Shown piece by piece: positions 1 through 64,000 of a stretch of 64,000 bases of DNA (within the stretch, counting starts at the first letter, position 1; the number at the start of each line of letters is the position of its first letter). Origin of the DNA: a bacterium (lineage in GTDB: Bacteria > Verrucomicrobiota > Verrucomicrobiia > Limisphaerales > UBA11358); assembly GCA_021813325.1 (NCBI GenBank), contig JAKALA010000001.1, forward strand, positions 1-64,000, written 5' to 3'. The notes under the pieces are model-generated. The model had not been told where the DNA came from. It made no database searches and saw nothing but the letters and a program-made list of their open reading frames with translations. A program made the translations under genes and the position numbers.

Positions 1-3000
1 GCGGCGTTCAGCCAAACCAAGGAAATCCGCCTGCGCCAAGGGTTCATCACCACCACTCCGGCCATGAAAGCTGCGGCCAAGGCGCGCGCAACCAAGAAAA
101 CTCTATCCGCCCAGGCTTCCGGTCTTTACCTGGTTCAATTTGAACATCGCCCGACTTCACACGAGCGGGGGCAATTGCGCGCCTTGGGCGTGGATTTGCT
201 GACCTATGTGCCGGATGATGCGTTCATCGCCCGCTTCGCCAAAGTTTCGCCGGATGTCGTGCAGGCGTTGGAGTTCGTCCGCTGGGTTGGAAAATATCAG
301 CCGGGTTATCGGATTGCGCCCCGGCTGACGGCGGCGCTGCAAAACCCCGCGCTTAAAAACGCCGGCGTCAGCACCAACGTCAGCATTCTGGTCGCGCCCG
401 GCGCAAGCGCGGCGGAACTGGCTCAAGTCAAATCATTGCTGGCCAAACTTAATCACCAAACCGACCTGCACATGGGCGCGGTCATTCAAGGGCAAATGCC
501 GCTGGCCAATCTATCGGTGCTGGCTCAGGCCAGTTCCGTTCTGTGGATTGAGCCGACACCGAAACGCAAGCTCGTGGATGAAGCGGCGTCAAAAATTGTC
601 GGCGGCGATGACGGCCAGATCGCCACGCCCACGGTGACCCAGCAGTTGGGCTATGACGGTTCCGGCGTGACGGTTTGCGTGGCCGACACCGGGCTGGACA
701 CCGGCGACACCAATGCCATGCATCCGGACCTGGCCGGCCGCGTGACGGGTTTTCTCTTTTACGGCGACAATATCACCGACGGATCGGATGGTTACGGCCA
801 CGGCACCCATTGCGCCGGCATCGTGGCCGGCAATGCCGCCACGGGCGAAACGGATCCCGCCACCGGACAGTTGTATGGCTTGGGGGTCGCTTCCGGCGCG
901 AATCTGTTCATCGAGCGCATCTTCGACGCCAACGCCAACGCGGCCAGCCCGTTTCCCAGCGACTCCACGCTAACCCGGGATGCCGTCCGGCATGGCGCGA
1001 AAATTGGCTCGAATAGCTGGGGCAACGAGGCGCAGGGCGATTACGACATTGATGCGGCCACGTTTGATGAACTGGTGCGGGATGCCGATCCGGGGACAGC
1101 AGGGGATCAGCCGTATGTGCTGGAATTTTCCGCCGGCAACAGCGGCCCTGGCTCGGAAACCATCAACAGCCCCGCATGCGCGAAGAACGTCATTGCCACC
1201 GGCGCCTCGGAAAACACGCCGGGCACGCTGGCCGCAACGTATGGCCTCTACGCGGATGGCGCGGACACCATGGCCGATTTTTCCAGCCGCGGCCCGTGTG
1301 CGGATGGGCGGATCAAACCCGATCTCGTGGCCCCGGGCACGTGGATCGCTTCGGCGGCTTCGTCCTATGCGGTTGACCTGGCGCAAACCTCCTGGACCGT
1401 GATTGACGGTTATTACGTTTACATGGGCGGCACCAGCATGGCTGGTCCGCATGCGGCGGGAGCGGCGGCGGTGTTCATGCAATTTTACGAACGCGCGCAT
1501 ACAAATGCCGTGCCGTCGCCCGCGCTGGTCAAAGCCGCATTGATCAATTCCGCCGAGGAATTGGACGAAGCCAATGGCGGTCCCGGCACGGTGCCCAACA
1601 ATGATGAAGGCTGGGGCCGCATTACGCTGACCAACATCGTCGTTGCCGATGTCAATTCCGCGCCGCGCTATTACCAATATCTTGACCAATCGGTGCTGCT
1701 GACCAACAGCCAGGTTTATGCGCAGCACGTCTTTGTGCAGAGTTCGGATCAGCCGTTGAAAATCACGCTGGCCTACACGGATGTCGCGGGCTTTCCGGGC
1801 GCGATTCCCGCCTTGGTGAACGATCTCGATCTGGAACTGGTCGCTCCCGACGGAACGATTTATCGCGGCAACCAATTCGGCGCGGGGGAATCCGTGCCCA
1901 ATGCGCCGTCGCCGGACCAGCTCAACAACGTGGAAGGCATTTATCTTTCGCAACCGGCGCCGGGCGATTACACGGTGCGGGTGCGCGGCAGCAAAATCGC
2001 GCAGGACGCGGTGAGCGCCACGCCGGAAATTGATCAGGATTTTGCCCTGGTCACCTCCGGCGATCTGGTGCGTCCGGGCCGGGGTTTCATTCTGCTGGAT
2101 CGATCCGCCTATACCGCGCCCGGCGTCATCCAACTAGGGGTGTTTGACGCCGCGCGCGCGGCGAACAATTCTGTCAGCGCTCTCGTCACCAACCTGACCC
2201 GGCACAGTTTTGTGAATGTCTCCTTGTCGGCTTCGGGCCATTACGGCGCGTTCACCAGTGCCGTTGCCACCGTCACCGGCACGGCCGGCGCGGGCCAGAT
2301 TCAAATCGCCAACGGCGACCAGCTTGAAGCGATTTATCTGGATTCCAGCGGCGTGGCGCGCAGTGCCACCGCCGTGGCGGACCTGCTGCCACCCAATATC
2401 AGTTCGGTAACGTCCACCGCCGATGTGGGCGTGCTGGCCGTGACCTGGCATACGGATGAACCCGCCACTTCCATTGTGCATTACGGCACCAACAGTGCGG
2501 ATTTGAATCTGGGCGCCACCAATCTGGATTTGGTCACGGATCACGTGGTTAAACTCACCGGACTGGTGCCGGGGCAAACGTATTATTATGCGATCGTCTC
2601 GTCGGACACCGCTGGCAACATCGGCGCCGCGAACAATTCCGGCGCGTTTTACAGTTTCATCGGATTGACGACGCCGACCGTATTGTTGGTGGATGATTAC
2701 GACACGGTGGCCGAGGAAGCCAATGGTTCCACCGTCATTCCCGACAGCGCCTATACCAACGTGCTCGCCGCAGCGGGCGTCAGTTTTGGATTTTGGAAGG
2801 TGAACCAGCGCGGTTCGCCGCAGTTGGCCGATTTGCAGCCGTTCCCGGTGGTGATTTGGCGCACGACCGACGATGCCATCAACTATGGCGTGGATGCCGA
2901 TGGTTTGCCGGACCCTTCGGCGACGAACAATACTTTGAGCGCGCAGCAGCAATACATGATTCAAAGCTACCTCAATGGCGGCGGCTCATTTTTCATGGCT

Positions 3001-5175
3001 TCCATGGGCATCCTTTCCCGAATCGGCGACACGCCGTTCCGGCGCAATGCGCTCAAGGTGGCCGGCTTTATTCAAAACACGAGTTTGTTGGGAACATGCT
3101 CGGACTGCGATGAGGATCACGGCGTGCCGGCCTTCTTTGGCAATACGTCTTCCATTGCGGACGGCATGTTTGTGAATCTGAATTACAGTTTTTATCCGTC
3201 GGTTGATTTCGGTGGTTTCTCGCTGGGGCCGGACTTGTCCGATACGTTCACGCCGGCTGCGGATGCCCTGCCCGTTGCGTTTGAATCCGTTTCTGGCCGG
3301 GCTTGCGGGATGAGTTATCCGGCCGTTGGCGAGGACAGTCCGGGCCGCGTGGTCTTTCTTTCCTTTCCGTTCGACGCCATTCCGGTGAACGGCACGGTCC
3401 CCAACAACGCCGTGGTGTTGCTGCAAAACATCATTAAATTTCTCGCGCCCGGCTTGAACGGCATTGGCGAAGTGTTGCTGGACCACTCGGTTTACACGAC
3501 CAATGACGTGGTCACGGTGGAGGTTGGCGATTCGGATCTGGCGGGAACCGGGCAAACCCAGGTGAGCTTCAAAGCCAGTTCGCGCACGAATCAAACGCTC
3601 GTCACGCTGCCGGAAACCACCCATCGCGGCTTGTTCCGCGGCACCCTTTCACTGGTGGCGGGTAATGCGTCCGCCAGCCAATTGCAGGTGGCCAACGGCG
3701 ACACCCTCACCGCCACATATTATGACGCTTCCCGCAGCCGCAACGTGACCGCTACGGCCGCGGTGGATACCGTGCCGCCGGGCATCACCAATGTCGCGGC
3801 GACCACCGATTACTACAACGCCCGGGTGACCTGGCAAACCACCAAGCCGTCGGACTCATCGGTGCAGTATGGTGGCTTCAACCAGCCGCCGATCAACACG
3901 GTTTACGACCGCGCGCTCGTCACCAACCATACCGTCACGGTCAGCGGCCTGTTGTCCGACCGGGTTTACGATTATCTGGTGGCCAGCCGTGACCAGGCCG
4001 GCAACACCGCGGTGGATGACAACGGCGGGAATTATTATACTTTTTCCACGCTGAAGGGAAATGCCCTGCCGTGGTCTGATAATTTGGAAAGCGGAGTAAA
4101 AAAATGGTCTGTAGTTGGCGCCAGCGGCACGGAACTCAATTGGACCCTCGGCACGCCCAACAACACGCTCGCTTCCAGCGCGCATTCGGGCACCAATGTT
4201 TGGGGCAGCAATTTAAACCATCAATCGTTCATTTACGAGGGAACCTATCTTTACAGTCCGCCCATTGATCTCTCCGGTGTGAGCAGCGCGACCTTGACGT
4301 TCTGGCAAAATTATAACCTCACTTCCGGATTGGAATACGGCGAACTGGGCGTGAGCACCAACACCGCCACGCCGCCACCTTCAATTCCCACGCTGGTCAG
4401 TTACACGGGTGGGGCTTCCGGAGGTTGGGCGGAAGAATCCGTTGACTTGTCCCAGTATGCCGGCATGACAATTCAACTCGTATGGTATTACGCGGGCATT
4501 CCGATTTCTGGGACTTTGGACGGCTGGCTGATTGATGATGTTAGCGTCACCGGCGTCGTTGCCGGCGGCAACATCACCATCTCGAAGAATTTAAACGAAG
4601 CCGCTTGGACGTTGTCCACCGTTTCGCCGCTGGGCTTAATCCCGGTTAAATCCGGCTACGCGTCGGCGGTGACGTTCAGCAATCTGGCTGCGGGCGACTA
4701 CGTGGTTCAGTTCAGCGACGTGCCGTTTTATCTGACGCCGCCCGCGCAAACCAATACGCTGGCCGTGGGCGGTTCCTTGAATTTCAACGGCAACTACACC
4801 TTTCCCGACGTCAACAGCAACGGCATTTCCGACCTTTTTGAAATCCACTATTTCGGATTCATCTCCACCAACCGCACCCGGAATACCGATACGGACGGCG
4901 ATGGCATGACGGATTATGCTGAATTTATCGCCGGAACAAATCCGACCGATGCCAGCTCGAAACTGGATTTCATTTCAGCCACCGCCCCAACCAACGAACT
5001 CATGCAATTCACCTGGTCGTCGGTCCCCGGACGGATATATCAACTGGAAACATCATCCGATCTGTCCGCATGGTCGTCGGCAGGCGGCTGGCAGCAGGCC
5101 GCCGGCAACTCGATGACATTTTCCACCACGAACAGCAGCCGCGTGGAATTCTTCCGCGTGCAGGTGCAGCCATAA
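1..5175 (+). CDS. Secreted subtilisin-like serine protease (peptidase S8), 5' partial
   Basis: Large extracellular subtilase. The frame is open to the first base of the window, so the start lies upstream; residue numbers count from the Met at 64. The catalytic triad is visible as D208 (VADTGLD), H246 (GHGTH) and S458 (GGTSMAGPHAAG), with the oxyanion Asn at N359 (SAGNSG). After the protease and a jelly-roll-like domain come two fibronectin-III-like modules (about 780-870 and 1240-1320), a segment starting LLVDDYD, a MAM-like segment (about 1340-1500) and a thrombospondin-3/calcium-type repeat (DTDGDGMTDYAEF). The tail ends in an Ig-like SxPGxxYxLExSxDL module common in Verrucomicrobia. It probably degrades extracellular protein. 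The protease call is secure; the roles of the accessory modules are inferred from fold resemblance. Confidence 0.93.
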   Translation, partial: AAFSQTKEIRLRQGFITTTPAMKAAAKARATKKTLSAQASGLYLVQFEHRPTSHERGQLRALGVDLLTYVPDDAFIARFAKVSPDVVQALEFVRWVGKYQPGYRIAPRLTAALQNPALKNAGVSTNVSILVAPGASAAELAQVKSLLAKLNHQTDLHMGAVIQGQMPLANLSVLAQASSVLWIEPTPKRKLVDEAASKIVGGDDGQIATPTVTQQLGYDGSGVTVCVADTGLDTGDTNAMHPDLAGRVTGFLFYGDNITDGSDGYGHGTHCAGIVAGNAATGETDPATGQLYGLGVASGANLFIERIFDANANAASPFPSDSTLTRDAVRHGAKIGSNSWGNEAQGDYDIDAATFDELVRDADPGTAGDQPYVLEFSAGNSGPGSETINSPACAKNVIATGASENTPGTLAATYGLYADGADTMADFSSRGPCADGRIKPDLVAPGTWIASAASSYAVDLAQTSWTVIDGYYVYMGGTSMAGPHAAGAAAVFMQFYERAHTNAVPSPALVKAALINSAEELDEANGGPGTVPNNDEGWGRITLTNIVVADVNSAPRYYQYLDQSVLLTNSQVYAQHVFVQSSDQPLKITLAYTDVAGFPGAIPALVNDLDLELVAPDGTIYRGNQFGAGESVPNAPSPDQLNNVEGIYLSQPAPGDYTVRVRGSKIAQDAVSATPEIDQDFALVTSGDLVRPGRGFILLDRSAYTAPGVIQLGVFDAARAANNSVSALVTNLTRHSFVNVSLSASGHYGAFTSAVATVTGTAGAGQIQIANGDQLEAIYLDSSGVARSATAVADLLPPNISSVTSTADVGVLAVTWHTDEPATSIVHYGTNSADLNLGATNLDLVTDHVVKLTGLVPGQTYYYAIVSSDTAGNIGAANNSGAFYSFIGLTTPTVLLVDDYDTVAEEANGSTVIPDSAYTNVLAAAGVSFGFWKVNQRGSPQLADLQPFPVVIWRTTDDAINYGVDADGLPDPSATNNTLSAQQQYMIQSYLNGGGSFFMASMGILSRIGDTPFRRNALKVAGFIQNTSLLGTCSDCDEDHGVPAFFGNTSSIADGMFVNLNYSFYPSVDFGGFSLGPDLSDTFTPAADALPVAFESVSGRACGMSYPAVGEDSPGRVVFLSFPFDAIPVNGTVPNNAVVLLQNIIKFLAPGLNGIGEVLLDHSVYTTNDVVTVEVGDSDLAGTGQTQVSFKASSRTNQTLVTLPETTHRGLFRGTLSLVAGNASASQLQVANGDTLTATYYDASRSRNVTATAAVDTVPPGITNVAATTDYYNARVTWQTTKPSDSSVQYGGFNQPPINTVYDRALVTNHTVTVSGLLSDRVYDYLVASRDQAGNTAVDDNGGNYYTFSTLKGNALPWSDNLESGVKKWSVVGASGTELNWTLGTPNNTLASSAHSGTNVWGSNLNHQSFIYEGTYLYSPPIDLSGVSSATLTFWQNYNLTSGLEYGELGVSTNTATPPPSIPTLVSYTGGASGGWAEESVDLSQYAGMTIQLVWYYAGIPISGTLDGWLIDDVSVTGVVAGGNITISKNLNEAAWTLSTVSPLGLIPVKSGYASAVTFSNLAAGDYVVQFSDVPFYLTPPAQTNTLAVGGSLNFNGNYTFPDVNSNGISDLFEIHYFGFISTNRTRNTDTDGDGMTDYAEFIAGTNPTDASSKLDFISATAPTNELMQFTWSSVPGRIYQLETSSDLSAWSSAGGWQQAAGNSMTFSTTNSSRVEFFRVQVQP

Positions 5176-5259
5176 AAGCTGGGTGCACCGTAGTCCGGTT
5201 TCTCAGTAGCGCGGCACGTTGCGGTCGATTTTTGAGGTCAGTCGTTTTTGGCAACGAAA

Positions 5260-5285
5260 AAGGCGCGACGTTAATGTCGCGCCTT
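5260..5285 (-). terminator. Intrinsic terminator of the PEP-CTERM gene
   Basis: A perfect 10-bp stem (AAGGCGCGAC / GTCGCGCCTT) with a 6-nt loop. Read on the minus strand, the stem runs into five T residues, so it fits termination of the minus-strand gene that stops at 5314. It also lies 85 bp after the protease stop and could act as a shared hairpin there, although the plus side has no T-run. Confidence 0.75.
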
Positions 5286-5313
5286 GGCTAGTCGTTTATA
5301 AATGGCTTATGGG

Positions 5314-5928
5314 TCAAGCGCGTTGTTTGCGCATCCGGAAGGCACGAAGACCCTGGATACCAAAAGGCAAAACCATCAGCGCACCGGCCACCCAGGTGGA
5401 AGGCTCGGGAACAGCAGCGGAGTTGAGTTGCACGTTATCGATCAGAGCTCCATAACTGTCCGAGGTGCCGGCGCCAACAAATTTCAAGGTGTTCACACCA
5501 CCATTGCCGGTCACCGTCGTGGAAAAGAGCGACATCGCCGTGCTCGTTGGTTGAGCACTAATTACCAGATTACCGTTCCAATAGACATCAAACATGCAGG
5601 ACGAAGGTGAGATGCCTGATCTCTCGGCATATAAGAAGGACAGTGTGTAGATAGCCCCACCGGTAATTCCCTGATCCACGGTCACATTCGCCGTGGAATC
5701 CAATTCCATTACCGTATTCCCATCAGCTCCAGTGACGCCGTAGGTGGCAGGCGTGCCGAGTTCAATCGGAACATTTCCTTCTGGGGTCCAACCCGGAATT
5801 GAGCTGAAGAGGCCCCAAGTGCCGCTAAAAGCGGGATGATTTTCAAAGCTGCCATTTACTATGAGGTTCGCGTGAACCGATGAGGCCATCAGCAAGCCAA
5901 GGCCCAACAGGATGAGTTGTTTTTTCAT
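5314..5928 (-). CDS. PEP-CTERM sorting domain protein
   Basis: A 204-residue exported protein. The start at 5928 is preferred over an upstream in-frame ATG at 6015 because it begins directly with a signal peptide (MKKQLILLGLGLLMASSVHA). The body (about 22-165) reads NLIVNGSFE... with a jelly-roll, DUF642-like carbohydrate-binding look. The C-terminus has the tripartite PEP-CTERM signal: VPEPS at 173, a hydrophobic helix, then an RMRKQRA basic tail. This predicts export, processing by an exosortase and surface or exopolysaccharide association. No exosortase is encoded in the window. The specific ligand is unknown. Confidence 0.88.
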   Translation of the reverse strand: MKKQLILLGLGLLMASSVHANLIVNGSFENHPAFSGTWGLFSSIPGWTPEGNVPIELGTPATYGVTGADGNTVMELDSTANVTVDQGITGGAIYTLSFLYAERSGISPSSCMFDVYWNGNLVISAQPTSTAMSLFSTTVTGNGGVNTLKFVGAGTSDSYGALIDNVQLNSAAVPEPSTWVAGALMVLPFGIQGLRAFRMRKQRA

Positions 5929-6792
5929 TTTCAAGGTTTTCAAGTTTGGTTGTTTTGATTTGCCTAACCATAGTATCTCAAATTGATGTCTGTTTTCTAG
6001 GCACGCCTGAGCCATCTTTACTCACATTTAGGACTTATCGAAGTCGTGAAAAACCCTAACTCGCAGCGCTCATACAGACGATGCAGTAGAACGGGCATAG
6101 ATGGGAGGTATTGTGAGTTCAGGCTTAAAGTGAGGCGACTGCCTGGCAGTTGTAAACGGCGGCTGAAAAGTGCGGCATCTTCATTAACCTTAATTGCCCG
6201 CAATTGGAAAGGTGGTCAAAGGTGGAAGGAGTGAATAAAATCGCAGGTAATGAGCACGAAAGCATCACTGGCATCGGTCCACCTGGCAGGTGAGAGCAAA
6301 GATGAGATTTGTCTGGACACACCACGGGGTAAAATGCCGAAGCCGCCAATGGGGTGACCTTGAATCAAAGGCATTGGCCGCAGCGCCATGTGGTGAAGTT
6401 GTATCGGCGATTGCAGCGACGAAAAGGACATGCCAAAGCCGTCAGTGCCGTTGCTCGTCATTTGGCCGCCGCCAGTTTTTGGATATTGCCCCGGAACGAA
6501 GATTATCGTGAACCGGTGCCGAAAGGGAAATCGGTCGTCCCGCCGGCAGCCGCGCGTGGTAAGCGTCTGAAGCCTTGAGTTTCGACGAGTGAATGCGACC
6601 TGCCGGAGGACATATCCATGCCTCATTGAAGGCGAAGAGATGACTGGGCTCGACCCGTCGGATGAAAAATTTTGAACCGGCGCTTGACACCACGCTTTCA
6701 GAGATGCCGCTTACAATGGCCCGCCTTGTTCAACCGCTTTTTCTTCCTTTCGCGTGGTTGGTTATTTCACGGTTCCACGGCTGAATTTAGGG
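5929..6792. other. Gene-poor stretch with a transposase relic
   Basis: About 860 bp without an intact gene. The only recognisable content is the IS110-type C-terminal relic at 6354-6578. Open frames on both strands here lack family features and are short. The stretch separates the PEP-CTERM gene from the glycosyltransferase pair. Confidence 0.5.
6354..6578 (+). pseudogene. IS110-family transposase C-terminal relic
   Basis: A 74-codon frame beginning near GTG 6354 and ending in TGA. It carries the C-terminal signature of IS110/IS116/IS902-type transposases: LYRRLQRRKGHAKAVSAVAR followed by HLAAASFWIL and an acidic-Tyr motif (NEDYRE). The frame is closed by a stop codon at 6330, and neither the N-terminal DEDD domain nor the helix-hairpin region is present upstream in any frame. 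It is therefore a decayed fragment. No terminal repeats are evident, as is usual for IS110 elements. Confidence 0.6.
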
Positions 6793-7830
6793 CTATTTCA
6801 GATTTTTGGTGACAAAATTGGCCACTCGTGGCCAGACTTCTTCCAGCGGTATATTTCTCAAGCAAAACGGTTCGGAAAACCGGCAATAATCTGAACACGG
6901 TTTATAGGGACAGGCTTTACCTGCCACAAACTCCGCCGCCGGATGCAGTGGCACAAACCACTCGGGCAACTGCGGGCCGAATAGGGTGAAAGTCGGGCAG
7001 CCCAAAGCCGCCGCCAGATGGCCTGGCCCCGAGTCATTGCCAATCAACACCCCCGCCCCATCAATCAAAGCCAGCAATTCAGTCACCGAATGCGGACAGG
7101 CCGCCATCTCGCCGTGACTTTGCCACCAATCCACCTGATCAGGGTCGCAGACCAGTTGGACCGGAATGTTTTCCTGCCGCAAGCGGAGAACCATCTCCCG
7201 AAACCGTTCCAGCGGCCAGACGCGCAGCGGCAACCGGGCACCGCTATGCACCATCGTCACGGGGGGGCGTTGAACCCTAAACGCGGAATTGAAAGCCGCG
7301 CCGACATCCTCGCCCGCAGAACCTGTTTTTTCTGGTTTATTCGCGGCTGCAAAAAAATGTTCCAGGGCTGGCAGTTTCAAGCTCAATGCCTGGCCAATCG
7401 TTCGCCAGGCTTCGTATCGATGGGCCGTTGGCGCCGGTCTCAGGAGCCGACGCGTTAAATACCGTTGGCTCCCGATCCGTGGAAAACCAAAACGTTCCCG
7501 GACGCCGCATAATTTCAATGCCAAATGATCACGGGGATCCCAGCGCGCCGAGACTCCATAATCAAATTGTTGCGCCAAAACCCGGTTGCGAATGCGGAAC
7601 AATGTTTTCCAAGGCCAACGCCAGATTTGATATTTTTGCCGGAACGCCGTCCAAGGAGCGGTCAGTGGAATTATTTCAACTTCCGGCCAAAGTCGCCGCC
7701 CCAGTTCCTGTGCATAGGGCTTTGCGATTAGCGTGGTTTGGAATTTACGGGAAGCAGCCTGAAGAAATGGCGTGGCAATGACGAGGTCTCCCAGCCCCCA
7801 TAATTCCAAAACCAACAGCCTGGATTTCAT
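6793..7830 (-). CDS. Glycosyltransferase family 9 (heptosyltransferase-like)
   Basis: A 345-residue GT9/heptosyltransferase-type enzyme. It starts MKSRLLVLELWGLGDLVIATPFL, the typical N-terminal Rossmann segment in which GLGD replaces the usual GDxxxxTP loop context. The C-terminal nucleotide-sugar half shows VHSGARLPLRVWPLERF and the family signature GNDSGPGHLAAALGCPTFTLFGP. A Cys-rich end (CPYKPCSDYCRF...C) resembles GT9 proteins of this phylum. The start at 7830 sits 4 bp after the stop of the upstream membrane gene, indicating one operon. It likely transfers a sugar during lipopolysaccharide core or capsule synthesis; the acceptor is unknown. Confidence 0.88.
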   Translation of the reverse strand: MKSRLLVLELWGLGDLVIATPFLQAASRKFQTTLIAKPYAQELGRRLWPEVEIIPLTAPWTAFRQKYQIWRWPWKTLFRIRNRVLAQQFDYGVSARWDPRDHLALKLCGVRERFGFPRIGSQRYLTRRLLRPAPTAHRYEAWRTIGQALSLKLPALEHFFAAANKPEKTGSAGEDVGAAFNSAFRVQRPPVTMVHSGARLPLRVWPLERFREMVLRLRQENIPVQLVCDPDQVDWWQSHGEMAACPHSVTELLALIDGAGVLIGNDSGPGHLAAALGCPTFTLFGPQLPEWFVPLHPAAEFVAGKACPYKPCSDYCRFSEPFCLRNIPLEEVWPRVANFVTKNLK

Positions 7831-7834
7831 GGCC

Positions 7835-9400
7835 TTAGGTTGACTGAGGCACGGCATCTGGAAGCGCTGCGGCGGGTCGGTAGATTGTGCGCCGCACTGT
7901 TCGCCGAGCCACTCCCCAGTTCATGGCAACGCTGAAACCTGCCAAACGCGCAAAGTTGCCCACGTCGGCTTGAAATGCTCCGTAAATAAGGAAAAAGAAA
8001 ACAATTGATTTAACACAAAAGGCTAGCATGAATGTATTGAATATTTTTAATTCGGCAGGGCCATATTGGTAATTGCGATACACCACAAAAAACGTCGCAG
8101 CCATCAGCCAAATCATGCCTATTGCCCCCCAAATCCCGAATCCAATAATGGTAGAAATTGGCCCGCTATGAAAGTCATTCGAAACAGCCAAGGATTCCTC
8201 GTCGCCTGAAATATGGGCAGAGTAGACATCGGCAAACGCGCCATGACCGATCATGCTATAATCATCACGGGTTAAGGTATAGCCTTTACCTATAAGCAAA
8301 TAATCCGGTATTTTGGGCAAAATGGCCTGCCAAATATTCAGGCGCCAATTAGTGCTTGCCTCAGCATCCAAAACAACATCGGTTCGCCATTTTAACGGCA
8401 AGAACGACATGGAACGTTGGATTGTATAGGGCAGTTTATCCGAAAAGGCGCCCACACATGCGCCTCCCATAATTCCCAGAATGAGGAAGATTCCCATCAA
8501 CCGGGTGCGATGCAGCCTTTCCAAAAAGAACATCATAACGCAAAGAAAAACGAAGGCAGAAAAAACCGTGCGAAACCCACCCAGCATGGAAAGCCCGAAA
8601 AACAAGAGCAAAACCACCGGCCGCCATAATTTCCCCTCCGCAAATACACCTCGCAGACCATACCGTGCAACCAGATAAATGGGCACCACATTGGCGGCAA
8701 AGGCCAACGACACCAGACGCGTCGTGCCAAATTGCACATCTTCTTGTGAAATCAGGCCTACGGGAGGGAACAACAGATTAATGTAGTTGAATGGTGCAGG
8801 CAAAAATGGGAATAGATCGCCGATGAAACCAAATATGCCCGGCAACATATAAAGCATCAAATACAGCTTCTGCTGTTCGCGGGGTATGCGTTGGCTGGCA
8901 AGAGCAAAGTAAGCCGCAATCCCCACCAAAAGGGTCACATACTTGCGGCCTCCTCCAACATCAGTATCGGCAGCCCCCGCCCCGCCCCCCCCACTCACAG
9001 CATGGAAATGGATGCCCCCGGTTAGTTGAGCGGTAATCAGAACGGTTAAAGCTAGGAAAATCAAGGGCAAGGTCATGCTTGGAACCGAGATGAATTTCTG
9101 TTCCTTGTTCAACGTGCGCCCGATGATTGCAATGCCCAAGCTTAAGAGCACCATCACTTGGCCAAACGGAGGACTCCCGACCAAAAAGAAACATACCATC
9201 GGAAAAGTCAGCCCAAAAACCATGATGGGGTAATGCCACCTGATCAAAATGGGCGCCGCGATCAAAGCCAGCACAATAAGCAGGATGCCCAAGCTGCCAT
9301 ACGTCATGGGGTCGGTCAGCAAAACACCCACCAAAATAGCGACGGGTATGCAGATCACATATGTGAGCAACACCCGCATGATGCCGGCTGGATTTGTCAT
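7835..9400 (-). CDS. O-antigen ligase/polymerase-like integral membrane protein
   Basis: 521 residues with about ten hydrophobic spans (for example LLTYVICIPVAILVGVLL near 10 and several between 220 and 340) and a large hydrophilic loop (about 340-430). This pattern is typical of Wzy/WaaL-type polymerases and ligases. A Gly-rich loop (SGGGGAGAADTDVGGG) sits near 135-150. It is translationally close to the downstream GT9 gene, which supports a surface-polysaccharide role. Primary sequence in this superfamily is weakly conserved, so the assignment rests on topology and context. Ligase versus polymerase cannot be decided. Confidence 0.7.
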   Translation of the reverse strand: MTNPAGIMRVLLTYVICIPVAILVGVLLTDPMTYGSLGILLIVLALIAAPILIRWHYPIMVFGLTFPMVCFFLVGSPPFGQVMVLLSLGIAIIGRTLNKEQKFISVPSMTLPLIFLALTVLITAQLTGGIHFHAVSGGGGAGAADTDVGGGRKYVTLLVGIAAYFALASQRIPREQQKLYLMLYMLPGIFGFIGDLFPFLPAPFNYINLLFPPVGLISQEDVQFGTTRLVSLAFAANVVPIYLVARYGLRGVFAEGKLWRPVVLLLFFGLSMLGGFRTVFSAFVFLCVMMFFLERLHRTRLMGIFLILGIMGGACVGAFSDKLPYTIQRSMSFLPLKWRTDVVLDAEASTNWRLNIWQAILPKIPDYLLIGKGYTLTRDDYSMIGHGAFADVYSAHISGDEESLAVSNDFHSGPISTIIGFGIWGAIGMIWLMAATFFVVYRNYQYGPAELKIFNTFMLAFCVKSIVFFFLIYGAFQADVGNFARLAGFSVAMNWGVARRTVRRTIYRPAAALPDAVPQST

Positions 9401-9528
9401 TATTTAGAAATAACTTTCCAGCAAATATACGCATAACCAGCTCATGCTGGAAGCTTAAACCTGCATCACAAGCGCCATTCGAGTCAATTCGGGAACTGAC
9501 CGAATCGGGACAATTCCAAGAAAAAGAG

Positions 9529-9557
9529 GTGACGACGCGTTTTGTTTTGGTTATAAA
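9529..9557 (+). promoter_or_regulatory. Candidate sigma-70 promoter of argF
   Basis: A -35-like GTGACG (9529-9534) and a -10 TATAAA (9552-9557) are separated by 17 bp, placing transcription start about 30 nt before the argF ATG. The -35 matches four of six consensus positions and the -10 five of six. No ARG-box palindrome was recognised. Confidence 0.42.
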
Positions 9558-9594
9558 ATTTTTTTTGGTCGGAAAGTGGCCGTTGAGTTGAATC

Positions 9595-10491
9595 ATGAAA
9601 CATCTGTTGTCTCTGGAAAAATTGCCGCGAGCGGAGTTTGCCCCCATTCTCCGCGATGCCATTGTCTTCAAGCGGGAGCGCGGCCGGCACAAAACCCCGC
9701 CGCTCGCCGGGAAGACGTGGGCGCTGATTTTTTCCAAATCGTCCACGCGCACGCGGGTTTCGTTTGAAACCGGCATTCGCGAACTGGGCGCCGGCGTGAT
9801 GTTTCTCAACGCCAACGATATTCAGCTCGGCCGCGGCGAACCCATCAAGGACACCGCGCGGGTGCTGGGCCGCATGATTCATGGCGCGGTCATCCGCACC
9901 TTCGCCCAGCGCGACGTGGAGGATTTTGCCGCCTTTTCCCAAATTCCCACCATCAACGCGCTGACGGACGATGAGCATCCGTGCCAGGTGCTGACGGATA
10001 TTTTTACCTTCGAGGAAATGCGCGGGCCGATTGCCGGCAAGGTGATCACCTTTGTGGGCGACGGCGCCTGCAACATGCCGGCCTCCTGGATTTTTGCCGC
10101 GGCCAAAATGGGTTTTGAACTGCGCATCGCCGCGCCCAAAGCCTTCCAGCCGTCTGCCGGGCTGCTCCAGCGCGCCGGTGGCAAAATTATTTGCACCGAG
10201 GATTTGAAAGCCGCGGCCGCGGGTGCCGACCTGCTTTACACGGATGTGTGGGTTTCCATGGGCAAGGAGGCGGAAGCCGCCGAACGCATCAAAATCCTCA
10301 GCGGCTATCAGATCAATGCCGAACTGCTCAAAGTGGCCAAGCCCGACGCGCTGGTGATGCATTGCCTGCCTGCCTATCGCGGCAAAGAGATTGACGAAGC
10401 CACGTTTGAAGCTCACGCCGATACCATCTTCACCCAGGCGGAGAACCGGTTGCATGTGCAGAAATCCATCCTGAACTGGGCGGTTTCATAA
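9595..10491 (+). CDS. argF: Ornithine carbamoyltransferase
   Basis: Cytosolic enzyme that makes citrulline from ornithine and carbamoyl phosphate in arginine synthesis. The 298-residue product has the carbamoyl-phosphate motif STRTR (50-54), the HPCQ motif (128-131) and the ornithine-site HCLP motif (256-259). HCLP, with no HPGP-type motif, distinguishes it from aspartate carbamoyltransferase. Length is normal for the anabolic enzyme. The ATG at 9595 has no clear Shine-Dalgarno sequence, as for most genes here. No other arginine gene is adjacent, so it appears to be a single-gene unit. Confidence 0.96.
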   Translation: MKHLLSLEKLPRAEFAPILRDAIVFKRERGRHKTPPLAGKTWALIFSKSSTRTRVSFETGIRELGAGVMFLNANDIQLGRGEPIKDTARVLGRMIHGAVIRTFAQRDVEDFAAFSQIPTINALTDDEHPCQVLTDIFTFEEMRGPIAGKVITFVGDGACNMPASWIFAAAKMGFELRIAAPKAFQPSAGLLQRAGGKIICTEDLKAAAAGADLLYTDVWVSMGKEAEAAERIKILSGYQINAELLKVAKPDALVMHCLPAYRGKEIDEATFEAHADTIFTQAENRLHVQKSILNWAVS

Positions 10492-11255
10492 TGGAAACGC
10501 CAGCGCGGTTTGGTAGGTGACCGGGCACAGATGGTTCTGACGAAAAATTCAAACCTCGTAGGCGGCCCCCGTGGTTGGAACGAACCGCGAATCTCCTGAA
10601 CCCTGCGAAATCAGCAGGGTTGCAGTGAACTCTGATTCGCGCTGCTCGCCGGCTTGTTTCGCCCAATTCCGGCGGAGGGAGCAAATTTCCAAGAAAACTT
10701 ATGTAAGGTGACGCCGATTTTGTGCGCTGCGCATGTGAAAGCAGTTCCAAGAACCGAGACAAAAGAAGTCACGCGCCCATTTGGAGGGCTTTTTACCGTC
10801 TGTTTCAGCCAGGCTGGAAAATTAAAATGGATCGTGCTAGCCGCACAGCCGCTTTGGATTTGGCCTTTAAAATGTGTTCCCATGCAGCGCGTGCGCACCA
10901 TCGCGGCCCTGGCAAACCTTGCGGCGGATTGCGGCACGATATGCGGTGAGGGGCACGAGACGTTACTGGGGTTGAGGGCGGGCGTTCCATCAAACTTCAA
11001 CGCCGTAGTCGTGGCATCGTCCTTGCGAACGGCCACCATGCCGCTCCTGACGGAGCTGGGAAATTCTGTAAATCGCGCGGGCTACAAAGATGCCAGCCCT
11101 ACGGGCTTTAACCGGAGCAATGCCGGGGAACAGGCGTCGCGCCTGACGGCGCGATAACTTTTGCAGCCGCCAAGATCACGAGGCTCTGACTGAAATATGG
11201 GAATAGTTTGAACCTCCTGACGTCGGCGGCGACGGCGCTCAGGGGATGAGCCGCA
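10492..11255. other. Gene-poor 760-bp stretch
   Basis: No gene was recognised. Overlapping frames of up to 167 codons occur on both strands but have no domain-like composition. A 6-bp perfect hairpin (CAGGCG-TCG-CGCCTG) lies at 11131-11145. The composition resembles decayed or repeat-derived intergenic DNA; no promoter stands out. Confidence 0.4.
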
Positions 11256-12023
11256 TTACCTCGGCGGCCACGGGGCTTTGCCATAAGCCAGCCGCGCCCG
11301 TTCCGTATCCAGCGGGCTGATCCGGTTTTCATCCCATTGCCCAATGACCCGATCGTATTTTCTGTCCTTGGGCGACAGCACCGCGCAGGGACTGCTGCCA
11401 TCGCCGTCTTTGCATTCGTCTTCGCAGGCGCCGGCCCAGCAAACGCGGTAATGCATGATGGAGGCGTAATCGTAGGGCAGCGTCGAAACCAGCCAGTTGG
11501 TTTTGGCAATCCAATCGTAATCCAAGGCGCGCCCGGGCTTGATGTTTTCGTAATGGACGGTGATGAACTGGTCGCGATCCCAGCGTTGTTGTTCATGAAA
11601 GAATCCCAGCGCGTGACCCAGTTCATGCGCGGGCATCCATTCGGCCTGCTGCCACCAGAAGGCGGTGATGTTGATGTCGGTTCGCTCGCCTTTTTGAAAT
11701 CCCACGTGGCTGGTGTTGTTGCCGGCGTCCAGCTTGCCGGTGAAGTTCACGTATTCCACCTGATTTGAGCGCTGGACGAAATGGATGTTGGCGCCGGTGT
11801 CCATCCAGCGTTGCATGGCGCGGAGCACGAGGGCCTGTTGCGCGGCGTTGAGTTTGGAAATGTCGTAGGGGATGACTCCGTTGGGCCAGGGTTCCGGTTT
11901 TTGCACTCCCTTTTCCTGGTGAGCGAGATCGCTGCCAAAAACTGAGAAGGCGGCCATTAATAAGCCAAGAAGCAAAGACAATAAGCATCGGGATGACTTG
12001 CGGAAGACGGGATCATTCTGCAT
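11256..12023 (-). CDS. Astacin-like zinc metalloprotease (M12A), secreted
   Basis: A 255-residue protein when started at the ATG at 12023, which places a signal peptide (CLLSLLLGLLMAAFSVFG) near residues 13-30. The next in-frame ATG upstream (12098) would add a Cys-rich leader and is less likely. The zinc site is complete: HELGHALGFFHE with H133, E134, H137 and H143, followed by the Met-turn SIMHY. The pro-region is very short (about 40-55, WPNGVIPYDI being the mature-like start). Disulfide-prone CWAGACEDEC follows the Met-turn. It probably acts outside the cell on proteins. It stands alone, with no coupled gene. Confidence 0.92.
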   Translation of the reverse strand: MQNDPVFRKSSRCLLSLLLGLLMAAFSVFGSDLAHQEKGVQKPEPWPNGVIPYDISKLNAAQQALVLRAMQRWMDTGANIHFVQRSNQVEYVNFTGKLDAGNNTSHVGFQKGERTDINITAFWWQQAEWMPAHELGHALGFFHEQQRWDRDQFITVHYENIKPGRALDYDWIAKTNWLVSTLPYDYASIMHYRVCWAGACEDECKDGDGSSPCAVLSPKDRKYDRVIGQWDENRISPLDTERARLAYGKAPWPPR

Positions 12024-12363
12024 GCAAGATATTTGATGGCATTGTGTAAGCACTCGCAATGGAAAAATTTGTCCACAATTGATGCAAGTCGATTTCATTT
12101 ATTCGAACGGGAAATTTTGCAGGGCATAAAATCATGGTTTGGGCTGAAAGATGCGTGAAAGGGCGAATGTGCTATGTTGCATCAAGGTAACAAGCCGCAC
12201 CGAGTGACGCGTATGAAAAAGCCAAATTCAACGCCCGAGTCATTGGTATCCCAGCCACCGTGGCTTTCAAAGCAGAGCAAAATGCCGGCGAACGGACGGA
12301 TGAAATTAAGACGCTGGACGGCTCGGTCCGGTCAATTTGAATTCACAACCCACGGAGGCCTGT
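12024..12363. other. Divergent intergenic region
   Basis: 340 bp between the metalloprotease and the small plus-strand gene, AT-richer around 12050-12130. It presumably carries the promoters of both genes, but no convincing -35/-10 pair was identified. Confidence 0.3.
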
Positions 12364-12648
12364 ATGTTAGCCAAATACAACATTGAGTATTCCGCGCAAT
12401 TCAGACGCCACGCGCCGACGTATCATTACTACAGCGATGATCCGGTGGCGGGCGAGGAATTCCTGCTGGAATTGCTGGAACGCGGATTCCAAATCAAAGC
12501 CATTCGCCATGACGGTGTCGATCTGCCGAAGGCGGAATTCGATAAAATGATCAAAACTGCCGCGAATATGCTGGCGGCCAAAAGCATCTGCGGCGCGCTC
12601 GGCATCACGGCGGAAGAAGAACATTTCCGGTTTGGATTTTCCGCCTGA
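12364..12648 (+). CDS. Small conserved hypothetical protein (94 aa)
   Basis: The start at ATG 12364 is chosen because GGAGG (12355-12359) sits about five bases upstream, one of the few clear Shine-Dalgarno sequences in the window. The product is soluble and has no signal peptide or membrane segment. It has a mixed alpha/beta look: a tyrosine-rich N-terminus (YHYYSDDPVAGEEFLLELLERGF), then IKAIRHDGVDLPKAEFD and a C-terminal helix with MLAAKSICGAL. No family was recognised. The gene lies 39 bp ahead of the AmmeMemoRadiSam operon and could be co-transcribed with it. Confidence 0.65.
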   Translation: MLAKYNIEYSAQFRRHAPTYHYYSDDPVAGEEFLLELLERGFQIKAIRHDGVDLPKAEFDKMIKTAANMLAAKSICGALGITAEEEHFRFGFSA

Positions 12649-12687
12649 GCGGTTTGAATCGCGCCGGCGGATTTGCGTGAACGCGCC

Positions 12688-14109
12688 ATGAATGCAGTGG
12701 AGCAACGGGTTTTGGAGCACGCGGCAGCAGCGGGTGTAATGCACCCCGCGAACGGCGTGGTTTGTGCCGTGCTGACGCCGCATGCGCCGGTCATTGTGCC
12801 GGAAGTCGGTGGCGAGCGTTGTGCGGCGGCCACCTGCCGGGCGATGCGTGAGGTGGCCCGGTGTGTGGTCAATCATAATCCCGATGCCATTGTTATGGTG
12901 TCGCCACACGCGCCCCGGCGTTCGGGCGTTTTTGGGATTTGGGCGGATGATTTGATGGCCGGTTCCTTTGAGCTGTTTGGAGCGCCACAGGCCCGAGCCA
13001 GTTTTCCCAATGACCGGCGCCTGGGCCAGTCGATCATGGCGGAGGCGCGCGCCCGCAATGTGCAAACCTGGCTGATTCGTCACCGGACATTGGATCACGG
13101 CGCTTTGGTGCCGCTGTGGTTTTTGGCGGAAGCGGGCTGGGCGGGTCCGGTCGTATTGGCGAGCCTAAATTATCCCGAGGAGGGCGGCCTGACCAGTTTG
13201 GGCGAGGCCATCGCGGCGGCGGCCCAACGCCTGTCCCGGCGGATCGCCATGGTGGCCAGTGGGGACATGAGTCATCGGTTGAGCGGCGAGGCTCCCAGCG
13301 GATTTCATCCGGATGCGCATCGTTTCGAGGAGGAATTCATCAAATGCTTGCAGGCCGGTGAACTGCGAAAATTGCTCAACCTGGAGCCGGCGTTGCGTGA
13401 ATTGGCGGCGGAAGATGCGGTGGATTCCACCGTCGTGGCGGCGGCGGCGGCGGGTTGGAAGGCGGATGGTCACGCGGTGTTGAGCTATGAGCACCCATTT
13501 GGCGTCGGTTACGGCGTCGCAGTGTTATTCAGTGCCGCCACTCCATCGCCGGCAACTGCAAATGCCGTCACGAGCCAGGCGGGCGCGATTCTGCCGGGAA
13601 TTGCGCGGCGTTCGGTGACGGCGGCCCTGCTGGCCAGTGCGGATCCGGTGCCTGCCGCTCCGGAAAAATATTTGAATCAAGCGAGCGGGGTTTTTGTGAC
13701 GATTCGTCTTAACCATGGAGAACTGCGCGGGTGCATCGGCACCTTGCAGCCGGTCCATTCCACAATGGTCGAGGAAACCTGGTGCAACGCCCGGACCGCC
13801 GCTTTTCAAGATGCGCGTTTCGCTCCCGTAACCGCCGCCGAACTGGCTGATATAAAATTTGAAGTGAGCGTGGTCCATGCCCTTGAAGACGCCGACGAAG
13901 CCGGGTTGAATCCGGATCGCTTTGGCGTGATCGTCTCAACCGGAGATGGAAGGCGGGGTGTATTGCTGCCGGGCATTGAGGAAATCCGCACGGTGAAGCA
14001 ACAGTTGCAACTTGCGCGACGCAAAGGCGGGATTGATGCCGATGAGCGCGTCAACATTCAGCGCTTTCAAGTGAACCGCTTTGTGGAAGGTCAGGAAACA
14101 TCAACATGA
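12688..14109 (+). CDS. AmmeMemoRadiSam system protein A with N-terminal LigB-type dioxygenase domain
   Basis: A 473-residue two-domain fusion. The N-terminal half (about 20-280) is a class III extradiol dioxygenase (LigB)-like domain: CAVLTPHAPVIVPEVGG (H32), VMVSPHAP, DHGALVPLWFL and a conserved SGDMSHRL. The C-terminal half (about 300-470) is an AMMECR1 domain carrying LRGCIGT (346-352). This fused form is known as AmmeMemoRadiSam protein A; the system's biochemical function is unknown. ATG 12688 is preferred over TTG 12673. The stop overlaps the next start as ATGA, implying translational coupling with the radical SAM partner. Confidence 0.9.
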   Translation: MNAVEQRVLEHAAAAGVMHPANGVVCAVLTPHAPVIVPEVGGERCAAATCRAMREVARCVVNHNPDAIVMVSPHAPRRSGVFGIWADDLMAGSFELFGAPQARASFPNDRRLGQSIMAEARARNVQTWLIRHRTLDHGALVPLWFLAEAGWAGPVVLASLNYPEEGGLTSLGEAIAAAAQRLSRRIAMVASGDMSHRLSGEAPSGFHPDAHRFEEEFIKCLQAGELRKLLNLEPALRELAAEDAVDSTVVAAAAAGWKADGHAVLSYEHPFGVGYGVAVLFSAATPSPATANAVTSQAGAILPGIARRSVTAALLASADPVPAAPEKYLNQASGVFVTIRLNHGELRGCIGTLQPVHSTMVEETWCNARTAAFQDARFAPVTAAELADIKFEVSVVHALEDADEAGLNPDRFGVIVSTGDGRRGVLLPGIEEIRTVKQQLQLARRKGGIDADERVNIQRFQVNRFVEGQETST

Positions 14110-15191
14110 ACGCGCCTGCCGATTCTGAGAACTTTCCCGCCCGCTGGTGGACGCCATTATCCGATGGCCGCCTTGAGTGTGAATTGTGCCCGCGCCACTG
14201 CCGGATGCGCGCCGGTCAGCGGGGATTTTGTTTCGTGCGGCAAAATCTTGACGGTCGAATGGTGCTGACGACCTACGGTCGAAGCAGTGGATTTTGCATT
14301 GATCCCATCGAAAAAAAACCGCTGCATCATTTTTATCCGGGCAGCCGCGTGCTTTCCTTTGGCACGGCGGGCTGCAACCTGGGCTGCCGCTTCTGTCAGA
14401 ACTGGAGCATCAGCAAAGCCCGCAAGTTTGACCGCCTGACGGAAAAAGCTTCGCCCGAAACCATTGCCCTGGCGGCGCAACGCTTCGGATGCCGATCCGT
14501 GGCGTTTACTTACAATGATCCGGTGATCTTTGCCGAATACGCCATGGACGTGGCGGATGCCTGCCGCGCGGTGGGTGTGGCGACGGTGGCGGTCACGGCG
14601 GGCTATATGACCAAAGCCCCGCGGGCGGAATTTTATCAGCACATGGATGCGGCCAATGTGGATCTAAAAGGATTCACCGAGAGGTTTTATCATCAACAAT
14701 GCTTCGGGGAATTGGCCCCGGTGCTCGACACGTTGAAATATCTGCGTCATGAAACCCAGGTCTGGCTGGAGGTCACCACTTTGCTGATTCCCGGTGAAAA
14801 CGACAGCGAAGCCGAAATCGATGCGGCGTCAGATTGGTTCGCGGGCAATCTTGGTATGGATGTTCCGTGGCATTTCACCGCCTTCCATCCCGATTTCAAA
14901 ATGCTGGAGCAGCCGTCCACTCCATCCGCCACGCTGGTGCGGGCCCGGGAAATTGCGCGGTCCAAAGGACTGAACTATGTGTATGTGGGCAACGTCCACG
15001 ACGGCAATGGCAACAGCACCTGGTGCCCCGCATGCGGACAGCGCGTCATTGCCCGGATTGGCTACGAACCGGGCGAATGGAACCTCAACGGCAATCGCTG
15101 TGGCCACTGTGGATTTGAAATCGCCGGTCATTTTGCGCAGAAAGCCGGCATTGGACCAACCAACCGGCGGCCGGTGCATGTTTGTTTGTAA
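14106..15191 (+). CDS. amrS: AmmeMemoRadiSam system radical SAM enzyme
   Basis: A 361-residue radical SAM protein with the cluster motif C90-NLG-C94-RF-C97 followed by QNWSISK, as in the AmrS/PflA-like family. A Cys-rich N-terminal segment (CELCPRHCRMR...GFC, about 25-42) and a C-terminal zinc-ribbon-like CPACGQ...CGHCGF (about 310-340) match the family architecture. Family members are predicted to modify an unknown substrate together with AMMECR1 and Memo/LigB partners. The gene overlaps the protein A gene by 4 bp. No free-standing Memo (protein B) gene lies in the window; the LigB domain may take its place. Confidence 0.93.
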   Translation: MNAPADSENFPARWWTPLSDGRLECELCPRHCRMRAGQRGFCFVRQNLDGRMVLTTYGRSSGFCIDPIEKKPLHHFYPGSRVLSFGTAGCNLGCRFCQNWSISKARKFDRLTEKASPETIALAAQRFGCRSVAFTYNDPVIFAEYAMDVADACRAVGVATVAVTAGYMTKAPRAEFYQHMDAANVDLKGFTERFYHQQCFGELAPVLDTLKYLRHETQVWLEVTTLLIPGENDSEAEIDAASDWFAGNLGMDVPWHFTAFHPDFKMLEQPSTPSATLVRAREIARSKGLNYVYVGNVHDGNGNSTWCPACGQRVIARIGYEPGEWNLNGNRCGHCGFEIAGHFAQKAGIGPTNRRPVHVCL

Positions 15192-15307
15192 AAGGTGAAT
15201 TTGCACCGCAGGTGTTCCATGAAATCGGCGCCCCATCGTTTTCAAACCGAGAGCGGACATTTGATTCACGTCAAGGCGGCACAGGCGTTTTCTGTCAAAA
15301 TCATGTC

Positions 15308-15700
15308 ATGAAAGAACAACCGCTGATTGCCGCCGGAATCCAGAAAATCATCACGCTCGTGGAAGAAACCCAATTTGCCGAGAACGGCATCGTGAGTCGC
15401 ACGGTGTTTCGCTCGACGCATTGCCGGATGATTTTATTTGGGTTTGCCGAAGGTCAGGAGTTGAGTGAGCACACTTCCACCCAACATGCCCTGGTTCAGA
15501 TTCTGTCCGGCGAATGCGAATTTTCGCTTGATGGAAAGCCGCACAGGTTGAAGGCCGGAGACCTGCTTTACATGCCGCCCAACCTGCCGCACGCGGCTTT
15601 TGCCACCCGGCGTTTTGCCATGTTGCTGACGCTCACGCCCCAGGCGCCCGCCGCGGCAGTCTTGACCCAAGTCAAAGCGGGGACCCCGGATTCTGAATAG
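15308..15700 (+). CDS. Cupin-domain protein
   Basis: A 130-residue single-domain cupin. Motif 1 is GQELSEHTSTQHALVQILSGE and motif 2 is LKAGDLLYMPPNLPHAA, giving candidate metal ligands H, H and E plus the distal H. The ATG at 15308 is chosen; the frame stays open upstream but has no family similarity there. Such small cupins often sit beside DUF2249 and Dnr-type genes in denitrification or nitric-oxide clusters, which fits the next three genes. Its substrate is unknown. Confidence 0.85.
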   Translation: MKEQPLIAAGIQKIITLVEETQFAENGIVSRTVFRSTHCRMILFGFAEGQELSEHTSTQHALVQILSGECEFSLDGKPHRLKAGDLLYMPPNLPHAAFATRRFAMLLTLTPQAPAAAVLTQVKAGTPDSE

Positions 15701-15715
15701 AATTCCGGCACGACT

Positions 15716-15997
15716 ATGAACAAAATAATGGATATTTACGATGGCCGCGCAATTCCCTGCTCGGAAAAGCACGGTCAAATTATAGCCAAATGGCGGGCGC
15801 TTCCGGTTGGCCAGTCGTTTGTGCTCATTAACAGCCATGACCCGGTGCGTCTGCACAACCAGATAGCCGAGCTTTGGCCGGGAACCATCGACTGGAAGTA
15901 TCTCGTGCAAAAGCCTGAAGAATTTCAAATTCAAATCACCAAGCTCAAACCGCTGCCGGAGGTCGCGGAAATCCAGCCGCTGGTTTGCCATCATTGA
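15716..15997 (+). CDS. DUF2249 domain protein
   Basis: 93 residues, essentially a single DUF2249 domain (DGRAIPCSEKHGQIIAKWRAL then GQSFVLINSHDPVRLHNQI). This TusA-like fold family of unknown function is frequent beside hemerythrin, cupin and nitric-oxide-responsive genes. It follows the cupin gene by 15 bp and precedes the YwiC-like gene by 4 bp, so the three form one operon. The first ATG is used; an internal ATG four codons later is possible. Confidence 0.85.
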   Translation: MNKIMDIYDGRAIPCSEKHGQIIAKWRALPVGQSFVLINSHDPVRLHNQIAELWPGTIDWKYLVQKPEEFQIQITKLKPLPEVAEIQPLVCHH

Positions 15998-16001
15998 AGC
16001 T

Positions 16002-16817
16002 GTGGTATTTCCCGCGACAACGGGCAAAACCGAAGTTTGGCCGGGCAGTCGGCTGAATGAAATCCGCGACTTGGTTTTGCCCAAGGAGCACGGAAGCTGG
16101 TCGCTGGCTTTGGAACCGGTGGCGCTCGGGTTGCTGGCGGCGCCATCCGACGCGGGAATTTTTCTGGCGCTCGCGGCGGTTGCCGGGTTTTTGATGCGCC
16201 GCCCGGTAAAGGTGTTGTTACAAAACCCGGCTGATCCACGCCGTCCGCTTGCGCTTGGGAGTCTTGGCGGACTGCTGCTGCTGTTTTTGGCGGGCTTGCT
16301 TTTGGCGGCCAAAGTGGGTGGTATCATTTCGCTGTGGCCGTTGACGCTCGCGCTGCTGCTTGGCTCGCTGTTTGTTTGGTTTGATGCCCGCGGGGAGAGT
16401 CGCGCCGGCCTGGCAGAGTTGGCGGGAGCCGGCGCCTTTTCCGTATTGCCCGCCGCCTTTGCCACGCTGGCCGGATGGCCGGCGGAAAAAGCCCTGGCCT
16501 TGGCGGCCGTCATGGCGGCGCGTTCGTTGCCGTCGGTAATGCTGGTGCGAACCGTTTTGCGTGGCAAAAAAACCGGCGCGGCAAAAACCAGGCCCGCCTT
16601 GCTCGCCGCCTTTGGCGCGGCATTGTTGCTTTCGGGGCTGGCCTGTTTTCAATGGATTCCCCGGCTGATGGCGATTTTTGGCGTCTTGCTGTTGCTGCGC
16701 GCCGTTTTGGTGTGCGGGCAGAGCGCGGCAAAATTGAGCGCCCGCCGGCTGGGTTATGCGGAATTATCATTCGGAGTTCTCCTGTTGCTGGTCGCGGCGG
16801 CGGGGTGGCGTCTTTGA
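16002..16817 (+). CDS. YwiC-like integral membrane protein
   Basis: 271 residues starting at GTG 16002. The family signature LPKEHGSWSLALEPVALGLL lies near 25-45, followed by about seven hydrophobic spans. In Bacillus subtilis ywiC lies in the narK-fnr-ywiC cluster, and here the next gene also encodes a Crp/Fnr regulator, an informative parallel. The molecular function is not known. An inner-membrane location is predicted from the hydrophobic profile. Confidence 0.85.
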   Translation: MVFPATTGKTEVWPGSRLNEIRDLVLPKEHGSWSLALEPVALGLLAAPSDAGIFLALAAVAGFLMRRPVKVLLQNPADPRRPLALGSLGGLLLLFLAGLLLAAKVGGIISLWPLTLALLLGSLFVWFDARGESRAGLAELAGAGAFSVLPAAFATLAGWPAEKALALAAVMAARSLPSVMLVRTVLRGKKTGAAKTRPALLAAFGAALLLSGLACFQWIPRLMAIFGVLLLLRAVLVCGQSAAKLSARRLGYAELSFGVLLLLVAAAGWRL

Positions 16818-16880
16818 CGCGCCGCCTTGGATCGTTGGGAATGATTTACATTTGGGTTGGGCGTGTTTCAATGTTCGGAC

Positions 16881-17600
16881 ATGTCCAACCCGCTGCACGA
16901 ACTCAAAAATGCCGTGGTCATAAATGCCCTGCGCGGCTGCCGTCTGTTCGCCGGTCTGCCGCCGGCGGATTTGCAGAAAATCGCGGCGATTACCACCGCA
17001 CAAAGTCTGGAAAAGGATGCATACCTGTTTCACGAAGGCGACCCGGCCCGCGGATTTTACATCATTCAAAAGGGCACCGTGAATGTTCATCGCGTGAACG
17101 CGGCGGGCAAGGAGCAGGTCATCCACATTTTTCACGCCGGCGAATCCTTCGCGGAAGCGGCGCTGGCCACGGATCGCGGCTATCCTGCCGACGCCCGGGC
17201 GGTGGAGGCGGCGCAGGTGCTGATGGTGCAAAAGGACGGCATCGTAATGCTCATCAAACGGCAGCCGGAACTGGCCATCCGCATGTTGGCCTCCATGAGC
17301 GGTCATTTGCGAGCGCTGGTGAGCCAGTTGGAAGACATGACTTTGAAGGATGTGGAAACGCGCCTGGCCAACTGGCTGCTCAAGCGGTGCCCCGATGTGC
17401 GCAGCGACAAACTGGTGAAAATAAAACTGGCCACCACCAAGCGCACCCTGGCGGCGGAATTAGGCACCGTGAGCGAGACGTTCTCGCGCACGCTGGCAAA
17501 GTTCCGTGATCAAAACCTGATTCAAGTGGAAAAACAAATGATCACGGTGCTCTCACCGGCGCGACTGTCGCGGTTGCTCCAGCAGAACCTGGGTCAGTGA
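16881..17600 (+). CDS. Crp/Fnr-family transcription regulator, Dnr-like
   Basis: 239 residues. The N-terminal effector domain (about 18-130) has the beta-roll pattern FHEGDPARGFYIIQKGTV and FHAGESFAEAAL, and the C-terminal winged helix is near 175-225 (TLAAELGTVSETFSRTLAKF). It lacks the N-terminal cysteine cluster of classical FNR, so it is not an iron-sulfur oxygen sensor of that type. The region AEAALATDRGYPADARA resembles Dnr/NnrR regulators of denitrification. Position behind cupin, DUF2249 and YwiC-like genes supports that role. ATG 16881 is preferred over an upstream TTG. The stop overlaps the convergent secretin gene by 7 bp. Confidence 0.88.
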   Translation: MSNPLHELKNAVVINALRGCRLFAGLPPADLQKIAAITTAQSLEKDAYLFHEGDPARGFYIIQKGTVNVHRVNAAGKEQVIHIFHAGESFAEAALATDRGYPADARAVEAAQVLMVQKDGIVMLIKRQPELAIRMLASMSGHLRALVSQLEDMTLKDVETRLANWLLKRCPDVRSDKLVKIKLATTKRTLAAELGTVSETFSRTLAKFRDQNLIQVEKQMITVLSPARLSRLLQQNLGQ

Positions 17601-19933
17601 CTGACCGGCGGGGCTTGATCAAACACCGGATTAACATCCACCGCCGGTTGCGCCGGCTGGGGTTGCGGATGCGGCGCGGATCCGAAATCGTGCAGCGGGG
17701 CGTTGGTTTCCGCTCCTTCCTCTCCCGGTTTCATGTTGAAGAAACCGTCGGCGGGACCGCCTTTTTTGGCGTTCTTTAATTCCTTCTTCCGTTCCGCATT
17801 GATCAGGCGCCGTTCCTCGGCGGCATTTTCAGCGGCGGCGGCGGAGATGCCCGGCAAGCGCTGGGCTTCCTTGATCGTTTGGGCGGCCGCAATTTCCGGC
17901 GTCTTCAAGACCGTCGGTCGCATGAGCACTATCAGTTCCGTGCGATTCCTGGAATTGTCCGTGCTGCGGAACAGCCAGCCCAGCAACGGAATGTCCATCA
18001 GAATGGGCACGCCGGAAACGGAATGGCTTTTATCCGAGCGGACGAAACCGCCGAGAATCACCGTGTCGCGATTTTTCACCGCGATTTCCGTGCTCAACGT
18101 GCGTTTGATGGTGTTGGGCACCTTGTTGTTGTCAATGGCGGTGTAGCCGCTGATTTCATCGATTTCCTGCTGGATGTCCATGACCACAAGACCGTCGGGA
18201 TTGATAAACGGCGTGACGTCCAATTCCACCCCCACCGACAACTGGGAATACGACGAGCCGCCGTAACCGCCGCTGTAGGCGTTATTGTAAGTGCTGTTGA
18301 CGTAGGGCACCGTTTCGCCGACGAAGAACTGCGCCGGCTTGGCCTGCGAGGTTTGAATGCGCGGACGCTGGATGATGGAGGCGTTGTTGTCGGATTGCGC
18401 GGCGTTCACGGCAATGTCCCAAGTGTCGCCGATGTTGCCGAAATAGTTCAAGCCGCCGGACAGGGCGTTGGTCGGCAGGGTAAAGGAGCTGGTGCCGTTG
18501 GTGGCCAGACTGGCCAGCGTGCCCAGGAAGGACGAGCCGCCGCCATTGAGGGCGGCCCCGCCGCCGGCGACGTTTGAATTGTTAAATTGCTTGGGATTTT
18601 GCTTGGCGGAAACCCCGGCGGTCAAGGTGTTGCCCAAGCCCACGTCCATGATGATGGATTCAATCAACACCTGTGACAAAAGAACGTCGAGCTTGCTGAC
18701 GACTTCCTTGATGCGTTCCATGTCCGCGCGGTTGGCGAAGACCAGCAACGAATTGCTGCGCTGGTCGGCAATGATTTTGGTTTCCCCGAAGATTTGAATT
18801 TGATCCTGGCTGCCGCCGCCGCCGGAGCTTGCACCGGTTGCCCGGTTGATGATGTTTTGCAGGCGCGACTGGAAAGTGGAACCGCTCGTGGGCGTGCCAT
18901 TCAGTCCTCCCATGGTGGAGCCAAGCCGCGTGGTGCTGGCGGCATAAGGCCGCGCGCCGCCGCCAAAGCCGCTGTTCAGACCGTTGATGCCGCTGGCGCC
19001 GCTCATGCTGTTGATACCGCCCGATGTGCCGCCACGAAGGCCATTGATCGTCGAGGAACTGCTGCTGCCGCCGAAACTGACGGCGGATGTGCCGCTGCCG
19101 CCCAGGCTGTTCAGGGCGGTGGCAATATCCGCCGCTTCCGCGTAGCGAATCGGAATGACTTCCGAGACGATTTCATCCGGCACGCTCACGTCGATTCTAT
19201 CAATCATTTCCAACATGCGCTTCACGTTTTCCGCGTTGTCGCGCAGCACGAGAATGCCGTTGCTGTCGATGGGCAGGATCGAATTGGGAATCTTGGCAAA
19301 GGGCGCGATGATCTGCTGCATCTCCGTAGGCTTGACGTATTTGAGTTGGACGATGCGAGTCACATACGAACCCAGATCCGGCAAGGCGCTGGCACTGTTC
19401 GTGTTGAACTCGGCGCCAAAAGTGCCGGCGGCATCCACCGGTCCCACCTTCACAAATTTGTCGCCGACATTCACCACGGCGATGCCGTTGAGCGCCAGCA
19501 CGGCTTGCAGCGCTTGGATGGCTTCGCTTTTGGTCAATGGCGTTTCCGTTTTTAACACGATGGTGGCATTGGGCAATCCGGCCCGCAGCAGCGTGCGGCC
19601 CACGAGTTGTGCGTAAATGTCCAGCACCTGGCCGACATCGACGCCTTGAAAGTTAATGGTGCCCGCCGGAATGATTTCTTCCGACGAGGCATTGGCCAGC
19701 GCGGGCGACTTTGCATCCGGAGCCGGCGCGGGGGTCGCGCCGGGAGCGCCGCCGATCGGCGGAAAAGTTGGCCGGGGGGCGGCCTGCGGAAAACGGGGCG
19801 GAGCGGACGGTCCATTCGTCAAACCATAGCGGGGCAGGCGGCGGGGAACCATGTTGGTGGGCAGGGCCGGCACTTGCGCCCAAAGTTCAAGGCCCAGGAA
19901 GGCCACTGCCAATATGAGAAGCGTCTTTTTCAT
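17594..19933 (-). CDS. gspD: Secretin (GspD/PilQ-type outer-membrane channel)
   Basis: 779 residues with a signal peptide (MKKTLLILAVAFLGLELWA). Pro-rich linker to about 90, an N0-like domain (about 95-170, GTINFQGVDVGQVLDIYAQ), N1/N2 repeats (about 190-285 and 395-440) split by a Ser/Gly-rich insert (about 290-385), and the secretin beta-domain (about 430-680) with VPILMDIPLLGWLFRS near its end. A charged tail (about 700-779) may be an S-domain-like extension. It should form the outer-membrane pore of a type II secretion or type IV pilus machine. ATGA overlap with the upstream gene places it last in the operon. Confidence 0.92.
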   Translation of the reverse strand: MKKTLLILAVAFLGLELWAQVPALPTNMVPRRLPRYGLTNGPSAPPRFPQAAPRPTFPPIGGAPGATPAPAPDAKSPALANASSEEIIPAGTINFQGVDVGQVLDIYAQLVGRTLLRAGLPNATIVLKTETPLTKSEAIQALQAVLALNGIAVVNVGDKFVKVGPVDAAGTFGAEFNTNSASALPDLGSYVTRIVQLKYVKPTEMQQIIAPFAKIPNSILPIDSNGILVLRDNAENVKRMLEMIDRIDVSVPDEIVSEVIPIRYAEAADIATALNSLGGSGTSAVSFGGSSSSSTINGLRGGTSGGINSMSGASGINGLNSGFGGGARPYAASTTRLGSTMGGLNGTPTSGSTFQSRLQNIINRATGASSGGGGSQDQIQIFGETKIIADQRSNSLLVFANRADMERIKEVVSKLDVLLSQVLIESIIMDVGLGNTLTAGVSAKQNPKQFNNSNVAGGGAALNGGGSSFLGTLASLATNGTSSFTLPTNALSGGLNYFGNIGDTWDIAVNAAQSDNNASIIQRPRIQTSQAKPAQFFVGETVPYVNSTYNNAYSGGYGGSSYSQLSVGVELDVTPFINPDGLVVMDIQQEIDEISGYTAIDNNKVPNTIKRTLSTEIAVKNRDTVILGGFVRSDKSHSVSGVPILMDIPLLGWLFRSTDNSRNRTELIVLMRPTVLKTPEIAAAQTIKEAQRLPGISAAAAENAAEERRLINAERKKELKNAKKGGPADGFFNMKPGEEGAETNAPLHDFGSAPHPQPQPAQPAVDVNPVFDQAPPVSH

Positions 19934-20511
19934 TTTGCCTTTGCAGTTGAAGTTTTGGCCGCGGGCGCCGCCGCGGTCTTTTTCTGGTAGCTCGCCACGA
20001 GCTTGATGTTGGCGGTCAGCCGTTGATGCGGTGGATCGGGCTGCAAGGCCAGATCGCGCACCCGGATCATCGAGGCGCTGGCGCCCAGTTTGTAGAGAAA
20101 ATCCACGAGCTGATCTTCGGTGGCCGTGACATTGATGTTTTGCACCTGCTCGACGAAAAAGGCGTCGTTGGTGCGCATGATTGAAGGTGAAAAACTCTGA
20201 ATGCCAAACCCGCTCGCCGCCGCCTGGCCTTGAATGGTGCGCATCAGATTGATGGCCTGATCTTCCGGCGCCACGGTGTCGTCCTCGGCGGAAATGGTTT
20301 TCACCTGCTTCTCCAAGGCGGGAATCTGGGCGGAAGCCTCCGTGTAAAGCTTTAGCTTGTGCCGCGCTTCATCCAGGCGGTGGCTGGTGTTGTCCCAGTC
20401 GGAAAAGTGCGGCCAGATGAAAACGGCGTTTAAAACAATAAACAGCGCGACGCCGGCGCCGACCACCAGGCGGCGTTCCATGGGCCGCAGTTGTTCAAAG
20501 TATTTTTTCAT
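19930..20511 (-). CDS. PilO/GspM-like inner-membrane assembly protein
   Basis: 193 residues: a short cytoplasmic start, one membrane helix (LVVGAGVALFIVLNAVFIWP, about 14-33), a coiled-coil segment (about 35-75), then a ferredoxin-like periplasmic domain (about 85-170). This is the PilO/GspM layout. It overlaps its neighbours on both sides by 4 bp, between the PilM-PilN-like and secretin genes, the expected place for PilO. The sequence is too divergent to choose between the type II and type IV names. Confidence 0.78.
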   Translation of the reverse strand: MKKYFEQLRPMERRLVVGAGVALFIVLNAVFIWPHFSDWDNTSHRLDEARHKLKLYTEASAQIPALEKQVKTISAEDDTVAPEDQAINLMRTIQGQAAASGFGIQSFSPSIMRTNDAFFVEQVQNINVTATEDQLVDFLYKLGASASMIRVRDLALQPDPPHQRLTANIKLVASYQKKTAAAPAAKTSTAKAK

Positions 20512-21911
20512 CGTGGCGCCGCCTCCGAATGCAGCAGAAACAGGCTCAGGCTCCAGGTTCCCATGTTGCCGTTAAACTTGGGGTTCACCGCGTCGCCTTT
20601 GTCCTGGTCAAAAACGAACTGGCCGTTGACTTTCTTTTTCTTCAACAATTCGTTGAAGGTGAACAGCGTGTTGACCTGGTCCTGCGGCACGGTGCCGCTC
20701 AGGCTCAGTTGCTTGCCGTCGCTGAAACTCATGCGCTGCAAAGTGATGCCCTCGGGCAGTTCCTCGGCCACCCATTGCCAGCAGTCCAGCGCGGCGTATT
20801 TCAATTGCTGGCGTTCCTTCAGCACGTTGTAAACCGCCTTGAGCTGCAGCGAATTGGTGTAGGTGTTGCTCAATGCCTTCGCCTGCGATTCCACCCCGCT
20901 TGTGCGGTAATTCAACACCGCCGTGGCGCAGAAATAAATCGCCACGCAAACGGCGTAGGCCAGGCCCGCGTAAAACAAGCCGCGCAACCAAAGCCGGTCC
21001 ACAAACTGTTGGTGATAGCGAACCGAAAATTCGTTTGGCAGCAAGTTGGATTTGCCCGCCCCGGCCGCGCGTTTGGCAGTGCGGGCGGCCAGCTCCGCCG
21101 GCGCGAGCGGCTCGACAACCTGCGCGGATTCCCCGATGGCGCTTTGCAGAATGGCCTCCCATTCCGTCGCATTCACGGGATCGGCGACGAGATGCCACTT
21201 CATCGGTCCGTTCAGCCAGCCTTCGATTTCGCCGGCCCAGACGATATGCGCCAGTTGGTCCTTCAGTTCCTGGGCACGATCGCCGGCGGCCGGCAGGGTT
21301 GCCAGGCTCAGATTTCGCAAAACCCCGTCCACTTGCAGGGCCACCAGGGCGGCAAACTGGCCGCTCAACGAAAACGGGAAAATCCATGCCCCGCTGCCGC
21401 TGCCCAAAACCGCTTCCAGTTGATCCAGCATGGGCGCTTCCAGCCGGTCGGCGAGATAGCCTTCACGTTCCAGCTTGCCGATGAATTCCTCCACCACCGC
21501 GCGTTCGGCAATGACCACCACCACGGTTTGCAGGCTTTCGGGCGGCGCCTCGCCCTTGGCCGGCGCGGTGTGCGTGCCCATGACATGCATGGTCCAAACC
21601 GCCTGATTCACCGGCACGGGTGAAAGTTTTTCGAGCTGCAACTCCACCATCGACAGTGTTTCCTCGAAGTGGCTGGCCGGCAATTCCACCACGCGCAGGT
21701 AAACCGATTCCGGCGGCAGCCAGGCCACGTTCAGGCGCGGCTTCCAGAGGGACGACCAGTTCTTGGCGACGAACTTGCCCGGTATCGGCTCCGTGTGCGG
21801 CACCCGTTGATCGCGGCCGAGCGCGAATCCGCTCCCTTTGGCGTCAAACTGCCAGAGGCGTTTTGCGTCCGGGGCGACATGAAGAATGTTGCAGTGGTTC
21901 CAGCGGGCCAT
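20508..21911 (-). CDS. GspL-like fusion of PilM (actin-like) and PilN domains
   Basis: 467 residues. The N-terminal ~300 residues look like the PilM/GspL actin-like cytoplasmic domain (LPASHFEETLSMVELQLEKLSP, then VVIAERAVVEEFIGKLE). One membrane helix follows (about 310-332, LFYAGLAYAVCVAIYF), then a PilN-like periplasmic domain (about 345-467). Single-chain PilM-PilN corresponds to GspL of type II systems. The start at 21911 (MARWNH) has a GAGAGGGG run upstream; an in-frame ATG at 21932 is an alternative. It should couple the ATPase to the inner-membrane platform. Confidence 0.78.
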   Translation of the reverse strand: MARWNHCNILHVAPDAKRLWQFDAKGSGFALGRDQRVPHTEPIPGKFVAKNWSSLWKPRLNVAWLPPESVYLRVVELPASHFEETLSMVELQLEKLSPVPVNQAVWTMHVMGTHTAPAKGEAPPESLQTVVVVIAERAVVEEFIGKLEREGYLADRLEAPMLDQLEAVLGSGSGAWIFPFSLSGQFAALVALQVDGVLRNLSLATLPAAGDRAQELKDQLAHIVWAGEIEGWLNGPMKWHLVADPVNATEWEAILQSAIGESAQVVEPLAPAELAARTAKRAAGAGKSNLLPNEFSVRYHQQFVDRLWLRGLFYAGLAYAVCVAIYFCATAVLNYRTSGVESQAKALSNTYTNSLQLKAVYNVLKERQQLKYAALDCWQWVAEELPEGITLQRMSFSDGKQLSLSGTVPQDQVNTLFTFNELLKKKKVNGQFVFDQDKGDAVNPKFNGNMGTWSLSLFLLHSEAAPR

Positions 21912-22036
21912 TTCAGGATTTCCCCTCTCCAATTTTCAGTTTCCAATTGCCAGCGCCCGGCCGGGCCGAAACCGGCAGCGGGCGATCGGCCGTTGAAAAT
22001 GTTGCGGTTGAAATCATTTTATGAGCAGGTCACAAA

Positions 22037-23773
22037 CTACGTTCGGTCATCCCCGCCCGCGAGCGCTTCCCGATGTTCCTCCGTCTGCGTGACCCGCAGC
22101 ACTTCCTCGATGGTGGTGACACCGGCTTTCACCTTGTTCCAGCCGTCCACGCGCAACGTGCGCATGCCGTTTTCGATGGCGCGCATGGCAATGGTGGTGG
22201 CGGGCGCGCGGTTCATAATCAGCGGCCGCAGCGCCTCGGTGACGATGAGCAGTTCGTAAATGCCTTTCCGGCCCTGATAACCCTGGCCGCGGCACGCCTC
22301 GCAACCCGCGCCATGCCAGAATTTCGCGGTCTCGATTTCATTTGCGGGAAATCCGATGCGGCGCAGATAATCGTGATCCACCGTTTGCTCCGTCTTGCAG
22401 TGCGGGCAAATGGTGCGCACCAGACGTTGCGCCTGCACGGCTTCCACGGACGAGGCGATGAGGAATGGCTCGATCCCCATGTCCGTCAAACGGGTGAAGG
22501 CGCTGGGCGCGTCATTGGTGTGCAGCGTGGAAAACACCAAGTGACCGGTCAGCGACGCCCGGATGGCGATGTCGGCCGTTTCCTGGTCGCGAATTTCCCC
22601 GACCATCACCACGTTCGGGTCCTGGCGCAAAATGTGGCGCAAACCCATCGCGAACGTCAGGCCGATGTCCGGCCGGACCGCGATCTGGTTGATGCCTTTC
22701 AGCTCGTATTCCACCGGCTCCTCGACCGTGATGATGCGCTTATGCACCGAGTTGATGGCCGAGAGAAACGCATAAAGCGACGTGGATTTGCCGGAGCCGG
22801 TCGGGCCGGTGACGAGAAAAATCCCGTGCGGCTTGATGATAATTTCGCGAATGGCCGCTTCTTCCAGCGGCGAGAAACCGAGCTTGTCGAGCGAAAGAAA
22901 GATTTTTCCGCGCGTCAGCAGACGGAGCGAAACCGACTCGCCATAAACCGTCGGCACCGTGGAAACGCGGATGTCAATTTCCTCGCCCTTGATGCGCACA
23001 TTGATGCGTCCGTCCTGCGGCAGACGTTTCTCGGAAATGTTCATGCCGCTCATCACCTTGATGCGGGAAATGATGGCCGATTGAAACCGTTTCAACTGCG
23101 GTGGCAGCGGAATTTGGTGCAGAATGCCGTCAATCCGGTTGCGGATGCGCAGCTCATCTTCCTGCGGCTCGAAATGAATATCCGTGGCGCGGTCCTTGAA
23201 CGCTTCCCAGATGATTTGGTTGACGAACTTGATGACGCTGGCTTCCTGGTCGCCCTCGGTGATTTCCTTGTCGTAGGCCAGTTCCAGTTCCATCGGCTCG
23301 CCTTCGCCCATTTCATCGAGCGTTTCGGCGCCGACGCCGTAATATTTTTTCAGCGCCTTTTCAATTTCGGCGCGGGTGGACAGCGCGAAACTGACCGGCA
23401 TCTTGGCGTCAAAACGGATGGCGCTCATCATGGCCGCGTCAAAGGGATCGCTCACGGCGATCTGCAGCACGCCATTTTTAATGTCAACCGGCAGCACGAA
23501 ATATTGGAACGCAATCTTGGTGGAAAGCTTGTTGCGGACCTCGTTTTCCACCGTCAACTTGGGAAGATCCAGATACGGCCAGCCCAGCGCCGCCGCAAGG
23601 CGTTGCATAAAAACGTCCTCGGCCACGCCGCGTTCCCGGGCCACAAAGGTCAGCAGCGGTTCGGCGGAACCGGCTTCCGTGGTCGCGCGCCATGATTTGC
23701 GCCAATCATCAAACTGCGCCGGTGACGCTTCCGCGACCGTCGCAACCAAGTTTCTGACCGGGCTAAATGACAT
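22037..23773 (-). CDS. gspE: Type II secretion/type IV pilus assembly ATPase (GspE/PilB)
   Basis: 578 residues. The N-terminal GspE/PilB domain (about 35-150) is followed by the hexameric ATPase core with Walker A GPTGSGKST (323-331), an Asp-box/Walker B region near 385-400 (NVVMVGEIRDQETA) and the His box (HLVFSTLHTND). A zinc-binding tetracysteine is complete at C456, C459, C491 and C494. It powers pseudopilus or pilus extension. It is first in the four-gene minus-strand operon, separated by 125 bp from the GspL-like gene. No GspF/PilC or major pseudopilin gene is adjacent. Confidence 0.95.
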   Translation of the reverse strand: MSFSPVRNLVATVAEASPAQFDDWRKSWRATTEAGSAEPLLTFVARERGVAEDVFMQRLAAALGWPYLDLPKLTVENEVRNKLSTKIAFQYFVLPVDIKNGVLQIAVSDPFDAAMMSAIRFDAKMPVSFALSTRAEIEKALKKYYGVGAETLDEMGEGEPMELELAYDKEITEGDQEASVIKFVNQIIWEAFKDRATDIHFEPQEDELRIRNRIDGILHQIPLPPQLKRFQSAIISRIKVMSGMNISEKRLPQDGRINVRIKGEEIDIRVSTVPTVYGESVSLRLLTRGKIFLSLDKLGFSPLEEAAIREIIIKPHGIFLVTGPTGSGKSTSLYAFLSAINSVHKRIITVEEPVEYELKGINQIAVRPDIGLTFAMGLRHILRQDPNVVMVGEIRDQETADIAIRASLTGHLVFSTLHTNDAPSAFTRLTDMGIEPFLIASSVEAVQAQRLVRTICPHCKTEQTVDHDYLRRIGFPANEIETAKFWHGAGCEACRGQGYQGRKGIYELLIVTEALRPLIMNRAPATTIAMRAIENGMRTLRVDGWNKVKAGVTTIEEVLRVTQTEEHREALAGGDDRT

Positions 23774-23965
23774 TAGGGTTCAGGTTGAACAAACCGAGCC
23801 GCGAAAAGTTGCAGAAATTTGCGAGTTTATCAATGCAAACCCCGCGGAGATTTCCCGGAAAATGCCGTGAAACGTCGTAAACCGGGGGATACGCCGCATG
23901 AAATCGGTCTGGGCCGGGGACGTTCGGCGGCCATCGGTCGCACTCCCGGCGCGGCGGGAGGCCGC

Positions 23966-23995
23966 TTGACTTTCAGTTTGCAGGGGCAATGATAT
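23966..23995 (+). promoter_or_regulatory. Candidate promoter of hypAB
   Basis: TTGACT (23966-23971), an 18-bp spacer and a weak -10 TGATAT (23990-23995), with transcription start expected near 24002, 17 nt before the hypA ATG. The -35 is good and the -10 poor, so this is tentative. Confidence 0.35.
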
Positions 23996-24018
23996 TTGCC
24001 GGGCCGCGCGCTCCTCAC

Positions 24019-24360
24019 ATGCACGAATTCAGCATCATGCAGTCCACGTTGGAAACCGCCACGCAGCAAGCCCGCGCGGCGGAAGCCACGCAAATTCACC
24101 GGCTGAAAGTGCGGGTCGGCAAATTGTCGGGCGTGGTGCCCGAAGCGTTGCGGTTCGCCTTCACCGCGTTGAAAACCGGCTCGCTGGCCGACGGCGCGGA
24201 ATTTGAAATCGAAGAAGTGCCGGCCGTGTGCTGGTGCGCCAATTGCGCGGCGGAATTTGAAGCCACCCGGTTGAATTACGAATGTCCGCGCTGCCACCAG
24301 CTCAGCGGCGATTTGCGGCGCGGACTGGAACTGGAACTGACGGCGCTGGAAATTTCCTAA
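24019..24360 (+). CDS. hypA: Hydrogenase/nickel maturation protein HypA
   Basis: 113 residues starting MHEFSIMQ, with the N-terminal His2-Glu3 nickel site. The zinc domain has paired CxxC motifs C73-AN-C76 and C89-PR-C92. The ATG at 24019 gives this canonical N-terminus; an earlier in-frame ATG at 23989 would bury H2 and destroy the site. HypA delivers nickel with HypB to [NiFe] hydrogenase or another nickel enzyme. hypB follows 4 bp downstream. Confidence 0.95.
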   Translation: MHEFSIMQSTLETATQQARAAEATQIHRLKVRVGKLSGVVPEALRFAFTALKTGSLADGAEFEIEEVPAVCWCANCAAEFEATRLNYECPRCHQLSGDLRRGLELELTALEIS

Positions 24361-24364
24361 ATTT

Positions 24365-25192
24365 ATGTGTCAAGAATGCGGTTGCTCCAAGCCCGGCCCC
24401 TACACCATCGATGGCAAACCGGTGAAGGCGTCCACTCATACCCATGCGCTGCCGGACGGCACGGTGATCAGCCATGCGCACGGTCGCGATCCTGGACACG
24501 ACCATCATCACGATCACTCCCATCCGCACCAGATTCTGGATTTGAACACCGGCATTCTCGGCGGCAACGACCGCGTGGCGGAGCGAAACCGGGACGCTTT
24601 CGAGGCGCTGAATCTGCTCACCTTGAACGTCGTCTCTTCGCCTGGCGCGGGCAAAACAACGCTGTTGACCCGGACGCTGAATGAATTGAAAGGCCGGCTG
24701 CGTTGCGCCGTGATTGTGGGCGATCTGGCGACAGACAACGACGCGGCGCGGCTGCGCACCACCGGCGCGCCCGTGGTGCAAATCGCCACCGGCACGCTGT
24801 GTCATCTCGAAGCCGGCATGGTGGCGGAGGCCATGAAGGAACTGGATTTGCGCGCACTGGACGCGCTCATCATCGAAAACGTCGGCAACCTCGTCTGTCC
24901 GGCCTCTTTCGATCTGGGCGAAGCGTTGCGCGTGGTGCTGCATTCGGTCACGGAAGGCGAGGACAAGCCGCTAAAATATCCGCCCATGTTTCACTCCGCC
25001 GATGTGGTTATCGTGACCAAGACCGACATGACGGCGGCGGCGGGATTTGACCGTGAGCTGGCGCTGAAAAATATTCGGCAAGCCGCGCCACGGGCAAAGG
25101 TGTTTGAACTGTCGTCCCGTTCCGGCGATGGCGTGCAGGCTTGGTGCGATTATCTGATCGCGCAAAAGGCTGCGGCCAAGACCAGCCATTAG
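24365..25192 (+). CDS. hypB: Hydrogenase nickel-incorporation GTPase HypB
   Basis: 275 residues. The N-terminal CxxCGC nickel site (C2, C5, C7) is present, followed by a histidine-rich store (HDHHHDHSHPH, about 45-55). The SIMIBI GTPase domain has the P-loop SSPGAGKTT (91-99), GDLATDNDA, ENVGNLVCP and a TKTD guanine motif. It inserts nickel in a GTP-dependent way with HypA. No hydrogenase subunit or hypCDEF gene lies in the window, so the client enzyme must be encoded elsewhere. Confidence 0.95.
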   Translation: MCQECGCSKPGPYTIDGKPVKASTHTHALPDGTVISHAHGRDPGHDHHHDHSHPHQILDLNTGILGGNDRVAERNRDAFEALNLLTLNVVSSPGAGKTTLLTRTLNELKGRLRCAVIVGDLATDNDAARLRTTGAPVVQIATGTLCHLEAGMVAEAMKELDLRALDALIIENVGNLVCPASFDLGEALRVVLHSVTEGEDKPLKYPPMFHSADVVIVTKTDMTAAAGFDRELALKNIRQAAPRAKVFELSSRSGDGVQAWCDYLIAQKAAAKTSH

Positions 25193-25314
25193 CAACGCAA
25201 GCCTCGCAACACGTTTCCAACCGGAATTTTGTGGCCGATGACAGAGGCATGCGTGACAGCGTCACACCACCTTCTTTTTTAGCGCCCCGACTTGGGAGAA
25301 CTCTTGCGCATCCA

Positions 25315-25587
25315 TCAAACTGACATCGCGAACGTCGTCACCACGCTGCTCTCCAACGAGAGCGGCTGGATCAGTGGCCGGCGTATTGAGCCGTCCGGCG
25401 GGCAGGGGCGGTAAAGGTTACGCCTGAATCCTCGGGGCAACTTCGCGCGCGAGCCGTCGCGGAACGGTTGGCCTTGGGATTTGCCGCAAGTGCAGAACCA
25501 GTATTCCCCGGCCTTCATCGGCAGCACAAACGGCGATTTTGAGCAATGACAGGCGATGTGATTTTTCTTCGGATCGGGTTTTGTCAT
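25315..25587 (-). CDS. CDGSH-type iron-sulfur protein with lost ligands, possibly decaying
   Basis: 90 residues. The pattern GEYWFCTCGKSQGQPF followed by RDGSR clearly matches the CDGSH motif CxCxxSxxxPxCDGSH, but the third ligand Cys is Arg (codon CGC at 25459-25461) and the ligand His is Arg (CGC at 25447-25449). Each change is a single transition from the usual TGC and CAC codons. A canonical 2Fe-2S cluster is therefore not expected. The C-terminal ~40 residues (after PRGF) look unrelated to the family. The gene borders a scarred tRNA locus and may be a pseudogene. Confidence 0.65.
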   Translation of the reverse strand: MTKPDPKKNHIACHCSKSPFVLPMKAGEYWFCTCGKSQGQPFRDGSRAKLPRGFRRNLYRPCPPDGSIRRPLIQPLSLESSVVTTFAMSV

Positions 25588-25621
25588 AAAAGAGTATGCT
25601 TACATCAATACTCTCATCCTC

Positions 25622-25750
25622 CTGGCACCTTCAACAGGCCCGACCGGCTTGTTTGGAGATTACATTGACGGCCTGGCCTCCCACTTGTTGGCACAAGCCT
25701 ATCGTCCTGACAACACGCGGCACAAGTTGCGCCTCGTCGTCGCTTTCAGC
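25622..25750 (+). pseudogene. Tyrosine recombinase N-terminal relic
   Basis: The frame beginning near 25622 reads GLFGDYIDGLASHLLAQAY and then RPDNTRHKLRLVVAFS. This matches the N-terminal SAM-like core-binding start of phage/transposon tyrosine integrases (LxPYIDxFAxxLxEQGY...RxQLRVVADFS). The similarity stops about a dozen bases before the 3' end of the tRNA-Arg gene, and no catalytic domain follows. An integrase end abutting a tRNA 3' end suggests a decayed integration site. Confidence 0.5.
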
Positions 25751-25762
25751 CAAGGAACCCGT

Positions 25763-25839
25763 TGGCGCACCCGGCAGGACTTGAACCTGCAACCCCGTGA
25801 TCCGAAGTCACGTGCTCTATCCAATTGAGCTACGGGTGC
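25763..25839 (-). tRNA. tRNA-Arg (anticodon UCG)
   Basis: 77 nt including an encoded CCA. The acceptor arms are GCACCCG and CGGGUGC (25833-25839 with 25767-25773), the D-stem is GCUC/GAGC, the anticodon stem is CGUGA/UCACG around loop CUUCGGA with U33-UCG-G37, and the T-arm is GCAGG-UUCAAGU-CCUGC. The 3' end reads discriminator G then CCA. All stems pair fully. Confidence 0.95.
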
Positions 25840-25943
25840 GCTCTCCGAAAAAGCTAAGGTATCCGGCGAGGAAGTCGAGTTTTGCAAACGCAAGCCGGAT
25901 GGGCAAATGGAAATCCCTGTTGACCACAACTGAGAAACACTCA

Positions 25944-26056
25944 GCGCCTGTCTGAAATATCAAAAAGAGCCAATGTTTATGCGAGTTTGCGAAGCATGAG
26001 CCGGATCATTGCAAGGTAAATCCAGCCGGCGGCGCAGCGCCGGTCTGTTCGTGATC
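25944..26056 (-). pseudogene. IS5-family transposase C-terminal relic with terminal end
   Basis: On the minus strand the frame ending at TAA (25977-25979) reads AAGWIYLAMIRLMLRKLA, the characteristic end of IS5-group transposases. An upstream stop codon near 26052 and loss of similarity show truncation. Just beyond the gene end, GCCTGTCTGAAA (25945-25956) resembles the terminal inverted repeat of such elements. The rest of the element is gone. Confidence 0.6.
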
Positions 26057-26103
26057 ACGCGCCAAGCGGCGGCAGGAGGACTTGCTGTTTGTCTGTTTGC
26101 TGC

Positions 26104-26232
26104 GTGGGTTTACTCGGAGAAGAAGAGCTTGGAGGCAATATTTGTCCACAGGGGGCCAAAATCTAAAAGCAATCCGTAGTCAGCCGCTCCATCCAATTGA
26201 GCTTTGGGTGCGCCAAAGGCGCGTAAACCCAC
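26104..26232. repeat. 10-bp inverted repeat enclosing a tRNA relic
   Basis: GTGGGTTTAC (26104-26113) and GTAAACCCAC (26223-26232) are perfect inverted copies 109 bp apart. The enclosed segment contains the tRNA 5'-half relic. They could be the ends of a small non-autonomous element or coincidence; no target duplication was seen. Confidence 0.4.
26163..26211 (-). pseudogene. tRNA-Arg-like 5'-half relic
   Basis: On the minus strand it reads GCACCC, AAAGCUCAAUUGGAUGGAGC, then GGCUGACUACGGAUU. The D-arm is nearly identical to the intact tRNA-Arg 320 bp away, and the loop CUACGGA would carry anticodon ACG. The 3' half (anticodon stem partner, T-arm and acceptor) is missing, so it cannot fold as a tRNA. 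Confidence 0.55.
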
Positions 26233-26297
26233 AAGGCGACCTTTGCCAGCGGCAAGATTTTTCAAAACGTCAAATCAAGTTTGGCGGGCCGACGGCG

Positions 26298-27182
26298 CTA
26301 GTTCTTCGCCGGCGGCGGAACGACCGGGTTGGTCAGCGGCAATAATTCGTCGGGCGCCCGCACCACGGGATACTCGCTGGCTTTCAAGCGGCGAGTGCCG
26401 CCTCGAACCAACACTTCGCCATTCGCATCGACGGTTAAACGCGGGCGGGAAACAAAGTTATCATAAGTATCTTGCTGGGCGATGGTGCCGTCGGGATTGA
26501 CAATCGCGTAGCTGAAAATCTGCCCGCCCGTTTGCCAGAGCACGTTTAAGCGGCTTAACCGGTCGATCTGCGCCTCCGGGCGGCTGAACGACACCATCGG
26601 CCCCAAAACGCTGACTTTATAAACCCGGGCTTCCATCGTGTCGCTCACCTGCACATAAAGGCGCAACTGATCCCGGAGATAATTGGCCTGTTCCAACGTG
26701 TATTTGCGGGCGTCGGGCATTTGGTTGCCGGCGGTGGGCACGCCGAAATCCTGCTGCCACAGCTTGGCGCCGTTGATGACGTCAAACATTTTCGGCTCGC
26801 TGGTCAGTTGCGACGACCATTGCTTGATGCGCAAGGTGGCAATGACCCGGTAACGGCCCGGCTTCGTCATCGCAAAATACGGCTGCAAGTCCACCCGCTT
26901 GATGGCCATCTGCGAAGAATCCAGGTCAAACGGTCCCACAACGGGCACCTCGCCGTTTTTGATCACCACAAAGCCATCGACCGATTCGACTGAAAATGTC
27001 AGCCAAGCCGGGTCTTCGCCCAAATGCAACTGCTGTCCGGAAAGATTGGTGATCTTCACCGCCAGCGGCACGGATTCACTCGGCAGAAATTGTTCCTGCT
27101 CCAGCGACAGTTCCATGCTCACTTGGGCCGAAGCGGTGATCGCCGCCAGTATCGCCAGCCCGATTGCCAGGAAAATTTTCAT
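26298..27182 (-). CDS. Secreted protein of unknown function
   Basis: 294 residues with a signal peptide (MKIFLAIGLAILAAITASAQ). The mature N-terminal part (about 22-125) has an Ig-like beta pattern: LPSESVPLAVKITNLSGQQLHL and MTKPGRYRVIATLRI, reminiscent of intracellular-proteinase-inhibitor-like or BsuPI-type beta-sandwiches. The C-terminal part (about 190-260) repeats short beta segments such as LNVLWQTGGQIFSYAIVNPDGTI. No catalytic motif was seen. It stands alone between the scarred tRNA locus and the divergent regulator gene. Periplasmic or surface location is predicted. Confidence 0.75.
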   Translation of the reverse strand: MKIFLAIGLAILAAITASAQVSMELSLEQEQFLPSESVPLAVKITNLSGQQLHLGEDPAWLTFSVESVDGFVVIKNGEVPVVGPFDLDSSQMAIKRVDLQPYFAMTKPGRYRVIATLRIKQWSSQLTSEPKMFDVINGAKLWQQDFGVPTAGNQMPDARKYTLEQANYLRDQLRLYVQVSDTMEARVYKVSVLGPMVSFSRPEAQIDRLSRLNVLWQTGGQIFSYAIVNPDGTIAQQDTYDNFVSRPRLTVDANGEVLVRGGTRRLKASEYPVVRAPDELLPLTNPVVPPPAKN

Positions 27183-27346
27183 TTGATTATGGACAAGTTA
27201 ATCCGTCCGCCGTTCGAGGCAATCCAAAACGGGCGGCTGGAGAAAATCCGTCTTGGCGCGGCCGGGGCGGTTTTACGGAAGCGGACAGGTGACGCCACGC
27301 CGAAAATAGCTTTTGGCCATGGTGATTTTGGCATAGTTTGCCCCTC

Positions 27347-28693
27347 GTGAAGCACGAATCCCCGCGTATTTTGATTGTGGATGACGATCCCGGCCAGCGC
27401 AGCCTGCTGGATTCCTTCCTGCGCGGGCAGGGATTTGAAACCGTCCTCGCCGACTCCGGCGAACGCGCGTTGGAAGCCCTCCATGCCAGTCGTTTTGCGA
27501 TGATGATTTCCGATGTGCGGATGCCGGGATTGTCCGGATTGGAAACCCTTCGCCGGGTGCGGCAAAACTTCTCCTCGCTGCCCGTCTTGCTGGTGACGGC
27601 GTATGCGGATATCCGCGATGCCGTGGTGGCCATGCGCGATGGCGCGTTGAACTATCTCGCCAAGCCGATTGATCTCGATGAACTCCTCGCCACCGTTCAT
27701 CAGGCGACCGGCATGGTGGCGGAAGCAAACCTTCCGGCCGTCGCGGAGAAGGCGTTGCCGTCCCAGGTGATTGCCCGCAGTCCGTTGAGCGTGGCGCTGT
27801 TTCAACAGGTCGCGCTGATTGCGCCGTCAGAAGCGCGGGTTTTCATCACGGGCGAAAGCGGCACGGGCAAGGAGGTGGTGGCGGACATGATCCATAGATG
27901 GAGCGCCCGCGCGGCCGGGCCGCTGATCAAGGTGAATTGCGCGGCGATTCCCGAGACGCTGCTGGAGAGCGAGTTGTTCGGCCATGAGAAGGGCGCCTTC
28001 ACCGGCGCACACGCCCTGCGCGTGGGGCGTTTCGAAGAGGCGGACGGCGGCTCTATCTTTCTCGATGAAATTGCTGAGATGTCTTCCGCCTTGCAGGCCA
28101 AGCTGCTGCGCGTCATGCAGGACGGCAAATTTCAACGGGTCGGCTCCAACCGCGAAATCCACACCAACGCGCGCATTCTGGCGGCGAGCAATCGCGACAT
28201 GGAAGGCGAAGTGAAGGCGGGCCGGTTCCGGGAAGATTTATATTATCGCCTGAACGTGGTGGAACTCAATCTGCCGCCACTGCGCGAGCGGCGCGAAGAC
28301 ATTATTCCGCTGGCGAATTTATTTGCGGACGAATTTGCCCGCAACCGCGCCCGGCTGGCGGAAGCAACGGTGGATTGCCTGAAAAGCTATCACTGGCCCG
28401 GCAACGTGCGCGAGTTGCGCAACGCCATTGAACGCGCGGTGCTGCTGGCCCAAAGTGAATTGATTCTGCCGGATCATTTGCCTACCAGGCTGCGCGAGGC
28501 GGCCAGACAAACCGCACCGGTGATGACCTCGGACACGCAAACGATGGATGAAATTGAACGGCACGCGATCTTGACGGCGTTGCAGCAACACAAATCCAAC
28601 CGCACGGAAACGGCAAAGGCCCTGGGCATCAGCCGGCGGGCGTTGCTCTACAAGCTCCAGCGGCTGCGCCAGCAGGGATTTCAATTTGAGTGA
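27347..28693 (+). CDS. Sigma-54-dependent response regulator (NtrC family)
   Basis: 448 residues from GTG 27347 (TTG 27338 is an alternative). The receiver domain has the acidic pocket VDDD (11-14) and phospho-acceptor D56 (MISDVRMPG). The AAA+ domain has Walker A GESGTGKE starting at 169 and the sigma-54 contact loop GAFTGA (216-221). A Fis-type helix-turn-helix closes the protein ([23 protein letters not shown]). It activates RpoN-dependent promoters when phosphorylated. No sensor kinase gene is adjacent. It overlaps the convergent VOC gene by 13 bp. Confidence 0.95.
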
Positions 28694-29205
28694 GACGAAC
28701 TGGCAGCGCCGAGCAAGTCGTTTAAATTCAGTGGCCGCGTGAACATGGCCAGCTCGCCGGCCGCGGTTTTGGGCCAGTTTTTTTCGGGTCGATCCCAATA
28801 TAACTCCACGCCGTTGCCGTCCGGATCGCGCAGATAGAGCGCTTCGCTGACGCCGTGATCGGCGGCCCCGTCCAATTCCATGCCCGCCGCCACGACACGC
28901 CGCAGCGCGTCGGCCAGCAGCGCGCGGGTCGGATATAAAATGGCCAGGTGATAAAGTCCGGTGCAACGCGGCGGCGGCGGCGAACCGCCCTGACTCTCCC
29001 AGGTGTTGAGGCCGATGTGATGATGGTAGCCGCCGGCGGAGATGAACGCGGCTTGCGTGCCGAAGCGTTGCTGCAATTCAAATCCAAGCGCGCCGCAATA
29101 AAAATTCAGCGCGCGCTCCAAATTGGCCACCTTGAGGTGGACGTGGCCTATGCGAACTCGTGAATCGATGGGTTGAAAGACAACTGGTTGCGATGGAACA
29201 GTCAT
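28681..29205 (-). CDS. VOC-family (glyoxalase/extradiol dioxygenase-like) protein
   Basis: 174 residues with one vicinal-oxygen-chelate repeat pair. The N-terminal module starts [24 protein letters not shown], and the second has [21 protein letters not shown] with [16 protein letters not shown]. Candidate metal ligands are H21, H83 (approximate) and the E of VELYWD, as in CatE-like proteins. A His-rich segment ([12 protein letters not shown]) matches the CatE-type subgroup. The substrate is unknown. The gene stands alone on the minus strand. Confidence 0.85.
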
Positions 29206-29605
29206 GTCTCTCTTTAAGCCCGATTCGGTCTTTTGGCAATACTGTGGGATTTTCTTCGCGGTTGCCGGTTGAACAGAAAATCTCGTTCTGCAGGCAGAAT
29301 CGATCTAACGCGTCGATTAAGCTGAACTCGATATTTTCCATCTGATTATGCAACCAATTCGGCAATTGGCCGTGGATCAGCGTCAGACTTCGCGGAGGTT
29401 GACGCGGCCCGGCAGTTTTCAATTTTTCACAGCACAAATGCCCAGCCAACCGTTGACAGTCCGAGGCCATGAATCCAATGGCGATTTCCAAGAGATTTCC
29501 CCGGGCCTTGGTCACTGCCACCCCTGAGGTTTTACCGCACCAACTCAAGGTGAACTTTTCTAACAACCGGTTGACATAAGCGCTTTTGAGGCGAAGTATG
29601 GGGCC
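29206..29605. other. 400-bp intergenic region before the ABC importer
   Basis: No gene was recognised. Its 3' end carries the candidate promoter at 29571-29599. A frame crossing it on the minus strand extends into the VOC and importer genes and has no family features. Confidence 0.4.
29571..29599 (+). promoter_or_regulatory. Candidate promoter giving a leaderless importer mRNA
   Basis: A perfect -35 TTGACA (29571-29576) and a weak -10 AAGTAT (29594-29599) are separated by 17 bp. The expected start falls at or next to the A of the ATG at 29606, so the transcript would be leaderless or nearly so. No Shine-Dalgarno sequence precedes the ATG. Confidence 0.4.
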
Positions 29606-30640
29606 ATGAAGACAAATTGGCTTTGTCTCATGATACTGTGCCTGCTGACCGGTTTCAGTGCAATGGGCGCTGAAAAAGTCGTGCTTCGGGTCGGGCATTT
29701 TTCCAACGTCACCCACGCGCAAGGCGTGATCGGACACGGACTGTCGCGTCAGGGCAAAGGCTGGTTTGAAGCACGCCTCGGCCCGAACGTCGAAGTTCAA
29801 TGGTTTGTTTATAACGCCGGGCCTTCCGCCACCGAAGCCATTTTTGCGGGATCACTGGACCTGACCTACGTCGGCCCCAATCCCGCCATCAATGCGCATC
29901 TGAAATCCCGGGGTGAAGAAATCCGCATCGTGGCCGGTGCCTGTAGCGGCGGCGCCGCCCTGGTGGTGCCGCCCGACGGACGCATCAAAACCGATGCCGA
30001 TTTTCGCGGCAAGAAACTCGCCACGCCGCAATTTGGCAACACGCAGGACGTGGCCGCCCGCGCCTGGCTGCAATCAAAAGGCTTTCGCGTGCGCATGACC
30101 GGCGGCGACGTGCTGGTCGTGCCCACGGCAAACGCCGACCAATTGCCGCTGTTCACCCAAGGCAGTCTGGATGCCGTGTGGACGGTGGAACCGTGGGTCA
30201 GCCGTCTGGTGCTGGAAGCCAACGGCAAGGTTTATCTCGAGGAAAATTCGCTTTGGAATCAAACCCAAGGCAAGTATGTCACCACGCATCTGGTCAGCCG
30301 CGTCCGTTTCCTGAACCAGCATCCCGAGCTGGTCAAACAATGGATCGCCGCCCAGGTTGAATTGACCACTTGGATCAAGCAGCATCCGGACGAGGCGAAA
30401 AAGCTTTTTAACGACGAAATTAAAGTCGAGACCACCAAAGCCCTGCCCGCACCAACGCTCAATCGCGCCTGGGAACATTTGACGCTGACCGACGACCCGA
30501 TCCGCGCCTCGCTGGTCAAATCCGCCAACGACGCCCACCGCATTGGCTTTCTGAAGAGCGAACCCGACTTGTCAAAAATTTACCGGCTGGACTTGTTGAA
30601 TGCCGTGTTGCGTGAAAAAGGAATGCCGGAAGTGCCATGA
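29606..30640 (+). CDS. ABC importer substrate-binding protein (SsuA/NMT1-like)
   Basis: 344 residues with a signal peptide (about 1-22, LCLMILCLLTGFSAMGA). The type II periplasmic-binding fold begins VVLRVGHFSNVTHAQGVIGHGL and shows GSLDLTYVGPNPAINA and LATPQFGNTQDVAARAWL, typical of the aliphatic sulfonate/nitrate/taurine family. An extra C-terminal helix region (about 230-340) contacts no known motif. Its stop overlaps the ATPase start by 4 bp. The ligand is uncertain among sulfonates, taurine and nitrate. Confidence 0.9.
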   Translation: MKTNWLCLMILCLLTGFSAMGAEKVVLRVGHFSNVTHAQGVIGHGLSRQGKGWFEARLGPNVEVQWFVYNAGPSATEAIFAGSLDLTYVGPNPAINAHLKSRGEEIRIVAGACSGGAALVVPPDGRIKTDADFRGKKLATPQFGNTQDVAARAWLQSKGFRVRMTGGDVLVVPTANADQLPLFTQGSLDAVWTVEPWVSRLVLEANGKVYLEENSLWNQTQGKYVTTHLVSRVRFLNQHPELVKQWIAAQVELTTWIKQHPDEAKKLFNDEIKVETTKALPAPTLNRAWEHLTLTDDPIRASLVKSANDAHRIGFLKSEPDLSKIYRLDLLNAVLREKGMPEVP

Positions 30641-31458
30641 CAACCCTGGCTGAAGAACTGAATCCTGTCTCGCCCGAAAAACTGGTGGTGGACGCTGTTT
30701 CCAAGACGTTTCGCGCGCGCCGTTCGGCAGTGCCCGCGTTGGACAACGTTTCGCTCACGGTTCAGGAGGGGGAATTTGTCTGTCTGGTGGGCCCCAGCGG
30801 ATGCGGCAAATCCACCCTGCTCAACATCATTGCCGGCCTGGAAAAACCGGATTCCGGCCAGGTGCTGGCGGACGGCAAAGCCGTGACCAACCCCGGACGG
30901 GAGCGCATGATGATGTTCCAGGAATCGGCGTTGTTCCCGTGGCTGGACGTGATCAACAACGTGATGTTCGGGCTTAAACTGAAACCCAATCTCAACCATC
31001 AAGAACGACGCGAAGTGGCGGAGTATTATCTTCATTTGGTTGGACTGGATAAATTTCTCGAGGCCAATGTTCATGAACTGTCCGGCGGCATGAAGCAGCG
31101 CGTGGCGCTGGCCCGCGCCCTGGCGCCCAATCCCCGGGTTTTGCTGATGGATGAACCCTTCGCCGCGCTGGACGCCCTGACCCGCGAACAGCTTTACAGC
31201 GATATTCAACGCATCTGGCAGGAACGCCGAAAAACGATCATATTTGTAACCCACAACGTTCGCGAGGCCGCTTGCTTGGGCGATCGGGTCGTGGTGTTTT
31301 CGCCGCATCCGGGGCGCATCCGCGAGCAGTTCAGCATCCCACTGCCCCGGCCCCGCGATATCAACAGCGTGGAAGTCGCCCAATATTCCGGCGAGATCGT
31401 CAAAGCATTAAAACAATATCTGCCCGCAACGCCCGAAACCGTGACCGCCAATTCATGA
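30637..31458 (+). CDS. ABC importer ATPase (SsuB/TauB/NrtD-like)
   Basis: 273 residues. Walker A GPSGCGKST (52-60), Q-loop MFQESALFPWLDV, signature LSGGMKQR (148-155), Walker B VLLMDEP and a switch His (VTHNVREA) are all intact. It energises the importer at the cytoplasmic face. ATGA overlaps on both sides couple it to the binding protein and permease. Confidence 0.95.
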   Translation: MTTLAEELNPVSPEKLVVDAVSKTFRARRSAVPALDNVSLTVQEGEFVCLVGPSGCGKSTLLNIIAGLEKPDSGQVLADGKAVTNPGRERMMMFQESALFPWLDVINNVMFGLKLKPNLNHQERREVAEYYLHLVGLDKFLEANVHELSGGMKQRVALARALAPNPRVLLMDEPFAALDALTREQLYSDIQRIWQERRKTIIFVTHNVREAACLGDRVVVFSPHPGRIREQFSIPLPRPRDINSVEVAQYSGEIVKALKQYLPATPETVTANS

Positions 31459-32216
31459 AACGCCGGCTCATCGCTGCCCTGTTCTTCCTGATGCTCCTTG
31501 GCATCTGGGAATTGCTGTGCCGCGCCAAAATCTGGTCGCCGGTCATGATGCCCGAACCGCTGGCCGTGGGAGAATATTTATGGGAATCGCTCCGTGACGG
31601 CACCTTGGGCCAGGCCACGTTGGTCACCCTGCGGCGATTGCTCATCGGCTATCTGGCCGGCGTGGCCATCGGCCTGCCGCTGGGTTTGCTCACCGCCCGG
31701 TTTAAGACGGTGGAAGACACACTGGGGGTCATCGCCCTGGGCCTGCAAACTCTGCCGAGCGTCTGCTGGGTGCCGCTGGCGCTCTTGTGGTTTGGTCAGA
31801 CGGAAATGGCCATGTTGTTTGTGGTCGTCATGGGATCGGTCTGGTCCGTGGTCATCGCCACCGACAACGGCGTGCGCACGGTTCCACCGATTTACGCCCG
31901 GGCGGCGCGGACCATGGGTTCGCGCGGACTGCATACCTGGCTGAAGGTGATTTTGCCCGCAGCGCTTCCCTTCATCGTCAGCGGCATGAAACAGGGCTGG
32001 GCCTTTGCGTGGCGCTCGCTGATGGCGGCGGAAATTTTCGTCACCATCCTGACCGGTTTTGGGCTGGGGCATCTCTTGCATTATGGACGCGAGCTGCATG
32101 CCATGGATCAAATCATCGGCATCATGCTGGTCATTATCGCGATTGGCTTGCTGGCGGATAAAATCCTGTTTTCGCCCTGGGAAAAATATCTGCACCGGCG
32201 CTGGGGAACAGACTGA
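31455..32216 (+). CDS. ABC importer permease (SsuC/TauC-like)
   Basis: 253 residues, about six membrane helices. The ATG at 31455 overlaps the ATPase stop and starts a typical N-terminal helix (LIAALFFLMLLGIWELL). The permease EAA-like loop reads RAARTMGSRGLHTWLKVILPAALPFI (about 155-180). Upstream in-frame starts would lie inside the ATPase gene and are rejected. This completes an SsuABC-type importer. Confidence 0.93.
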   Translation: MKRRLIAALFFLMLLGIWELLCRAKIWSPVMMPEPLAVGEYLWESLRDGTLGQATLVTLRRLLIGYLAGVAIGLPLGLLTARFKTVEDTLGVIALGLQTLPSVCWVPLALLWFGQTEMAMLFVVVMGSVWSVVIATDNGVRTVPPIYARAARTMGSRGLHTWLKVILPAALPFIVSGMKQGWAFAWRSLMAAEIFVTILTGFGLGHLLHYGRELHAMDQIIGIMLVIIAIGLLADKILFSPWEKYLHRRWGTD

Positions 32217-32271
32217 ACCCAGCCATTCAAAAGGAACGACGCGGTTCAGCCGCCAATGACGGAAGCGAGTT

Positions 32272-32964
32272 TTAAAGGAAACCGCGCTCACCCGTTTTGA
32301 CGCCGATTCGCGGACATAAATTTGCAATTTCACAATTTGCGCAATCCGGTTTGCGCGCCTCGCAGCGGCGGCGGCCGTGCCAGATCAGCCAGTGGCTGAA
32401 CAGCGTCCAATCGGTTGGCGGCACCAGCTTCATCAGTTCCTGCTCCAGTTTCACAGCGTCCGTGCCCTTGGCCAGCCCAAGACGATTGCTCAAACGGGTG
32501 ACATGCGTGTCAACCACCACGCCGACATTGATGCCGAAAGCATTGCCGAGAACGACATTCGCGGTTTTGCGTCCGACGCCGGCCAGCGCGTGCAGTTCGT
32601 CCATGGTGCGCGGGACGTCGCCACGGAATTTTTCCACGAGCGTGGTGCAACAAGCCTTTATGTTTTTGGCTTTGTTACGGAAAAATCCCGTGGTTTTGAC
32701 GGCTGCTTCAATTTCCGCCAACGGTGCTTCCGCGAAATCTTTGGCCGTCCGATATTTTTTAAACAGCTTGGCGGTGACCAGGTTCACGCGTTTGTCCGTG
32801 CATTGAGCCGAGAGGATGGTGGCCACGAGCAGTTGCAACGGATTGGCGAAGTTGAGTTCGCAATGCGCCTGGGGATAGACGCGCTTGAGCACGGCAATAA
32901 TTTGCTGCGTGCGTTCAAATCTGGCGGCGTTGGTCTCGCGCGGCATGGCGGGGAATTCTGCCAC
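32272..32964 (-). CDS. nth: Endonuclease III
   Basis: 230-residue base-excision-repair DNA glycosylase/AP lyase. The helix-hairpin-helix LAGVGRKTANVVL contains catalytic Lys133, and the conserved Asp is D152 (VDTHVTRLSNRLGL). The 4Fe-4S cluster loop is complete: C201-x6-C208-x2-C211-x5-C217. Met7 (32946) is an alternative start closer to the usual length. It lies 55 bp from the convergent importer operon. Confidence 0.96.
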   Translation of the reverse strand: MAEFPAMPRETNAARFERTQQIIAVLKRVYPQAHCELNFANPLQLLVATILSAQCTDKRVNLVTAKLFKKYRTAKDFAEAPLAEIEAAVKTTGFFRNKAKNIKACCTTLVEKFRGDVPRTMDELHALAGVGRKTANVVLGNAFGINVGVVVDTHVTRLSNRLGLAKGTDAVKLEQELMKLVPPTDWTLFSHWLIWHGRRRCEARKPDCANCEIANLCPRIGVKTGERGFL

Positions 32965-32971
32965 AGCCGCG

Positions 32972-33005
32972 AAAAATAAAAAAGCCCGGACCGCAGTCCG
33001 GGCTT
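32972..33005 (-). terminator. Intrinsic terminator after the EF-hand membrane protein gene
   Basis: A perfect 10-bp stem (AAGCCCGGAC / GTCCGGGCTT, 32982-32991 with 32996-33005) with a 4-nt loop. Read on the minus strand it is followed by TTTTTTATTTTT, a strong U-tract. It ends the minus-strand gene that stops at 33021 and insulates the downstream nth gene. Confidence 0.88.
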
Positions 33006-33020
33006 GCTGACGGGCAAAAC

Positions 33021-35285
33021 TTATTTGGCCGGCGCGTTGGTGGTTGCGGCGGCGGGCGGCACGACGGCCGATGTCGCTGCGGCGGCTTTAGCCTTGGCGG
33101 CGGCTTCATCCAGCGCCTTCTGGATGTCCGCCGGGACCTTGGCAAGCCTATGGATTCCGGCCAGGTCATCATTGCCTTCGGTCCAGCGCCACAGACGGCC
33201 TTGATCGTCGTTCAAAAATGACCAGAGGCAGGCCAGCACCAGCGCCAACAAAGCCAGTTTTGGCAGCAACGCGGATTTCGGCGCATACTTGTCGCGCAGG
33301 TCCACGCTGGCGCCGTGCGGCAGTTTCGCAATGCCCGTTAGGCTGGTTCCAAAGGGAACATTGATCTTGGCCCGGGCATTCACCGCCCAGCCGTTGGCAT
33401 CCAGGATGGGGCCGAGATTGCGTTTGCGCAGTTTCATGTAGGCCAGAATCACCGACGGAAGGGAAATGATCAGCATGATGCCCGCGATGATCAACGGCAG
33501 TTTCCAAAACGGCACGTCTTTGAACAAGCCCAGGAAATAGGCGAAGGCCGTGGAAATCGCCCCGAAAGCGACGCCCATCGCGGCGACGGCGCCCACATCC
33601 ACTTTCTTGTCGGGAGGGGCGGGTTTGGACTTGTCGGCGTTGGCCGTGACATCGGCCGCCTTGGCCAGGTCGGCATTGGCCTTGGCATCGGCGGCGGCGG
33701 CGCGTTTGTTGATTTGCTCCTCGATCATCCGCACCAGTTTTTTATACGGCGCCCAAAACGCCTGACGCAGGCTGATGGGATTGGCGAGAATCTTGGTGAT
33801 GGTGGCGTCGTAATCCTGGCCTTTGCGGTCGTAGAATACACCGTTGCGTCCGACCATCAGGTTTTCGTCGTCGCCCTGCGAGAAGATGGCCACGATGCTC
33901 AACTTTTGCCCGGTGGCCTTGCGCACGCAATCGCAGTAGGCGAGATAGGCGCCGGCGAGTCCAGCCATGACGCCGTGCTTGCCCGCGTCTTCCACCGTGA
34001 TGCATAGGTTGCAGGAACGCTGGTCGAGAAACAGCGTGCCGCACTGGAAAATGCCCGGCTCGCCGCCATCGTAAAGATCCTTGAAGTTGACAAAATTCTG
34101 GCAGAGCAAATGCAGGTCGCGCACGAAGCGAACCAGCTTTTCCACATTCGCGATGGAATTCGCCTCTTTCTCCAGCGCCTTGTCCTGGGCGATGAGCGCG
34201 TTGATTTGCTCCTGCGATTTGGCGGCGAGAATTTCCGTCACGCGCGCGATGCCGAGCTTTTCCACGACCGCGCCGGCCTTGCCGGAATTCCACGCATCGA
34301 ACGGCGCGAGCCGGGCTTGCAGCGCCGCCCAGTCGGCTTCCGTCAATTCGATCTTGTCGCCGAGCAGCGGTTTCACGGCGTTGTCGAGCAAACCGGCCAC
34401 GGCGGCGGCATGAGCGGGATTCACGCCGGTTTTCAGGGGCAGCGGCTTGCCGGCGGCGATCTGGGCGAGTGGAAAGCCCGCAATTTCCCCCGCGTTGATG
34501 CTCAGATCTTTTGCAACCAGCGCGGCATATTCCGCCTCGGTGCGGTTCAACAACGCCACGGTGCGCGGGTCGAACGCGGCCAGCCGGCAACGTCCGAAAT
34601 AATCGTCCACCTTCGCCTTGACGGCTTTCACGGCGGCATGGGCGGCGCTGGTGCCGGCTCCGGCCGGCAGCACGCTGGCGTCGCCCTTGGCGGTCCAGGC
34701 GGCGAACGCCGCGCCTTCGGCGAAAAACGCGTCGGCCTTGGCCTGGTCAATGCCGGGCTTGCCGCTACGGTCGTTCACAAAGCCAAAACAGGCCATGATG
34801 TCGTTGATCACGGCCTTGGTGGCGGCGTCCTTGGCGGATTCAGTAATGATGACGCCGTCGCCGTTGAAGACGGTGTTGGCAAAAATCTTGTTCGCATCGC
34901 TGGCGTCGTCCAGGGAAATGGCGGTGGCCTCCGGCTTGCCCAGGTTGACCAAAATCTGCTTCGCGGAAGCCAGCAACGTGGCGTCGGCCATATCCGCCAG
35001 CGCCACGCTGTCGCTCCGCTTCACGAGTGTGTCCGCGCTCTTGAGCATGGAAGCGGCCCATTTGACCGCGGCAATGAGTTCGTTGGCGCGAATGCGCTTG
35101 TCGCCGTCGGTGTCGATCAAGGCCGCCGTGCGGGGATCAAATTCAATGCCGGTCGTTGGACAGGCCAGCGCGACCCAGAGTTTTTGGTCAAGTTGATCCA
35201 GGCTGGTGAGGTCGGCGCCCGTTTCGAGTTTGACCTGGTCGAAGCCGCCGGCGCGGAAGAATTTCCAATTGTGAGTTGAGGGCAT
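33021..35285 (-). CDS. Large membrane-anchored protein of unknown function with EF-hand-like motif
   Basis: 754 residues. An EF-hand-like loop (DTDGDKRIRANEL, 58-70) lies in the N-terminal region. A long helical soluble part follows (about 80-400), then a conserved Cys-containing block (about 400-520: QCGTLFLDQRSCNLCITVEDA and YCDCVRK). Three hydrophobic spans occur at about 565-585, 595-617 and 665-685, and the Ala-rich tail ends APAK. No enzyme motif was recognised, and no signal peptide is present, so the N-terminal part is probably cytoplasmic. It has its own terminator and follows a lipoprotein gene 39 bp upstream. Confidence 0.75.
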   Translation of the reverse strand: MPSTHNWKFFRAGGFDQVKLETGADLTSLDQLDQKLWVALACPTTGIEFDPRTAALIDTDGDKRIRANELIAAVKWAASMLKSADTLVKRSDSVALADMADATLLASAKQILVNLGKPEATAISLDDASDANKIFANTVFNGDGVIITESAKDAATKAVINDIMACFGFVNDRSGKPGIDQAKADAFFAEGAAFAAWTAKGDASVLPAGAGTSAAHAAVKAVKAKVDDYFGRCRLAAFDPRTVALLNRTEAEYAALVAKDLSINAGEIAGFPLAQIAAGKPLPLKTGVNPAHAAAVAGLLDNAVKPLLGDKIELTEADWAALQARLAPFDAWNSGKAGAVVEKLGIARVTEILAAKSQEQINALIAQDKALEKEANSIANVEKLVRFVRDLHLLCQNFVNFKDLYDGGEPGIFQCGTLFLDQRSCNLCITVEDAGKHGVMAGLAGAYLAYCDCVRKATGQKLSIVAIFSQGDDENLMVGRNGVFYDRKGQDYDATITKILANPISLRQAFWAPYKKLVRMIEEQINKRAAAADAKANADLAKAADVTANADKSKPAPPDKKVDVGAVAAMGVAFGAISTAFAYFLGLFKDVPFWKLPLIIAGIMLIISLPSVILAYMKLRKRNLGPILDANGWAVNARAKINVPFGTSLTGIAKLPHGASVDLRDKYAPKSALLPKLALLALVLACLWSFLNDDQGRLWRWTEGNDDLAGIHRLAKVPADIQKALDEAAAKAKAAAATSAVVPPAAATTNAPAK

Positions 35286-35324
35286 AAATTTCTGATTATT
35301 TTGAGACGGTTTGTGGCGGTGAAA

Positions 35325-35765
35325 TTATTTTCCAAATAGGCCTTTGGCGGCATCGATCACACCGGTTCCAGTAGTCAAAAGTTTTTGAACCTCGGCCTTG
35401 AGATCACTCAATGTCTTCTGTTGCTCCGGCGTGGAGGCGAGGCTGGTGGCTTTGTTTAGAAGATCGAGCGCGCCCTGATAATTTTTATCTGTGATGGCCT
35501 GCTTTACCTTGGCCACAGCCGCATCAAACTGTGCGGTGGCGGAGTTGATAGCGTTGGTTGCGGTGGCAACTGCTTCGGCGGCGACTTCCTTGGTAGTTTC
35601 AGCCACTTTGGCAGCCGTTTCTTTTGCGGTGTCCACAATTGTCGTGGTATTCGTGCCTGGAGTTCCGCCGGGCGATTCGGTGTTGCTCTGGCTCTGATTA
35701 CATGCGGTGAACGAAACGACAACAAGAGCTGCCGCAACGCTGGTCAGGATGGTTTTGCTTTTCAT
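35325..35765 (-). CDS. Small helical lipoprotein
   Basis: 146 residues with a type II signal peptide and lipobox SFTAC (Cys22). The mature part is Ala/Lys-rich amphipathic helix: repeated blocks such as DTAKETAAKVAETTKEVAAEAV resemble apolipoprotein- or LEA-like helices. The C-terminal half has LNKATSLASTPEQQKTLSDLKAEVQKLL. It is likely periplasmic and membrane-tethered. It precedes the EF-hand membrane gene in the same direction with a 39-bp gap. Confidence 0.8.
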   Translation of the reverse strand: MKSKTILTSVAAALVVVSFTACNQSQSNTESPGGTPGTNTTTIVDTAKETAAKVAETTKEVAAEAVATATNAINSATAQFDAAVAKVKQAITDKNYQGALDLLNKATSLASTPEQQKTLSDLKAEVQKLLTTGTGVIDAAKGLFGK

Positions 35766-35915
35766 ATTGTGGGAGGATGGATTTTATGGGTCGCTCATTT
35801 GGCCTTGGGCCAGTTGATCCGCTTACGATCCTTGGCCGACTTTAGTGCCAAAAATTTTGAACCGCAAGGCGCAAACCTGCATTGCCATGCCGGCTTTTGA
35901 GCGATAAACCGCCGC

Positions 35916-37154
35916 TCAAACCAGCTCCGGCTCGGAAATTTTTCTGGGCGGCTGACCGCAGGGCTGCCCCTCGGAAGTTTCGGGATATTCGAAGATTTTC
36001 CCTTCAAAATTGCGGATCAGCACCCGGCCCGCATTGCGGCACAAAACGTATTCGGGATTGATGGGCACCTTGCCACCGCCGCCCGGCGCGTCGATGACAT
36101 ACGTCGGCACCGCGTAACCGGTCGTGTGGCCGCGCAGTTTTTCCATGATCTCCAGTCCTTTGCTCACCGCCGCGCGCAAATGCGCGGAACCGGCGATCAG
36201 GTCGCACTGATAAATGTAATACGGTTTCACCCGGCACATGAGCAGCTTCTGGACGAGCGCCTTCATGACCTCCGCATCGTCGTTCACATGTTTGAGCAAC
36301 ACGCTCTGGTTGCCGAGCGGGATGCCCGCATCCGCCAGACGCCCCAGCGCGGCGCGGACTTCCGCGGTGAGTTCGCGCGGATGATTCGTGTGGACGCTGA
36401 TGAACAGCGGATGAAATTGCCTGAGCATCGCGCACAACTCGGGCGTGATGCGTTGCGGCAGAAAAATGGGAATGCGCGTGCCGATGCGCAAAAATTCAAC
36501 GTGCGGAATGGCGCGCAGCCGGCTCAGGAGGTTTTCCAGTTTTTCATCGCTCAACAGCAGCGGATCGCCGCCGCTCAACAGCACGTCGCGGATTTCCGGG
36601 TGCGACGCGATATAGGCGATTTGCTTGTCGAATTCCGGATGAAAATCATAACCGCTGGCGTTGCTGACCAGCCGGGAGCGCGTGCAGTAGCGGCAGTAAC
36701 TGGCACAGCGATCCGTCACCAGAAACAACACGCGATCGGGATAGCGATGCACCAAGCCGGGCACCGGCGAATGGGAATCTTCACCACAGGGATCGCTCAT
36801 TTCCCAGGATGCGGTGTGGGTTTCTTCAATGCGGGGAATGACCTGACGCCGAATCGGACAATTCTCATTTTCCGGATCGATCAAGCTGAAGAAATACGGG
36901 GTAATGCCCAGCGCCAATTTGTGGTTGGCGAGCTTGGCCCCGGCCAGTTCCGCCGGCGTCAGCGTCGGCAGATATTGGCGCAGTTGTTCCACCGTGCTGA
37001 TGCGGTGTTTGAGCTGCCAGTGCCAGTCGTTCCATTCGGCATCCGTCACGTTCGCCCAGTGGCGGCGTCCGGCGGACAGGAATTGTTTTAGCGCTGAATT
37101 TGGCTGGCCCGAAGGCGGCTCCTTGCTGCTGTCTGATGAATTGGCGGCCTGCAT
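35916..37154 (-). CDS. kamA: Lysine 2,3-aminomutase-family radical SAM enzyme (KamA)
   Basis: 412 residues. The radical SAM cluster motif is C150-ASY-C154-RY-C157, followed by TRSRLV. The PLP-binding region PGGGGK (in VIDAPGGGGKVPINPEY) lies near the C-terminal third. The family pattern also includes DVLLSGGDPLLL and RIGTRIPIFLPQRI. It converts L-lysine to beta-lysine, a precursor of acetyl-beta-lysine osmolyte or other products. The partner acetyltransferase ablB is not adjacent. EpmB, the related EF-P lysine enzyme, is shorter, so KamA is the better call, though the two cannot be separated with certainty. Confidence 0.88.
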   Translation of the reverse strand: MQAANSSDSSKEPPSGQPNSALKQFLSAGRRHWANVTDAEWNDWHWQLKHRISTVEQLRQYLPTLTPAELAGAKLANHKLALGITPYFFSLIDPENENCPIRRQVIPRIEETHTASWEMSDPCGEDSHSPVPGLVHRYPDRVLFLVTDRCASYCRYCTRSRLVSNASGYDFHPEFDKQIAYIASHPEIRDVLLSGGDPLLLSDEKLENLLSRLRAIPHVEFLRIGTRIPIFLPQRITPELCAMLRQFHPLFISVHTNHPRELTAEVRAALGRLADAGIPLGNQSVLLKHVNDDAEVMKALVQKLLMCRVKPYYIYQCDLIAGSAHLRAAVSKGLEIMEKLRGHTTGYAVPTYVIDAPGGGGKVPINPEYVLCRNAGRVLIRNFEGKIFEYPETSEGQPCGQPPRKISEPELV

Positions 37155-37168
37155 TTTTTCGTATGCGC

Positions 37169-37196
37169 ACTATAATTCGGGTTTGCGGTCTGTCAA
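37169..37196 (-). promoter_or_regulatory. Candidate sigma-70 promoter of kamA
   Basis: On the minus strand a perfect -35 TTGACA (37191-37196) and -10 TATAGT (37169-37174) are spaced 16 bp. The predicted start is near 37162, only about 8 nt before the ATG. The -35 overlaps the palindrome GTCAAGTTGAC (37192-37202). Confidence 0.6.
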
Positions 37197-37278
37197 GTTG
37201 ACCAACCTGCGGAAATGTTCAATTACAACTATTTCTGCAAACTTTTGCTCGCAAAATATCAAATCGCTATTCGGTTGC

Positions 37279-38613
37279 CTACGCTTCTTCCACTACGAAA
37301 GCGGCAAATTCTTCCACCAAATGGGGCGGAATGCGGACCTTGAACCGCGCATGTTTGCCGCCGTAACGGCTGGAAACCACCTGCCCCACGGCATGAATCC
37401 GCGCGATCACCGAGGCTTTTTCCTGCGGCACACGCAAATCCAGAAATTCGCGAATGGGCCGAAGCTGCGTGCCGATTTCCGCGAGCAAAGGTTCGATGCC
37501 TTCACCCGTTCGGGCCGAGATGCAGACGGCGTGCGAATATTTTTCCCGCAAAACGGCGGAAACGCTGCCGGAAATCTCGTCGATTTTATTGAAAACCATC
37601 AGCGTCGGCTTGCTGGCCGCGCCAATTTCGGCCAGCACCAGATTGACGGCTTCGATTTGTTCATCCGCCAGCGGATGGCTCACATCCACCACGTGAACCA
37701 GCAAATCCGCCTGCACGACTTCTTCGAGCGTGGCCTTGAAGGCTTCGACCAGTCCGTGAGGCAGTTTTTTGATGAAACCGACCGTATCCGTTAGTAACAC
37801 GTTTTGATTGGTGGGCAGACGCAGACGACGGGTGGTGGGGTCCAGCGTGGCAAACAGTTTATCTTCCGCCATCACGGCCGAACCGGTGAGCCGGTTGAGC
37901 AGCGTCGATTTGCCGGCGTTCGTGTAGCCGACAATCGATGCGAGCGGCCATTGACTGCGCTGGCGGCCGGCGCGCTGGGTTTCGCGCTGACGGCGGACGG
38001 AAACCAGGTCGCGCTCAATCCGGTCGATGCGTTCGGAAATTTTCCGGCGGTCGGCTTCCAACTGCGACTCGCCTTCGCCGCCGATCGACCCGGTGGAACC
38101 GCGTTGCCGCGACAAGTGCGACCAGTAGCGCGTGAGGCGTGGCAGCAGATATTGAAGCTGTGCCAGCTCAATTTGGAGTTTGCCTTCCCGGGTGCGGGCG
38201 CGCTGCGAGAAGATTTCCAGGATCAGCGCCGTGCGATCCATGATTTTGCAGCCAAAAATTTTCTCAAGGTTGCGGGTTTGCGCGGGGGAAAGTTCGTCGT
38301 CAAAGATGACGGTGTCCACCTCGTTTTGTTTGCAAAAACTCGCGAATTCTTCGGCTTTGCCGCGACCGATGTAGGTGGCGGGACTGGGCGTATCCATTTT
38401 CTGGAGGCCGTCGCCCAAGACCTGGGCGCCGGCGGTTTCTGCCAGCTCGGCGAGTTCCATCAGGGATTCACGAATGTCGGCTTCGGTGCGGGACTTGAGT
38501 TCCACGCCGATTAAAAAGACGCGCACCGAGCGCGTATCGCGGGTCTGGATCAGAGCTTTCAAAGGTTCGTCGCCTCCAGCATAGCAAATCCGGGCCGCAC
38601 GAAAAGCCTGCAA
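37279..38613 (-). CDS. hflX: Ribosome-associated GTPase HflX
   Basis: 444 residues. The HflX N-terminal domain (about 30-200, with YIGRGKAEEF and FDDELSPAQTRNLE) leads to the Gly-rich linker (SIGGEGESQLEADRR) and the G domain: G1 GYTNAGKST (229-237), G3 DTVGFIKKLPHGLVEAF and G4 FNKID. It splits stalled ribosomes under stress in other bacteria. It stands apart from hfq and the hflKC genes that flank it in enterobacteria. Confidence 0.95.
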   Translation of the reverse strand: MQAFRAARICYAGGDEPLKALIQTRDTRSVRVFLIGVELKSRTEADIRESLMELAELAETAGAQVLGDGLQKMDTPSPATYIGRGKAEEFASFCKQNEVDTVIFDDELSPAQTRNLEKIFGCKIMDRTALILEIFSQRARTREGKLQIELAQLQYLLPRLTRYWSHLSRQRGSTGSIGGEGESQLEADRRKISERIDRIERDLVSVRRQRETQRAGRQRSQWPLASIVGYTNAGKSTLLNRLTGSAVMAEDKLFATLDPTTRRLRLPTNQNVLLTDTVGFIKKLPHGLVEAFKATLEEVVQADLLVHVVDVSHPLADEQIEAVNLVLAEIGAASKPTLMVFNKIDEISGSVSAVLREKYSHAVCISARTGEGIEPLLAEIGTQLRPIREFLDLRVPQEKASVIARIHAVGQVVSSRYGGKHARFKVRIPPHLVEEFAAFVVEEA

Positions 38614-38699
38614 TATGACCAGTGATAATTGGAACTTCGCAACCGGCGGGGCGTGAGAGAAACTTTGAACTTCGTGCGCGAACCGGTTAACCTGCGCGG

Positions 38700-40043
38700 A
38701 TGTTCGATTCGTTAACCAGCAAATTACAGAACGCCTTCAAAAACCTGCGCGGGCTTGGAAAAATCTCCGAGGCCAACGTCAGCGACGCGTTGCGCGAGGT
38801 GCGGATGGCGCTGCTGGAAGCGGATGTCAATTTCAAGGTGGCCCGCGATTTCATCGAGCGGGTGAAAGCCAAATCGCTTGGCGCGGAAGTCATCGCCAGC
38901 GTCCAGCCCGGCCAGCAGATTATTAAATTCGTCAGCGATGAGCTGGCCGCGTTGCTCGGCTCGGAAAACGCCACGCTGAAGCTGGATGGCAAGCCCAGTT
39001 GCATCATGATGGTGGGTCTGCATGGCGCGGGCAAAACCACTTCTTCCGGCAAGCTGGCCAAATTGCTCAAGAAACAGGGCCGCGCGCCGTTGCTCGTGGC
39101 GGCGGATGTGTATCGTCCGGCGGCCATGGATCAGTTGGAAACGCTGGGCCAGCAGGTGGAAGTGCCGGTCTTCATTCAACGCGGCGAAAAGGACGTTTTA
39201 AAAATCGCCCGCGACGCGCTCGCTTTTGCCAACACCAACGGACGCAATGTGGTCATTTTCGACACGGCCGGCCGTTTGCAAATTGACGAGCCGCTGGTCC
39301 AGGAACTCGTTCGCTTGCGTGATCGCGTCAAGCCCGAGGAAATCCTGCTGGTGCTCGACGCGGCGACCGGTCAGGAAGCCGTCAACGTCGCCACGCATTT
39401 CGATCAGGCGCTGAACATCACCGGCTCCATTCTCACCAAACTGGATGGTGACGCGCGGGGTGGCGCGGCTTTGAGCATGAAGTCGGTCACCGGCAAGCCG
39501 ATCAAATTTGCCGGCGTGGGCGAAAAGCTGGATGAATTTGAACCATTTCATCCGCAGCGCATGGCGTCGCGGATTCTCGGCATGGGCGACGTGGTCAGCC
39601 TGGTTGAGAAAGCCGCGGAAGCGGTTTCCGAGGATGAGGCCCGGCGGATGGAAGAAAAAATGCGCAAGGGCGAGTTTACCTTGGACGATTTTCTGGAACA
39701 GTTGCGCGCCATGAAAAAGCTGGGTTCGCTGGAAAGCATTGTGAAGATGCTGCCCGGCGGCGGCGAAGCGCTCAAGCAGATGGACATCACCAAGCAGGAA
39801 AAGGAATTCAAGCGCATGGAAGGCATGGTCTGCGCCATGACCCGAAAAGAGCGGCTCAATCCGGTCATTCTAAACGCCAGCCGTCGTCGTCGCATTGCGG
39901 CCGGCAGCGGCGTGACGGTGGCCGAGCTGAATACCATGCTCAATAAATTCTTCCAGATGCAGACGATGATGAAAAAGATGGGCAAAATGTCCAAAATGAT
40001 GGGCAAAATGGGTGGCGCCATGCCGGGAATGTTCCGGCGCTAA
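38700..40043 (+). CDS. ffh: Signal recognition particle protein Ffh
   Basis: 447 residues. The NG domain has G1 GLHGAGKTT (106-114), DVYRPAAMDQL and DTAGRL, and the Met-rich M domain (about 320-447) ends with FQMQTMMKKMGKMSKMMGKM. It binds 4.5S RNA and signal sequences for co-translational targeting. The 4.5S RNA gene was not found in the window. The gene is divergent from hflX (86 bp) and convergent with fpr. Confidence 0.97.
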   Translation: MFDSLTSKLQNAFKNLRGLGKISEANVSDALREVRMALLEADVNFKVARDFIERVKAKSLGAEVIASVQPGQQIIKFVSDELAALLGSENATLKLDGKPSCIMMVGLHGAGKTTSSGKLAKLLKKQGRAPLLVAADVYRPAAMDQLETLGQQVEVPVFIQRGEKDVLKIARDALAFANTNGRNVVIFDTAGRLQIDEPLVQELVRLRDRVKPEEILLVLDAATGQEAVNVATHFDQALNITGSILTKLDGDARGGAALSMKSVTGKPIKFAGVGEKLDEFEPFHPQRMASRILGMGDVVSLVEKAAEAVSEDEARRMEEKMRKGEFTLDDFLEQLRAMKKLGSLESIVKMLPGGGEALKQMDITKQEKEFKRMEGMVCAMTRKERLNPVILNASRRRRIAAGSGVTVAELNTMLNKFFQMQTMMKKMGKMSKMMGKMGGAMPGMFRR

Positions 40044-40065
40044 AATTTTCCATTGCAACAACCCA

Positions 40066-40122
40066 AAGGCGCAAAGTGATTTCACTTTGCGCCTTGATTC
40101 TCATCCGGAAGAAAAATTCCGG
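40066..40122 (+). terminator. Two hairpins between ffh and fpr
   Basis: The first is a perfect 13-bp stem (AAGGCGCAAAGTG with CACTTTGCGCCTT, 40066-40078 with 40083-40095) around a 4-nt loop. The second is CCGGAA-6 nt-TTCCGG (40105-40122). Neither has a strong T-run, but the location between convergent stops suggests shared transcription termination. Confidence 0.55.
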
Positions 40123-40146
40123 AATCTCCTTCCCTGCACACAAAGC

Positions 40147-40965
40147 TCACCAGTATTCTTCGACATGGATGTCGCCCGGCTCCTTGCCCTGACCGGCGGA
40201 AAAGCCCTTGTCTTCAAGGATGGCCTTCACCGCCTTGACCATCTCGGGATTGCCGCAGAGAAAGACATCCGCCAGCTTCGGATCCAGCGGCAGTCCTGAT
40301 TCGATTTCCACCAGCCCTTGTTCCAGCAACTTTTGCAAACGCCCGGAGTAACCTTGAAAATGCGGGTCGTGATCCGGCCGCGTGATGGTGGGAATGTAGG
40401 TGAAATTCGGACGCACCCGGGCCAGGCTCTCCAATTCGCCGCGATAACCCAAATCCCAACTGTAACGAGCCCCGTGCAGGACGACATACTTGCGCCGGCT
40501 GTCGTTCACCAGCATGGTGCGCAGCATGGAAAGGTAAGGCGCCAGGCCGGTGCCCGTGGCGATCAGAACCACGGCCTTTTCCGGAGCCACCCGATCCAAG
40601 GTAAACAGGCCGCTGGCCTTGGGTCCCAGAAACACCCGGCTGCCATGCTCCAAGGCGAATAGACGCGGGGTGAGCTGGCCGCTGGTGACCAAGGTGAGAT
40701 AAAACTCCACGTAGCGCCGTTCCACACTGGAGGAGGCAATGCTGTAGGCGCGGCGGATCATCTTTTCGGGCTCGGACACTGGTTCTTCCACCGAGGCTTC
40801 GGGAATGCGCTGGGCGGAACCGAGCAAGCCCAGCACGCCAAACTGTCCGGGCTTAAACTCAAACAAATCATTATCGGGACGCACCCGCATGATGAGGAGT
40901 TGCGGGTTGATTTCTTCCCGACCGATGACGGTGGCGTTGTAAGGATTTTGATTTTCGGCGGTCAT
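40147..40965 (-). CDS. fpr: Ferredoxin--NADP(+) reductase
   Basis: 272 residues. The FAD-binding motif RAYSIASS (72-79), an NADP-side GTGLAPYLSML segment (about 138-148), a CGNPEM motif near 235 and a C-terminal aromatic (HVEEYW) identify the plant/bacterial Fpr family. An insertion around 51-70 (GSAQRIPEASVEEPVSEPEK) separates the two FAD-domain strands, as in Azotobacter-like Fprs. It exchanges electrons between NADPH and ferredoxin or flavodoxin. Confidence 0.93.
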   Translation of the reverse strand: MTAENQNPYNATVIGREEINPQLLIMRVRPDNDLFEFKPGQFGVLGLLGSAQRIPEASVEEPVSEPEKMIRRAYSIASSSVERRYVEFYLTLVTSGQLTPRLFALEHGSRVFLGPKASGLFTLDRVAPEKAVVLIATGTGLAPYLSMLRTMLVNDSRRKYVVLHGARYSWDLGYRGELESLARVRPNFTYIPTITRPDHDPHFQGYSGRLQKLLEQGLVEIESGLPLDPKLADVFLCGNPEMVKAVKAILEDKGFSAGQGKEPGDIHVEEYW

Positions 40966-41065
40966 GTTGATTGGCTAAGGGATTAATTCCAAAATTCGGG
41001 GAAAACTTCGGCTGACACCAGCCCTCCTTGCGCTTCAAACAGCATCTCAATTTTTAATGCTAAAC

Positions 41066-41093
41066 ATTATACAAACTGCCGCTTCAAGATCAA
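41066..41093 (-). promoter_or_regulatory. Candidate sigma-70 promoter of fpr
   Basis: Minus-strand -35 TTGATC (41088-41093), a 16-bp spacer and a perfect -10 TATAAT (41066-41071). Predicted start near 41059, giving a leader of about 95 nt before the fpr ATG. Confidence 0.55.
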
Positions 41094-41224
41094 TGCTTCC
41101 TTGCGCGACCACCTTGTGACGGGCGCCACTTGCCCCCCCGCACCGGAGCGCAGGCCGCCGAAAACCACACGCGAGTCGCGGGTGGTCCCCATTCCCACTT
41201 CGGTTTTCAGGATAGTGCGGCAAG

Positions 41225-41285
41225 CCGACGGGGACGTCGGCGCTCCGGCTCGGGGCGCGTGTCAAGCCGCGCCCCATCGGAGCCG
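41225..41285. repeat. Adjacent palindromes (repeat-like)
   Basis: CCGACG-GGGA-CGTCGG (41225-41240) is a perfect 6-bp hairpin. Next to it, GGGGCGCG (41252-41259) pairs with CGCGCCCC (41268-41275), flanked by CGGCTC and GAGCCG. Such stacked GC-rich palindromes resemble dispersed intergenic repeats; other copies would have to be found elsewhere in the genome. Confidence 0.5.
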
Positions 41286-41418
41286 TGGCATCATCGCGAC
41301 TCGGAATCATCGGGTCAACATTGGGCGCTCCGCCGCCAACACGACGAGTGTCCTGCCGATGGTTCCCGGACGACAGCCAAGGCTGGACAATTTCCGTGGC
41401 CGGACGCACAGTTCAAGC

Positions 41419-42075
41419 ATGAACCTCAGGGCATCACCTCGAAAGGCGGCGGCGTTGACGCTGGTGGAAGTGTTGGTGGTCATTGGAATCGTGGCGTTGC
41501 TGGCAGCCATCTTCTTACCAGCGCTAGGCGCAGCCAAAAAGAAATCCAGCAGGCTGGGTTGTGCGAATTGCCTCAAGCAAATCGGCTTGGCGGTTCGTAT
41601 TTGGAGTGGTGACAATGGTGACAAGTATCCCATGGCCGTTCCTGTGGCAATCGGTGGAGCCATGGAGTTGGCCAACCAAGGAGATGCGGTAGCCGTATTT
41701 CAGGTCATGTCCAATGAATTAAGCACGCCAAAGATTCTTCGCTGTCCGAGCGATTTGCGGCGCTCGCCTGGAACCAATTTCGGTCCCGGTCTGGGAGCAA
41801 ACAACGTGAGTTACTTCGTCGGTCTGAACGCCACCAATGACTCTCCAACTTCCATTTTGTCCGGGGACGATAATTTTCAAGTTGGCGGAGTTCCGGTCAG
41901 ACCGGGATTGTTGCAGATTTCACCCCCTACGCCGGTAAAGTGGACGAGGGAACGGCACAGATTCGCCGGTTATGTTGGGTTTTCTGACGGCAGTGTTCAG
42001 CCAGTGAGCAATGCTGAATTTCCTGAACTAATTCGACGAAGCAGTCTCGCTACCAACCGCCTGGCGATTCCGTAA
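41419..42075 (+). CDS. Prepilin-like protein with H-X9-DG motif
   Basis: 218 residues. The N-terminal methylation segment is A-LTLVEVLVVIGIVALLA, with Glu at +5 (E17), but Ala12 replaces the usual Gly at -1 and Leu the usual Phe at +1. The C-terminal motif H180-x9-D190-G191 (HRFAGYVGFSDG) is characteristic of the abundant pseudopilin-like proteins of Verrucomicrobia and Planctomycetes. A pair of cysteines (CANC) follows the helix. It is probably exported and processed by a prepilin peptidase, which is not in the window. The start at 41419 places the class III signal correctly. Confidence 0.88.
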   Translation: MNLRASPRKAAALTLVEVLVVIGIVALLAAIFLPALGAAKKKSSRLGCANCLKQIGLAVRIWSGDNGDKYPMAVPVAIGGAMELANQGDAVAVFQVMSNELSTPKILRCPSDLRRSPGTNFGPGLGANNVSYFVGLNATNDSPTSILSGDDNFQVGGVPVRPGLLQISPPTPVKWTRERHRFAGYVGFSDGSVQPVSNAEFPELIRRSSLATNRLAIP

Positions 42076-42099
42076 TCTGACACCTTTGAAAGAGTGTGG

Positions 42100-42179
42100 A
42101 AGCGACGCCCCGTCGCTTGGGCAACAGGATGAAAACATGGGACAAGCAACCAGGCTTACGGCGGCGAGGCACCGCCGCC
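42100..42179. repeat. Two GC-rich hairpins after the prepilin gene
   Basis: AAGCGACG-CCC-CGTCGCTT (42100-42118) is a perfect 8-bp stem, and GGCGGCG-6 nt-CGCCGCC (42160-42179) a perfect 7-bp stem. They may terminate the prepilin transcript, though no T-run follows either. Confidence 0.5.
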
Positions 42180-42200
42180 ACGGGTTTTTCAGAGATCTCA

Positions 42201-42241
42201 ATCTGTGTTGCATCTGAGTTTATCTGCGTCCATCTGTGGCT
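42201..42241. repeat. ATCTG array at 10-11 bp spacing
   Basis: ATCTG recurs at 42201, 42212, 42222 and 42232, each followed by a G at the next or second position. The spacing equals one helical turn. Related strings (HRWTQIN... when read as protein on the minus strand) appear in intergenic DNA of many unrelated bacteria, from memory. Confidence 0.6.
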
Positions 42242-42344
42242 GAATAGTCTTCTGATTATGAGTGTGCCAGGCGTGCCACTTTGCAAAATAAGCTGGCACA
42301 CGGATTGTGCCAAAAATTTCCAGTCCGCTCTTTTCGCGCTTCCC

Positions 42345-42417
42345 GTAAAACGGTAAAACCCATTGATTTTACAGGGCTTTTAGCCGTTGGCATCGTTGGC
42401 ATCGCGCAAGCTAAAAG
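42345..42417 (+). promoter_or_regulatory. Repeats upstream of hsp20
   Basis: An inverted pair CTTTTAGC (42377-42384) and GCTAAAAG (42410-42417) encloses a tandem CGTTGGCAT duplication (42385-42402). A GTAAAA/TTTTAC pair lies just upstream (42353-42358 and 42367-42372). No CIRCE or ROSE element was recognised. They may form a hairpin leader or an operator for the heat-shock gene. Confidence 0.4.
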
Positions 42418-42459
42418 TAGGTGTTGGACTAAACAACCATTTAACGAAAGGAATAAATT

Positions 42460-42891
42460 ATGAAACTCATGCAATATCAACGACCCGGATTGGCCTGGCC
42501 CACGTTTGGCCGGCTCGCCAACTTGCAGGATGAACTGGACCGTTTGTTTGAATCGCCGCTGACGGGATGGGCTCCCGCGCTGGATGTTCACGAAAACAAG
42601 GACAGTTTCACCGTGCGTCTGGAGCTGCCCGGAATGAAGCGGGAAGACATTGATGTTTCGCTGCAGGACGGCGCCCTGGTTATTTCCGGCGAACGCCGGG
42701 AAGAAAAAGTCGAAGCCGAAACGACCGTGCATCGGCAGGAACGGTTCTATGGCAAATTCTCCCGGGCGCTCACGCTGCCGGCGGCGGTCGCGGGCGACAA
42801 GGTCAAGGCGCAATACAAGGACGGCATCCTGACCGTCACGCTGCCCAAGGCCGAGGAAGCCAAGCCAAAATCCATCACGGTCAGTGAATAA
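42460..42891 (+). CDS. Small heat shock protein Hsp20
   Basis: 143 residues. The alpha-crystallin domain (about 40-130) has VRLELPGMKREDIDVSLQDGALVISGERREE and the terminal GILTVTLPKAEEAKPKSI segment with an IxV-like tail (ITVSE). It holds unfolded proteins as oligomers in the cytosol. A purine-rich AAAGGA lies about 10 nt before the ATG, a plausible ribosome-binding site. A clear terminator follows. Confidence 0.95.
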   Translation: MKLMQYQRPGLAWPTFGRLANLQDELDRLFESPLTGWAPALDVHENKDSFTVRLELPGMKREDIDVSLQDGALVISGERREEKVEAETTVHRQERFYGKFSRALTLPAAVAGDKVKAQYKDGILTVTLPKAEEAKPKSITVSE

Positions 42892-42911
42892 GCAGCCAAG
42901 GTGAAGCAAAC

Positions 42912-42944
42912 AGGCGGGAATCAAGTGCGATTCCCGCCTTTCTT
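42912..42944 (+). terminator. Intrinsic terminator of hsp20
   Basis: A perfect 11-bp stem (AGGCGGGAATC / GATTCCCGCCT, 42912-42922 with 42929-42939) around loop AAGTGC, followed by TTCTT. It lies 20 bp after the hsp20 stop and fits plus-strand termination. Confidence 0.8.
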
Positions 42945-43042
42945 CATTAGCCCGGCAACGCCGTTTTCCGCGCGCCGGAAATTTCCCGCGAAAGCATGCT
43001 TTTCCGGCGATCACGGAGGTTCCGTCCTGCCGCGAATCAGCA

Positions 43043-43930
43043 TCAAACACGCAGGTAAACGTAGAGCGAGAAACACACTGCCGCCGCACCGGCGGCCGCC
43101 GCGAGGGACCACAACAGGCTCTTGTTGCGGGCGGCGATCGCAAACGTCGAAACAATCACCGCCAGTTGGGCGGCGAGCATGCCGAAGAAAAAGTTTTTGC
43201 TGCGATTGTGATGTTTCTCGGCGGAAATATTGTTCTGCCGCACTTGGAGTTCGTAGATGTTGGCGATGGACTGGTTCAACCTTGCCTCGCTATCGTAACG
43301 GGTGGCGTTGTAGCGAAGCCGGGCGGCGCTGAAACCACGGAACACTGATTTGTCGCCTTTCATCAACTCGGCATCCAGCCGGTCGGAATCCTTATTGATC
43401 GGCTTGGTCGCCATGTCAAACGCATCCGCCGCATTTTTGGCGTCGGTCAGCGCGGCTTTCAGGGCCGGCGGTTTAATCACGGCCAGCTTTTGGGCGATGG
43501 CGTTTTCGTCCTGGGAACTTTCCAAGGCTGTCAGTGCCGCTTTAACGTCTTCGGCAAAGACCGCCGGTTTGGCCACCGGCATTTCACCATGGACGAGGGC
43601 ATTGACCGTGGCTTCGCCCGCGCCGGGCAGGTTGGCGGCGGTCAAAGTTGGCACCTCGGCGGTGGCCGCCAGCAGATCAAAGGAATTTTGCGCCAGCGAA
43701 CTGCGCAACTTTTTAGCCTGAAAATAGCCCCACTGATCGCCGGCCTTGGATTGCAGTTGCGCGGCGTAGGCGCGGTCATACTGAGCCTTGGTCATTTCGC
43801 TGGAAGCCAATCCCGCGAGCATGGTGGCGATGACCGTCATGACAATGGGGGTTGAACTCAGGATTTTGCCCCACTTGGACTGCGGAAGGTCCTTTTTCAG
43901 TTCATCGGGAATTTGAATTTTGCCGGCCAT
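43043..43930 (-). CDS. DUF4337-like membrane protein
   Basis: 295 residues. Membrane helices lie near 26-44 (ILSSTPIVMTVIATMLAGL), 250-270 and 275-293. The segment AAQLQSKAGDQWGYFQAKKLRSSL (about 54-77) matches the DUF4337 family pattern of ..ASDQWAYYQAK... The long middle (about 80-240) is helical and charged, longer than in most members. The C-terminal pair of helices is typical. No function is known for the family. Confidence 0.7.
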   Translation of the reverse strand: MAGKIQIPDELKKDLPQSKWGKILSSTPIVMTVIATMLAGLASSEMTKAQYDRAYAAQLQSKAGDQWGYFQAKKLRSSLAQNSFDLLAATAEVPTLTAANLPGAGEATVNALVHGEMPVAKPAVFAEDVKAALTALESSQDENAIAQKLAVIKPPALKAALTDAKNAADAFDMATKPINKDSDRLDAELMKGDKSVFRGFSAARLRYNATRYDSEARLNQSIANIYELQVRQNNISAEKHHNRSKNFFFGMLAAQLAVIVSTFAIAARNKSLLWSLAAAAGAAAVCFSLYVYLRV

Positions 43931-44037
43931 AGTTTTGGTTCCTTTCGTCGCCGGCAGCTTACCGGAAAGATTTTAGGGCGCCAGCCTGCAATCAGCCGGC
44001 GCTTGAGGTTTGCCGCGAATTGGCCTATTTCTCGGCC

Positions 44038-44343
44038 ATGTTCATCGTCCATGTGCAGGTCCGGGTTAAGCCCGAATCGATCGAAGCCTTCAAGACCGCC
44101 ACCCTCGCCAATGCCCGGGCCAGCCTCCGGGAACCCGGCGTGGCGCGGTTCGATGTGGTGCAACAAGCCGACGATCCCACCAGGTTTGTGCTCGTCGAAG
44201 TCTATCGCGATGCCGCGGCGGCGGCCGCGCACAAGGAGACGGCGCATTATCCGGTCTGGCGCGATACGGTGGCCGACCTGATGGCCGAGCCGCGTGACAG
44301 CGTGAAATTCCACAACGTGTTTCCCGGCGACCAAGGCTGGTAA
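44038..44343 (+). CDS. ABM-type (antibiotic biosynthesis monooxygenase-like) protein
   Basis: 101 residues from ATG 44038. The ferredoxin-like ABM fold is seen in [38 protein letters not shown] and [19 protein letters not shown], ending with a HYPVWRDTV...AEPRD pattern like LsrG/YgiN quinol monooxygenases. The frame is open upstream from TTG 44020, which is a less likely start. It opens a four-gene row with DUF2721, Fe-ADH and MEKHLA genes. Confidence 0.88.
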
Positions 44344-44348
44344 GTTTT

Positions 44349-44858
44349 ATGGGCAACAACTTCATCATCCAAAATCCGTTCGCCATTCTCACCTTCATCG
44401 CGGCGCCGGCGATTTTGACCAATGCCGCCAGCGTGCTTGCCATGAGCACCATCAATCGCATGTTGCGCACGCGCGAACGGATGCATCAGATGTTCAAGGA
44501 ATCTACCGATTCGGTTGTCGCCAACAATCCCCAGTTCATTGCGCAGGTCAGCCGCGCTGAACGGCAGGGATTGCTGCTATTAAGCGCGCTCCACTGGATT
44601 TATGTGGCCATTGGCTCGTTTGCCGCCGCCAGTCTCGTCACGTTGATCGGCGCGGGCGTTGGCCAGTTGGGCAACACGTTCATGATGCGCATCATTGTCG
44701 GCGCGGGATTGTTGCTCGGCATCAGCGGCATCAGCGGCTTGATCGGCGGTTGCGTCAATTTATTCAAGGCCACACAGCTTTCGCTGGTGAATATCCGCGA
44801 AGAAGCCGAACTCATCCGCGCCCGGCAGACAACCAACCGCAAAACCGATGAAATTTGA
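44349..44858 (+). CDS. DUF2721 membrane protein
   Basis: 169 residues with three hydrophobic spans (about 12-32, 78-102 and 112-135) and the DUF2721 pattern AILTNAASVLAMSTINRMLRTRERM followed by AERQGLLLLSAL. The gene starts 5 bp after the ABM stop and overlaps the alcohol dehydrogenase by 11 bp. Function of the family is unknown; an inner-membrane location is likely. Confidence 0.85.
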   Translation: MGNNFIIQNPFAILTFIAAPAILTNAASVLAMSTINRMLRTRERMHQMFKESTDSVVANNPQFIAQVSRAERQGLLLLSALHWIYVAIGSFAAASLVTLIGAGVGQLGNTFMMRIIVGAGLLLGISGISGLIGGCVNLFKATQLSLVNIREEAELIRARQTTNRKTDEI

Positions 44859-46002
44859 ATTTGCCACCGCCACGCGGATCGTCTTCGGGGCCGGGGCGAT
44901 TGCGCAGGTCGGCGCGAACCTGAAAACCAATCGCCGCCGGGCGTTGGTGGTGACCGGGCGCAATCCACATCGGGTGGAAAAACTCCTGGCCAACCTTTCG
45001 GCGGGCGCCATCGGCATCACGATGTTTTCGGTGGAGGGCGAACCGGAAATTGGCAGGGTAGAAACCGCCGTCGCTCTCGCCAAAAAGGAAAAATGCGATT
45101 TCGTCATCAGCCTGGGCGGCGGCAGCGTGATTGACGCCGGCAAAGCCATCGCCGCAATGCTGACGAATGAAGGCGAGCTGCTGGATTATCTGGAAATCAT
45201 CGGGCGCGGCCAAACGCTGAAAAAGCGGTGCGCGCCATTTATCGCCATTCCCACCACGGCGGGCACTGGCGCGGAAGTGACGCGCAACGCCGTGCTGGCC
45301 TCGGCCGAGCACAAAGTCAAAGTCAGCCTGCGCAGCCCGCTCATGCTGCCGAGCGTTGCCATTGTGGATCCCGAGCTGACTTACGAGTTGCCGCCGGCCC
45401 TGACCGCCAGCACCGGTCTGGATGCCCTGACCCAACTGATTGAGCCTTACGTGTGCCTGCGCGCCAACCCCATGACCGATGGTTTTTGTGCTGAAGGTAT
45501 TCAGCGCGCCGCCCGCTCGCTGCGCGAAGCGGTTTTCAACGGCCAAAACAAATCCGCCCGCGAAGACATGGCCGTTGCCAGTCTGTTGGGCGGACTGGCC
45601 TTGGCCAATGCCGGACTGGGCGCAGTCCACGGATTTGCCGGGCCGATTGGCGGCATGTTTCCCGCGCCGCATGGAGCCGTGTGCGCCGCGCTGCTTCCCC
45701 ACGTCATGATAGCAAACTTGCGGGCGTTGCAGCAACGTGACGTGAACAACTTTGCTCTGGGACGCTATCAAAAAGTCGCCGCGTTGCTAACCGGTGATCC
45801 TCAAGCGACGGCTGACGATGGGGTCGAGTGGGTTCAAGCGCTGGTTGCCGACATGCCGCTTGTGCGGCTGGGGACATACGGCATTCGGGAAGAGCACATT
45901 GATGACGTCGTCGCCAAAGCTGCGAACGCCAGCAGCATGAAAGCGAATCCGATTGGGCTCACGCCGGATGAGCTGGCGCAAATTCTGCGAGAGGCCCTGT
46001 AA
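44848..46002 (+). CDS. Iron-containing alcohol dehydrogenase
   Basis: 384 residues of the group III Fe-ADH family. The nucleotide-binding N-terminal domain has LGGGSVIDAGKAIAAML (about 90-106) and IPTTAGTGAEVTRNAVL, and the C-terminal metal domain GLDALTQLIEP, LANAGLGAVHGFAGPIGG and APHGAVCAALLP with the expected Asp and His ligands. It presumably interconverts an alcohol and an aldehyde with NAD(P)H. Substrate unknown. It is coupled to the DUF2721 gene by overlap and followed 4 bp later by the MEKHLA gene. Confidence 0.93.
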   Translation: MKFEFATATRIVFGAGAIAQVGANLKTNRRRALVVTGRNPHRVEKLLANLSAGAIGITMFSVEGEPEIGRVETAVALAKKEKCDFVISLGGGSVIDAGKAIAAMLTNEGELLDYLEIIGRGQTLKKRCAPFIAIPTTAGTGAEVTRNAVLASAEHKVKVSLRSPLMLPSVAIVDPELTYELPPALTASTGLDALTQLIEPYVCLRANPMTDGFCAEGIQRAARSLREAVFNGQNKSAREDMAVASLLGGLALANAGLGAVHGFAGPIGGMFPAPHGAVCAALLPHVMIANLRALQQRDVNNFALGRYQKVAALLTGDPQATADDGVEWVQALVADMPLVRLGTYGIREEHIDDVVAKAANASSMKANPIGLTPDELAQILREAL

Positions 46003-46006
46003 TTTT

Positions 46007-46471
46007 ATGGAAGCAATCTGGCAAAGTCCGGCGGTAATCGCTCAAACCCAACTCATCTCGCGCAGTCTGGACCATTGGACCGGACGCGCCTTGTTGTCCG
46101 GATTATTCAATCCGCTCGGACTGGCCAAAAATGTGTTTGCGGCGCCATTTGTCCTGGTTTCCCACGGAGTTGAAGCCGATCCGGTTTTAAACTACGGCAA
46201 TGCGTCCGCATTAAAACTGTGGGAAATGCCGTGGGAAGCACTGACGCGAACGCCGTCGCGTTTCACGGCGGAGGCTCCGAATCGCGAGGAGCGGGCGCGC
46301 TTGCTGGCGGCGGTGACGGCCAACGGATTCATTGATGATTACAGCGGCATTCGCATTTCCAAAAGCGGGCGGCGTTTTCGCATCGCCCAGGCCACAGTCT
46401 GGAATTTACTGGATGAACGTGGCAATTATGCCGGTCAGGCGGCGCAATTTTCCAATTGGGAATTTCTTTAA
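46007..46471 (+). CDS. MEKHLA domain protein
   Basis: 154 residues forming a single PAS-like MEKHLA domain: an N-terminal helix (VIAQTQLISRSLDHWTGRAL), APFVLVSHGVEADPVLNYGN, then LWEMPWEALTRTPSRFTAE and a C-terminal WNLLDERGNYAGQAAQFSNW. The family is found in plants and bacteria and its ligand is unknown. It ends the ABM-DUF2721-ADH row, 36 bp short of the phosphoesterase terminator region. Confidence 0.88.
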   Translation: MEAIWQSPAVIAQTQLISRSLDHWTGRALLSGLFNPLGLAKNVFAAPFVLVSHGVEADPVLNYGNASALKLWEMPWEALTRTPSRFTAEAPNREERARLLAAVTANGFIDDYSGIRISKSGRRFRIAQATVWNLLDERGNYAGQAAQFSNWEFL

Positions 46472-46477
46472 AATGAA

Positions 46478-46504
46478 GAGGCGCCCCGGAATGCGGGACG
46501 CCTC
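46478..46504. terminator. Hairpin between convergent genes
   Basis: GAGGCG-x-CCC and GGG-x-CGCCTC pair with one mismatch around a 7-nt loop (46478-46487 with 46495-46504). It lies between the stops of the MEKHLA and phosphoesterase genes and is probably a shared terminator. Confidence 0.5.
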
Positions 46505-46540
46505 AGATTCGGACCGACTGATTTGGGTGTTTGCGCTGCC

Positions 46541-48067
46541 TTACCGGCTGCAATCCGCCGGGAAATGGAACACTTCCGCGAGATCGTTCACCTTGGGATT
46601 TGCATCGCGGTGTGACAGCGGCGGCAGATTGAAGCGGCGTTCAATCAGCTTGAGAATGGAAACAGTTTCGTTCTCCTGGTGATCCACGTAGCCGCCTTGA
46701 GTGAAGGGCGAAATGACAATGGTCGGCACGCGGGTGCCAACGCCCCAGGAGTCCACCATGGGCGGGGCAACGTGATCCCAACGTCCGCCGTTTTCATCGT
46801 AGGTGACAATGATGATGGAATCTTTCCAATATTTGCTTTGCTGGACGGCGCTGACCAGGTCGGCGACATGTTGTTGTCCCTGGAACAGGGCGGCATAACC
46901 GGGGTGTTCATTGTCGGGGCCGAGCGGTTTGATGAAACTCACAGCGGGCAGTTTGCCGCTGGCAACATCATTCAAGAAGACCGTTTCATCCTGCAAATGC
47001 GCATCCGATCCGGTAGTCGCCGGGTTGAGCGAACCGTCCAGGTTGAACGGCGCGTATTTTTCGAAGTAAGCGAAGGCTTGATGATGATATTGGAATAGCG
47101 GATCGGCATGGCCGTGGATGGCATTATCCCAGCCGCCGGAATACCATTTCCACGAGATGTTCGCATCATCGAGACGGTTGCCGATGGTGGGCGTGTAATC
47201 GCTCTGCGAGGGATCGACATTGTTGATGGGCAGCATCAACTGGTTTGCCGCCACGGACGGATGCGGCGCCACGAGGCTGAACGTGGTGTTGACGACGTAG
47301 TTGCTGTCGATGGTCAGGTGCGAATCATTGAGCGTCCGGGTTGCGGGATCGTAGCTGGAGGCAAAACCGGCGGGCACCGGCTGCTCCCACAGCGGCGCGG
47401 CGGCGGCCACGAGGAATTGATGATTCAGGAAGGAACCGCCGTAAGCCGAATGAAAGAAGTTGTCGCAGATGGTGTATTGCCGCGCCAATTTGCCTTCGGG
47501 CATTTCGGTGGCATCGAAACAGCTCAAAACCAAACCGGGATTGTCGCTCCAGGTGACAAACTTGTCCATCGAGCCAAGCGACGGTTCCAGCACGCCGTTA
47601 TCAATCTGCAACTGCTCGTGATAAAACTTGTGAACGATGTCGCCGGTTGTGTTCGTGTCAGCCACATATTTGGTGGCGTCATAAGGGATCATCGGTAGCG
47701 CGGGCTGGCCGTTGGCCGGCGGAAAGCGCAAATCGGGTCCGCCGTTCAAAGGTTGAGGCATCTGATAGAGGTAGGACGCATAACCGGTGGACTTATCCCA
47801 TTGCGGCAAAGTGTCGGAGGCGTAGGCCAGACCGTTCACGCCGGGCATGCGGCCATACAGGGCGTCAAAGCTCCAGTTCTCCTGGTAGATAACGATGATG
47901 TGTTTGACGCGCGACTGGAGCAACGCATCGAACGCGTGGTTGCCGCCCTTTTCGTGCATTTCGGCGTGGGCCGACGGCAACGCCGCCGCTAGGGCGGCCG
48001 CCGCCAGGGCCGCCGTGATGAAGCCGGCCATTTTGACTTTTCCTTGGATTCTTTTGTTGGTTTTCAT
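46541..48067 (-). CDS. Phosphoesterase family protein (phospholipase C/acid phosphatase-like), secreted
   Basis: 508 residues from the ATG at 48067; a farther in-frame start (48154) is less likely because the signal peptide starts here (about residues 12-35, MAGFITAALAAAALAAALPS). The family motifs are IYQENWSFDALYG near 60, HNVTxx-type residues absent, and the second block VTYDENGGRWDHVAPP with GTRVPTIVISPF (about 430-465). This is the PF04185 fold of bacterial phospholipase C and AcpA-type acid phosphatases. Exported to the periplasm or outside; substrate unknown. Confidence 0.88.
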   Translation of the reverse strand: MKTNKRIQGKVKMAGFITAALAAAALAAALPSAHAEMHEKGGNHAFDALLQSRVKHIIVIYQENWSFDALYGRMPGVNGLAYASDTLPQWDKSTGYASYLYQMPQPLNGGPDLRFPPANGQPALPMIPYDATKYVADTNTTGDIVHKFYHEQLQIDNGVLEPSLGSMDKFVTWSDNPGLVLSCFDATEMPEGKLARQYTICDNFFHSAYGGSFLNHQFLVAAAAPLWEQPVPAGFASSYDPATRTLNDSHLTIDSNYVVNTTFSLVAPHPSVAANQLMLPINNVDPSQSDYTPTIGNRLDDANISWKWYSGGWDNAIHGHADPLFQYHHQAFAYFEKYAPFNLDGSLNPATTGSDAHLQDETVFLNDVASGKLPAVSFIKPLGPDNEHPGYAALFQGQQHVADLVSAVQQSKYWKDSIIIVTYDENGGRWDHVAPPMVDSWGVGTRVPTIVISPFTQGGYVDHQENETVSILKLIERRFNLPPLSHRDANPKVNDLAEVFHFPADCSR

Positions 48068-48305
48068 GTGCAGACTTGTATTGGTTGGTATCTTTGGATC
48101 GACGGCTGATTTCTCCCATAAGCGTGTTACCTTCAGGTGTCGCCCGCCTGACAAATCGGCAACAAAGGCTTCTTACAACAAGTATAATGTCTGCGAATTG
48201 TCGGATGCGGGTGAGTTTTCCGGCGCGGAATTTCTTTGAGCCATTGGCCAAACCCACTAACCTGCTGCGGGTGAACAGCTCCGGTTCCGTCTGTCCAATT
48301 TGCTC

Positions 48306-49550
48306 ATGAAATCCGCGCGTATCGTTGTGGTCGGTGGCGGCGCGGCGGGTTTTTTCGCGGCGATCGCCTGTGCGGAGGCCCGGCCCGGGGCCGAGGTAAT
48401 GATTCTTGAAAAAACGGCACACTTTCTCGCCAAGGTGAAAATCTCCGGCGGCGGCCGGTGCAATGTCACGCACGCGTGTTTTGAGCCGCGTGAATTCGCC
48501 CGGCGCTATCCGCGGGGCGAACGCGCATTGATTTCCGCGCTGCAAAAATTTTCGGCCCGCGACACCGTAACCTGGTTTGCCGAACGCGGCGTGGAGCTGA
48601 AAACCGAGGCGGATGGGCGCATGTTTCCGGTGACTGATTCATCGCAAACCATTGTGGATTGTCTGCAACGGGCGGCGGCCAACGCGGGCGTGGTTTTAAA
48701 AGCGAATTGCGAAGTCGCAAACGTGGCGAAGCTTCCCGGCGGTTTCGGGTTGAAACTGACGAACGGCACGGCGATCGCCTGTGATTGTCTGCTGATTGCC
48801 ACAGGCGGTTGTCGCACGGCGGCCCTTGCTCAATTGGCCGTTTCGCTAGGGCACAAACTGGAACCGCCGGTGCCGTCGCTGTTTACCTTTCACATCGCCG
48901 CGTCGTGGCTCGGCGGCCTGGCGGGTGTTGCTGTGGAAGACGCAGAAGCGGCGATTGCAAATGCCGGGATCCGGCAGCGCGGGGCGATGTTAATCACTCA
49001 TTGGGGCGTCAGCGGGCCGGCTATTTTACGGCTTTCGGCCTGGGGCGCGCGCTGGTTACATGAACAGAACTACCGTTTTTCGCTGCTGGTCAACTGGCTG
49101 CCAAATTGGACCGATGAGAAATTGGCGGATGAATTCGCAAGCCGGCGCCGTTCGCAGCCGGCCAAGCTGGTGCTGAATTTCCCGGTCGCTCCGCTTTCCG
49201 CGCGTTTGTGGACGCAACTGGTGGCGGCGGCCGGTGTGAGCGCCGATACGCGCTGGTCGGCCTTGGGCCGTGCCGCGCAGCATCGTTTGATCCAGCAATT
49301 GCGGCGCAGCGAATTTTCGGTGACGGACAAGAGCTTGAACAAGGATGAGTTTGTGACCTGCGGCGGCGTGGCGTTGGCGGAGGTGGATTTCAAAAACATG
49401 GCCAGCAAAAATTGTCCGGGCCTGTTTTTTGCGGGCGAGGTGCTGGATGTGGATGGCGTGACGGGCGGATTTAATTTTCAAGCCGCTTGGACGACTGGCT
49501 GGCTGGCCGGGCGGGCGATGGCGCAGCTTAAAACCACTTCCGCTTCTTGA
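48306..49550 (+). CDS. NAD(P)/FAD-dependent oxidoreductase, BaiN/HI0933-type
   Basis: 414 residues. The FAD dinucleotide motif VVVGGGAAGFFAAI (about 8-21) and the subfamily motif KISGGGRCNVTH (about 45-56) identify the HI0933/BaiN family. The C-terminal FAD motif reads GLFFAGEVLDVDGVTGGFNFQAAWTTGWLAGRAM. The start at ATG 48306 gives the usual N-terminus. Substrate unknown. It overlaps the convergent corA gene by 23 bp. Confidence 0.92.
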   Translation: MKSARIVVVGGGAAGFFAAIACAEARPGAEVMILEKTAHFLAKVKISGGGRCNVTHACFEPREFARRYPRGERALISALQKFSARDTVTWFAERGVELKTEADGRMFPVTDSSQTIVDCLQRAAANAGVVLKANCEVANVAKLPGGFGLKLTNGTAIACDCLLIATGGCRTAALAQLAVSLGHKLEPPVPSLFTFHIAASWLGGLAGVAVEDAEAAIANAGIRQRGAMLITHWGVSGPAILRLSAWGARWLHEQNYRFSLLVNWLPNWTDEKLADEFASRRRSQPAKLVLNFPVAPLSARLWTQLVAAAGVSADTRWSALGRAAQHRLIQQLRRSEFSVTDKSLNKDEFVTCGGVALAEVDFKNMASKNCPGLFFAGEVLDVDGVTGGFNFQAAWTTGWLAGRAMAQLKTTSAS

Positions 49551-50526
49551 AATACAGGTAGGTGGCGAGAGTTGAAACCACCATGAGAACCGCGGCGATG
49601 GGATAAGCGTGCCGATGTTCCAATTCCGGCATATCTTTGAAATTCATGCCATACCAGGTGCCGATCATCATCAGCGGCGTGGTGATCACCGTGATGAGCG
49701 TGAGGAGTTTGACGACCTCGCCGGTCTGGTTGGACGACATGTTGAGGTAAACCTGCAAAATGCCGGTGAGCGAATCGGTGTAGCCGTGCGCCATTTCGCC
49801 GATGTGAAAAAGCGAGTCGTAAATATCGCGGAAATACGGCACCAGATGCGGACGGACCAGCTTGAATTCGCCGGCGGCAAAACGCCCCAGCACCTCGCGT
49901 TGCGGGCCGATGATCTGGCGCAGGTGGAGCACTTCTTTTTTGACCTGCAAAATTTTGTTCAGGGTTTCCTTGCTCGGCTGTTGGAAGGCGAGATCTTCCA
50001 GCTCGGCGATTTCCAGCGACAGATCGTCGAGGGCGGGTTTGTAGTTGTCCACCAGCGTGTCCAGCAGCGAATGGGTCACGCGGTCGGGGGCGCGCGCGAT
50101 GTTCATGGCGCCGTTGAGCGAGCGTTCCTCCACGCTGGAAACGCTGCGCAACGCCTGGTTGTGATAGGTGACGAGAAAATTTTTGCCGAGGAAAAAGTTC
50201 AATTCGCTCGTGTCAAAGCAGCCTTCCTTGCGGCTGTAGTCCACGGCATGAATCACCATGAACAAATACGGCGTGAACAGGTCGCCCTCCTTCGGCAAGT
50301 ATTCCTCCACTTTGGGCGATGGGCTGGGCTGGACGCAGTCTTCAATGGACAGCGGATGGAAATGGAAAATCTGCTCCAGCACTTCCCTGGTTTCAAAGTC
50401 GGTGGGCTTTTCCAGGTCCACCCAGAGAAACAGGTTGGTGTCCGCCAGCAAGGTGGGCATCAGGAACGGCTCAATGTCCTTGGTGTGCAGCTTGCCTTGT
50501 GTGGTGAATGCAAAGGAACGGATCAT
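49528..50526 (-). CDS. corA: CorA-type magnesium/cobalt transporter
   Basis: 332 residues. The large N-terminal cytoplasmic funnel (about 1-270) includes a long helical stalk, followed by two C-terminal membrane helices. The selectivity motif GMN is at 293-295 (WYGMNFKDMPE), and the last helix ends with the basic KKRKWF. It forms a pentameric inner-membrane channel for Mg2+ in the family. No magnesium-sensing leader was recognised upstream. Confidence 0.95.
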   Translation of the reverse strand: MIRSFAFTTQGKLHTKDIEPFLMPTLLADTNLFLWVDLEKPTDFETREVLEQIFHFHPLSIEDCVQPSPSPKVEEYLPKEGDLFTPYLFMVIHAVDYSRKEGCFDTSELNFFLGKNFLVTYHNQALRSVSSVEERSLNGAMNIARAPDRVTHSLLDTLVDNYKPALDDLSLEIAELEDLAFQQPSKETLNKILQVKKEVLHLRQIIGPQREVLGRFAAGEFKLVRPHLVPYFRDIYDSLFHIGEMAHGYTDSLTGILQVYLNMSSNQTGEVVKLLTLITVITTPLMMIGTWYGMNFKDMPELEHRHAYPIAAVLMVVSTLATYLYFKKRKWF

Positions 50527-50552
50527 GCGTTGTTGGACTTCCTGCCGGCATC

Positions 50553-51839
50553 CTAGGTGCAGCCTGGTTTAAGGCAAGTATCCTTTGCGTTTTCCTGCGG
50601 AACCGCATTCTGTCGGCAGATGGAGGAATAGACGGCGGCGAGCGGCTTGGGCGAACGCGGCAATTGCGGATCATTGAAATTCACGGCCAGCAGGCCAAAT
50701 TTTTTGGTGTAGCCGAACTGCCATTCAAAATTATCCAGCAGCGACCAGTAAAAAAATCCCCGCACATTCGTGCCGGCGGAAATCGACCGGTGCAGCGCGG
50801 TCAAATTTTGCCGCAGATCGCGTGCGCGGAAGGATTCGTCGTTCGAGGCCGCGCCGTGCTCCGTGATGTAAATGGGCAGGTTAAATTTGCGGTGCAGATA
50901 CCTGAGGATTTTTTCCATGCCCTCGGGGTAACGCTCCACCATGTCATCACAGACAAAGCCAAAATCCCGCAATCGTTTCACCGGTGTGCCGCTGGCCGGA
51001 ATCATGGCGCAAAAATGATGAAACCGGACACGTCCGTAATAGTTCAATCCGATGAAGGTGGATGCTCGTTTACGCCGGCCGCCGAGAAAAGCGTCCAGCA
51101 CAAATTTATTGAACGTGTAATGGCAGGCGAAGGCGGTGGAGCGGTCCCACAGCGAATATTTCTGGTAGGCGTGAAAAAACGTCCAGTTCTTGGCGATGCC
51201 GACTTCCGGTTTGCGTCCGGCATTTCCTTCGCGACGAATGATGCGGCTGGCCCGCACATGAGCGCGGGCCATGTGATCGATCACCCGCCGGAACTGGCCA
51301 AGCTGCCACTTGTGCTGCGGCGGAAATCCTCCGAGCAGATAGGCGACACAGGCGTAGGTGTCCGGTTCGTTAAACGTATTCCACAAATACACGCGCTCTT
51401 TCAGCGCGGCCACAAGCTGCCGGACATAGTCGACAAACGCTTTTATCGTGGCTTTATTGGTCCAGCCGCCTGCGGCATTGATCCACGGCGGATTCGCAAA
51501 GTGATGCAGGACCACCATGGGCGTGATACCGGCGGCGAGAAGCCGGTCCAGCAAATCCACATAGCGTGCCAGCTCGGCTTGATTGAGCGGCGCGAACGGG
51601 GCGGATTGCAAACGCGACCATTCAATGCCGAAGCGATAGGCGTTGACGCCGAGCTGTCGCATCCAGTCGATGTCTTCAGGATAACGATGATAGTGGTCGC
51701 AGGCGATGCGGCAGTGGCCGCCGTCCTGGGCGACAAAGGGTGTCCATTCGTTGTTGACGTGCCCTTCCACCTGCGTCGGCGAAGTCGCTGTGCCCCAGAG
51801 AAATTGCTCGGGAAAACGGAGGGTCTTTTCAGCCGTCAT
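50553..51839 (-). CDS. Glycoside hydrolase family 1 (beta-glucosidase-like)
   Basis: 428 residues. The catalytic acid/base is E158 in WNTFNEPD, and the nucleophile is E327 in YITEHGA, where His replaces the Asn of the usual TENG. FLWGTATSPTQVEG opens the TIM barrel as in family 1. The start at 51839 overlaps the upstream glycosyltransferase stop as ATGA; a start at 51848 is possible. No signal peptide: cytoplasmic. Natural substrate unknown. It may hydrolyse the sugar put on by, or feed, the neighbouring glycosyltransferase. Confidence 0.92.
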   Translation of the reverse strand: MTAEKTLRFPEQFLWGTATSPTQVEGHVNNEWTPFVAQDGGHCRIACDHYHRYPEDIDWMRQLGVNAYRFGIEWSRLQSAPFAPLNQAELARYVDLLDRLLAAGITPMVVLHHFANPPWINAAGGWTNKATIKAFVDYVRQLVAALKERVYLWNTFNEPDTYACVAYLLGGFPPQHKWQLGQFRRVIDHMARAHVRASRIIRREGNAGRKPEVGIAKNWTFFHAYQKYSLWDRSTAFACHYTFNKFVLDAFLGGRRKRASTFIGLNYYGRVRFHHFCAMIPASGTPVKRLRDFGFVCDDMVERYPEGMEKILRYLHRKFNLPIYITEHGAASNDESFRARDLRQNLTALHRSISAGTNVRGFFYWSLLDNFEWQFGYTKKFGLLAVNFNDPQLPRSPKPLAAVYSSICRQNAVPQENAKDTCLKPGCT

Positions 51840-52927
51840 GACGAACATTTTCCTCCCATGGCGTGCTCAATGGCTTGAAATAATTTTTGCGGGGCGCACC
51901 TCATCCAGGCGCGAAACTGTTCCGTGGGCAGCCGGTCGGGCAATTCGGCCAGCCGGTCGAGATTGAAGCGTTTCTCCGTCACGCCCAGGCCAAATTGCTG
52001 CGCGTCGATGGCGTTGACTTGTTGTTCCACGTGATTTTCCACCGGCACCAGAAATAGCGGTTTGCCTAGCCAGGCCGCTTCGCTGACGGATTCAAAGCCG
52101 GCGGTGCAAACGACGTGCCGGCATGCCGCCATCATCTTCAAAAATTTCTCGCCGTCCAGCTTGTGAAACGTGAGCGCGGGCGAATGCGGAAATTCGGCGG
52201 GCGCGCCGGGCTTGTCATAAAAGCAATGCAACCGGGTTTGCGGATGCGCGTTGCTCCATTCGATGATTTGCTCGGCGTAACCGTGGTTCAACAGGTAAAC
52301 GAGCACAAATTCGCCATTCGGGTTGGATTGCAGCTCAAACAACTGTTTTCGCAAAATCGGCGGGCCGACGAAAATGCGCCTGGCCGGCAAATCGGGCAAT
52401 TCGTAAAGCGAAAGCGCCAGGCGGGTGGCGCGCGTGCCGAGCAAGCGGGTGTAAAGCTTCATGCTCAGGAGCTGTTTCCATAGATGGGGCGTGCGCACGT
52501 AGCCGGGATGTTGAAACATGAATTGGTGGCCGATGGCGACGATGGGCGGACGGCGCCGCCGGGTCAGCCCGTAAAAGGCCGCGATCGGCTCGAAGAAGTT
52601 GAGGATCAAATCCGGCTGCGTCTCGCGGACAATCTCATCCAGTTGAGTCAGCAGCCGGCGATATTTGGGCAGGTTGCCGAGAACGCCAGCGAGAGTAGCC
52701 AGGTTGCTGACCGATCGGTTGTTTTTATATTTGAACTCCAGCGTCGGCAGTTGCCGGACGGGCAGCTTCATCGCCGACGCGAAGTATTCCGGCACCGGTC
52801 GGTGCGAGCTCACGCCCAGGGTGACGGCGACCACCTGATGCCCGGCTGCCTCGGCCATCTCCCGGACGGCAATCGCCTGAGTCATGTGACCCCGGCCTTC
52901 GCCCAGCACGCAGAACATCATTTTCAT
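51836..52927 (-). CDS. Glycosyltransferase, MurG/UDP-glycosyltransferase-like (GT-B)
   Basis: 363 residues. The N-terminal Rossmann-like start MKMMFCVLGEGRGHMTQAIAV with its GxGRGHxxQ loop, and the C-terminal donor half with CTAGFESVSEAAWLGKPLFLVPV, match the GT28/MurG-like GT-B fold of bacterial glycolipid and antibiotic glycosyltransferases. The acceptor is unknown. It is coupled downstream to the GH1 gene, and its 5' end is overlapped by 203 bp by the metallophosphoesterase frame. Confidence 0.82.
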   Translation of the reverse strand: MKMMFCVLGEGRGHMTQAIAVREMAEAAGHQVVAVTLGVSSHRPVPEYFASAMKLPVRQLPTLEFKYKNNRSVSNLATLAGVLGNLPKYRRLLTQLDEIVRETQPDLILNFFEPIAAFYGLTRRRRPPIVAIGHQFMFQHPGYVRTPHLWKQLLSMKLYTRLLGTRATRLALSLYELPDLPARRIFVGPPILRKQLFELQSNPNGEFVLVYLLNHGYAEQIIEWSNAHPQTRLHCFYDKPGAPAEFPHSPALTFHKLDGEKFLKMMAACRHVVCTAGFESVSEAAWLGKPLFLVPVENHVEQQVNAIDAQQFGLGVTEKRFNLDRLAELPDRLPTEQFRAWMRCAPQKLFQAIEHAMGGKCSS

Positions 52928-53693
52928 GAAAGTGAACGAGTCGAATCTTGCCGTCGAAATCTTCTATCAAAGCCGTGCAGCTTTCAACCCAATCCCCGCA
53001 GTTTAGATATTGCACGCCGTCAATGGTTTTGGTTTCGGCGCGGTGGATGTGACCGCAAATCACGCCGTCGGCCTGATGACTGCGCGCCATGGAAGCCAGC
53101 GTGCCTTCGTATTCTGTGACGAATTTGACAGCGGACTTGGCCTTGAATTTCAGAAACGCCGCCAGCGACCAGTAGCCGAAACCCAGCATGCGGCGCAGGC
53201 GGTTGAAATAGAGGTTGAAGTCCAGAATCCAGTTGTAAAGGTGCGACCCCAGTTTTTCCAGCAGATGATTGAAATGCGTCAAGCCATCCGCCTGATGCCC
53301 GTGGATGACCAGAAATTTTTTGCCGTCCGCCGTGGTATGCACCGCCTGCCGGGCGATGGTGACGTTGCCAAACTTCACGCCCATGAACTGCTCGATGAAC
53401 TCGTCGTGGTTGCCGCTGATGTAAATCACCTGGGTCTGCTTGCGGCTTTTGCGAAGCAACTTTTGGATGAGCACGTTGTAATCGTCGCGCCAGAACCAGC
53501 GGAATTTAAGCTCCCAGCCATCAATGAAATCGCCGACGAGGTAAAGGTATTTGCAGTCCACCAAGCGCAGGAAATCCAGCAATTCCTCGACCCGCGCGTG
53601 GCGGGTGCCCAGGTGAATATCCGAAATCCAGACCGAGCGGCAGACGAGCGGTTCGTCCAGGTTCAATTCCAAAGCTTGTTGGCCAGCTTTCAT
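52725..53693 (-). CDS. LpxH-like UDP-2,3-diacylglucosamine phosphatase, with anomalous C-terminal extension
   Basis: 322 residues from ATG 53693. The calcineurin-like metal motifs are complete: DIHLG (D25, H27), GDFID (D55), GNHDE (N95, H96), HGHQAD (H131, H133) and GHIHRAE (H215, H217). This family includes LpxH-like lipid A phosphatases, though related UDP-sugar pyrophosphatases also fit. The family-like sequence ends near IRLVHF (residues 250-255). The remaining ~66 residues are an out-of-frame reading of the next gene's start and look non-native. Alternative starts farther upstream (to 53819) add no family sequence. Confidence 0.82.
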   Translation of the reverse strand: MKAGQQALELNLDEPLVCRSVWISDIHLGTRHARVEELLDFLRLVDCKYLYLVGDFIDGWELKFRWFWRDDYNVLIQKLLRKSRKQTQVIYISGNHDEFIEQFMGVKFGNVTIARQAVHTTADGKKFLVIHGHQADGLTHFNHLLEKLGSHLYNWILDFNLYFNRLRRMLGFGYWSLAAFLKFKAKSAVKFVTEYEGTLASMARSHQADGVICGHIHRAETKTIDGVQYLNCGDWVESCTALIEDFDGKIRLVHFHENDVLRAGRRPGSHDSGDCRPGDGRGSRASGGRRHPGRELAPTGAGILRVGDEAARPATADAGVQI

Positions 53694-53815
53694 GCGTTTA
53701 CGTTGAATTCTATCGGATAAAAATGGTTCCCGGCAATGGATGGCGGTGTTTGTCGCCCAATCTTTACACGGGCGTGACCCAATTGGCACAAAACCGGGGT
53801 CCCATCCGCCCGCCG

Positions 53816-54718
53816 TCACGCCTTGACGGACGAAACCACTCCCGCCCTCCCCCGCCGGCTGCGGTGGTGCCGGTAATTTTCCGGGCCGGTGCTCGCGCCG
53901 TTTTTCTGGCGCCAGCGTCCCGGGCTGACCCCGAAACGGCGGGTGAAAACCAAGTTAAAAAAACTGAGCGACTTGTAGCCGCTTTCCAAAGCCACCTCCA
54001 CGACCTTGGTCTGGCTGGTGGCCAGCAATTCGCGCGCGCGCATCAGGCGAATCTCCGCGCGCTTGTCCCGGAACGACATGCCGGTGAGGTCGTAAAAAAT
54101 CCGGCTCAGATGGCGGGTGGTGCAGTGCGTCGCTTGCGCCAGCTCATGAAAGCTGATTTCCAGCAGTGCGTCCGGCGGCGTTTCAGCGAGAAATTTCCTC
54201 AACCGCTCGCGCGCATCGACCATTTCCGTTTCCTGCCCCGGAACCGGCTGGTCCAATTCCTTGACGAAGAGGTCGGCCACCAGCAGCAACAATCCCAAGC
54301 GAACGGATAATCCATCGCGGTTGCGGCGGGAACACAGTTCAAGCATTTTGGCGGCGACGTTGTGACTGGGCGGCAACACTTGGGCGGCCTGTTCCGCGCG
54401 GGTGGCGGCGTGCTTGAGCAAATCCTGTTCGCCCAGGGTGATGAGTCCAGTCAGGCGCTCCGGCAAAATATTAAAACAATTCAAAGCCAGACGATTTAAC
54501 AAGCTCGCCCGGATGTGACCATCGGCATTGCCGGCCACCAGCAATACTGTTCCAGCTTCCAGTTCAACACTGGTTTGCCCTTGACGCCAGTAGCCCGTTC
54601 CGTTGCCCACCTGCATCAAACACCAGCCGGTCAGGTCGGGCCGCCATTCGCCACCGGGCGACAGGACAATTTCCCGCAACATCAGGTGAGATTCATACGG
54701 CTGAACGGTTTTTTTCAT
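53816..54718 (-). CDS. AraC-family transcription regulator
   Basis: 300 residues from ATG 54718. The N-terminal half (about 15-170) is a cupin-like effector domain (GWCLMQVGNGTGYWRQGQTSVELEAGTVLLVAGN). The C-terminal half carries two helix-turn-helices (ISFHELAQATHCTTRHLSRIFYDLTG and VVEVALESGYKSLSFFNLVFTRRFGVSPGRWR). A basic tail (about 285-300) follows. It reads away from the two-partner secretion operon and is a candidate regulator of it. The effector is not evident. Confidence 0.9.
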   Translation of the reverse strand: MKKTVQPYESHLMLREIVLSPGGEWRPDLTGWCLMQVGNGTGYWRQGQTSVELEAGTVLLVAGNADGHIRASLLNRLALNCFNILPERLTGLITLGEQDLLKHAATRAEQAAQVLPPSHNVAAKMLELCSRRNRDGLSVRLGLLLLVADLFVKELDQPVPGQETEMVDARERLRKFLAETPPDALLEISFHELAQATHCTTRHLSRIFYDLTGMSFRDKRAEIRLMRARELLATSQTKVVEVALESGYKSLSFFNLVFTRRFGVSPGRWRQKNGASTGPENYRHHRSRRGRAGVVSSVKA

Positions 54719-55233
54719 GCGGACAAAGATTTCTTCACGGCGTGGATGGCGATGGCATCGAACGGCCATCGATTTCGTTCCGGCACGCCGCCGGACCATC
54801 AAGCTGCGCGTTTGGCGTTACGAACTGATGGCAATCAGGAAAAAGAACGGAAACTTTCGACGCGCGCCGGGAAGGACGCCGCGTTTGACAAATCGCCCCG
54901 GTCATTTTCCCCCGGCACATTCTGTCCGCCAACTGTGGGGTTTTGTCACCGGATTGTCACCGCGCTGACAGGCGCTTGTAATATAAGTTGCCCACCTTGC
55001 AGCGATATGAATACGTCGCGTCGCGTCCGCGAGGGCCGGCGGTCCTGACGCGTTTGAAAAATTTCGGTTGTGGCCGGCGGCCGTCAAACCGGTTCAGGAA
55101 CACCCATTAAATCAAATCGATCCGAGCGCATGTGGTTGTCAACGCCAAGTGAAATTCCTTGGGAACCGGCCTTCTCGAGAGGCCGCTTCCCCCAATACCA
55201 ATTTTTCCGTGCGCGGTCGGAGTCGGCCAGCCT
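54719..55233. other. Divergent regulatory region between AraC and TpsB genes
   Basis: 515 bp without a recognised gene. The promoter and direct repeats at 54943-54982 lie inside it, about 250 nt upstream of tpsB. The plus-strand leader would be long and was not seen to fold into a known regulatory RNA. Confidence 0.5.
54943..54982 (+). promoter_or_regulatory. Candidate promoter with 11-bp-spaced direct repeats
   Basis: The promoter is TTGTCA (54954-54959), 17 bp, TGTAAT (54977-54982). TTGTCACCG occurs twice, at 54943-54951 and 54954-54962, exactly 11 bp apart on the same face of the helix, with the second copy overlapping the -35. This layout suits a dimeric AraC-type activator or repressor. 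The predicted transcript start is near 54989. Confidence 0.55.
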
Positions 55234-57744
55234 ATGAGCGTCATGAAGCCAAAACAGCCAGGGATGGACGGGTGGCGGCAGCCCCAGCTTTCAGCGATGG
55301 TTCTGCTGGTGGCGTTTTTTTGCCTCACCCTGGCTCCGGCTCACGGCGAACCGGCGGCGGCAAACCCGCCAAAGCTGGCCAATGACACGACGCGTTTTGA
55401 CGTCGCCGCGTATGCAATCGGCGGGAGCGGGCCGCTGGCCACGAATTTGCCGACGCCCTTGTTTGCGACGCACACGGGCACCAATGTCAGTCTGTCCGAG
55501 CTGGTGCAGGCGGCGGCGGAATTGCACGAAGCCTACCGCGAACAGGGACATCCGTTCATGAGCGTGGCCATCGCGCTGGAGCGCATCACCAACGGCATCG
55601 TGACGTTGAATCCGTTTCAGACCGCGATTCCTCAAGTGGTGGTTTCCGGTCAAACTTACCAAAGCTTCACCAATGTTCCTGAAAATGTATTGCCGGAAAT
55701 CGCCGCCAAACCGGTGGCCGGACCGCTGGGCGCCACAAATTCGGCCGCCACCAATGCGGTTGCGGCCAAGCCGACCGCTTCACCTTTTTGGGCGGGGCCG
55801 CTGTCCCCGGACCAGATGGATCAGGCCAAGGCCGCGTTGCAGGCCCGGATTGCCCATATCGCCACGTTTGGCGTGGACAACCGGATTCATGTCGCGTCCA
55901 CGAACCAAGGCCCGCGCTTCGCCGTCGATAAATACCTGATCATGGGCAACACGGTTTTACCACCGCTGGTGATGTCGCAGGTGTTGACCAACATTGATGG
56001 CGCTTACGGCACCAATGTGAGCTTCGAGGGCATTCGCACCGCGGTTGAAGAACTGCAGAAATCCTATCGCGAACGGGGTTTCGTGACGGTGTCGGTCGGC
56101 TTGCCGCAGCAGAAATTGACGAATGCCACGGTGAAGATTCAGGTCACTGAAGGGCGTGTGGCGGCGATTAACGTGGTGGGCAATGAATATTTCAGTTCGA
56201 ACAACATCATGCGCGCACTGCCGAGCTTGCACACCAACATCGTGCTGAACGGGGATATTTTTCAGGCGGAATTGAACCGCGCAAATGGCAATCGCGACCG
56301 GCAGATTTATCCGGTCATCGGCCCCGGGCCGGAACCGGGCACCAGCGCGCTCAAACTGAAAGTGAAAGATCAAATGCCCGTTCACGGCAAACTGGAATTC
56401 AACAATCAGAGCACGCCCGGCTCGCCGGATTTGCGCGTGAACGCCTCGGCCGAAGCGGATAATCTCTGGCAGTTGGAGCATTCATTGGGCGTGCAATATG
56501 GGTTTTCTCCGGAAACCTACAAGCCGGGTGCCCAATGGAACCTTTACGACCTGCCGTCCGTGGCCAATGGCAGCGCCTTTTATCGCCTGCCCATTGGGAA
56601 TCCGCAGCCGATTGACCAGTTGATCGACGCCAACCGTGGCAGCTTTGGCTACAACGAAGTCACGCACCGCTTCAATTTGCCGCCGCTCTCCGGTGGACCC
56701 AATCTGACCGTGTTCGCCAGCCGCTCAACCATTGACAATGGAGTGAGCACGCTGGCTTCGCAGAATCTTTATCATGATGGCAGCGGAAACAGTCTGGACC
56801 TGGCGACCCAACAGCAGGACTCCACAGTGAACGTTGATGGCGGGTTGCGGCTCAGTCTGCCGCTGCAAACCAGTGACGATTTTCGTTCCACCCTTTCCGG
56901 CGGACTGGACTACAAGCATTACGAATTGAGCAGCGGGAAAACGAATATATTCACGCTCACTAGCGCGGAAGTTCTCTACAACCCGGCGCGCACCAACATT
57001 GTTGTGTCACACAACTATTCACCGGTGCCTTACACGGTGAACCAACTGGATTACCTGCCCCTGGCCTTGAGCTACAACGCCGGCTGGAAAGACTGGCTGG
57101 GCAACGCCACCTTCGATTTGGATGCCAGCGTCAACGTCTGGTATCAGAGCCTGTCAACCCGCACCTATTCGGTCACGGATAAAAACAACATCACGCATCA
57201 GGTGACCGCCGAATTGAACGGAGCGGATTCACTGCAATACATCTCCGGCTCCCGCCAAACCACCGGGCATTGGGTGGTTTTGCGGCCCAGCTTTTCGCAG
57301 GAATTTTCCCTCTACACCAACTGGGTGGGAACTTTCCGCGCCGACGGCCAATGGACGAGTGAACCGCTGATCAGCAATGAACAGTTCGGCATCGGCGGCG
57401 TGAACAGCGTGCGCGGCTATCACGAAGGCGAGGCGTTTGGCGATATTGGCTGGCACGTTTCCCTGGAGCAGCAGACGCCCGCGCATGTGGTGGGCATGGT
57501 TCGCGGTGGAACGCCGTTGACCGTGCGGGGCCTGGCGTTCATGGATTATGCGGCCGCCCGGTTGCTGGATCCGGCGGCATCCTCGCCTGACGAAATACAG
57601 TTGTGGAGCACGGGCATTGGACTGGCCGGCTCGGTGGGCAGCCATTGGCAGTCAAAATTCCTGGTCTCCCTGCCGCTCATCAGCACCGCGCTGACCACGC
57701 GGTATCAACCGTATTTCAATTTTGTGCTGACCGCGCAATTTTAA
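55234..57744 (+). CDS. Two-partner secretion transporter (TpsB, ShlB/FhaC/HecB family)
   Basis: 836 residues from ATG 55234; M4 (55243) is an alternative. A signal peptide ends near residue 33 (APAHG). Two POTRA-like regions (about 45-130 and 225-320, the second with FAVDKYLIMGNTVLPP and VKIQVTEGRVAAINVVG) precede the 16-strand barrel. The L6 motif VRGY (726-729, in SVRGYHEGEAFGDIGW) is conserved in TpsB/Omp85 proteins. An Ala/Thr-rich linker (about 160-190) separates the first POTRA. It exports the TpsA protein encoded 86 bp downstream. Confidence 0.93.
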   Translation: MSVMKPKQPGMDGWRQPQLSAMVLLVAFFCLTLAPAHGEPAAANPPKLANDTTRFDVAAYAIGGSGPLATNLPTPLFATHTGTNVSLSELVQAAAELHEAYREQGHPFMSVAIALERITNGIVTLNPFQTAIPQVVVSGQTYQSFTNVPENVLPEIAAKPVAGPLGATNSAATNAVAAKPTASPFWAGPLSPDQMDQAKAALQARIAHIATFGVDNRIHVASTNQGPRFAVDKYLIMGNTVLPPLVMSQVLTNIDGAYGTNVSFEGIRTAVEELQKSYRERGFVTVSVGLPQQKLTNATVKIQVTEGRVAAINVVGNEYFSSNNIMRALPSLHTNIVLNGDIFQAELNRANGNRDRQIYPVIGPGPEPGTSALKLKVKDQMPVHGKLEFNNQSTPGSPDLRVNASAEADNLWQLEHSLGVQYGFSPETYKPGAQWNLYDLPSVANGSAFYRLPIGNPQPIDQLIDANRGSFGYNEVTHRFNLPPLSGGPNLTVFASRSTIDNGVSTLASQNLYHDGSGNSLDLATQQQDSTVNVDGGLRLSLPLQTSDDFRSTLSGGLDYKHYELSSGKTNIFTLTSAEVLYNPARTNIVVSHNYSPVPYTVNQLDYLPLALSYNAGWKDWLGNATFDLDASVNVWYQSLSTRTYSVTDKNNITHQVTAELNGADSLQYISGSRQTTGHWVVLRPSFSQEFSLYTNWVGTFRADGQWTSEPLISNEQFGIGGVNSVRGYHEGEAFGDIGWHVSLEQQTPAHVVGMVRGGTPLTVRGLAFMDYAAARLLDPAASSPDEIQLWSTGIGLAGSVGSHWQSKFLVSLPLISTALTTRYQPYFNFVLTAQF

Positions 57745-57829
57745 CTTTGTCACCCAAACGTAACCCGGCAAACCGGACGCCCATGACAGAAACTGGTAGC
57801 ATCAAACGATCAAGCATCGCGGTAGCGTT

Positions 57830-60800
57830 ATGAACAAAAAGTTTTACAATCGATTGCGGCGGGTGCCGCTGGCCGTGGCGCTCGTCGTGGTCGGATGGTT
57901 GAGCCGCCAGGGCGCGCTGGCCAACCCCACCGGCGGTGTGGTCACGCAGGGCGCCGCCTCCTTCGGCAGCGCCGGCTCCACCTTCTCGATCAATCAATCA
58001 TCCAGTTTTGCGCGGATTAGCTGGCAGTCGTTCAACATCAACCAGGGCCAGACGACGGTGTTCAACCAGCCGTCCGCATCGTCGGTGACGTGGAATTATA
58101 TCAGCGATCCGAACGCGTCCATCATCAATGGCGGCATTACCGCGAACGGCTACGTGGTGTTGCAGAATCCGAACGGCTTCACCGTGGGCGGCGATGCGTC
58201 CATCACCGCGCATGGTTTGGTGATGACCACCGCGTCACCCACCATCGATTTTTCCGGCGGCGGCGCCTGGTCGTTTGATGCGCCTCCGCCGACGGCGAAA
58301 ATTATCAATTACGGCCAGATCAATATCACCGGCGGCGGCGCGGCTTATCTCATTGCCGGCGACATCGTCAACAACGGGACCATCTCGGCTCCCGGCGGCC
58401 AGATCGGGCTGTTTGCCGGGCAAAAGGTGCTGTTGTCGTTTGCGCCGGACGGACGCGGTTTGAGCGCGGAGGTGACGTTGCCGCAGGGTTCGGTGGATAA
58501 CAACGGCCAGTTGATCGCCGACGCGGGCAGCATCGCGGCCAAGGCCCAGTTTGTGAATCAAAACGGCCTGGTGCAGGCGAATTCAGTGCGCGAAGTCAAC
58601 GGGACTATTGAGTTGGTAGCAAGCGACCGTCTGAATCTCGGCGACAAGTCGGTCATCTCGGCGCAGGGCGACAGCCAGGGAACCAGCGCGGGCGGCAGTG
58701 TGGTCGTCAAATCCGACAACCAATTCTCCGATCAAACCGGCTCCACCATTAATATCGCGGGTGGCGCGCAAGGCGGCGCGGGCGGCCATGCGGAAATTTC
58801 CGCGCGCCAGCTTGGCGCGCTCCAGACGGCCATCAACGGACGGGCGGCGGCGGGCGCCACCGGCGGCACGCTGTTGATCGATCCCTATGATCTGACCATC
58901 GACAGCAGCTACGCCAGTTCGCTGGCCACGCAGATTGCCGGCGGCCTGTCACAAATTGATTTGCAGGCGGATCACGACATCATTCTGAGCGCTTCGTTGA
59001 ACCTCGCCGATGCCAGCACCTCCTCGATGCTGACGTTGATCGCCGGGAACAACATCACGTTCAACAGCGGCTCCGCGATCAAGGCAGGCACTGATTGGAA
59101 TGTGAATTTAACGGCGGGTGCGTCCCTAGCTTCAGGGGCCACACCCACGGCGGGCAACGACGGCATCTATTTAAACGGAACCGCGCTCATCCTTTCCAAA
59201 AACGGCGACATCAATTTGCACGCGGCGAACGAGGTGCTCGTCAGCGGCGGCGCCATCCGCACCATCAGCGGCGGGAACATCAATGTGACGGCGGATTATG
59301 GCGACGTGAATTCCGGATACAACTATTACGGATTTACGTTTGGCCAGTCGGCGGCGCCGTATTACAAGGTAAATCTGGCCAATCTGGGTGGCATCAGCAC
59401 CGGGGCCGGCGGCAACGTGAGCATCTCCGCCGGCGGGGACGTCATCAGCTATTTGCCGGTGCAATCGGATTACGCCCACGCCATTTATGATGGCGGCACA
59501 GGCGCCTTCGGTTCGCCGCCCGGCAACGTCACCATTCAGGCCGGCGGCAACGTTTATGGCCATTACGTGCTGGCCAACGGCGTGGGCAACATCACCGCCG
59601 GCGGCGACCTGGGCGCGGCGACCGCCACCTTGATCAATGACCCGGAAAAGGCGTATCAGGGTTTTGCGTTGAGCTTGATCAGCGGCAGTTGGGACGTGAG
59701 CGCCGGCGGAAATGTTTACGTGCAGGATGTGCGCAACCCCAACGGCATTTTCGGCGAACGCAACGCCAGCAGCACGCCCATCAATTACGCGGGCTACCAT
59801 GCCTTTGATTATGCGGCGGATGCCTCGGTGTCCTTGGCGGCGGCGGGTTCGGTGGAAATTACCGGCTACGACGCGCCGCACAAGCCGCTGTCCAATCCGG
59901 ACATTGCCATTCCCCTGATTTTACCGCCATCGCTTAAAGTAACGACGGATGCCGGGGATTTGATCTTGGACAGTTCGGTCATTTTATATCCGTCGGCGGA
60001 TCAAAATTTGAATCTCACGCTGGCGGGCAGCTTGATCGGCGTGCCCAACGGTGATCCGATCAATCTGGCAATGTCCGACAGCGCCGCGACCCGCTGGACA
60101 CAGCAAGGTGATTTTGAAACGGGCGATCACGCGGTGGCACCTTTGGGCAGCGGAAATCAGGGAGGAGTAAACATTAAGGTCGGCGGCAATTGGGAAAACC
60201 TCAACATTTACACCACCAAAAAAACCGACATTACCGCGGGCGGAGATGTCATCAACTCCGGATTTGCCGGCGAAAATCTGACTGCCGGTGACACCACGTC
60301 GATTTATGTGAACGGGAACATTTACAACAGCCCGTTGCTGACCTTTGCCCAACTGCCATCGGCCATCGTGAGCGCCAATCCGCTGCAGCCGGCAGCCTGG
60401 GATTCCGTTTTTGAACTGGCGCTGGATCCGGCGCTCGTGGCGCAGCTCACGAGTTTTGACGCCACACATCCGCCCGGCGGCGACCTGGCCGCCTATTTGA
60501 AAGCCCAGAATTATCTGCTGTTTCCCAGCGCCAGCGCCAGCGCCTACGGCAGCAATCCCGGTTTCATTTACGATGCCAGCTCATTACAACTGGCGTTCCG
60601 GGGCAACATGCTGTCATCGCCATTTTTATCGGCGAACAAAATCGCCGCCTTGGAATCCGGAACTTTCACCGTGCTGGTGGCCGATTCGCAAGGCAACCCG
60701 GTGATCGATCCCGCCACCGGCCATTTGCAGGTGCGGACCTATGATTTCAGCGCCGCGCCGGTGATCGCCAGCATGGTCGCCGCCAGCCAGAGCGCGACGA

Positions 60801-62053
60801 CCACCGAAGGACTGGGTTTCCTGATCGGCGGTCCGGGCGCGTTTGCGATCCACGCCCGCTCGATTGATCTCGGCTATTCGCCCGGGATCATCTCTTATGG
60901 GTTTGGATCGCGCTACGCGTCGCTGCAAAGCCTGACCGGTCGGGCCGGTGAAGGCGGCGCTTCCGTGGATGTGAGTGTGAACAATAATTTGAGCCTGCTG
61001 ACTTCCTCCATCAATTCGATCGACGGCGGCAAAGTCACAGTCCATGCGGGCGGCAACATTGATCTGGGCAGCGGCGGCTTTGATTTCCAGAACAACGATT
61101 GCTACGGCATTTTCACTTCCGGTTACAGCGATGTGGAAGTAACGGCGGCGGGCGACATCAATGTCGGGGGCGGATGCATTGCCACGTTCAACGGCGGCGA
61201 CGTCACGGTGGAATCCGTCAACGGCCATGTCAATGCCGGCAACGGCGTCAACCGCGCCTTGCAAGTTTACACCATTTATCCCAATCCCACGACGGGGTTG
61301 CCGCTGTTTGGCACCATGGGCGATCTGACGGACTTGGTTTCTTTGCAGGTTGACCCGGCGCCGTATGGCAGCGGCATTCTGGCGGAATTCCCGACCAAAA
61401 AATACCAATGGGCCTATGGCTTCACCCAGCCGGGAAACATCACCATCAAGACTCCTCACGGAAACATTGTTTCCAGCCGTGGCGGCATTTCCCAGTTTGC
61501 CCTGAACAGCAGCATTGGCGGGGAACCCTCGGTGACGTTGGAGGCGGGCCTGGCCGGCGTGGCCGCGACCGCGGACAGCGGCAATGTCATACTGGGCATG
61601 GGGGGGGTTATCGGCGGCACAGTGAATGTCACCGCCCGGGGTAAAGTGGAAGGGTTGATCGTTTCCCAACACGACGCCAACATCAGCGCCGCGCAAAGTT
61701 TCAGCGGCACGGTGCTTTCGGGCGGCACGGCGAATTTTGCCGGATCGGGTTCCATTGCCGGCACCGTGGTGGGCATCGCCGGGATCAGCACCGGAGCGGG
61801 CAACAGCAGCGGCGCAAACCTGCTATCGCAGAATGTTTCGTCTGGCAACGGCAGTTCCCAGTCCACGTTGGGCACTTCGGCCACGGCCACGACGGCCAGC
61901 CAGGCGGCGGCGCAACAATCCAGCCAGGCAGCCAACCAACAGGCTTCCACCGATACGAGCAGCGACGATGATCTTAAGAAGAAAAAGAAGCCGCGCGTGC
62001 GCAAGGTCAGCCGCGTGACCGTGCTCCTATCATCTGCGGAAAATGCTCATTAA
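57830..62053 (+). CDS. Filamentous hemagglutinin-like exoprotein (TpsA)
   Basis: 1407 residues. A signal peptide-like N-terminus (about 1-31) is followed by the TPS secretion domain (about 32-270), which contains the NPNG motif (113-116, LQNPNGFTVGGDASITAHGLV) and NGTIS/NNGQLIADAG repeats. The rest is a Gly/Ala/Asn-rich beta-helix with repeated segments such as AGGNVYV, SAGGDVIS, GGNINV and NVTARGKV. The C-terminus is unusual: a Ser/Gln-rich linker, then a Lys-run (1383-1387) and a basic hydrophobic end (PRVRKVSRVTVLL). It is the passenger of the adjacent TpsB and probably an adhesin; the partner surface is unknown. Confidence 0.93.
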   Translation: MNKKFYNRLRRVPLAVALVVVGWLSRQGALANPTGGVVTQGAASFGSAGSTFSINQSSSFARISWQSFNINQGQTTVFNQPSASSVTWNYISDPNASIINGGITANGYVVLQNPNGFTVGGDASITAHGLVMTTASPTIDFSGGGAWSFDAPPPTAKIINYGQINITGGGAAYLIAGDIVNNGTISAPGGQIGLFAGQKVLLSFAPDGRGLSAEVTLPQGSVDNNGQLIADAGSIAAKAQFVNQNGLVQANSVREVNGTIELVASDRLNLGDKSVISAQGDSQGTSAGGSVVVKSDNQFSDQTGSTINIAGGAQGGAGGHAEISARQLGALQTAINGRAAAGATGGTLLIDPYDLTIDSSYASSLATQIAGGLSQIDLQADHDIILSASLNLADASTSSMLTLIAGNNITFNSGSAIKAGTDWNVNLTAGASLASGATPTAGNDGIYLNGTALILSKNGDINLHAANEVLVSGGAIRTISGGNINVTADYGDVNSGYNYYGFTFGQSAAPYYKVNLANLGGISTGAGGNVSISAGGDVISYLPVQSDYAHAIYDGGTGAFGSPPGNVTIQAGGNVYGHYVLANGVGNITAGGDLGAATATLINDPEKAYQGFALSLISGSWDVSAGGNVYVQDVRNPNGIFGERNASSTPINYAGYHAFDYAADASVSLAAAGSVEITGYDAPHKPLSNPDIAIPLILPPSLKVTTDAGDLILDSSVILYPSADQNLNLTLAGSLIGVPNGDPINLAMSDSAATRWTQQGDFETGDHAVAPLGSGNQGGVNIKVGGNWENLNIYTTKKTDITAGGDVINSGFAGENLTAGDTTSIYVNGNIYNSPLLTFAQLPSAIVSANPLQPAAWDSVFELALDPALVAQLTSFDATHPPGGDLAAYLKAQNYLLFPSASASAYGSNPGFIYDASSLQLAFRGNMLSSPFLSANKIAALESGTFTVLVADSQGNPVIDPATGHLQVRTYDFSAAPVIASMVAASQSATTTEGLGFLIGGPGAFAIHARSIDLGYSPGIISYGFGSRYASLQSLTGRAGEGGASVDVSVNNNLSLLTSSINSIDGGKVTVHAGGNIDLGSGGFDFQNNDCYGIFTSGYSDVEVTAAGDINVGGGCIATFNGGDVTVESVNGHVNAGNGVNRALQVYTIYPNPTTGLPLFGTMGDLTDLVSLQVDPAPYGSGILAEFPTKKYQWAYGFTQPGNITIKTPHGNIVSSRGGISQFALNSSIGGEPSVTLEAGLAGVAATADSGNVILGMGGVIGGTVNVTARGKVEGLIVSQHDANISAAQSFSGTVLSGGTANFAGSGSIAGTVVGIAGISTGAGNSSGANLLSQNVSSGNGSSQSTLGTSATATTASQAAAQQSSQAANQQASTDTSSDDDLKKKKKPRVRKVSRVTVLLSSAENAH

Positions 62054-62102
62054 TCCGCCACGCCCACTGGCGAAATGCCCGGCCCCGGAGCGCTAAAGGC
62101 CA

Positions 62103-63050
62103 TTACGACTGCGAAGCCGTCTCGGCCACAACCTTCCCGCCATTCACCAGAAACAGCACGGCCATGCGCACGGCCAGACCGTTGGTCACCTGCTCCAAAA
62201 TCACCGAGCGATTGCAATCGGCGATTTCGCTGTCAATTTCCACCCCGCGGTTGATCGGGCCGGGATGCATGATGATGGCGTCCGATTTCGTTCTGGCGAG
62301 GCGGGCCTTGTTCAGACCAAAGAGTTGTGAATATTCGCCGATGCTCGGGAACAGGGTCTTGCGCTGGCGCTCATGCTGAATGCGCAACAGGTTGATGACA
62401 TCCGCATCACGAATCGCCTCATCCATGTCATGCGTCACCCGGCAGCCCATCTGTTCAAAAGTCTTCGGCACCAGTGTGGACGGACCGCACAAAGTAATGT
62501 TCGCGCCGAGTTTGGTCAGCGCCCAGATGTCGGACCGCGCCACGCGGCTGTAAAGAATATCGCCGAGAATGGTGACATTCAGCCCGGCAATGCGGCCTTT
62601 TTTTTCGCGAATGGTGAACGTATCGAGCAACGCCTGGGTGGGATGTTCATGCGCGCCGTCGCCGGCGTTGACCACGTGCGCATCCAGCACGCGCGATAAA
62701 AAATGCGGCGCGCCGCTGGCGCTGTGGCGGATGATGATGAAATCCGCATTCAGCGCCTGTAGATTTAACGCGGTATCCTTGAGCGTTTCGCCTTTTTTGA
62801 ACGAGGAGGCCTCGGCGGAAAACTGAATGACATCCGCGCTCAATCGCGTGGCGGCCAGCTCAAAGCTGGTGCGGGTGCGGGTGGAAGGTTCCACGAAAAG
62901 ATTCACAACGGTCTTGCCGCGCAACGCGGGGACTTTCTTGATGGCGCGTTCGCCCACGGCCTTGAAACCGCGCGCCGTGTCCAGCACCGTGGTGATTTCC
63001 TCGGCGGTGAGTGATTCGATGTCGAGCAGATGTTTTTTGGTCCAGCTCAT
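62103..63050 (-). CDS. pyrB: Aspartate carbamoyltransferase catalytic subunit
   Basis: 315 residues. Carbamoyl-phosphate motif STRTRTSF (from 56), HPTQ (136-139, in [12 protein letters not shown]) and the aspartate-site [11 protein letters not shown] are all present, separating it from ornithine transcarbamoylase. It makes N-carbamoyl-aspartate in pyrimidine synthesis. pyrR lies 96 bp upstream in the same direction, a PyrR-regulated operon arrangement. No pyrI regulatory subunit gene follows, so it is probably the unregulated-trimer class. Confidence 0.97.
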
Positions 63051-63146
63051 AATTGGGAGGAGTTTATTGCCAAAGCCTGACGTCCGGTGGCGCGCTGTGG
63101 GAGCCGCGCGAACCGCGTCCCGCCCCGGTCAGCAGGGTTTGGCCAT

Positions 63147-63686
63147 TCAGTGTTTTTTCCGCAGCAACACCTGATCCGGCGCCGCGCCGGCTTCGGTGAG
63201 CAGCAGGGAAATGGTTTCATCCAGGGAAGTCGGCACGTTTTTGCCGACGAAATCCGCCTTGATGGGCAGTTCGCGATGGCCGCGATCGATGAGCACCGCG
63301 AGCTGAATTCGCTTGGGCCGGCCAAAATCATTGAGCGCATCCATGGCGGCCCGCGTGGTGCGTCCGCTGAACAAGACGTCGTCCACCAGCACCGCGGTTT
63401 TGCCGGTGACGTCAAAGAGAATTTCCGTGGGATGCACCGTGGGCGCAATGCGGTCGGACAAATCGTCGCGATGCATCGTCACATCCAGAATGCCCACGGG
63501 CACGGCATGGTTCCAAATGCCGGAAAGGATTTTTGCCAGGCGCAAGGCGAGATGGTCGCCGCCCACCGGGATGCCAATCAAAGCCACTTCGCTGCTCTGT
63601 TCATTGCGCTCGGCGATCTCGTGGGCGATGCGGGTCAAAGCGCGCTGAATGGCGTTGCTATCGAGGATGACAGTGGGTTCAGGCAT
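63147..63686 (-). CDS. pyrR: Bifunctional pyr operon RNA-binding regulator/uracil phosphoribosyltransferase
   Basis: 179 residues with the PRPP-binding motif AVLVDDVLFSGRTTRAAMDAL (about 93-113) and the PyrR-type GIPVGGDHLALRLA and LDVTMHRDDLS segments (the basic/aromatic pattern used for RNA binding). In Bacillus it binds pyr mRNA with UMP and promotes termination. The leader immediately upstream contains a matching binding loop and terminator. The ATG directly follows the terminator U-tract. Confidence 0.95.
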   Translation of the reverse strand: MPEPTVILDSNAIQRALTRIAHEIAERNEQSSEVALIGIPVGGDHLALRLAKILSGIWNHAVPVGILDVTMHRDDLSDRIAPTVHPTEILFDVTGKTAVLVDDVLFSGRTTRAAMDALNDFGRPKRIQLAVLIDRGHRELPIKADFVGKNVPTSLDETISLLLTEAGAAPDQVLLRKKH

Positions 63687-63690
63687 AAAA

Positions 63691-63733
63691 AAACACGAAC
63701 CGCACCCGCCGGACGGGGCTGATTCGCGTGTTT
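63691..63733 (-). terminator. Attenuator terminator before pyrR
   Basis: On the minus strand AAACACG (63727-63733) pairs with CGUGUUU (63691-63697). Inner pairs AAUC/GGUU and CCCG/CGGG extend the helix with small bulges. The 3' arm merges with a U-tract of seven (63687-63693) that ends at the pyrR ATG. It is an intrinsic terminator between the PyrR-binding hairpin and the operon. Confidence 0.7.
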
Positions 63734-63749
63734 GGTTTCGTCTTCATTT

Positions 63750-63784
63750 TTCCTTGGCCACCTCGCTGGGCGACCTTAAAGGAA
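63750..63784 (-). promoter_or_regulatory. Candidate PyrR-binding loop in the pyrRB leader
   Basis: Minus-strand RNA folds as UUCCUU, bulge UAA, GGUCGCC, hexaloop CAGCGA, GGUGGCC, AAGGAA. The lower stem has six pairs, the upper stem seven (two G-U), the bulge is on the 5' side. The hexaloop fits CNGNGA, and CC-AGCGAGGU fits most of the published PyrR consensus (ARUCCNGNGAGGYU). It lies 60-100 nt upstream of pyrR and just before the terminator. Confidence 0.72.
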
Positions 63785-63803
63785 TCATTAGCGGATTCGC
63801 GGG

Positions 63804-64000
63804 CTAATTCTGGGCGGCCGCGTGACGGGCGCGACGCCAGGAAGCACGGTGCTTAATGATCCAATCCGTCAAAGCGCGTTCAAAACCGACATCATAACCG
63901 GCCTTTTCTGATTCAAGCCATTTGTGGCGAAGAATTTCTTCCCGTTCAGCTTGAAACTCGCGGTAAAGCGTGGAGTTTTTCAGCAAATCGTTTGCTGACG
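63804..64000 (-). CDS. C-terminal part of a conserved protein, partial at window end
   Basis: The frame is open from the right edge of the window through to the stop at 63804-63806, so only the C-terminal 65 or so residues are visible. It reads ..NSTLYREFQAEREEIL then RHKWLESEKAGYDVGFERAL and a basic tail WRRARHAAAQN. The block HKWLxSExAGYDVGFExAL resembles the C-terminal part of DUF4032-like proteins, from memory and with low certainty. TTG 63986 is a possible start of a very short protein. Its stop lies only 19 bp from the PyrR loop. Confidence 0.5.
   Translation of the reverse strand, partial: SANDLLKNSTLYREFQAEREEILRHKWLESEKAGYDVGFERALTDWIIKHRASWRRARHAAAQN

Follow-up and report, generated by a model that had tools for sequence, protein, structure and literature searches.

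Probable traces of two unrelated mobile elements beside a tRNA-Arg gene in a Verrucomicrobiota genome

Does a piece of a recombinase gene next to the 3′ end of a tRNA gene mark the place where an integrative element once entered the chromosome? A recombinase fragment beside a tRNA is by itself no proof of an attachment site, and the locus studied here raises the question. It lies in a window of 64,000 nucleotides (nt; positions 1 to 64,000 of contig JAKALA010000001.1, assembly GCA_021813325.1), in which a translation resembling the N-terminus of tyrosine recombinases ends just short of the encoded CCA of tRNA-Arg(UCG). A preliminary description of this DNA proposed that the translation is all that remains of the integrase of an island lost from that tRNA gene. 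Our analysis points instead to two unrelated mobile-element traces that probably came to lie side by side (Table 1): a fragment of a RIT-like recombinase element and, about 330 bp from tRNA-Arg(UCG), an attachment scar in a different gene, tRNA-Arg(ACG), whose displaced 5′ half the preliminary description had missed.

Table 1 Features of the locus, in window coordinates
Feature	Position	Strand	Basis
Putative tyrosine-recombinase N-terminus relic, 36 codons (GLFGDYIDGLASHLLAQAYRPDNTRHKLRLVVAFSQ), RIT-like (RitA-type)	25646..25753	+	Family profile and calibration
tRNA-Arg(UCG), intact, CCA encoded	25763..25839	-	ARAGORN; Rfam RF00005, 70 bits; genome tRNA list
Flank upstream of tRNA-Arg(UCG), conserved with G019	25840..25888	-	tRNA and flank 83% identical over 127 bp
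Decayed dispersed repeat, translation ending like an IS5-type transposase C-terminus (GWIYLAMIRLMLRKLA, then stop)	25940..26075	-	
Inferred crossover core CTACGGAT (8 bp, nt 33–40)	26172..26179	-	5′ halves end and most of the relatives' 3′ halves begin here
Displaced 5′ half of tRNA-Arg(ACG), nt 1–40	26172..26211	-	95% identity; comparison with four complete 5′-type islands
Upstream region of the split tRNA-Arg(ACG) gene (...GCGCCTTTGGC)	26212..26241	-	Resembles the region of relatives' intact genes (...CCTTTTGGC)

A recombinase-like relic next to tRNA-Arg(UCG)

The relic lacks a start codon and a catalytic domain, and lies in a plus-strand frame that is free of stops from 25601 to 25780 and carries the peptide quoted in the preliminary description. 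We compared the window with a profile of 32 distinct aligned N-termini from tyrosine recombinases of approximately 440 amino acids (aa), all from the same bacterial order as the window. The open reading frame (ORF) at 25562–25825 ranked first among the 1,639 ORFs of the window, with 19.0 bits and an E-value of 8e-5 that is somewhat optimistic, because the first seeds of the profile were found through a consensus composed, with the relic peptide in view, to resemble the relic's family. The runner-up had an E-value of 2.1. For calibration we used 294 kb of other sequence from the same group, which had not been selected for this recombinase family, and the best score among its 7,796 ORFs was 9.5 bits. 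The recombinase-like translation reported beside the tRNA gene is thereby confirmed. The closest pairwise match is L076 (E = 6e-6, approximately 33% identity), and the 36 residues align ungapped to a second family member, L099, with several others recovering the same columns. The homology stops at 25753 (...AFSQ), 9 bases short of the CCA end of tRNA-Arg(UCG), where the preliminary description had placed it.

Searches with the relic alone (60 residues) returned no useful match in Pfam, NCBIfam and PHROGs, or among plasmid sequences and viral contigs. Against 59 genomes it gave weak matches only, and none of the ORFs at the 14 best-matching loci was integrase-like. That no database family reports the relic, that the match covers just 36 residues and that the profile seeds were picked with it in mind would all suit a chance resemblance of an antisense or intergenic frame, but the gap between 19.0 bits and the best of the unrelated ORFs, together with the ungapped alignment to L099 and the columns common to several family members, makes chance distinctly unlikely. 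By these alignments the relic is a real recombinase N-terminus, with the caveat that the probe behind its profile was composed with this peptide in view.

The relic's relatives form RIT-like elements

The relatives of the relic carry a Phage_integrase domain at their C-terminus and occur in company. At one locus (L066), a second recombinase gene directly follows the relic-family gene and overlaps its end; at another (L293), three adjacent, overlapping recombinase genes are present; and one genome (G193) has four nearly identical 3.4-kb copies of a unit with three overlapping Phage_integrase genes and terminal inverted repeats. RIT elements are recombinases in a trio (RitA/B/C) of approximately 3.5 kb (PMC3414803). 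The relic's relatives resemble these elements in that they head a run of three overlapping tyrosine-recombinase genes within multicopy units of approximately 3.4 kb, and the relic's top rank with their profile places it with these first recombinases. Unlike a RIT element, the window keeps only 36 codons: RIT ends, other rit genes and the three-gene structure of approximately 3.5 kb are absent from it, and the family is likened to RITs in general rather than to a named type. Within the flanks examined, none of 46 relic-family loci has a tRNA gene or tRNA fragment nearby, so the position of the relic beside tRNA-Arg(UCG) is uninformative about the target of its element. The relic is best read, on this family resemblance, as a fragment of a RIT-like element that happens to adjoin the tRNA gene.

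tRNA-Arg(UCG) and its surroundings

The intact tRNA-Arg(UCG) is the sole UCG gene of the assembly. Its counterpart in the relative G019, with which it has the upstream flank in common, sits among the chromosomal genes tgt, argB, argD and argF (a neighbourhood read from ORFs), and in relatives the gene looks like an ordinary chromosomal one. It can nevertheless be a target: 3′ halves of tRNA-Arg(UCG) (nt 32–77) occur in two other genomes (G013 and G026) and its 3′ end (nt 46–77) in G003, from which we take it that the gene can act as an attachment site elsewhere. The suggested check for islands at this tRNA in relatives therefore gives a partial yes, in the form of those halves in two genomes.

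These relatives, together with the 9 bp that separate the relic from the CCA end, are what speaks for the relic being the integrase N-terminus of an island lost from tRNA-Arg(UCG). Three observations stand against that proposal. The relic's family forms transposon-like trios whose loci show no tRNA association; no displaced tRNA-Arg(UCG) fragment was found elsewhere in the window's genome; and the open frame of the relic continues to 25825, antisense into the tRNA, so that the recombinase gene appears cut by the tRNA rather than whole beside it. We regard a lost island at tRNA-Arg(UCG) as very unlikely. The preliminary interpretation was thus half right, and is partly supported: the evidence favours the recombinase relic and the hotspot, and does not support the island at this gene.

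An SSV-like reading, with the attachment site within the integrase gene and the frame running into the tRNA, was prompted by the recombinase family alignment, which appears to extend (RW..) past the tRNA boundary. We rejected this reading: it needs a 9-nt insertion, and the frame antisense to the tRNA is generic.

Between the scar and hypB, tRNA-Arg(UCG) and the RIT relic are accompanied by an IS-like remnant and a weak CDGSH-type ORF. G026 has copies of the dispersed repeat at 85–87% identity on several contigs, often close to a contig end, and further copies occur in G002 and G008; judged by its translated end, the repeat may be an IS remnant. A 57-aa ORF overlapping it has no Pfam match. 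The CDGSH-type ORF (90 aa, 25315–25587, minus strand) has a weak iron–sulfur match at 20.1 bits, against a Pfam cut-off of 29.5.

A displaced 5′ half of tRNA-Arg(ACG)

The tRNA-Arg(ACG) fragment is cut at the 3′ edge of the anticodon loop and is decaying, with 2 of its 40 positions changed. Displaced 3′ halves of the same tRNA, mostly nt 33–77 and some beginning at nt 30–32, occur at nine places in seven genomes of the genus. Because of these nine places, we consider tRNA-Arg(ACG) a hotspot at which crossover takes place in the anticodon loop, and the old integration hotspot that the preliminary description had envisaged gains support. The sequence ...CCTTTGGC upstream of the fragment also precedes the intact tRNA-Arg(ACG) genes of relatives, and because of this resemblance of upstream regions we take the fragment to be the host's own 5′ half. 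The locus thus has two features of a 5′-type scar, a fragment ending at the anticodon loop and a native upstream region, and the fragment is probably what a lost integrating element actually left behind.

The window contains neither an intact tRNA-Arg(ACG) nor an integrase of the 5′-side family described below, and no such integrase is listed for the contig. The contig begins at window position 1, however, and the far end of the former island, where the integrase would be expected, falls outside it. The assembly has no tRNA-Arg(ACG) to pair with the scar, several essential tRNAs being unassembled as well. Past nt 40, the sequence has no significant likeness to the attP arm of G008, as 387 of 5,000 random 30-mers equalled it. 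The gene at 26298–27182 is present in 48 of 49 genomes; its homologues have neighbours unlike those in the window at the 29 loci examined, so a clean empty site is not demonstrable.

An integrase family upstream of tRNA 5′ ends

In G008, nt 1–40 of tRNA-Arg(ACG) are flanked by a TrwC relaxase gene on one side and a tyrosine integrase gene on the other, the layout expected of an attP that includes a tRNA 5′ half. The wider locus (L231, G008:C67:72000–78457), which also has a ParA-like gene, is a probable mobilizable element. Homologues of the G008 integrase occur in 47 of 49 genomes at E ≤ 0.001, a count that includes distant tyrosine recombinases. We considered the 25 best loci of this type in which the N-terminus is covered. 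At 22 of them a tRNA gene lies 69–152 bp ahead of the integrase start, divergently oriented and with its 5′ end facing the integrase; these tRNA genes represent 13 isoacceptors, and none of the loci has a tRNA on the 3′ side. The other three comprise two with a tRNA 5′ half only, namely the Arg-ACG half of G008 and nt 1–39 of tRNA-Arg-CCT in G062, and one with a decayed tRNA-Leu. At one locus (L253, G014:C15), the family integrase adjoins a tRNA-Leu that matches only nt 1–21 and 58–84, an apparent internal deletion. An N-terminal relic of such an integrase is also present in the window's own genome (C30:7075–7371), approximately 90 bp upstream of tRNA-Pro(CGG).

Four complete islands in the genus carry a displaced 5′ half cut like the tRNA-Arg(ACG) fragment in the window: each pairs an intact tRNA, with the integrase at its 5′ side, with a displaced 5′ half that lies 5.9–43.7 kb away and has the orientation of the intact gene. 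Identity to the intact gene ends at nt 40 in the Ser-CGA island (42 kb), at nt 41 in Pro-GGG (43.7 kb), at nt 39 in Arg-CCT (7.8 kb) and at nt 42 in Leu-CAG (5.9 kb). The contigs concerned are G049:C28, G069:C55, G067:C73 and G020:C98, and the loci L285/L286/L303–L305, L290/L306/L307, L308/L309 and L316. These islands demonstrate that 5′-type integration exists in the genus, and the window fragment, ending at nt 40, fits their signature of nt 39–42. Four further contigs (G001:C17, G042:C85, G018:C1 and G069:C105) have no displaced half in the stretch scanned, despite a 5′-side integrase and a tRNA; the pair of tRNA and displaced half is therefore not always recoverable.

The fragment might alternatively be a random truncation, produced for instance by IS activity or a deletion, and not a recombination scar. 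A transposase-like repeat approximately 100 bp away from its end and the abundance of other fragments in the region suit this reading, and roughly one chance truncation in ten would fall in the anticodon-loop region, which counts against reading the fragment as a scar. Yet the cut at nt 40 coincides with the ends of the proven displaced halves and adjoins the start of the displaced 3′ halves (nt 30–33), and we consider random truncation unlikely.

The tRNA set of the genome

The assembly of the window's genome has 43 tRNAs, among which the Tyr, Thr(UGU), Pro(UGG) and Arg(ACG) genes are absent, and it encodes TadA. As the Tyr, Thr(UGU) and Pro(UGG) genes are missing too and TadA is present, we do not claim that tRNA-Arg(ACG) has been lost. 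That integration destroyed this gene, with tRNA-Arg(UCG) now helping to read CGN codons and TadA on its way out, seems to us very improbable; if true, it would mean that a mobile element had altered the decoding set of a bacterium.

A related scenario is tRNA-dependent integration, in which an element recombined at the 8-bp core, broke the host tRNA-Arg(ACG) gene and supplied tRNA-Arg(UCG) as its replacement. Mycobacteriophages offer a precedent, with cores of 8–17 bp (PMC10865867), and the locus is like theirs in that a host tRNA is split at a short core with no rebuilt tRNA at the junction; moreover, the junction has an intact Arg tRNA approximately 330 bp away towards the island, and the assembly contains no intact tRNA-Arg(ACG) gene. 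The locus is unlike theirs in that the precedent phages carry the cognate tRNA (PMC10865867), whereas nothing indicates that tRNA-Arg(UCG) arrived with an element. Tyr, Thr(UGU) and Pro(UGG) being absent as well points to assembly gaps, and the genome still has a gene for TadA, which serves the ACG tRNA. Because tRNA-Arg(UCG) is chromosomal in character in relatives, with its upstream flank common to G019, we judge tRNA-dependent lysogeny extremely unlikely.

Proposed history and significance

We favour a history in which two unrelated events left their traces side by side. In one, a fragment of a RIT-like recombinase element would have decayed beside the chromosomal tRNA-Arg(UCG), and its junction with that tRNA has no demonstrated role. 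In the other, an integrative element with a tRNA-Arg(ACG) 5′ half in its attP, next to the integrase gene, would have recombined with the host tRNA-Arg(ACG) in the anticodon loop, at a core of nt 33–40. At one end, the element's 5′ half and promoter region, joined to the host 3′ half, would have given a rebuilt tRNA; at the other, the 5′ half that the host gene originally had would have remained, together with the host upstream region, as the displaced fragment. The island would then have extended to the left of 26172 and would now be mostly gone or past the contig end. From the arrangement in the complete islands we infer that the 5′-side integrase family made the scar in the window, and that the island to the left of it was later lost.

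In a genome that harbours integrative elements such a scar is nothing unusual. It led us, however, to a large integrase family in a Verrucomicrobiota genus that sits just upstream of tRNA genes and would supply their 5′ halves and upstream regions. With element-derived upstream regions at many tRNA genes of one lineage, basic tRNA expression may depend on mobile DNA.

Comparison with known 5′-side systems

Integration on the 5′ side of tRNA genes, the less usual one, has been recorded before, though rarely. In Islander, a 5′ tDNA fragment was found in 159 of 3,919 islands, so that this type makes up approximately 4% of mapped tRNA islands (PMC4383910). The Verrucomicrobiota islands resemble these in their displaced 5′ half upstream, their crossover in the anticodon loop and a tRNA rebuilt by the element; they differ in that one integrase family serves 13 kinds of tRNA in one genus, and the window itself holds the scar alone. 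Archaeal integrases of the pTN3 type also use the tRNA 5′ half, a mode that a review describes as seldom encountered in bacteria (PMC8371274). The cases described here are bacterial, and their integrase gene remains whole beside the tRNA, whereas the pTN3 gene is split by integration; in both systems attB is the tRNA 5′ half, and the upstream region of the rebuilt tRNA comes from the integrase side of the element (PMC8371274).

Follow-up and report, generated by a model that had tools for sequence, protein, structure and literature searches.

A PyrR hairpin bearing the ribosome-binding site of a leader reading frame probably controls attenuation at a verrucomicrobial pyrRB locus

Introduction

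What kind of switch stands before the pyrR gene of a bacterium of the order Limisphaerales (Verrucomicrobiota)? PyrR attenuation is the textbook case of a protein-controlled antiterminator. Its mechanism in Bacillus is summarised in PMC4347634, PyrR attenuation in Streptococcus pneumoniae is treated in PMC6296669, and a survey of Rfam regulons across 24 lineages includes PyrR, Verrucomicrobia being absent among the table rows listed (PMC3766115). Two further sources cover re-initiation after leader genes (PMC4833913) and premature terminators (PMC2965389), and the accessible part of each holds no PyrR leader peptide. Our literature search, which covered titles and the beginnings of abstracts and had most subscription journals outside its scope, returned, among the papers listed, none that deals with a PyrR leader peptide or with verrucomicrobial PyrR attenuation. 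To our knowledge, a PyrR mechanism based on a leader ORF has so far only been proposed, for Thermus.

The DNA analysed here (the window) is a stretch of 64,000 nucleotides from contig JAKALA010000001.1; coordinates refer to it except where another locus is named. A sequence-only reading of the window had assigned one PyrR-binding hairpin, a terminator and a possible antiterminator to the leader of a probable pyrRB operon, and had inferred that the same switch as in Bacillus operates there. We examined these elements in the window and in related leaders.

Results

A pyrRB operon with a hairpin and a terminator in its leader

The pyrR gene (63147..63686, minus strand; ATG at 63686-63684) encodes a bifunctional pyr regulator/uracil phosphoribosyltransferase of 179 aa, which matched family NF003549 with 221.4 bits against a cut-off of 138, and it has no Shine-Dalgarno (SD) sequence of its own. 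It is followed on the same strand by pyrB (62103..63050), the 315-aa catalytic subunit of aspartate carbamoyltransferase (NF002032, 417 bits against a cut-off of 263). These matches support the pyrRB operon assumed from the sequence, and a pyrB match was found on the same strand at 135 of 137 leader loci. Upstream lies the 3' part of a 73-aa gene with a DUF4032-like stretch (63804..64000, minus strand; Pfam PF13224, E 2.3e-5), which ends 19 nt before the hairpin and is present as a whole gene in a related locus (L003, 2155-2376). This leaves little space for a promoter, and pyrRB may be transcribed together with the 73-aa gene. A scan of 62000-64000 for a sigma-70-like promoter consensus gave no site, an uninformative result. 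By eye, a tail like that of the 73-aa gene was seen upstream of pyrR in a number of relatives. Convergent to pyrB, a 1407-aa ORF on the plus strand (57830-62053) resembles, by eye, a filamentous-haemagglutinin-type secreted protein.

The predicted PyrR-binding hairpin spans 63750..63784 on the minus strand. When the minus-strand leader (63810-63675) was read directly, the hairpin consisted of a lower stem of 6 pairs (UUCCUU/AAGGAA), a 5' bulge UAA (63778-63776), an upper stem of 7 pairs including two G-U (GGUCGCC/GGUGGCC) and the loop CAGCGA (63768-63763). It is followed by a terminator hairpin (63693..63729, minus strand) supported by the fold and by terminator-like hairpins in relatives, and by a tract of seven T (63687..63693, minus strand) that adjoins the pyrR ATG. 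Both sequence and fold thus placed hairpin, loop, bulge, stems, terminator and U-tract where the sequence-only reading had located them. Fold prediction gave -16.3 kcal/mol for the hairpin stretch (z -2.3; 2 of 200 shuffles equally stable), -21.9 kcal/mol for the terminator stretch (z -2.8; 1 of 200) and -41.1 kcal/mol for the whole 121-nt leader (z -1.95; 8 of 200), the predicted fold of which was made of the hairpin, the terminator and a 3-pair hairpin 5' of both. A simple terminator scan of 62000-64000 listed six sites, the pyrR terminator not among them; its stem has a bulge, which the scan probably does not allow.

Homology of the hairpin with the known PyrR-binding element

The Rfam PyrR model (RF00515) matched 63786-63688 over its full length (model positions 1-115 of 115) with 34.4 bits, corresponding to E = 0.0028 for the 301 bases searched and 0.0094 for the whole genome. 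This score lies below the curated cut-off of 54 bits, and the window was not listed at the gathering threshold. The Rfam scan that had been proposed as a check therefore gave a full-length alignment and a score below the cut-off: by score the window falls outside RF00515, and by form (stem-bulge-stem, CNGNGA-type loop, invariant loop positions, full-length alignment and covariation) it belongs to it. Among 12 leaders from the window's group, one (L044, 56.7 bits) was the sole one above the cut-off, 4 scored between 43.9 and 49.9 bits, and 7 were not listed at E 0.05. The cut-off therefore misses such elements, in 11 of the 12 leaders tested. Matches of the Fluoride riboswitch and GlsR5 models over the leader were far below their cut-offs and were dismissed as chance.

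Covariation was measured in a nearly ungapped alignment of 45 loci with the hairpin, comprising 44 distinct rows. Stem cells paired in 89.7% of cases; shuffles came to 83.3%, none of 500 reaching the observed value, and sliding the partner gave 35-55%. A change on both sides was present in 30 cells compared with 13.9 in shuffles (again 0 of 500). Two-sided changes occurred in 5 of 13 pairs, a figure reached by 25 of 500 shuffles, and 16 further pair types were seen, reached by 108 of 500. The strongest covarying pair, 15:28, occurred as C-G, G-C, A-U, G-U and U-G. The stem thus covaries over 44 distinct rows, whereas a lack of covariation in homologous leaders had been named as grounds for giving up the attenuator.

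A covariance model (R1) was then built from the alignment of the window's relatives, with no Bacillus sequence in it. R1 found the hairpin in the pyrR leader of Bacillus velezensis with 36.3 bits, the one in the pyrP leader weakly (18.7 bits, E 0.063), and hairpins at 11 of 11 Thermus loci. It also matched Paenibacillus, Lactobacillus, Symbiobacteriaceae, Microbacterium, Rokubacteria and one Omnitrophota locus, and missed Nonomuraea (L167) and the Omnitrophota locus L237. In L169 and L176 it also reported sites that do not lie at a pyrR start. Because R1 matches the Bacillus and Thermus hairpins and L044 passes the Rfam cut-off, the comparison of sequences indicates that the window hairpin is homologous to the known PyrR-binding element. 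In the window's genome R1 lists one match at E 0.01 or better, in line with the single site postulated earlier. A candidate second site (G000:C41; 22.7 bits, E 1.46) overlaps the 3' end of a porin-like ORF in a 3.1-kb stretch in which no pyr gene was seen by eye, and was judged to be chance.

A leader ORF runs from the hairpin to the pyrR start

Absent from the sequence-only reading was a leader ORF of 22 codons (pyrL-like; 63679..63747, minus strand; MKTKPNTRISPVRRVRFVFFYA), whose start codon, frame and stop are conserved. It crosses the terminator hairpin in frame and closes with a TGA, overlapping the beginning of pyrR by 8 nt (ATGCCTGA). The motif AAGGA (63751..63755, minus strand) is at once part of the 3' arm of the lower stem and the SD sequence of this ORF, the ATG of which lies 3 nt further on. 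The predicted duplex with the anti-SD amounted to -7.4 kcal/mol at the leader ORF versus -2.4 kcal/mol at pyrR. Opening the SD in the free hairpin would cost 5.1 kcal/mol in the window (median 4.9 over 129 leaders), and from this cost a ribosome could compete for the SD unless PyrR clamps the stem. We also considered the ORF as an N-terminal extension of PyrR and rejected this because the frame differs, the distance from its start to pyrR being 61 nt in the window. The leader peptide had no match in Pfam.

The leader ORF keeps its frame and its stop across relatives

The PyrR search matched 59 of 59 genomes, the window's own included; among the matches listed, those in G008, G025, G028, G034 and G044 were weak and probably paralogous. 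Fifty-five loci (L003-L057) were read upstream of pyrR and 45 carried the hairpin; 10 were dropped (L046, L048, L049, L051-L057) because the regex found no element or pyrR was present only as a fragment. In L050, which has a run of N, we assigned the pyrR start manually, and in L041 we moved it by one codon. A further 106 loci (L060-L165) included two without pyrR (L068, L162) and two added by hand because their arms vary (L148, L152). The resulting 149 leaders comprised 137 distinct ones. The R1 element was present in 115 of 245 genomes of the order and in 5 of 288 genomes sampled over the phylum, the window's genome included; loss, divergence or incomplete assembly would account for the 130 genomes of the order that gave no match.

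A start codon followed AAGGN at a distance of 0-9 nt in all 137 distinct leaders (ATG in 133, GTG in 4); as background, equally sized windows taken from within pyrR held an ATG in 100 of 407 cases. This start opened a separate ORF in 129 leaders, was the pyrR start itself in 4 (L060, L062, L063, L152) and read on for more than 300 nt past the pyrR start in 4, in frame with pyrR in L081, L098 and L161 and out of frame in L109. The stop of the leader ORF fell within -12..+30 of the pyrR start in 117 of the 129, in 83 of them exactly as in the window; L061, which is counted here, really has its hairpin SD directly before pyrR, with two ATG in a row, and the figure is 117 of 128 without it. Dinucleotide shuffles of the spacer gave an expected 80.1 stops at the pyrR start (sd 4.6, of 129), and a by-product of the scarcity of stops in GC-rich DNA, which would account for about 80 rather than 117 of 129, was therefore rejected. 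Within the order, 117 of 128 leaders had such a stop; 25 of 27 families contained at least one leader of this kind, and in 20 of 27 every leader was of this kind. The exceptions were family f113, in which 1 of 6 ORFs ended at pyrR, f20 and f12 (0 of 1 each), and single members of f1, f2, f9 and f96.

The distance from the start codon to pyrR ranged from 50 to 292 nt. Counted from AAGG, the distance to pyrR showed no preferred frame (28/26/24 of 78 combinations), whereas counted from the start codon one frame was preferred (49/20/5 of 74 family-distance combinations, p 8.5e-9, a value to be taken as a guide only, the leaders being related and p values overstating their independence). Indels are free before the ATG and not after it; therefore the reading frame is what is kept. 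In L019 and L020 the ORFs lie in unusual frames, yet their stops fall at +4 and -9 relative to the start of pyrR, and the ORFs were apparently re-fitted once the frame had shifted.

Terminator-like hairpins were detected in 99 of the 129 leaders versus 15 of 387 shuffles by a scan that replaced a stricter first one, which had found them in 63 of 129. The leader ORF spanned the whole terminator hairpin in 94 of the 99, and the 5' arm of the terminator began a median of 22 nt after the leader start codon. In 27 of the 30 leaders without a detected terminator the ORF still ended at pyrR, which marks the link to the ribosome as the more conserved part in this sequence comparison.

Pairing with the anti-SD reached -5 kcal/mol or stronger at 122 of 129 leader ORF starts, a count that is partly built in because AAGG was partly a selection criterion of the regex, and at 16 of 129 pyrR starts. 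Equally strong pairing was found at 12% of random positions, a rate to which that of pyrR is close. As pyrR lacks a strong SD, it seems to rely on ribosomes that arrive by way of the leader ORF. The hairpin, the terminator, the leader ORF with its frame and stop, and the missing SD of pyrR are features established by comparing the leaders with one another.

The proposed antiterminator pairing is not conserved

The antiterminator proposed earlier consists of UGAUUC (63787-63782) and GAAUCA (63725-63720). Both strands are present in the window and form a perfect 6-nt pairing. Of the 28 leaders from the same genus in which a terminator was detected, the window's own is the only one with all six positions paired. 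On average 4.18 of the 6 positions paired in these 28 leaders, versus 4.08 in shuffles. The pairing was therefore rejected as an antiterminator: it is present in the window and not conserved.

Complementarity between the upstream RNA and the 5' arm of the terminator was scored in 99 leaders, giving a mean z of -0.30 with 4 of 99 at -2 or below in a test of limited power. The window itself scored +1.3, and family f123 had a median of -1.85. Among the Bacillota controls, the values were -3.1 for Symbiobacteriaceae, -1.65 for Lactobacillus, -1.5 for Paenibacillus and +0.5 for B. velezensis. Thermus leaders, in which no antiterminator is expected, scored -2.0 (L172), -1.65 (L176), +0.1 (L181) and -2.3 (L178, in which the hairpin was wrongly cut); the power of the test is limited in that only one of the four Bacillota controls fell below -2 and two of these four Thermus leaders came out at about -2. 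A conserved antiterminator of the Bacillus type was thus not found, with 1 of 28 perfect pairings and a mean z of -0.30 over 99 leaders at this limited power. The claim of the same switch as in Bacillus was not supported: its pairing is not conserved, and the conserved feature is a leader ORF with its SD in the PyrR hairpin.

Leader ORFs and direct occlusion in other lineages

In all 11 Thermus leaders the 3' arm of the hairpin contained AAAGG, followed by purines and then a start codon. The ORF stopped 11-25 nt into pyrR in 10 of the 11, past the terminator seen by eye. One of the Thermus leaders (L178) fits from GTG only, an ATG before the GTG meeting a stop, and another (L173) reads on. As in the window, the ORF starts from an arm of the PyrR hairpin and runs across the terminator into pyrR. 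The two differ in the overlap with pyrR, usually 8 nt with TGA in the window's order and 11 nt with TAA in Thermus, and in the pyrR ribosome site: Thermus pyrR keeps a GGAGG-like SD (by eye), whereas pyrR of the window's order has none. Because pyrR lacks an SD of its own there, coupling should matter more in the window's order. Van de Casteele et al. (1997) reportedly proposed that PyrR attenuation in Thermus ZO5 needs no antiterminator, because the terminator is prevented by a translating ribosome. The window has the anatomy of this type (SD in the PyrR hairpin, ORF over the terminator, stop at the pyrR start), and on the sequences compared it is well supported as a variant of the proposed Thermus type, differing in a pyrR without SD.

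The same arrangement as in Thermus and the window was found in Rokubacteria (L184) and Omnitrophota (L188, L237). L188 fits from its second GTG only, and L237 has a variant loop. In L185, an ORF from TTG ended 42 nt before pyrR. A motif scan of 62 cyanobacterial loci found no element, apart from one chance-like match in L232.

In four loci of the window's class outside its order (L060-L063), the SD in the hairpin stands directly before pyrR, which it would serve with no leader ORF between; in L061 two ATG stand in a row, of which the second is that of pyrR. In the actinobacterium Nonomuraea (L167), AAAGG directly precedes in-frame pyrR starts. Fields and Switzer (2007) reportedly described translational repression by PyrR in Mycobacterium smegmatis. 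There, as in the window, PyrR would occlude the first ribosome-binding site of the operon. In M. smegmatis pyrR itself appears to be served by this site and a terminator is lacking, whereas in the window the site serves a leader ORF that spans a terminator; direct occlusion of the mycobacterial type therefore does not describe the window, and it describes L060-L063 instead. Microbacterium (L171) was considered as a further case of direct occlusion and rejected because the GTG and ATG near its SD are out of frame with pyrR; the ORFs that these two codons open finish 37 and 53 nt past the first matched base, and neither pattern fits.

Bacillota gave a mixed picture. In B. velezensis, Lactobacillus and Symbiobacteriaceae AAGG had neither an ATG nor a GTG within 30 nt, and pyrR had its own SD (by eye). 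On a plasmid of Paenibacillus cellulosilyticus (L168, 1242-1480), a GTG eight bases from the start of AAGG begins an ORF of 60 codons, the end of which lies 17 nt short of pyrR. A leader ORF may therefore exist in some Bacillota too, and this GTG-started ORF makes the contrast with Bacillota less than absolute. Acetoanaerobium (L169) had no element before pyrR.

Discussion

PyrR-controlled attenuation through a leader ORF is the best explanation for the window and, judged on the sequences compared, a probable one. When UMP is present, PyrR would hold the hairpin closed and bury AAGGA, the SD of the leader ORF. With the SD buried no ribosome would load, the terminator inside the ORF would fold, and transcription would stop before pyrR. 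Transcripts that escaped termination would in addition be translated only poorly, since pyrR lacks its own ribosome site. At low UMP, PyrR would leave, the lower stem would open, and a ribosome would start on the leader ORF. This ribosome would cover the 5' arm of the terminator, so that the terminator could not fold, and would stop on the pyrR start codon and re-initiate there. Binding of PyrR to the hairpin and the role of UMP as effector are presumed by analogy with PyrR of other bacteria. The arrangement of the conserved parts suggests that the ORF is translated, that the ribosome suppresses the terminator and that re-initiation occurs. A point against this model is the tight margin for the ribosome, which has to bind no more than about 60 nt from RNA polymerase.

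Three other mechanisms could use some of the same parts. If PyrR merely hid the leader SD and pyrR were controlled by translational coupling only, the terminator would be weak or a relic; the overlap of ORF and pyrR in 27 of 30 leaders without a detected terminator would fit, as would the direct placement of the hairpin SD before an in-frame pyrR start in L060-L063 and the actinobacterium L167, and the reported mycobacterial precedent. The excess of terminator-like hairpins over shuffles speaks against a relic, and terminators seem to be maintained because they are frequent although their sequences differ between families, so we regard purely translational control as unlikely. We give even less credence to a Bacillus-type switch, in which PyrR-UMP stabilises the hairpin as an anti-antiterminator and upstream RNA pairs with the 5' arm of the terminator when PyrR is absent. 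The hairpin shares its form and full-length Rfam alignment with the Bacillus subtilis-type attenuator, it stands with the terminator in the right order and at the right spacing, and the window contains the perfect UGAUUC:GAAUCA pairing. That pairing is nevertheless perfect in 1 of 28 leaders, there is hardly any excess complementarity over 99 leaders (at limited power), and such a switch leaves the conserved frame of the leader ORF and the missing pyrR SD unexplained. The window further differs from the B. subtilis type in the lack of a conserved antiterminator, in a leader ORF that starts from the hairpin, and in having one site instead of several.

The gate of the Escherichia coli pyrBI operon is UTP-dependent pausing of RNA polymerase. 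A UTP-sensing switch of this kind, in which pausing decides and PyrR is unimportant, would share with the window the anatomy of a leader ORF across a terminator, the gate preferred here being a PyrR-binding hairpin over the leader SD. In E. coli pyrBI, as in the leader-ORF model for the window, a ribosome on the leader ORF (pyrL) prevents termination, according to PMC5021804. Two facts argue against this explanation, which we find scarcely credible: the SD lies in a PyrR hairpin that is conserved and covaries, and pyrR comes first among the genes.

PyrR-controlled leader-ORF attenuation would thus place a PyrR hairpin that carries the SD of a leader gene where PyrR control and leader-peptide control are joined in one short RNA. 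The frame kept through indels, the stop on the pyrR start and the lack of a pyrR SD make this a strong and testable case. On balance, and with little more confidence than an even chance would warrant, we propose that outside Bacillota PyrR generally gates a ribosome site and not an antiterminator, and that the leaders represent two states of one switch lineage. In one state, found in the actinobacterium and in some families of the window's class, pyrR itself would be occluded directly. In the other, found in Thermus, Rokubacteria, Omnitrophota and the window's order, a leader ORF that controls a terminator would be occluded. The leader ORF would then be a double lock on an SD-less pyrR, acting, if this is true, on both its transcription and its translation. 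The comparative evidence also suggests that annotating RF00515-like elements outside Bacillota as antiterminator switches by default is unwise.

Family f113 (L129, L133, L141, L146, L150, L155) is possibly a third arrangement. Its leaders keep the hairpin and the SD, and in five of the six the ORF ends elsewhere than at pyrR, being either short (six codons, MKIVII, in two) or continuing into pyrR.
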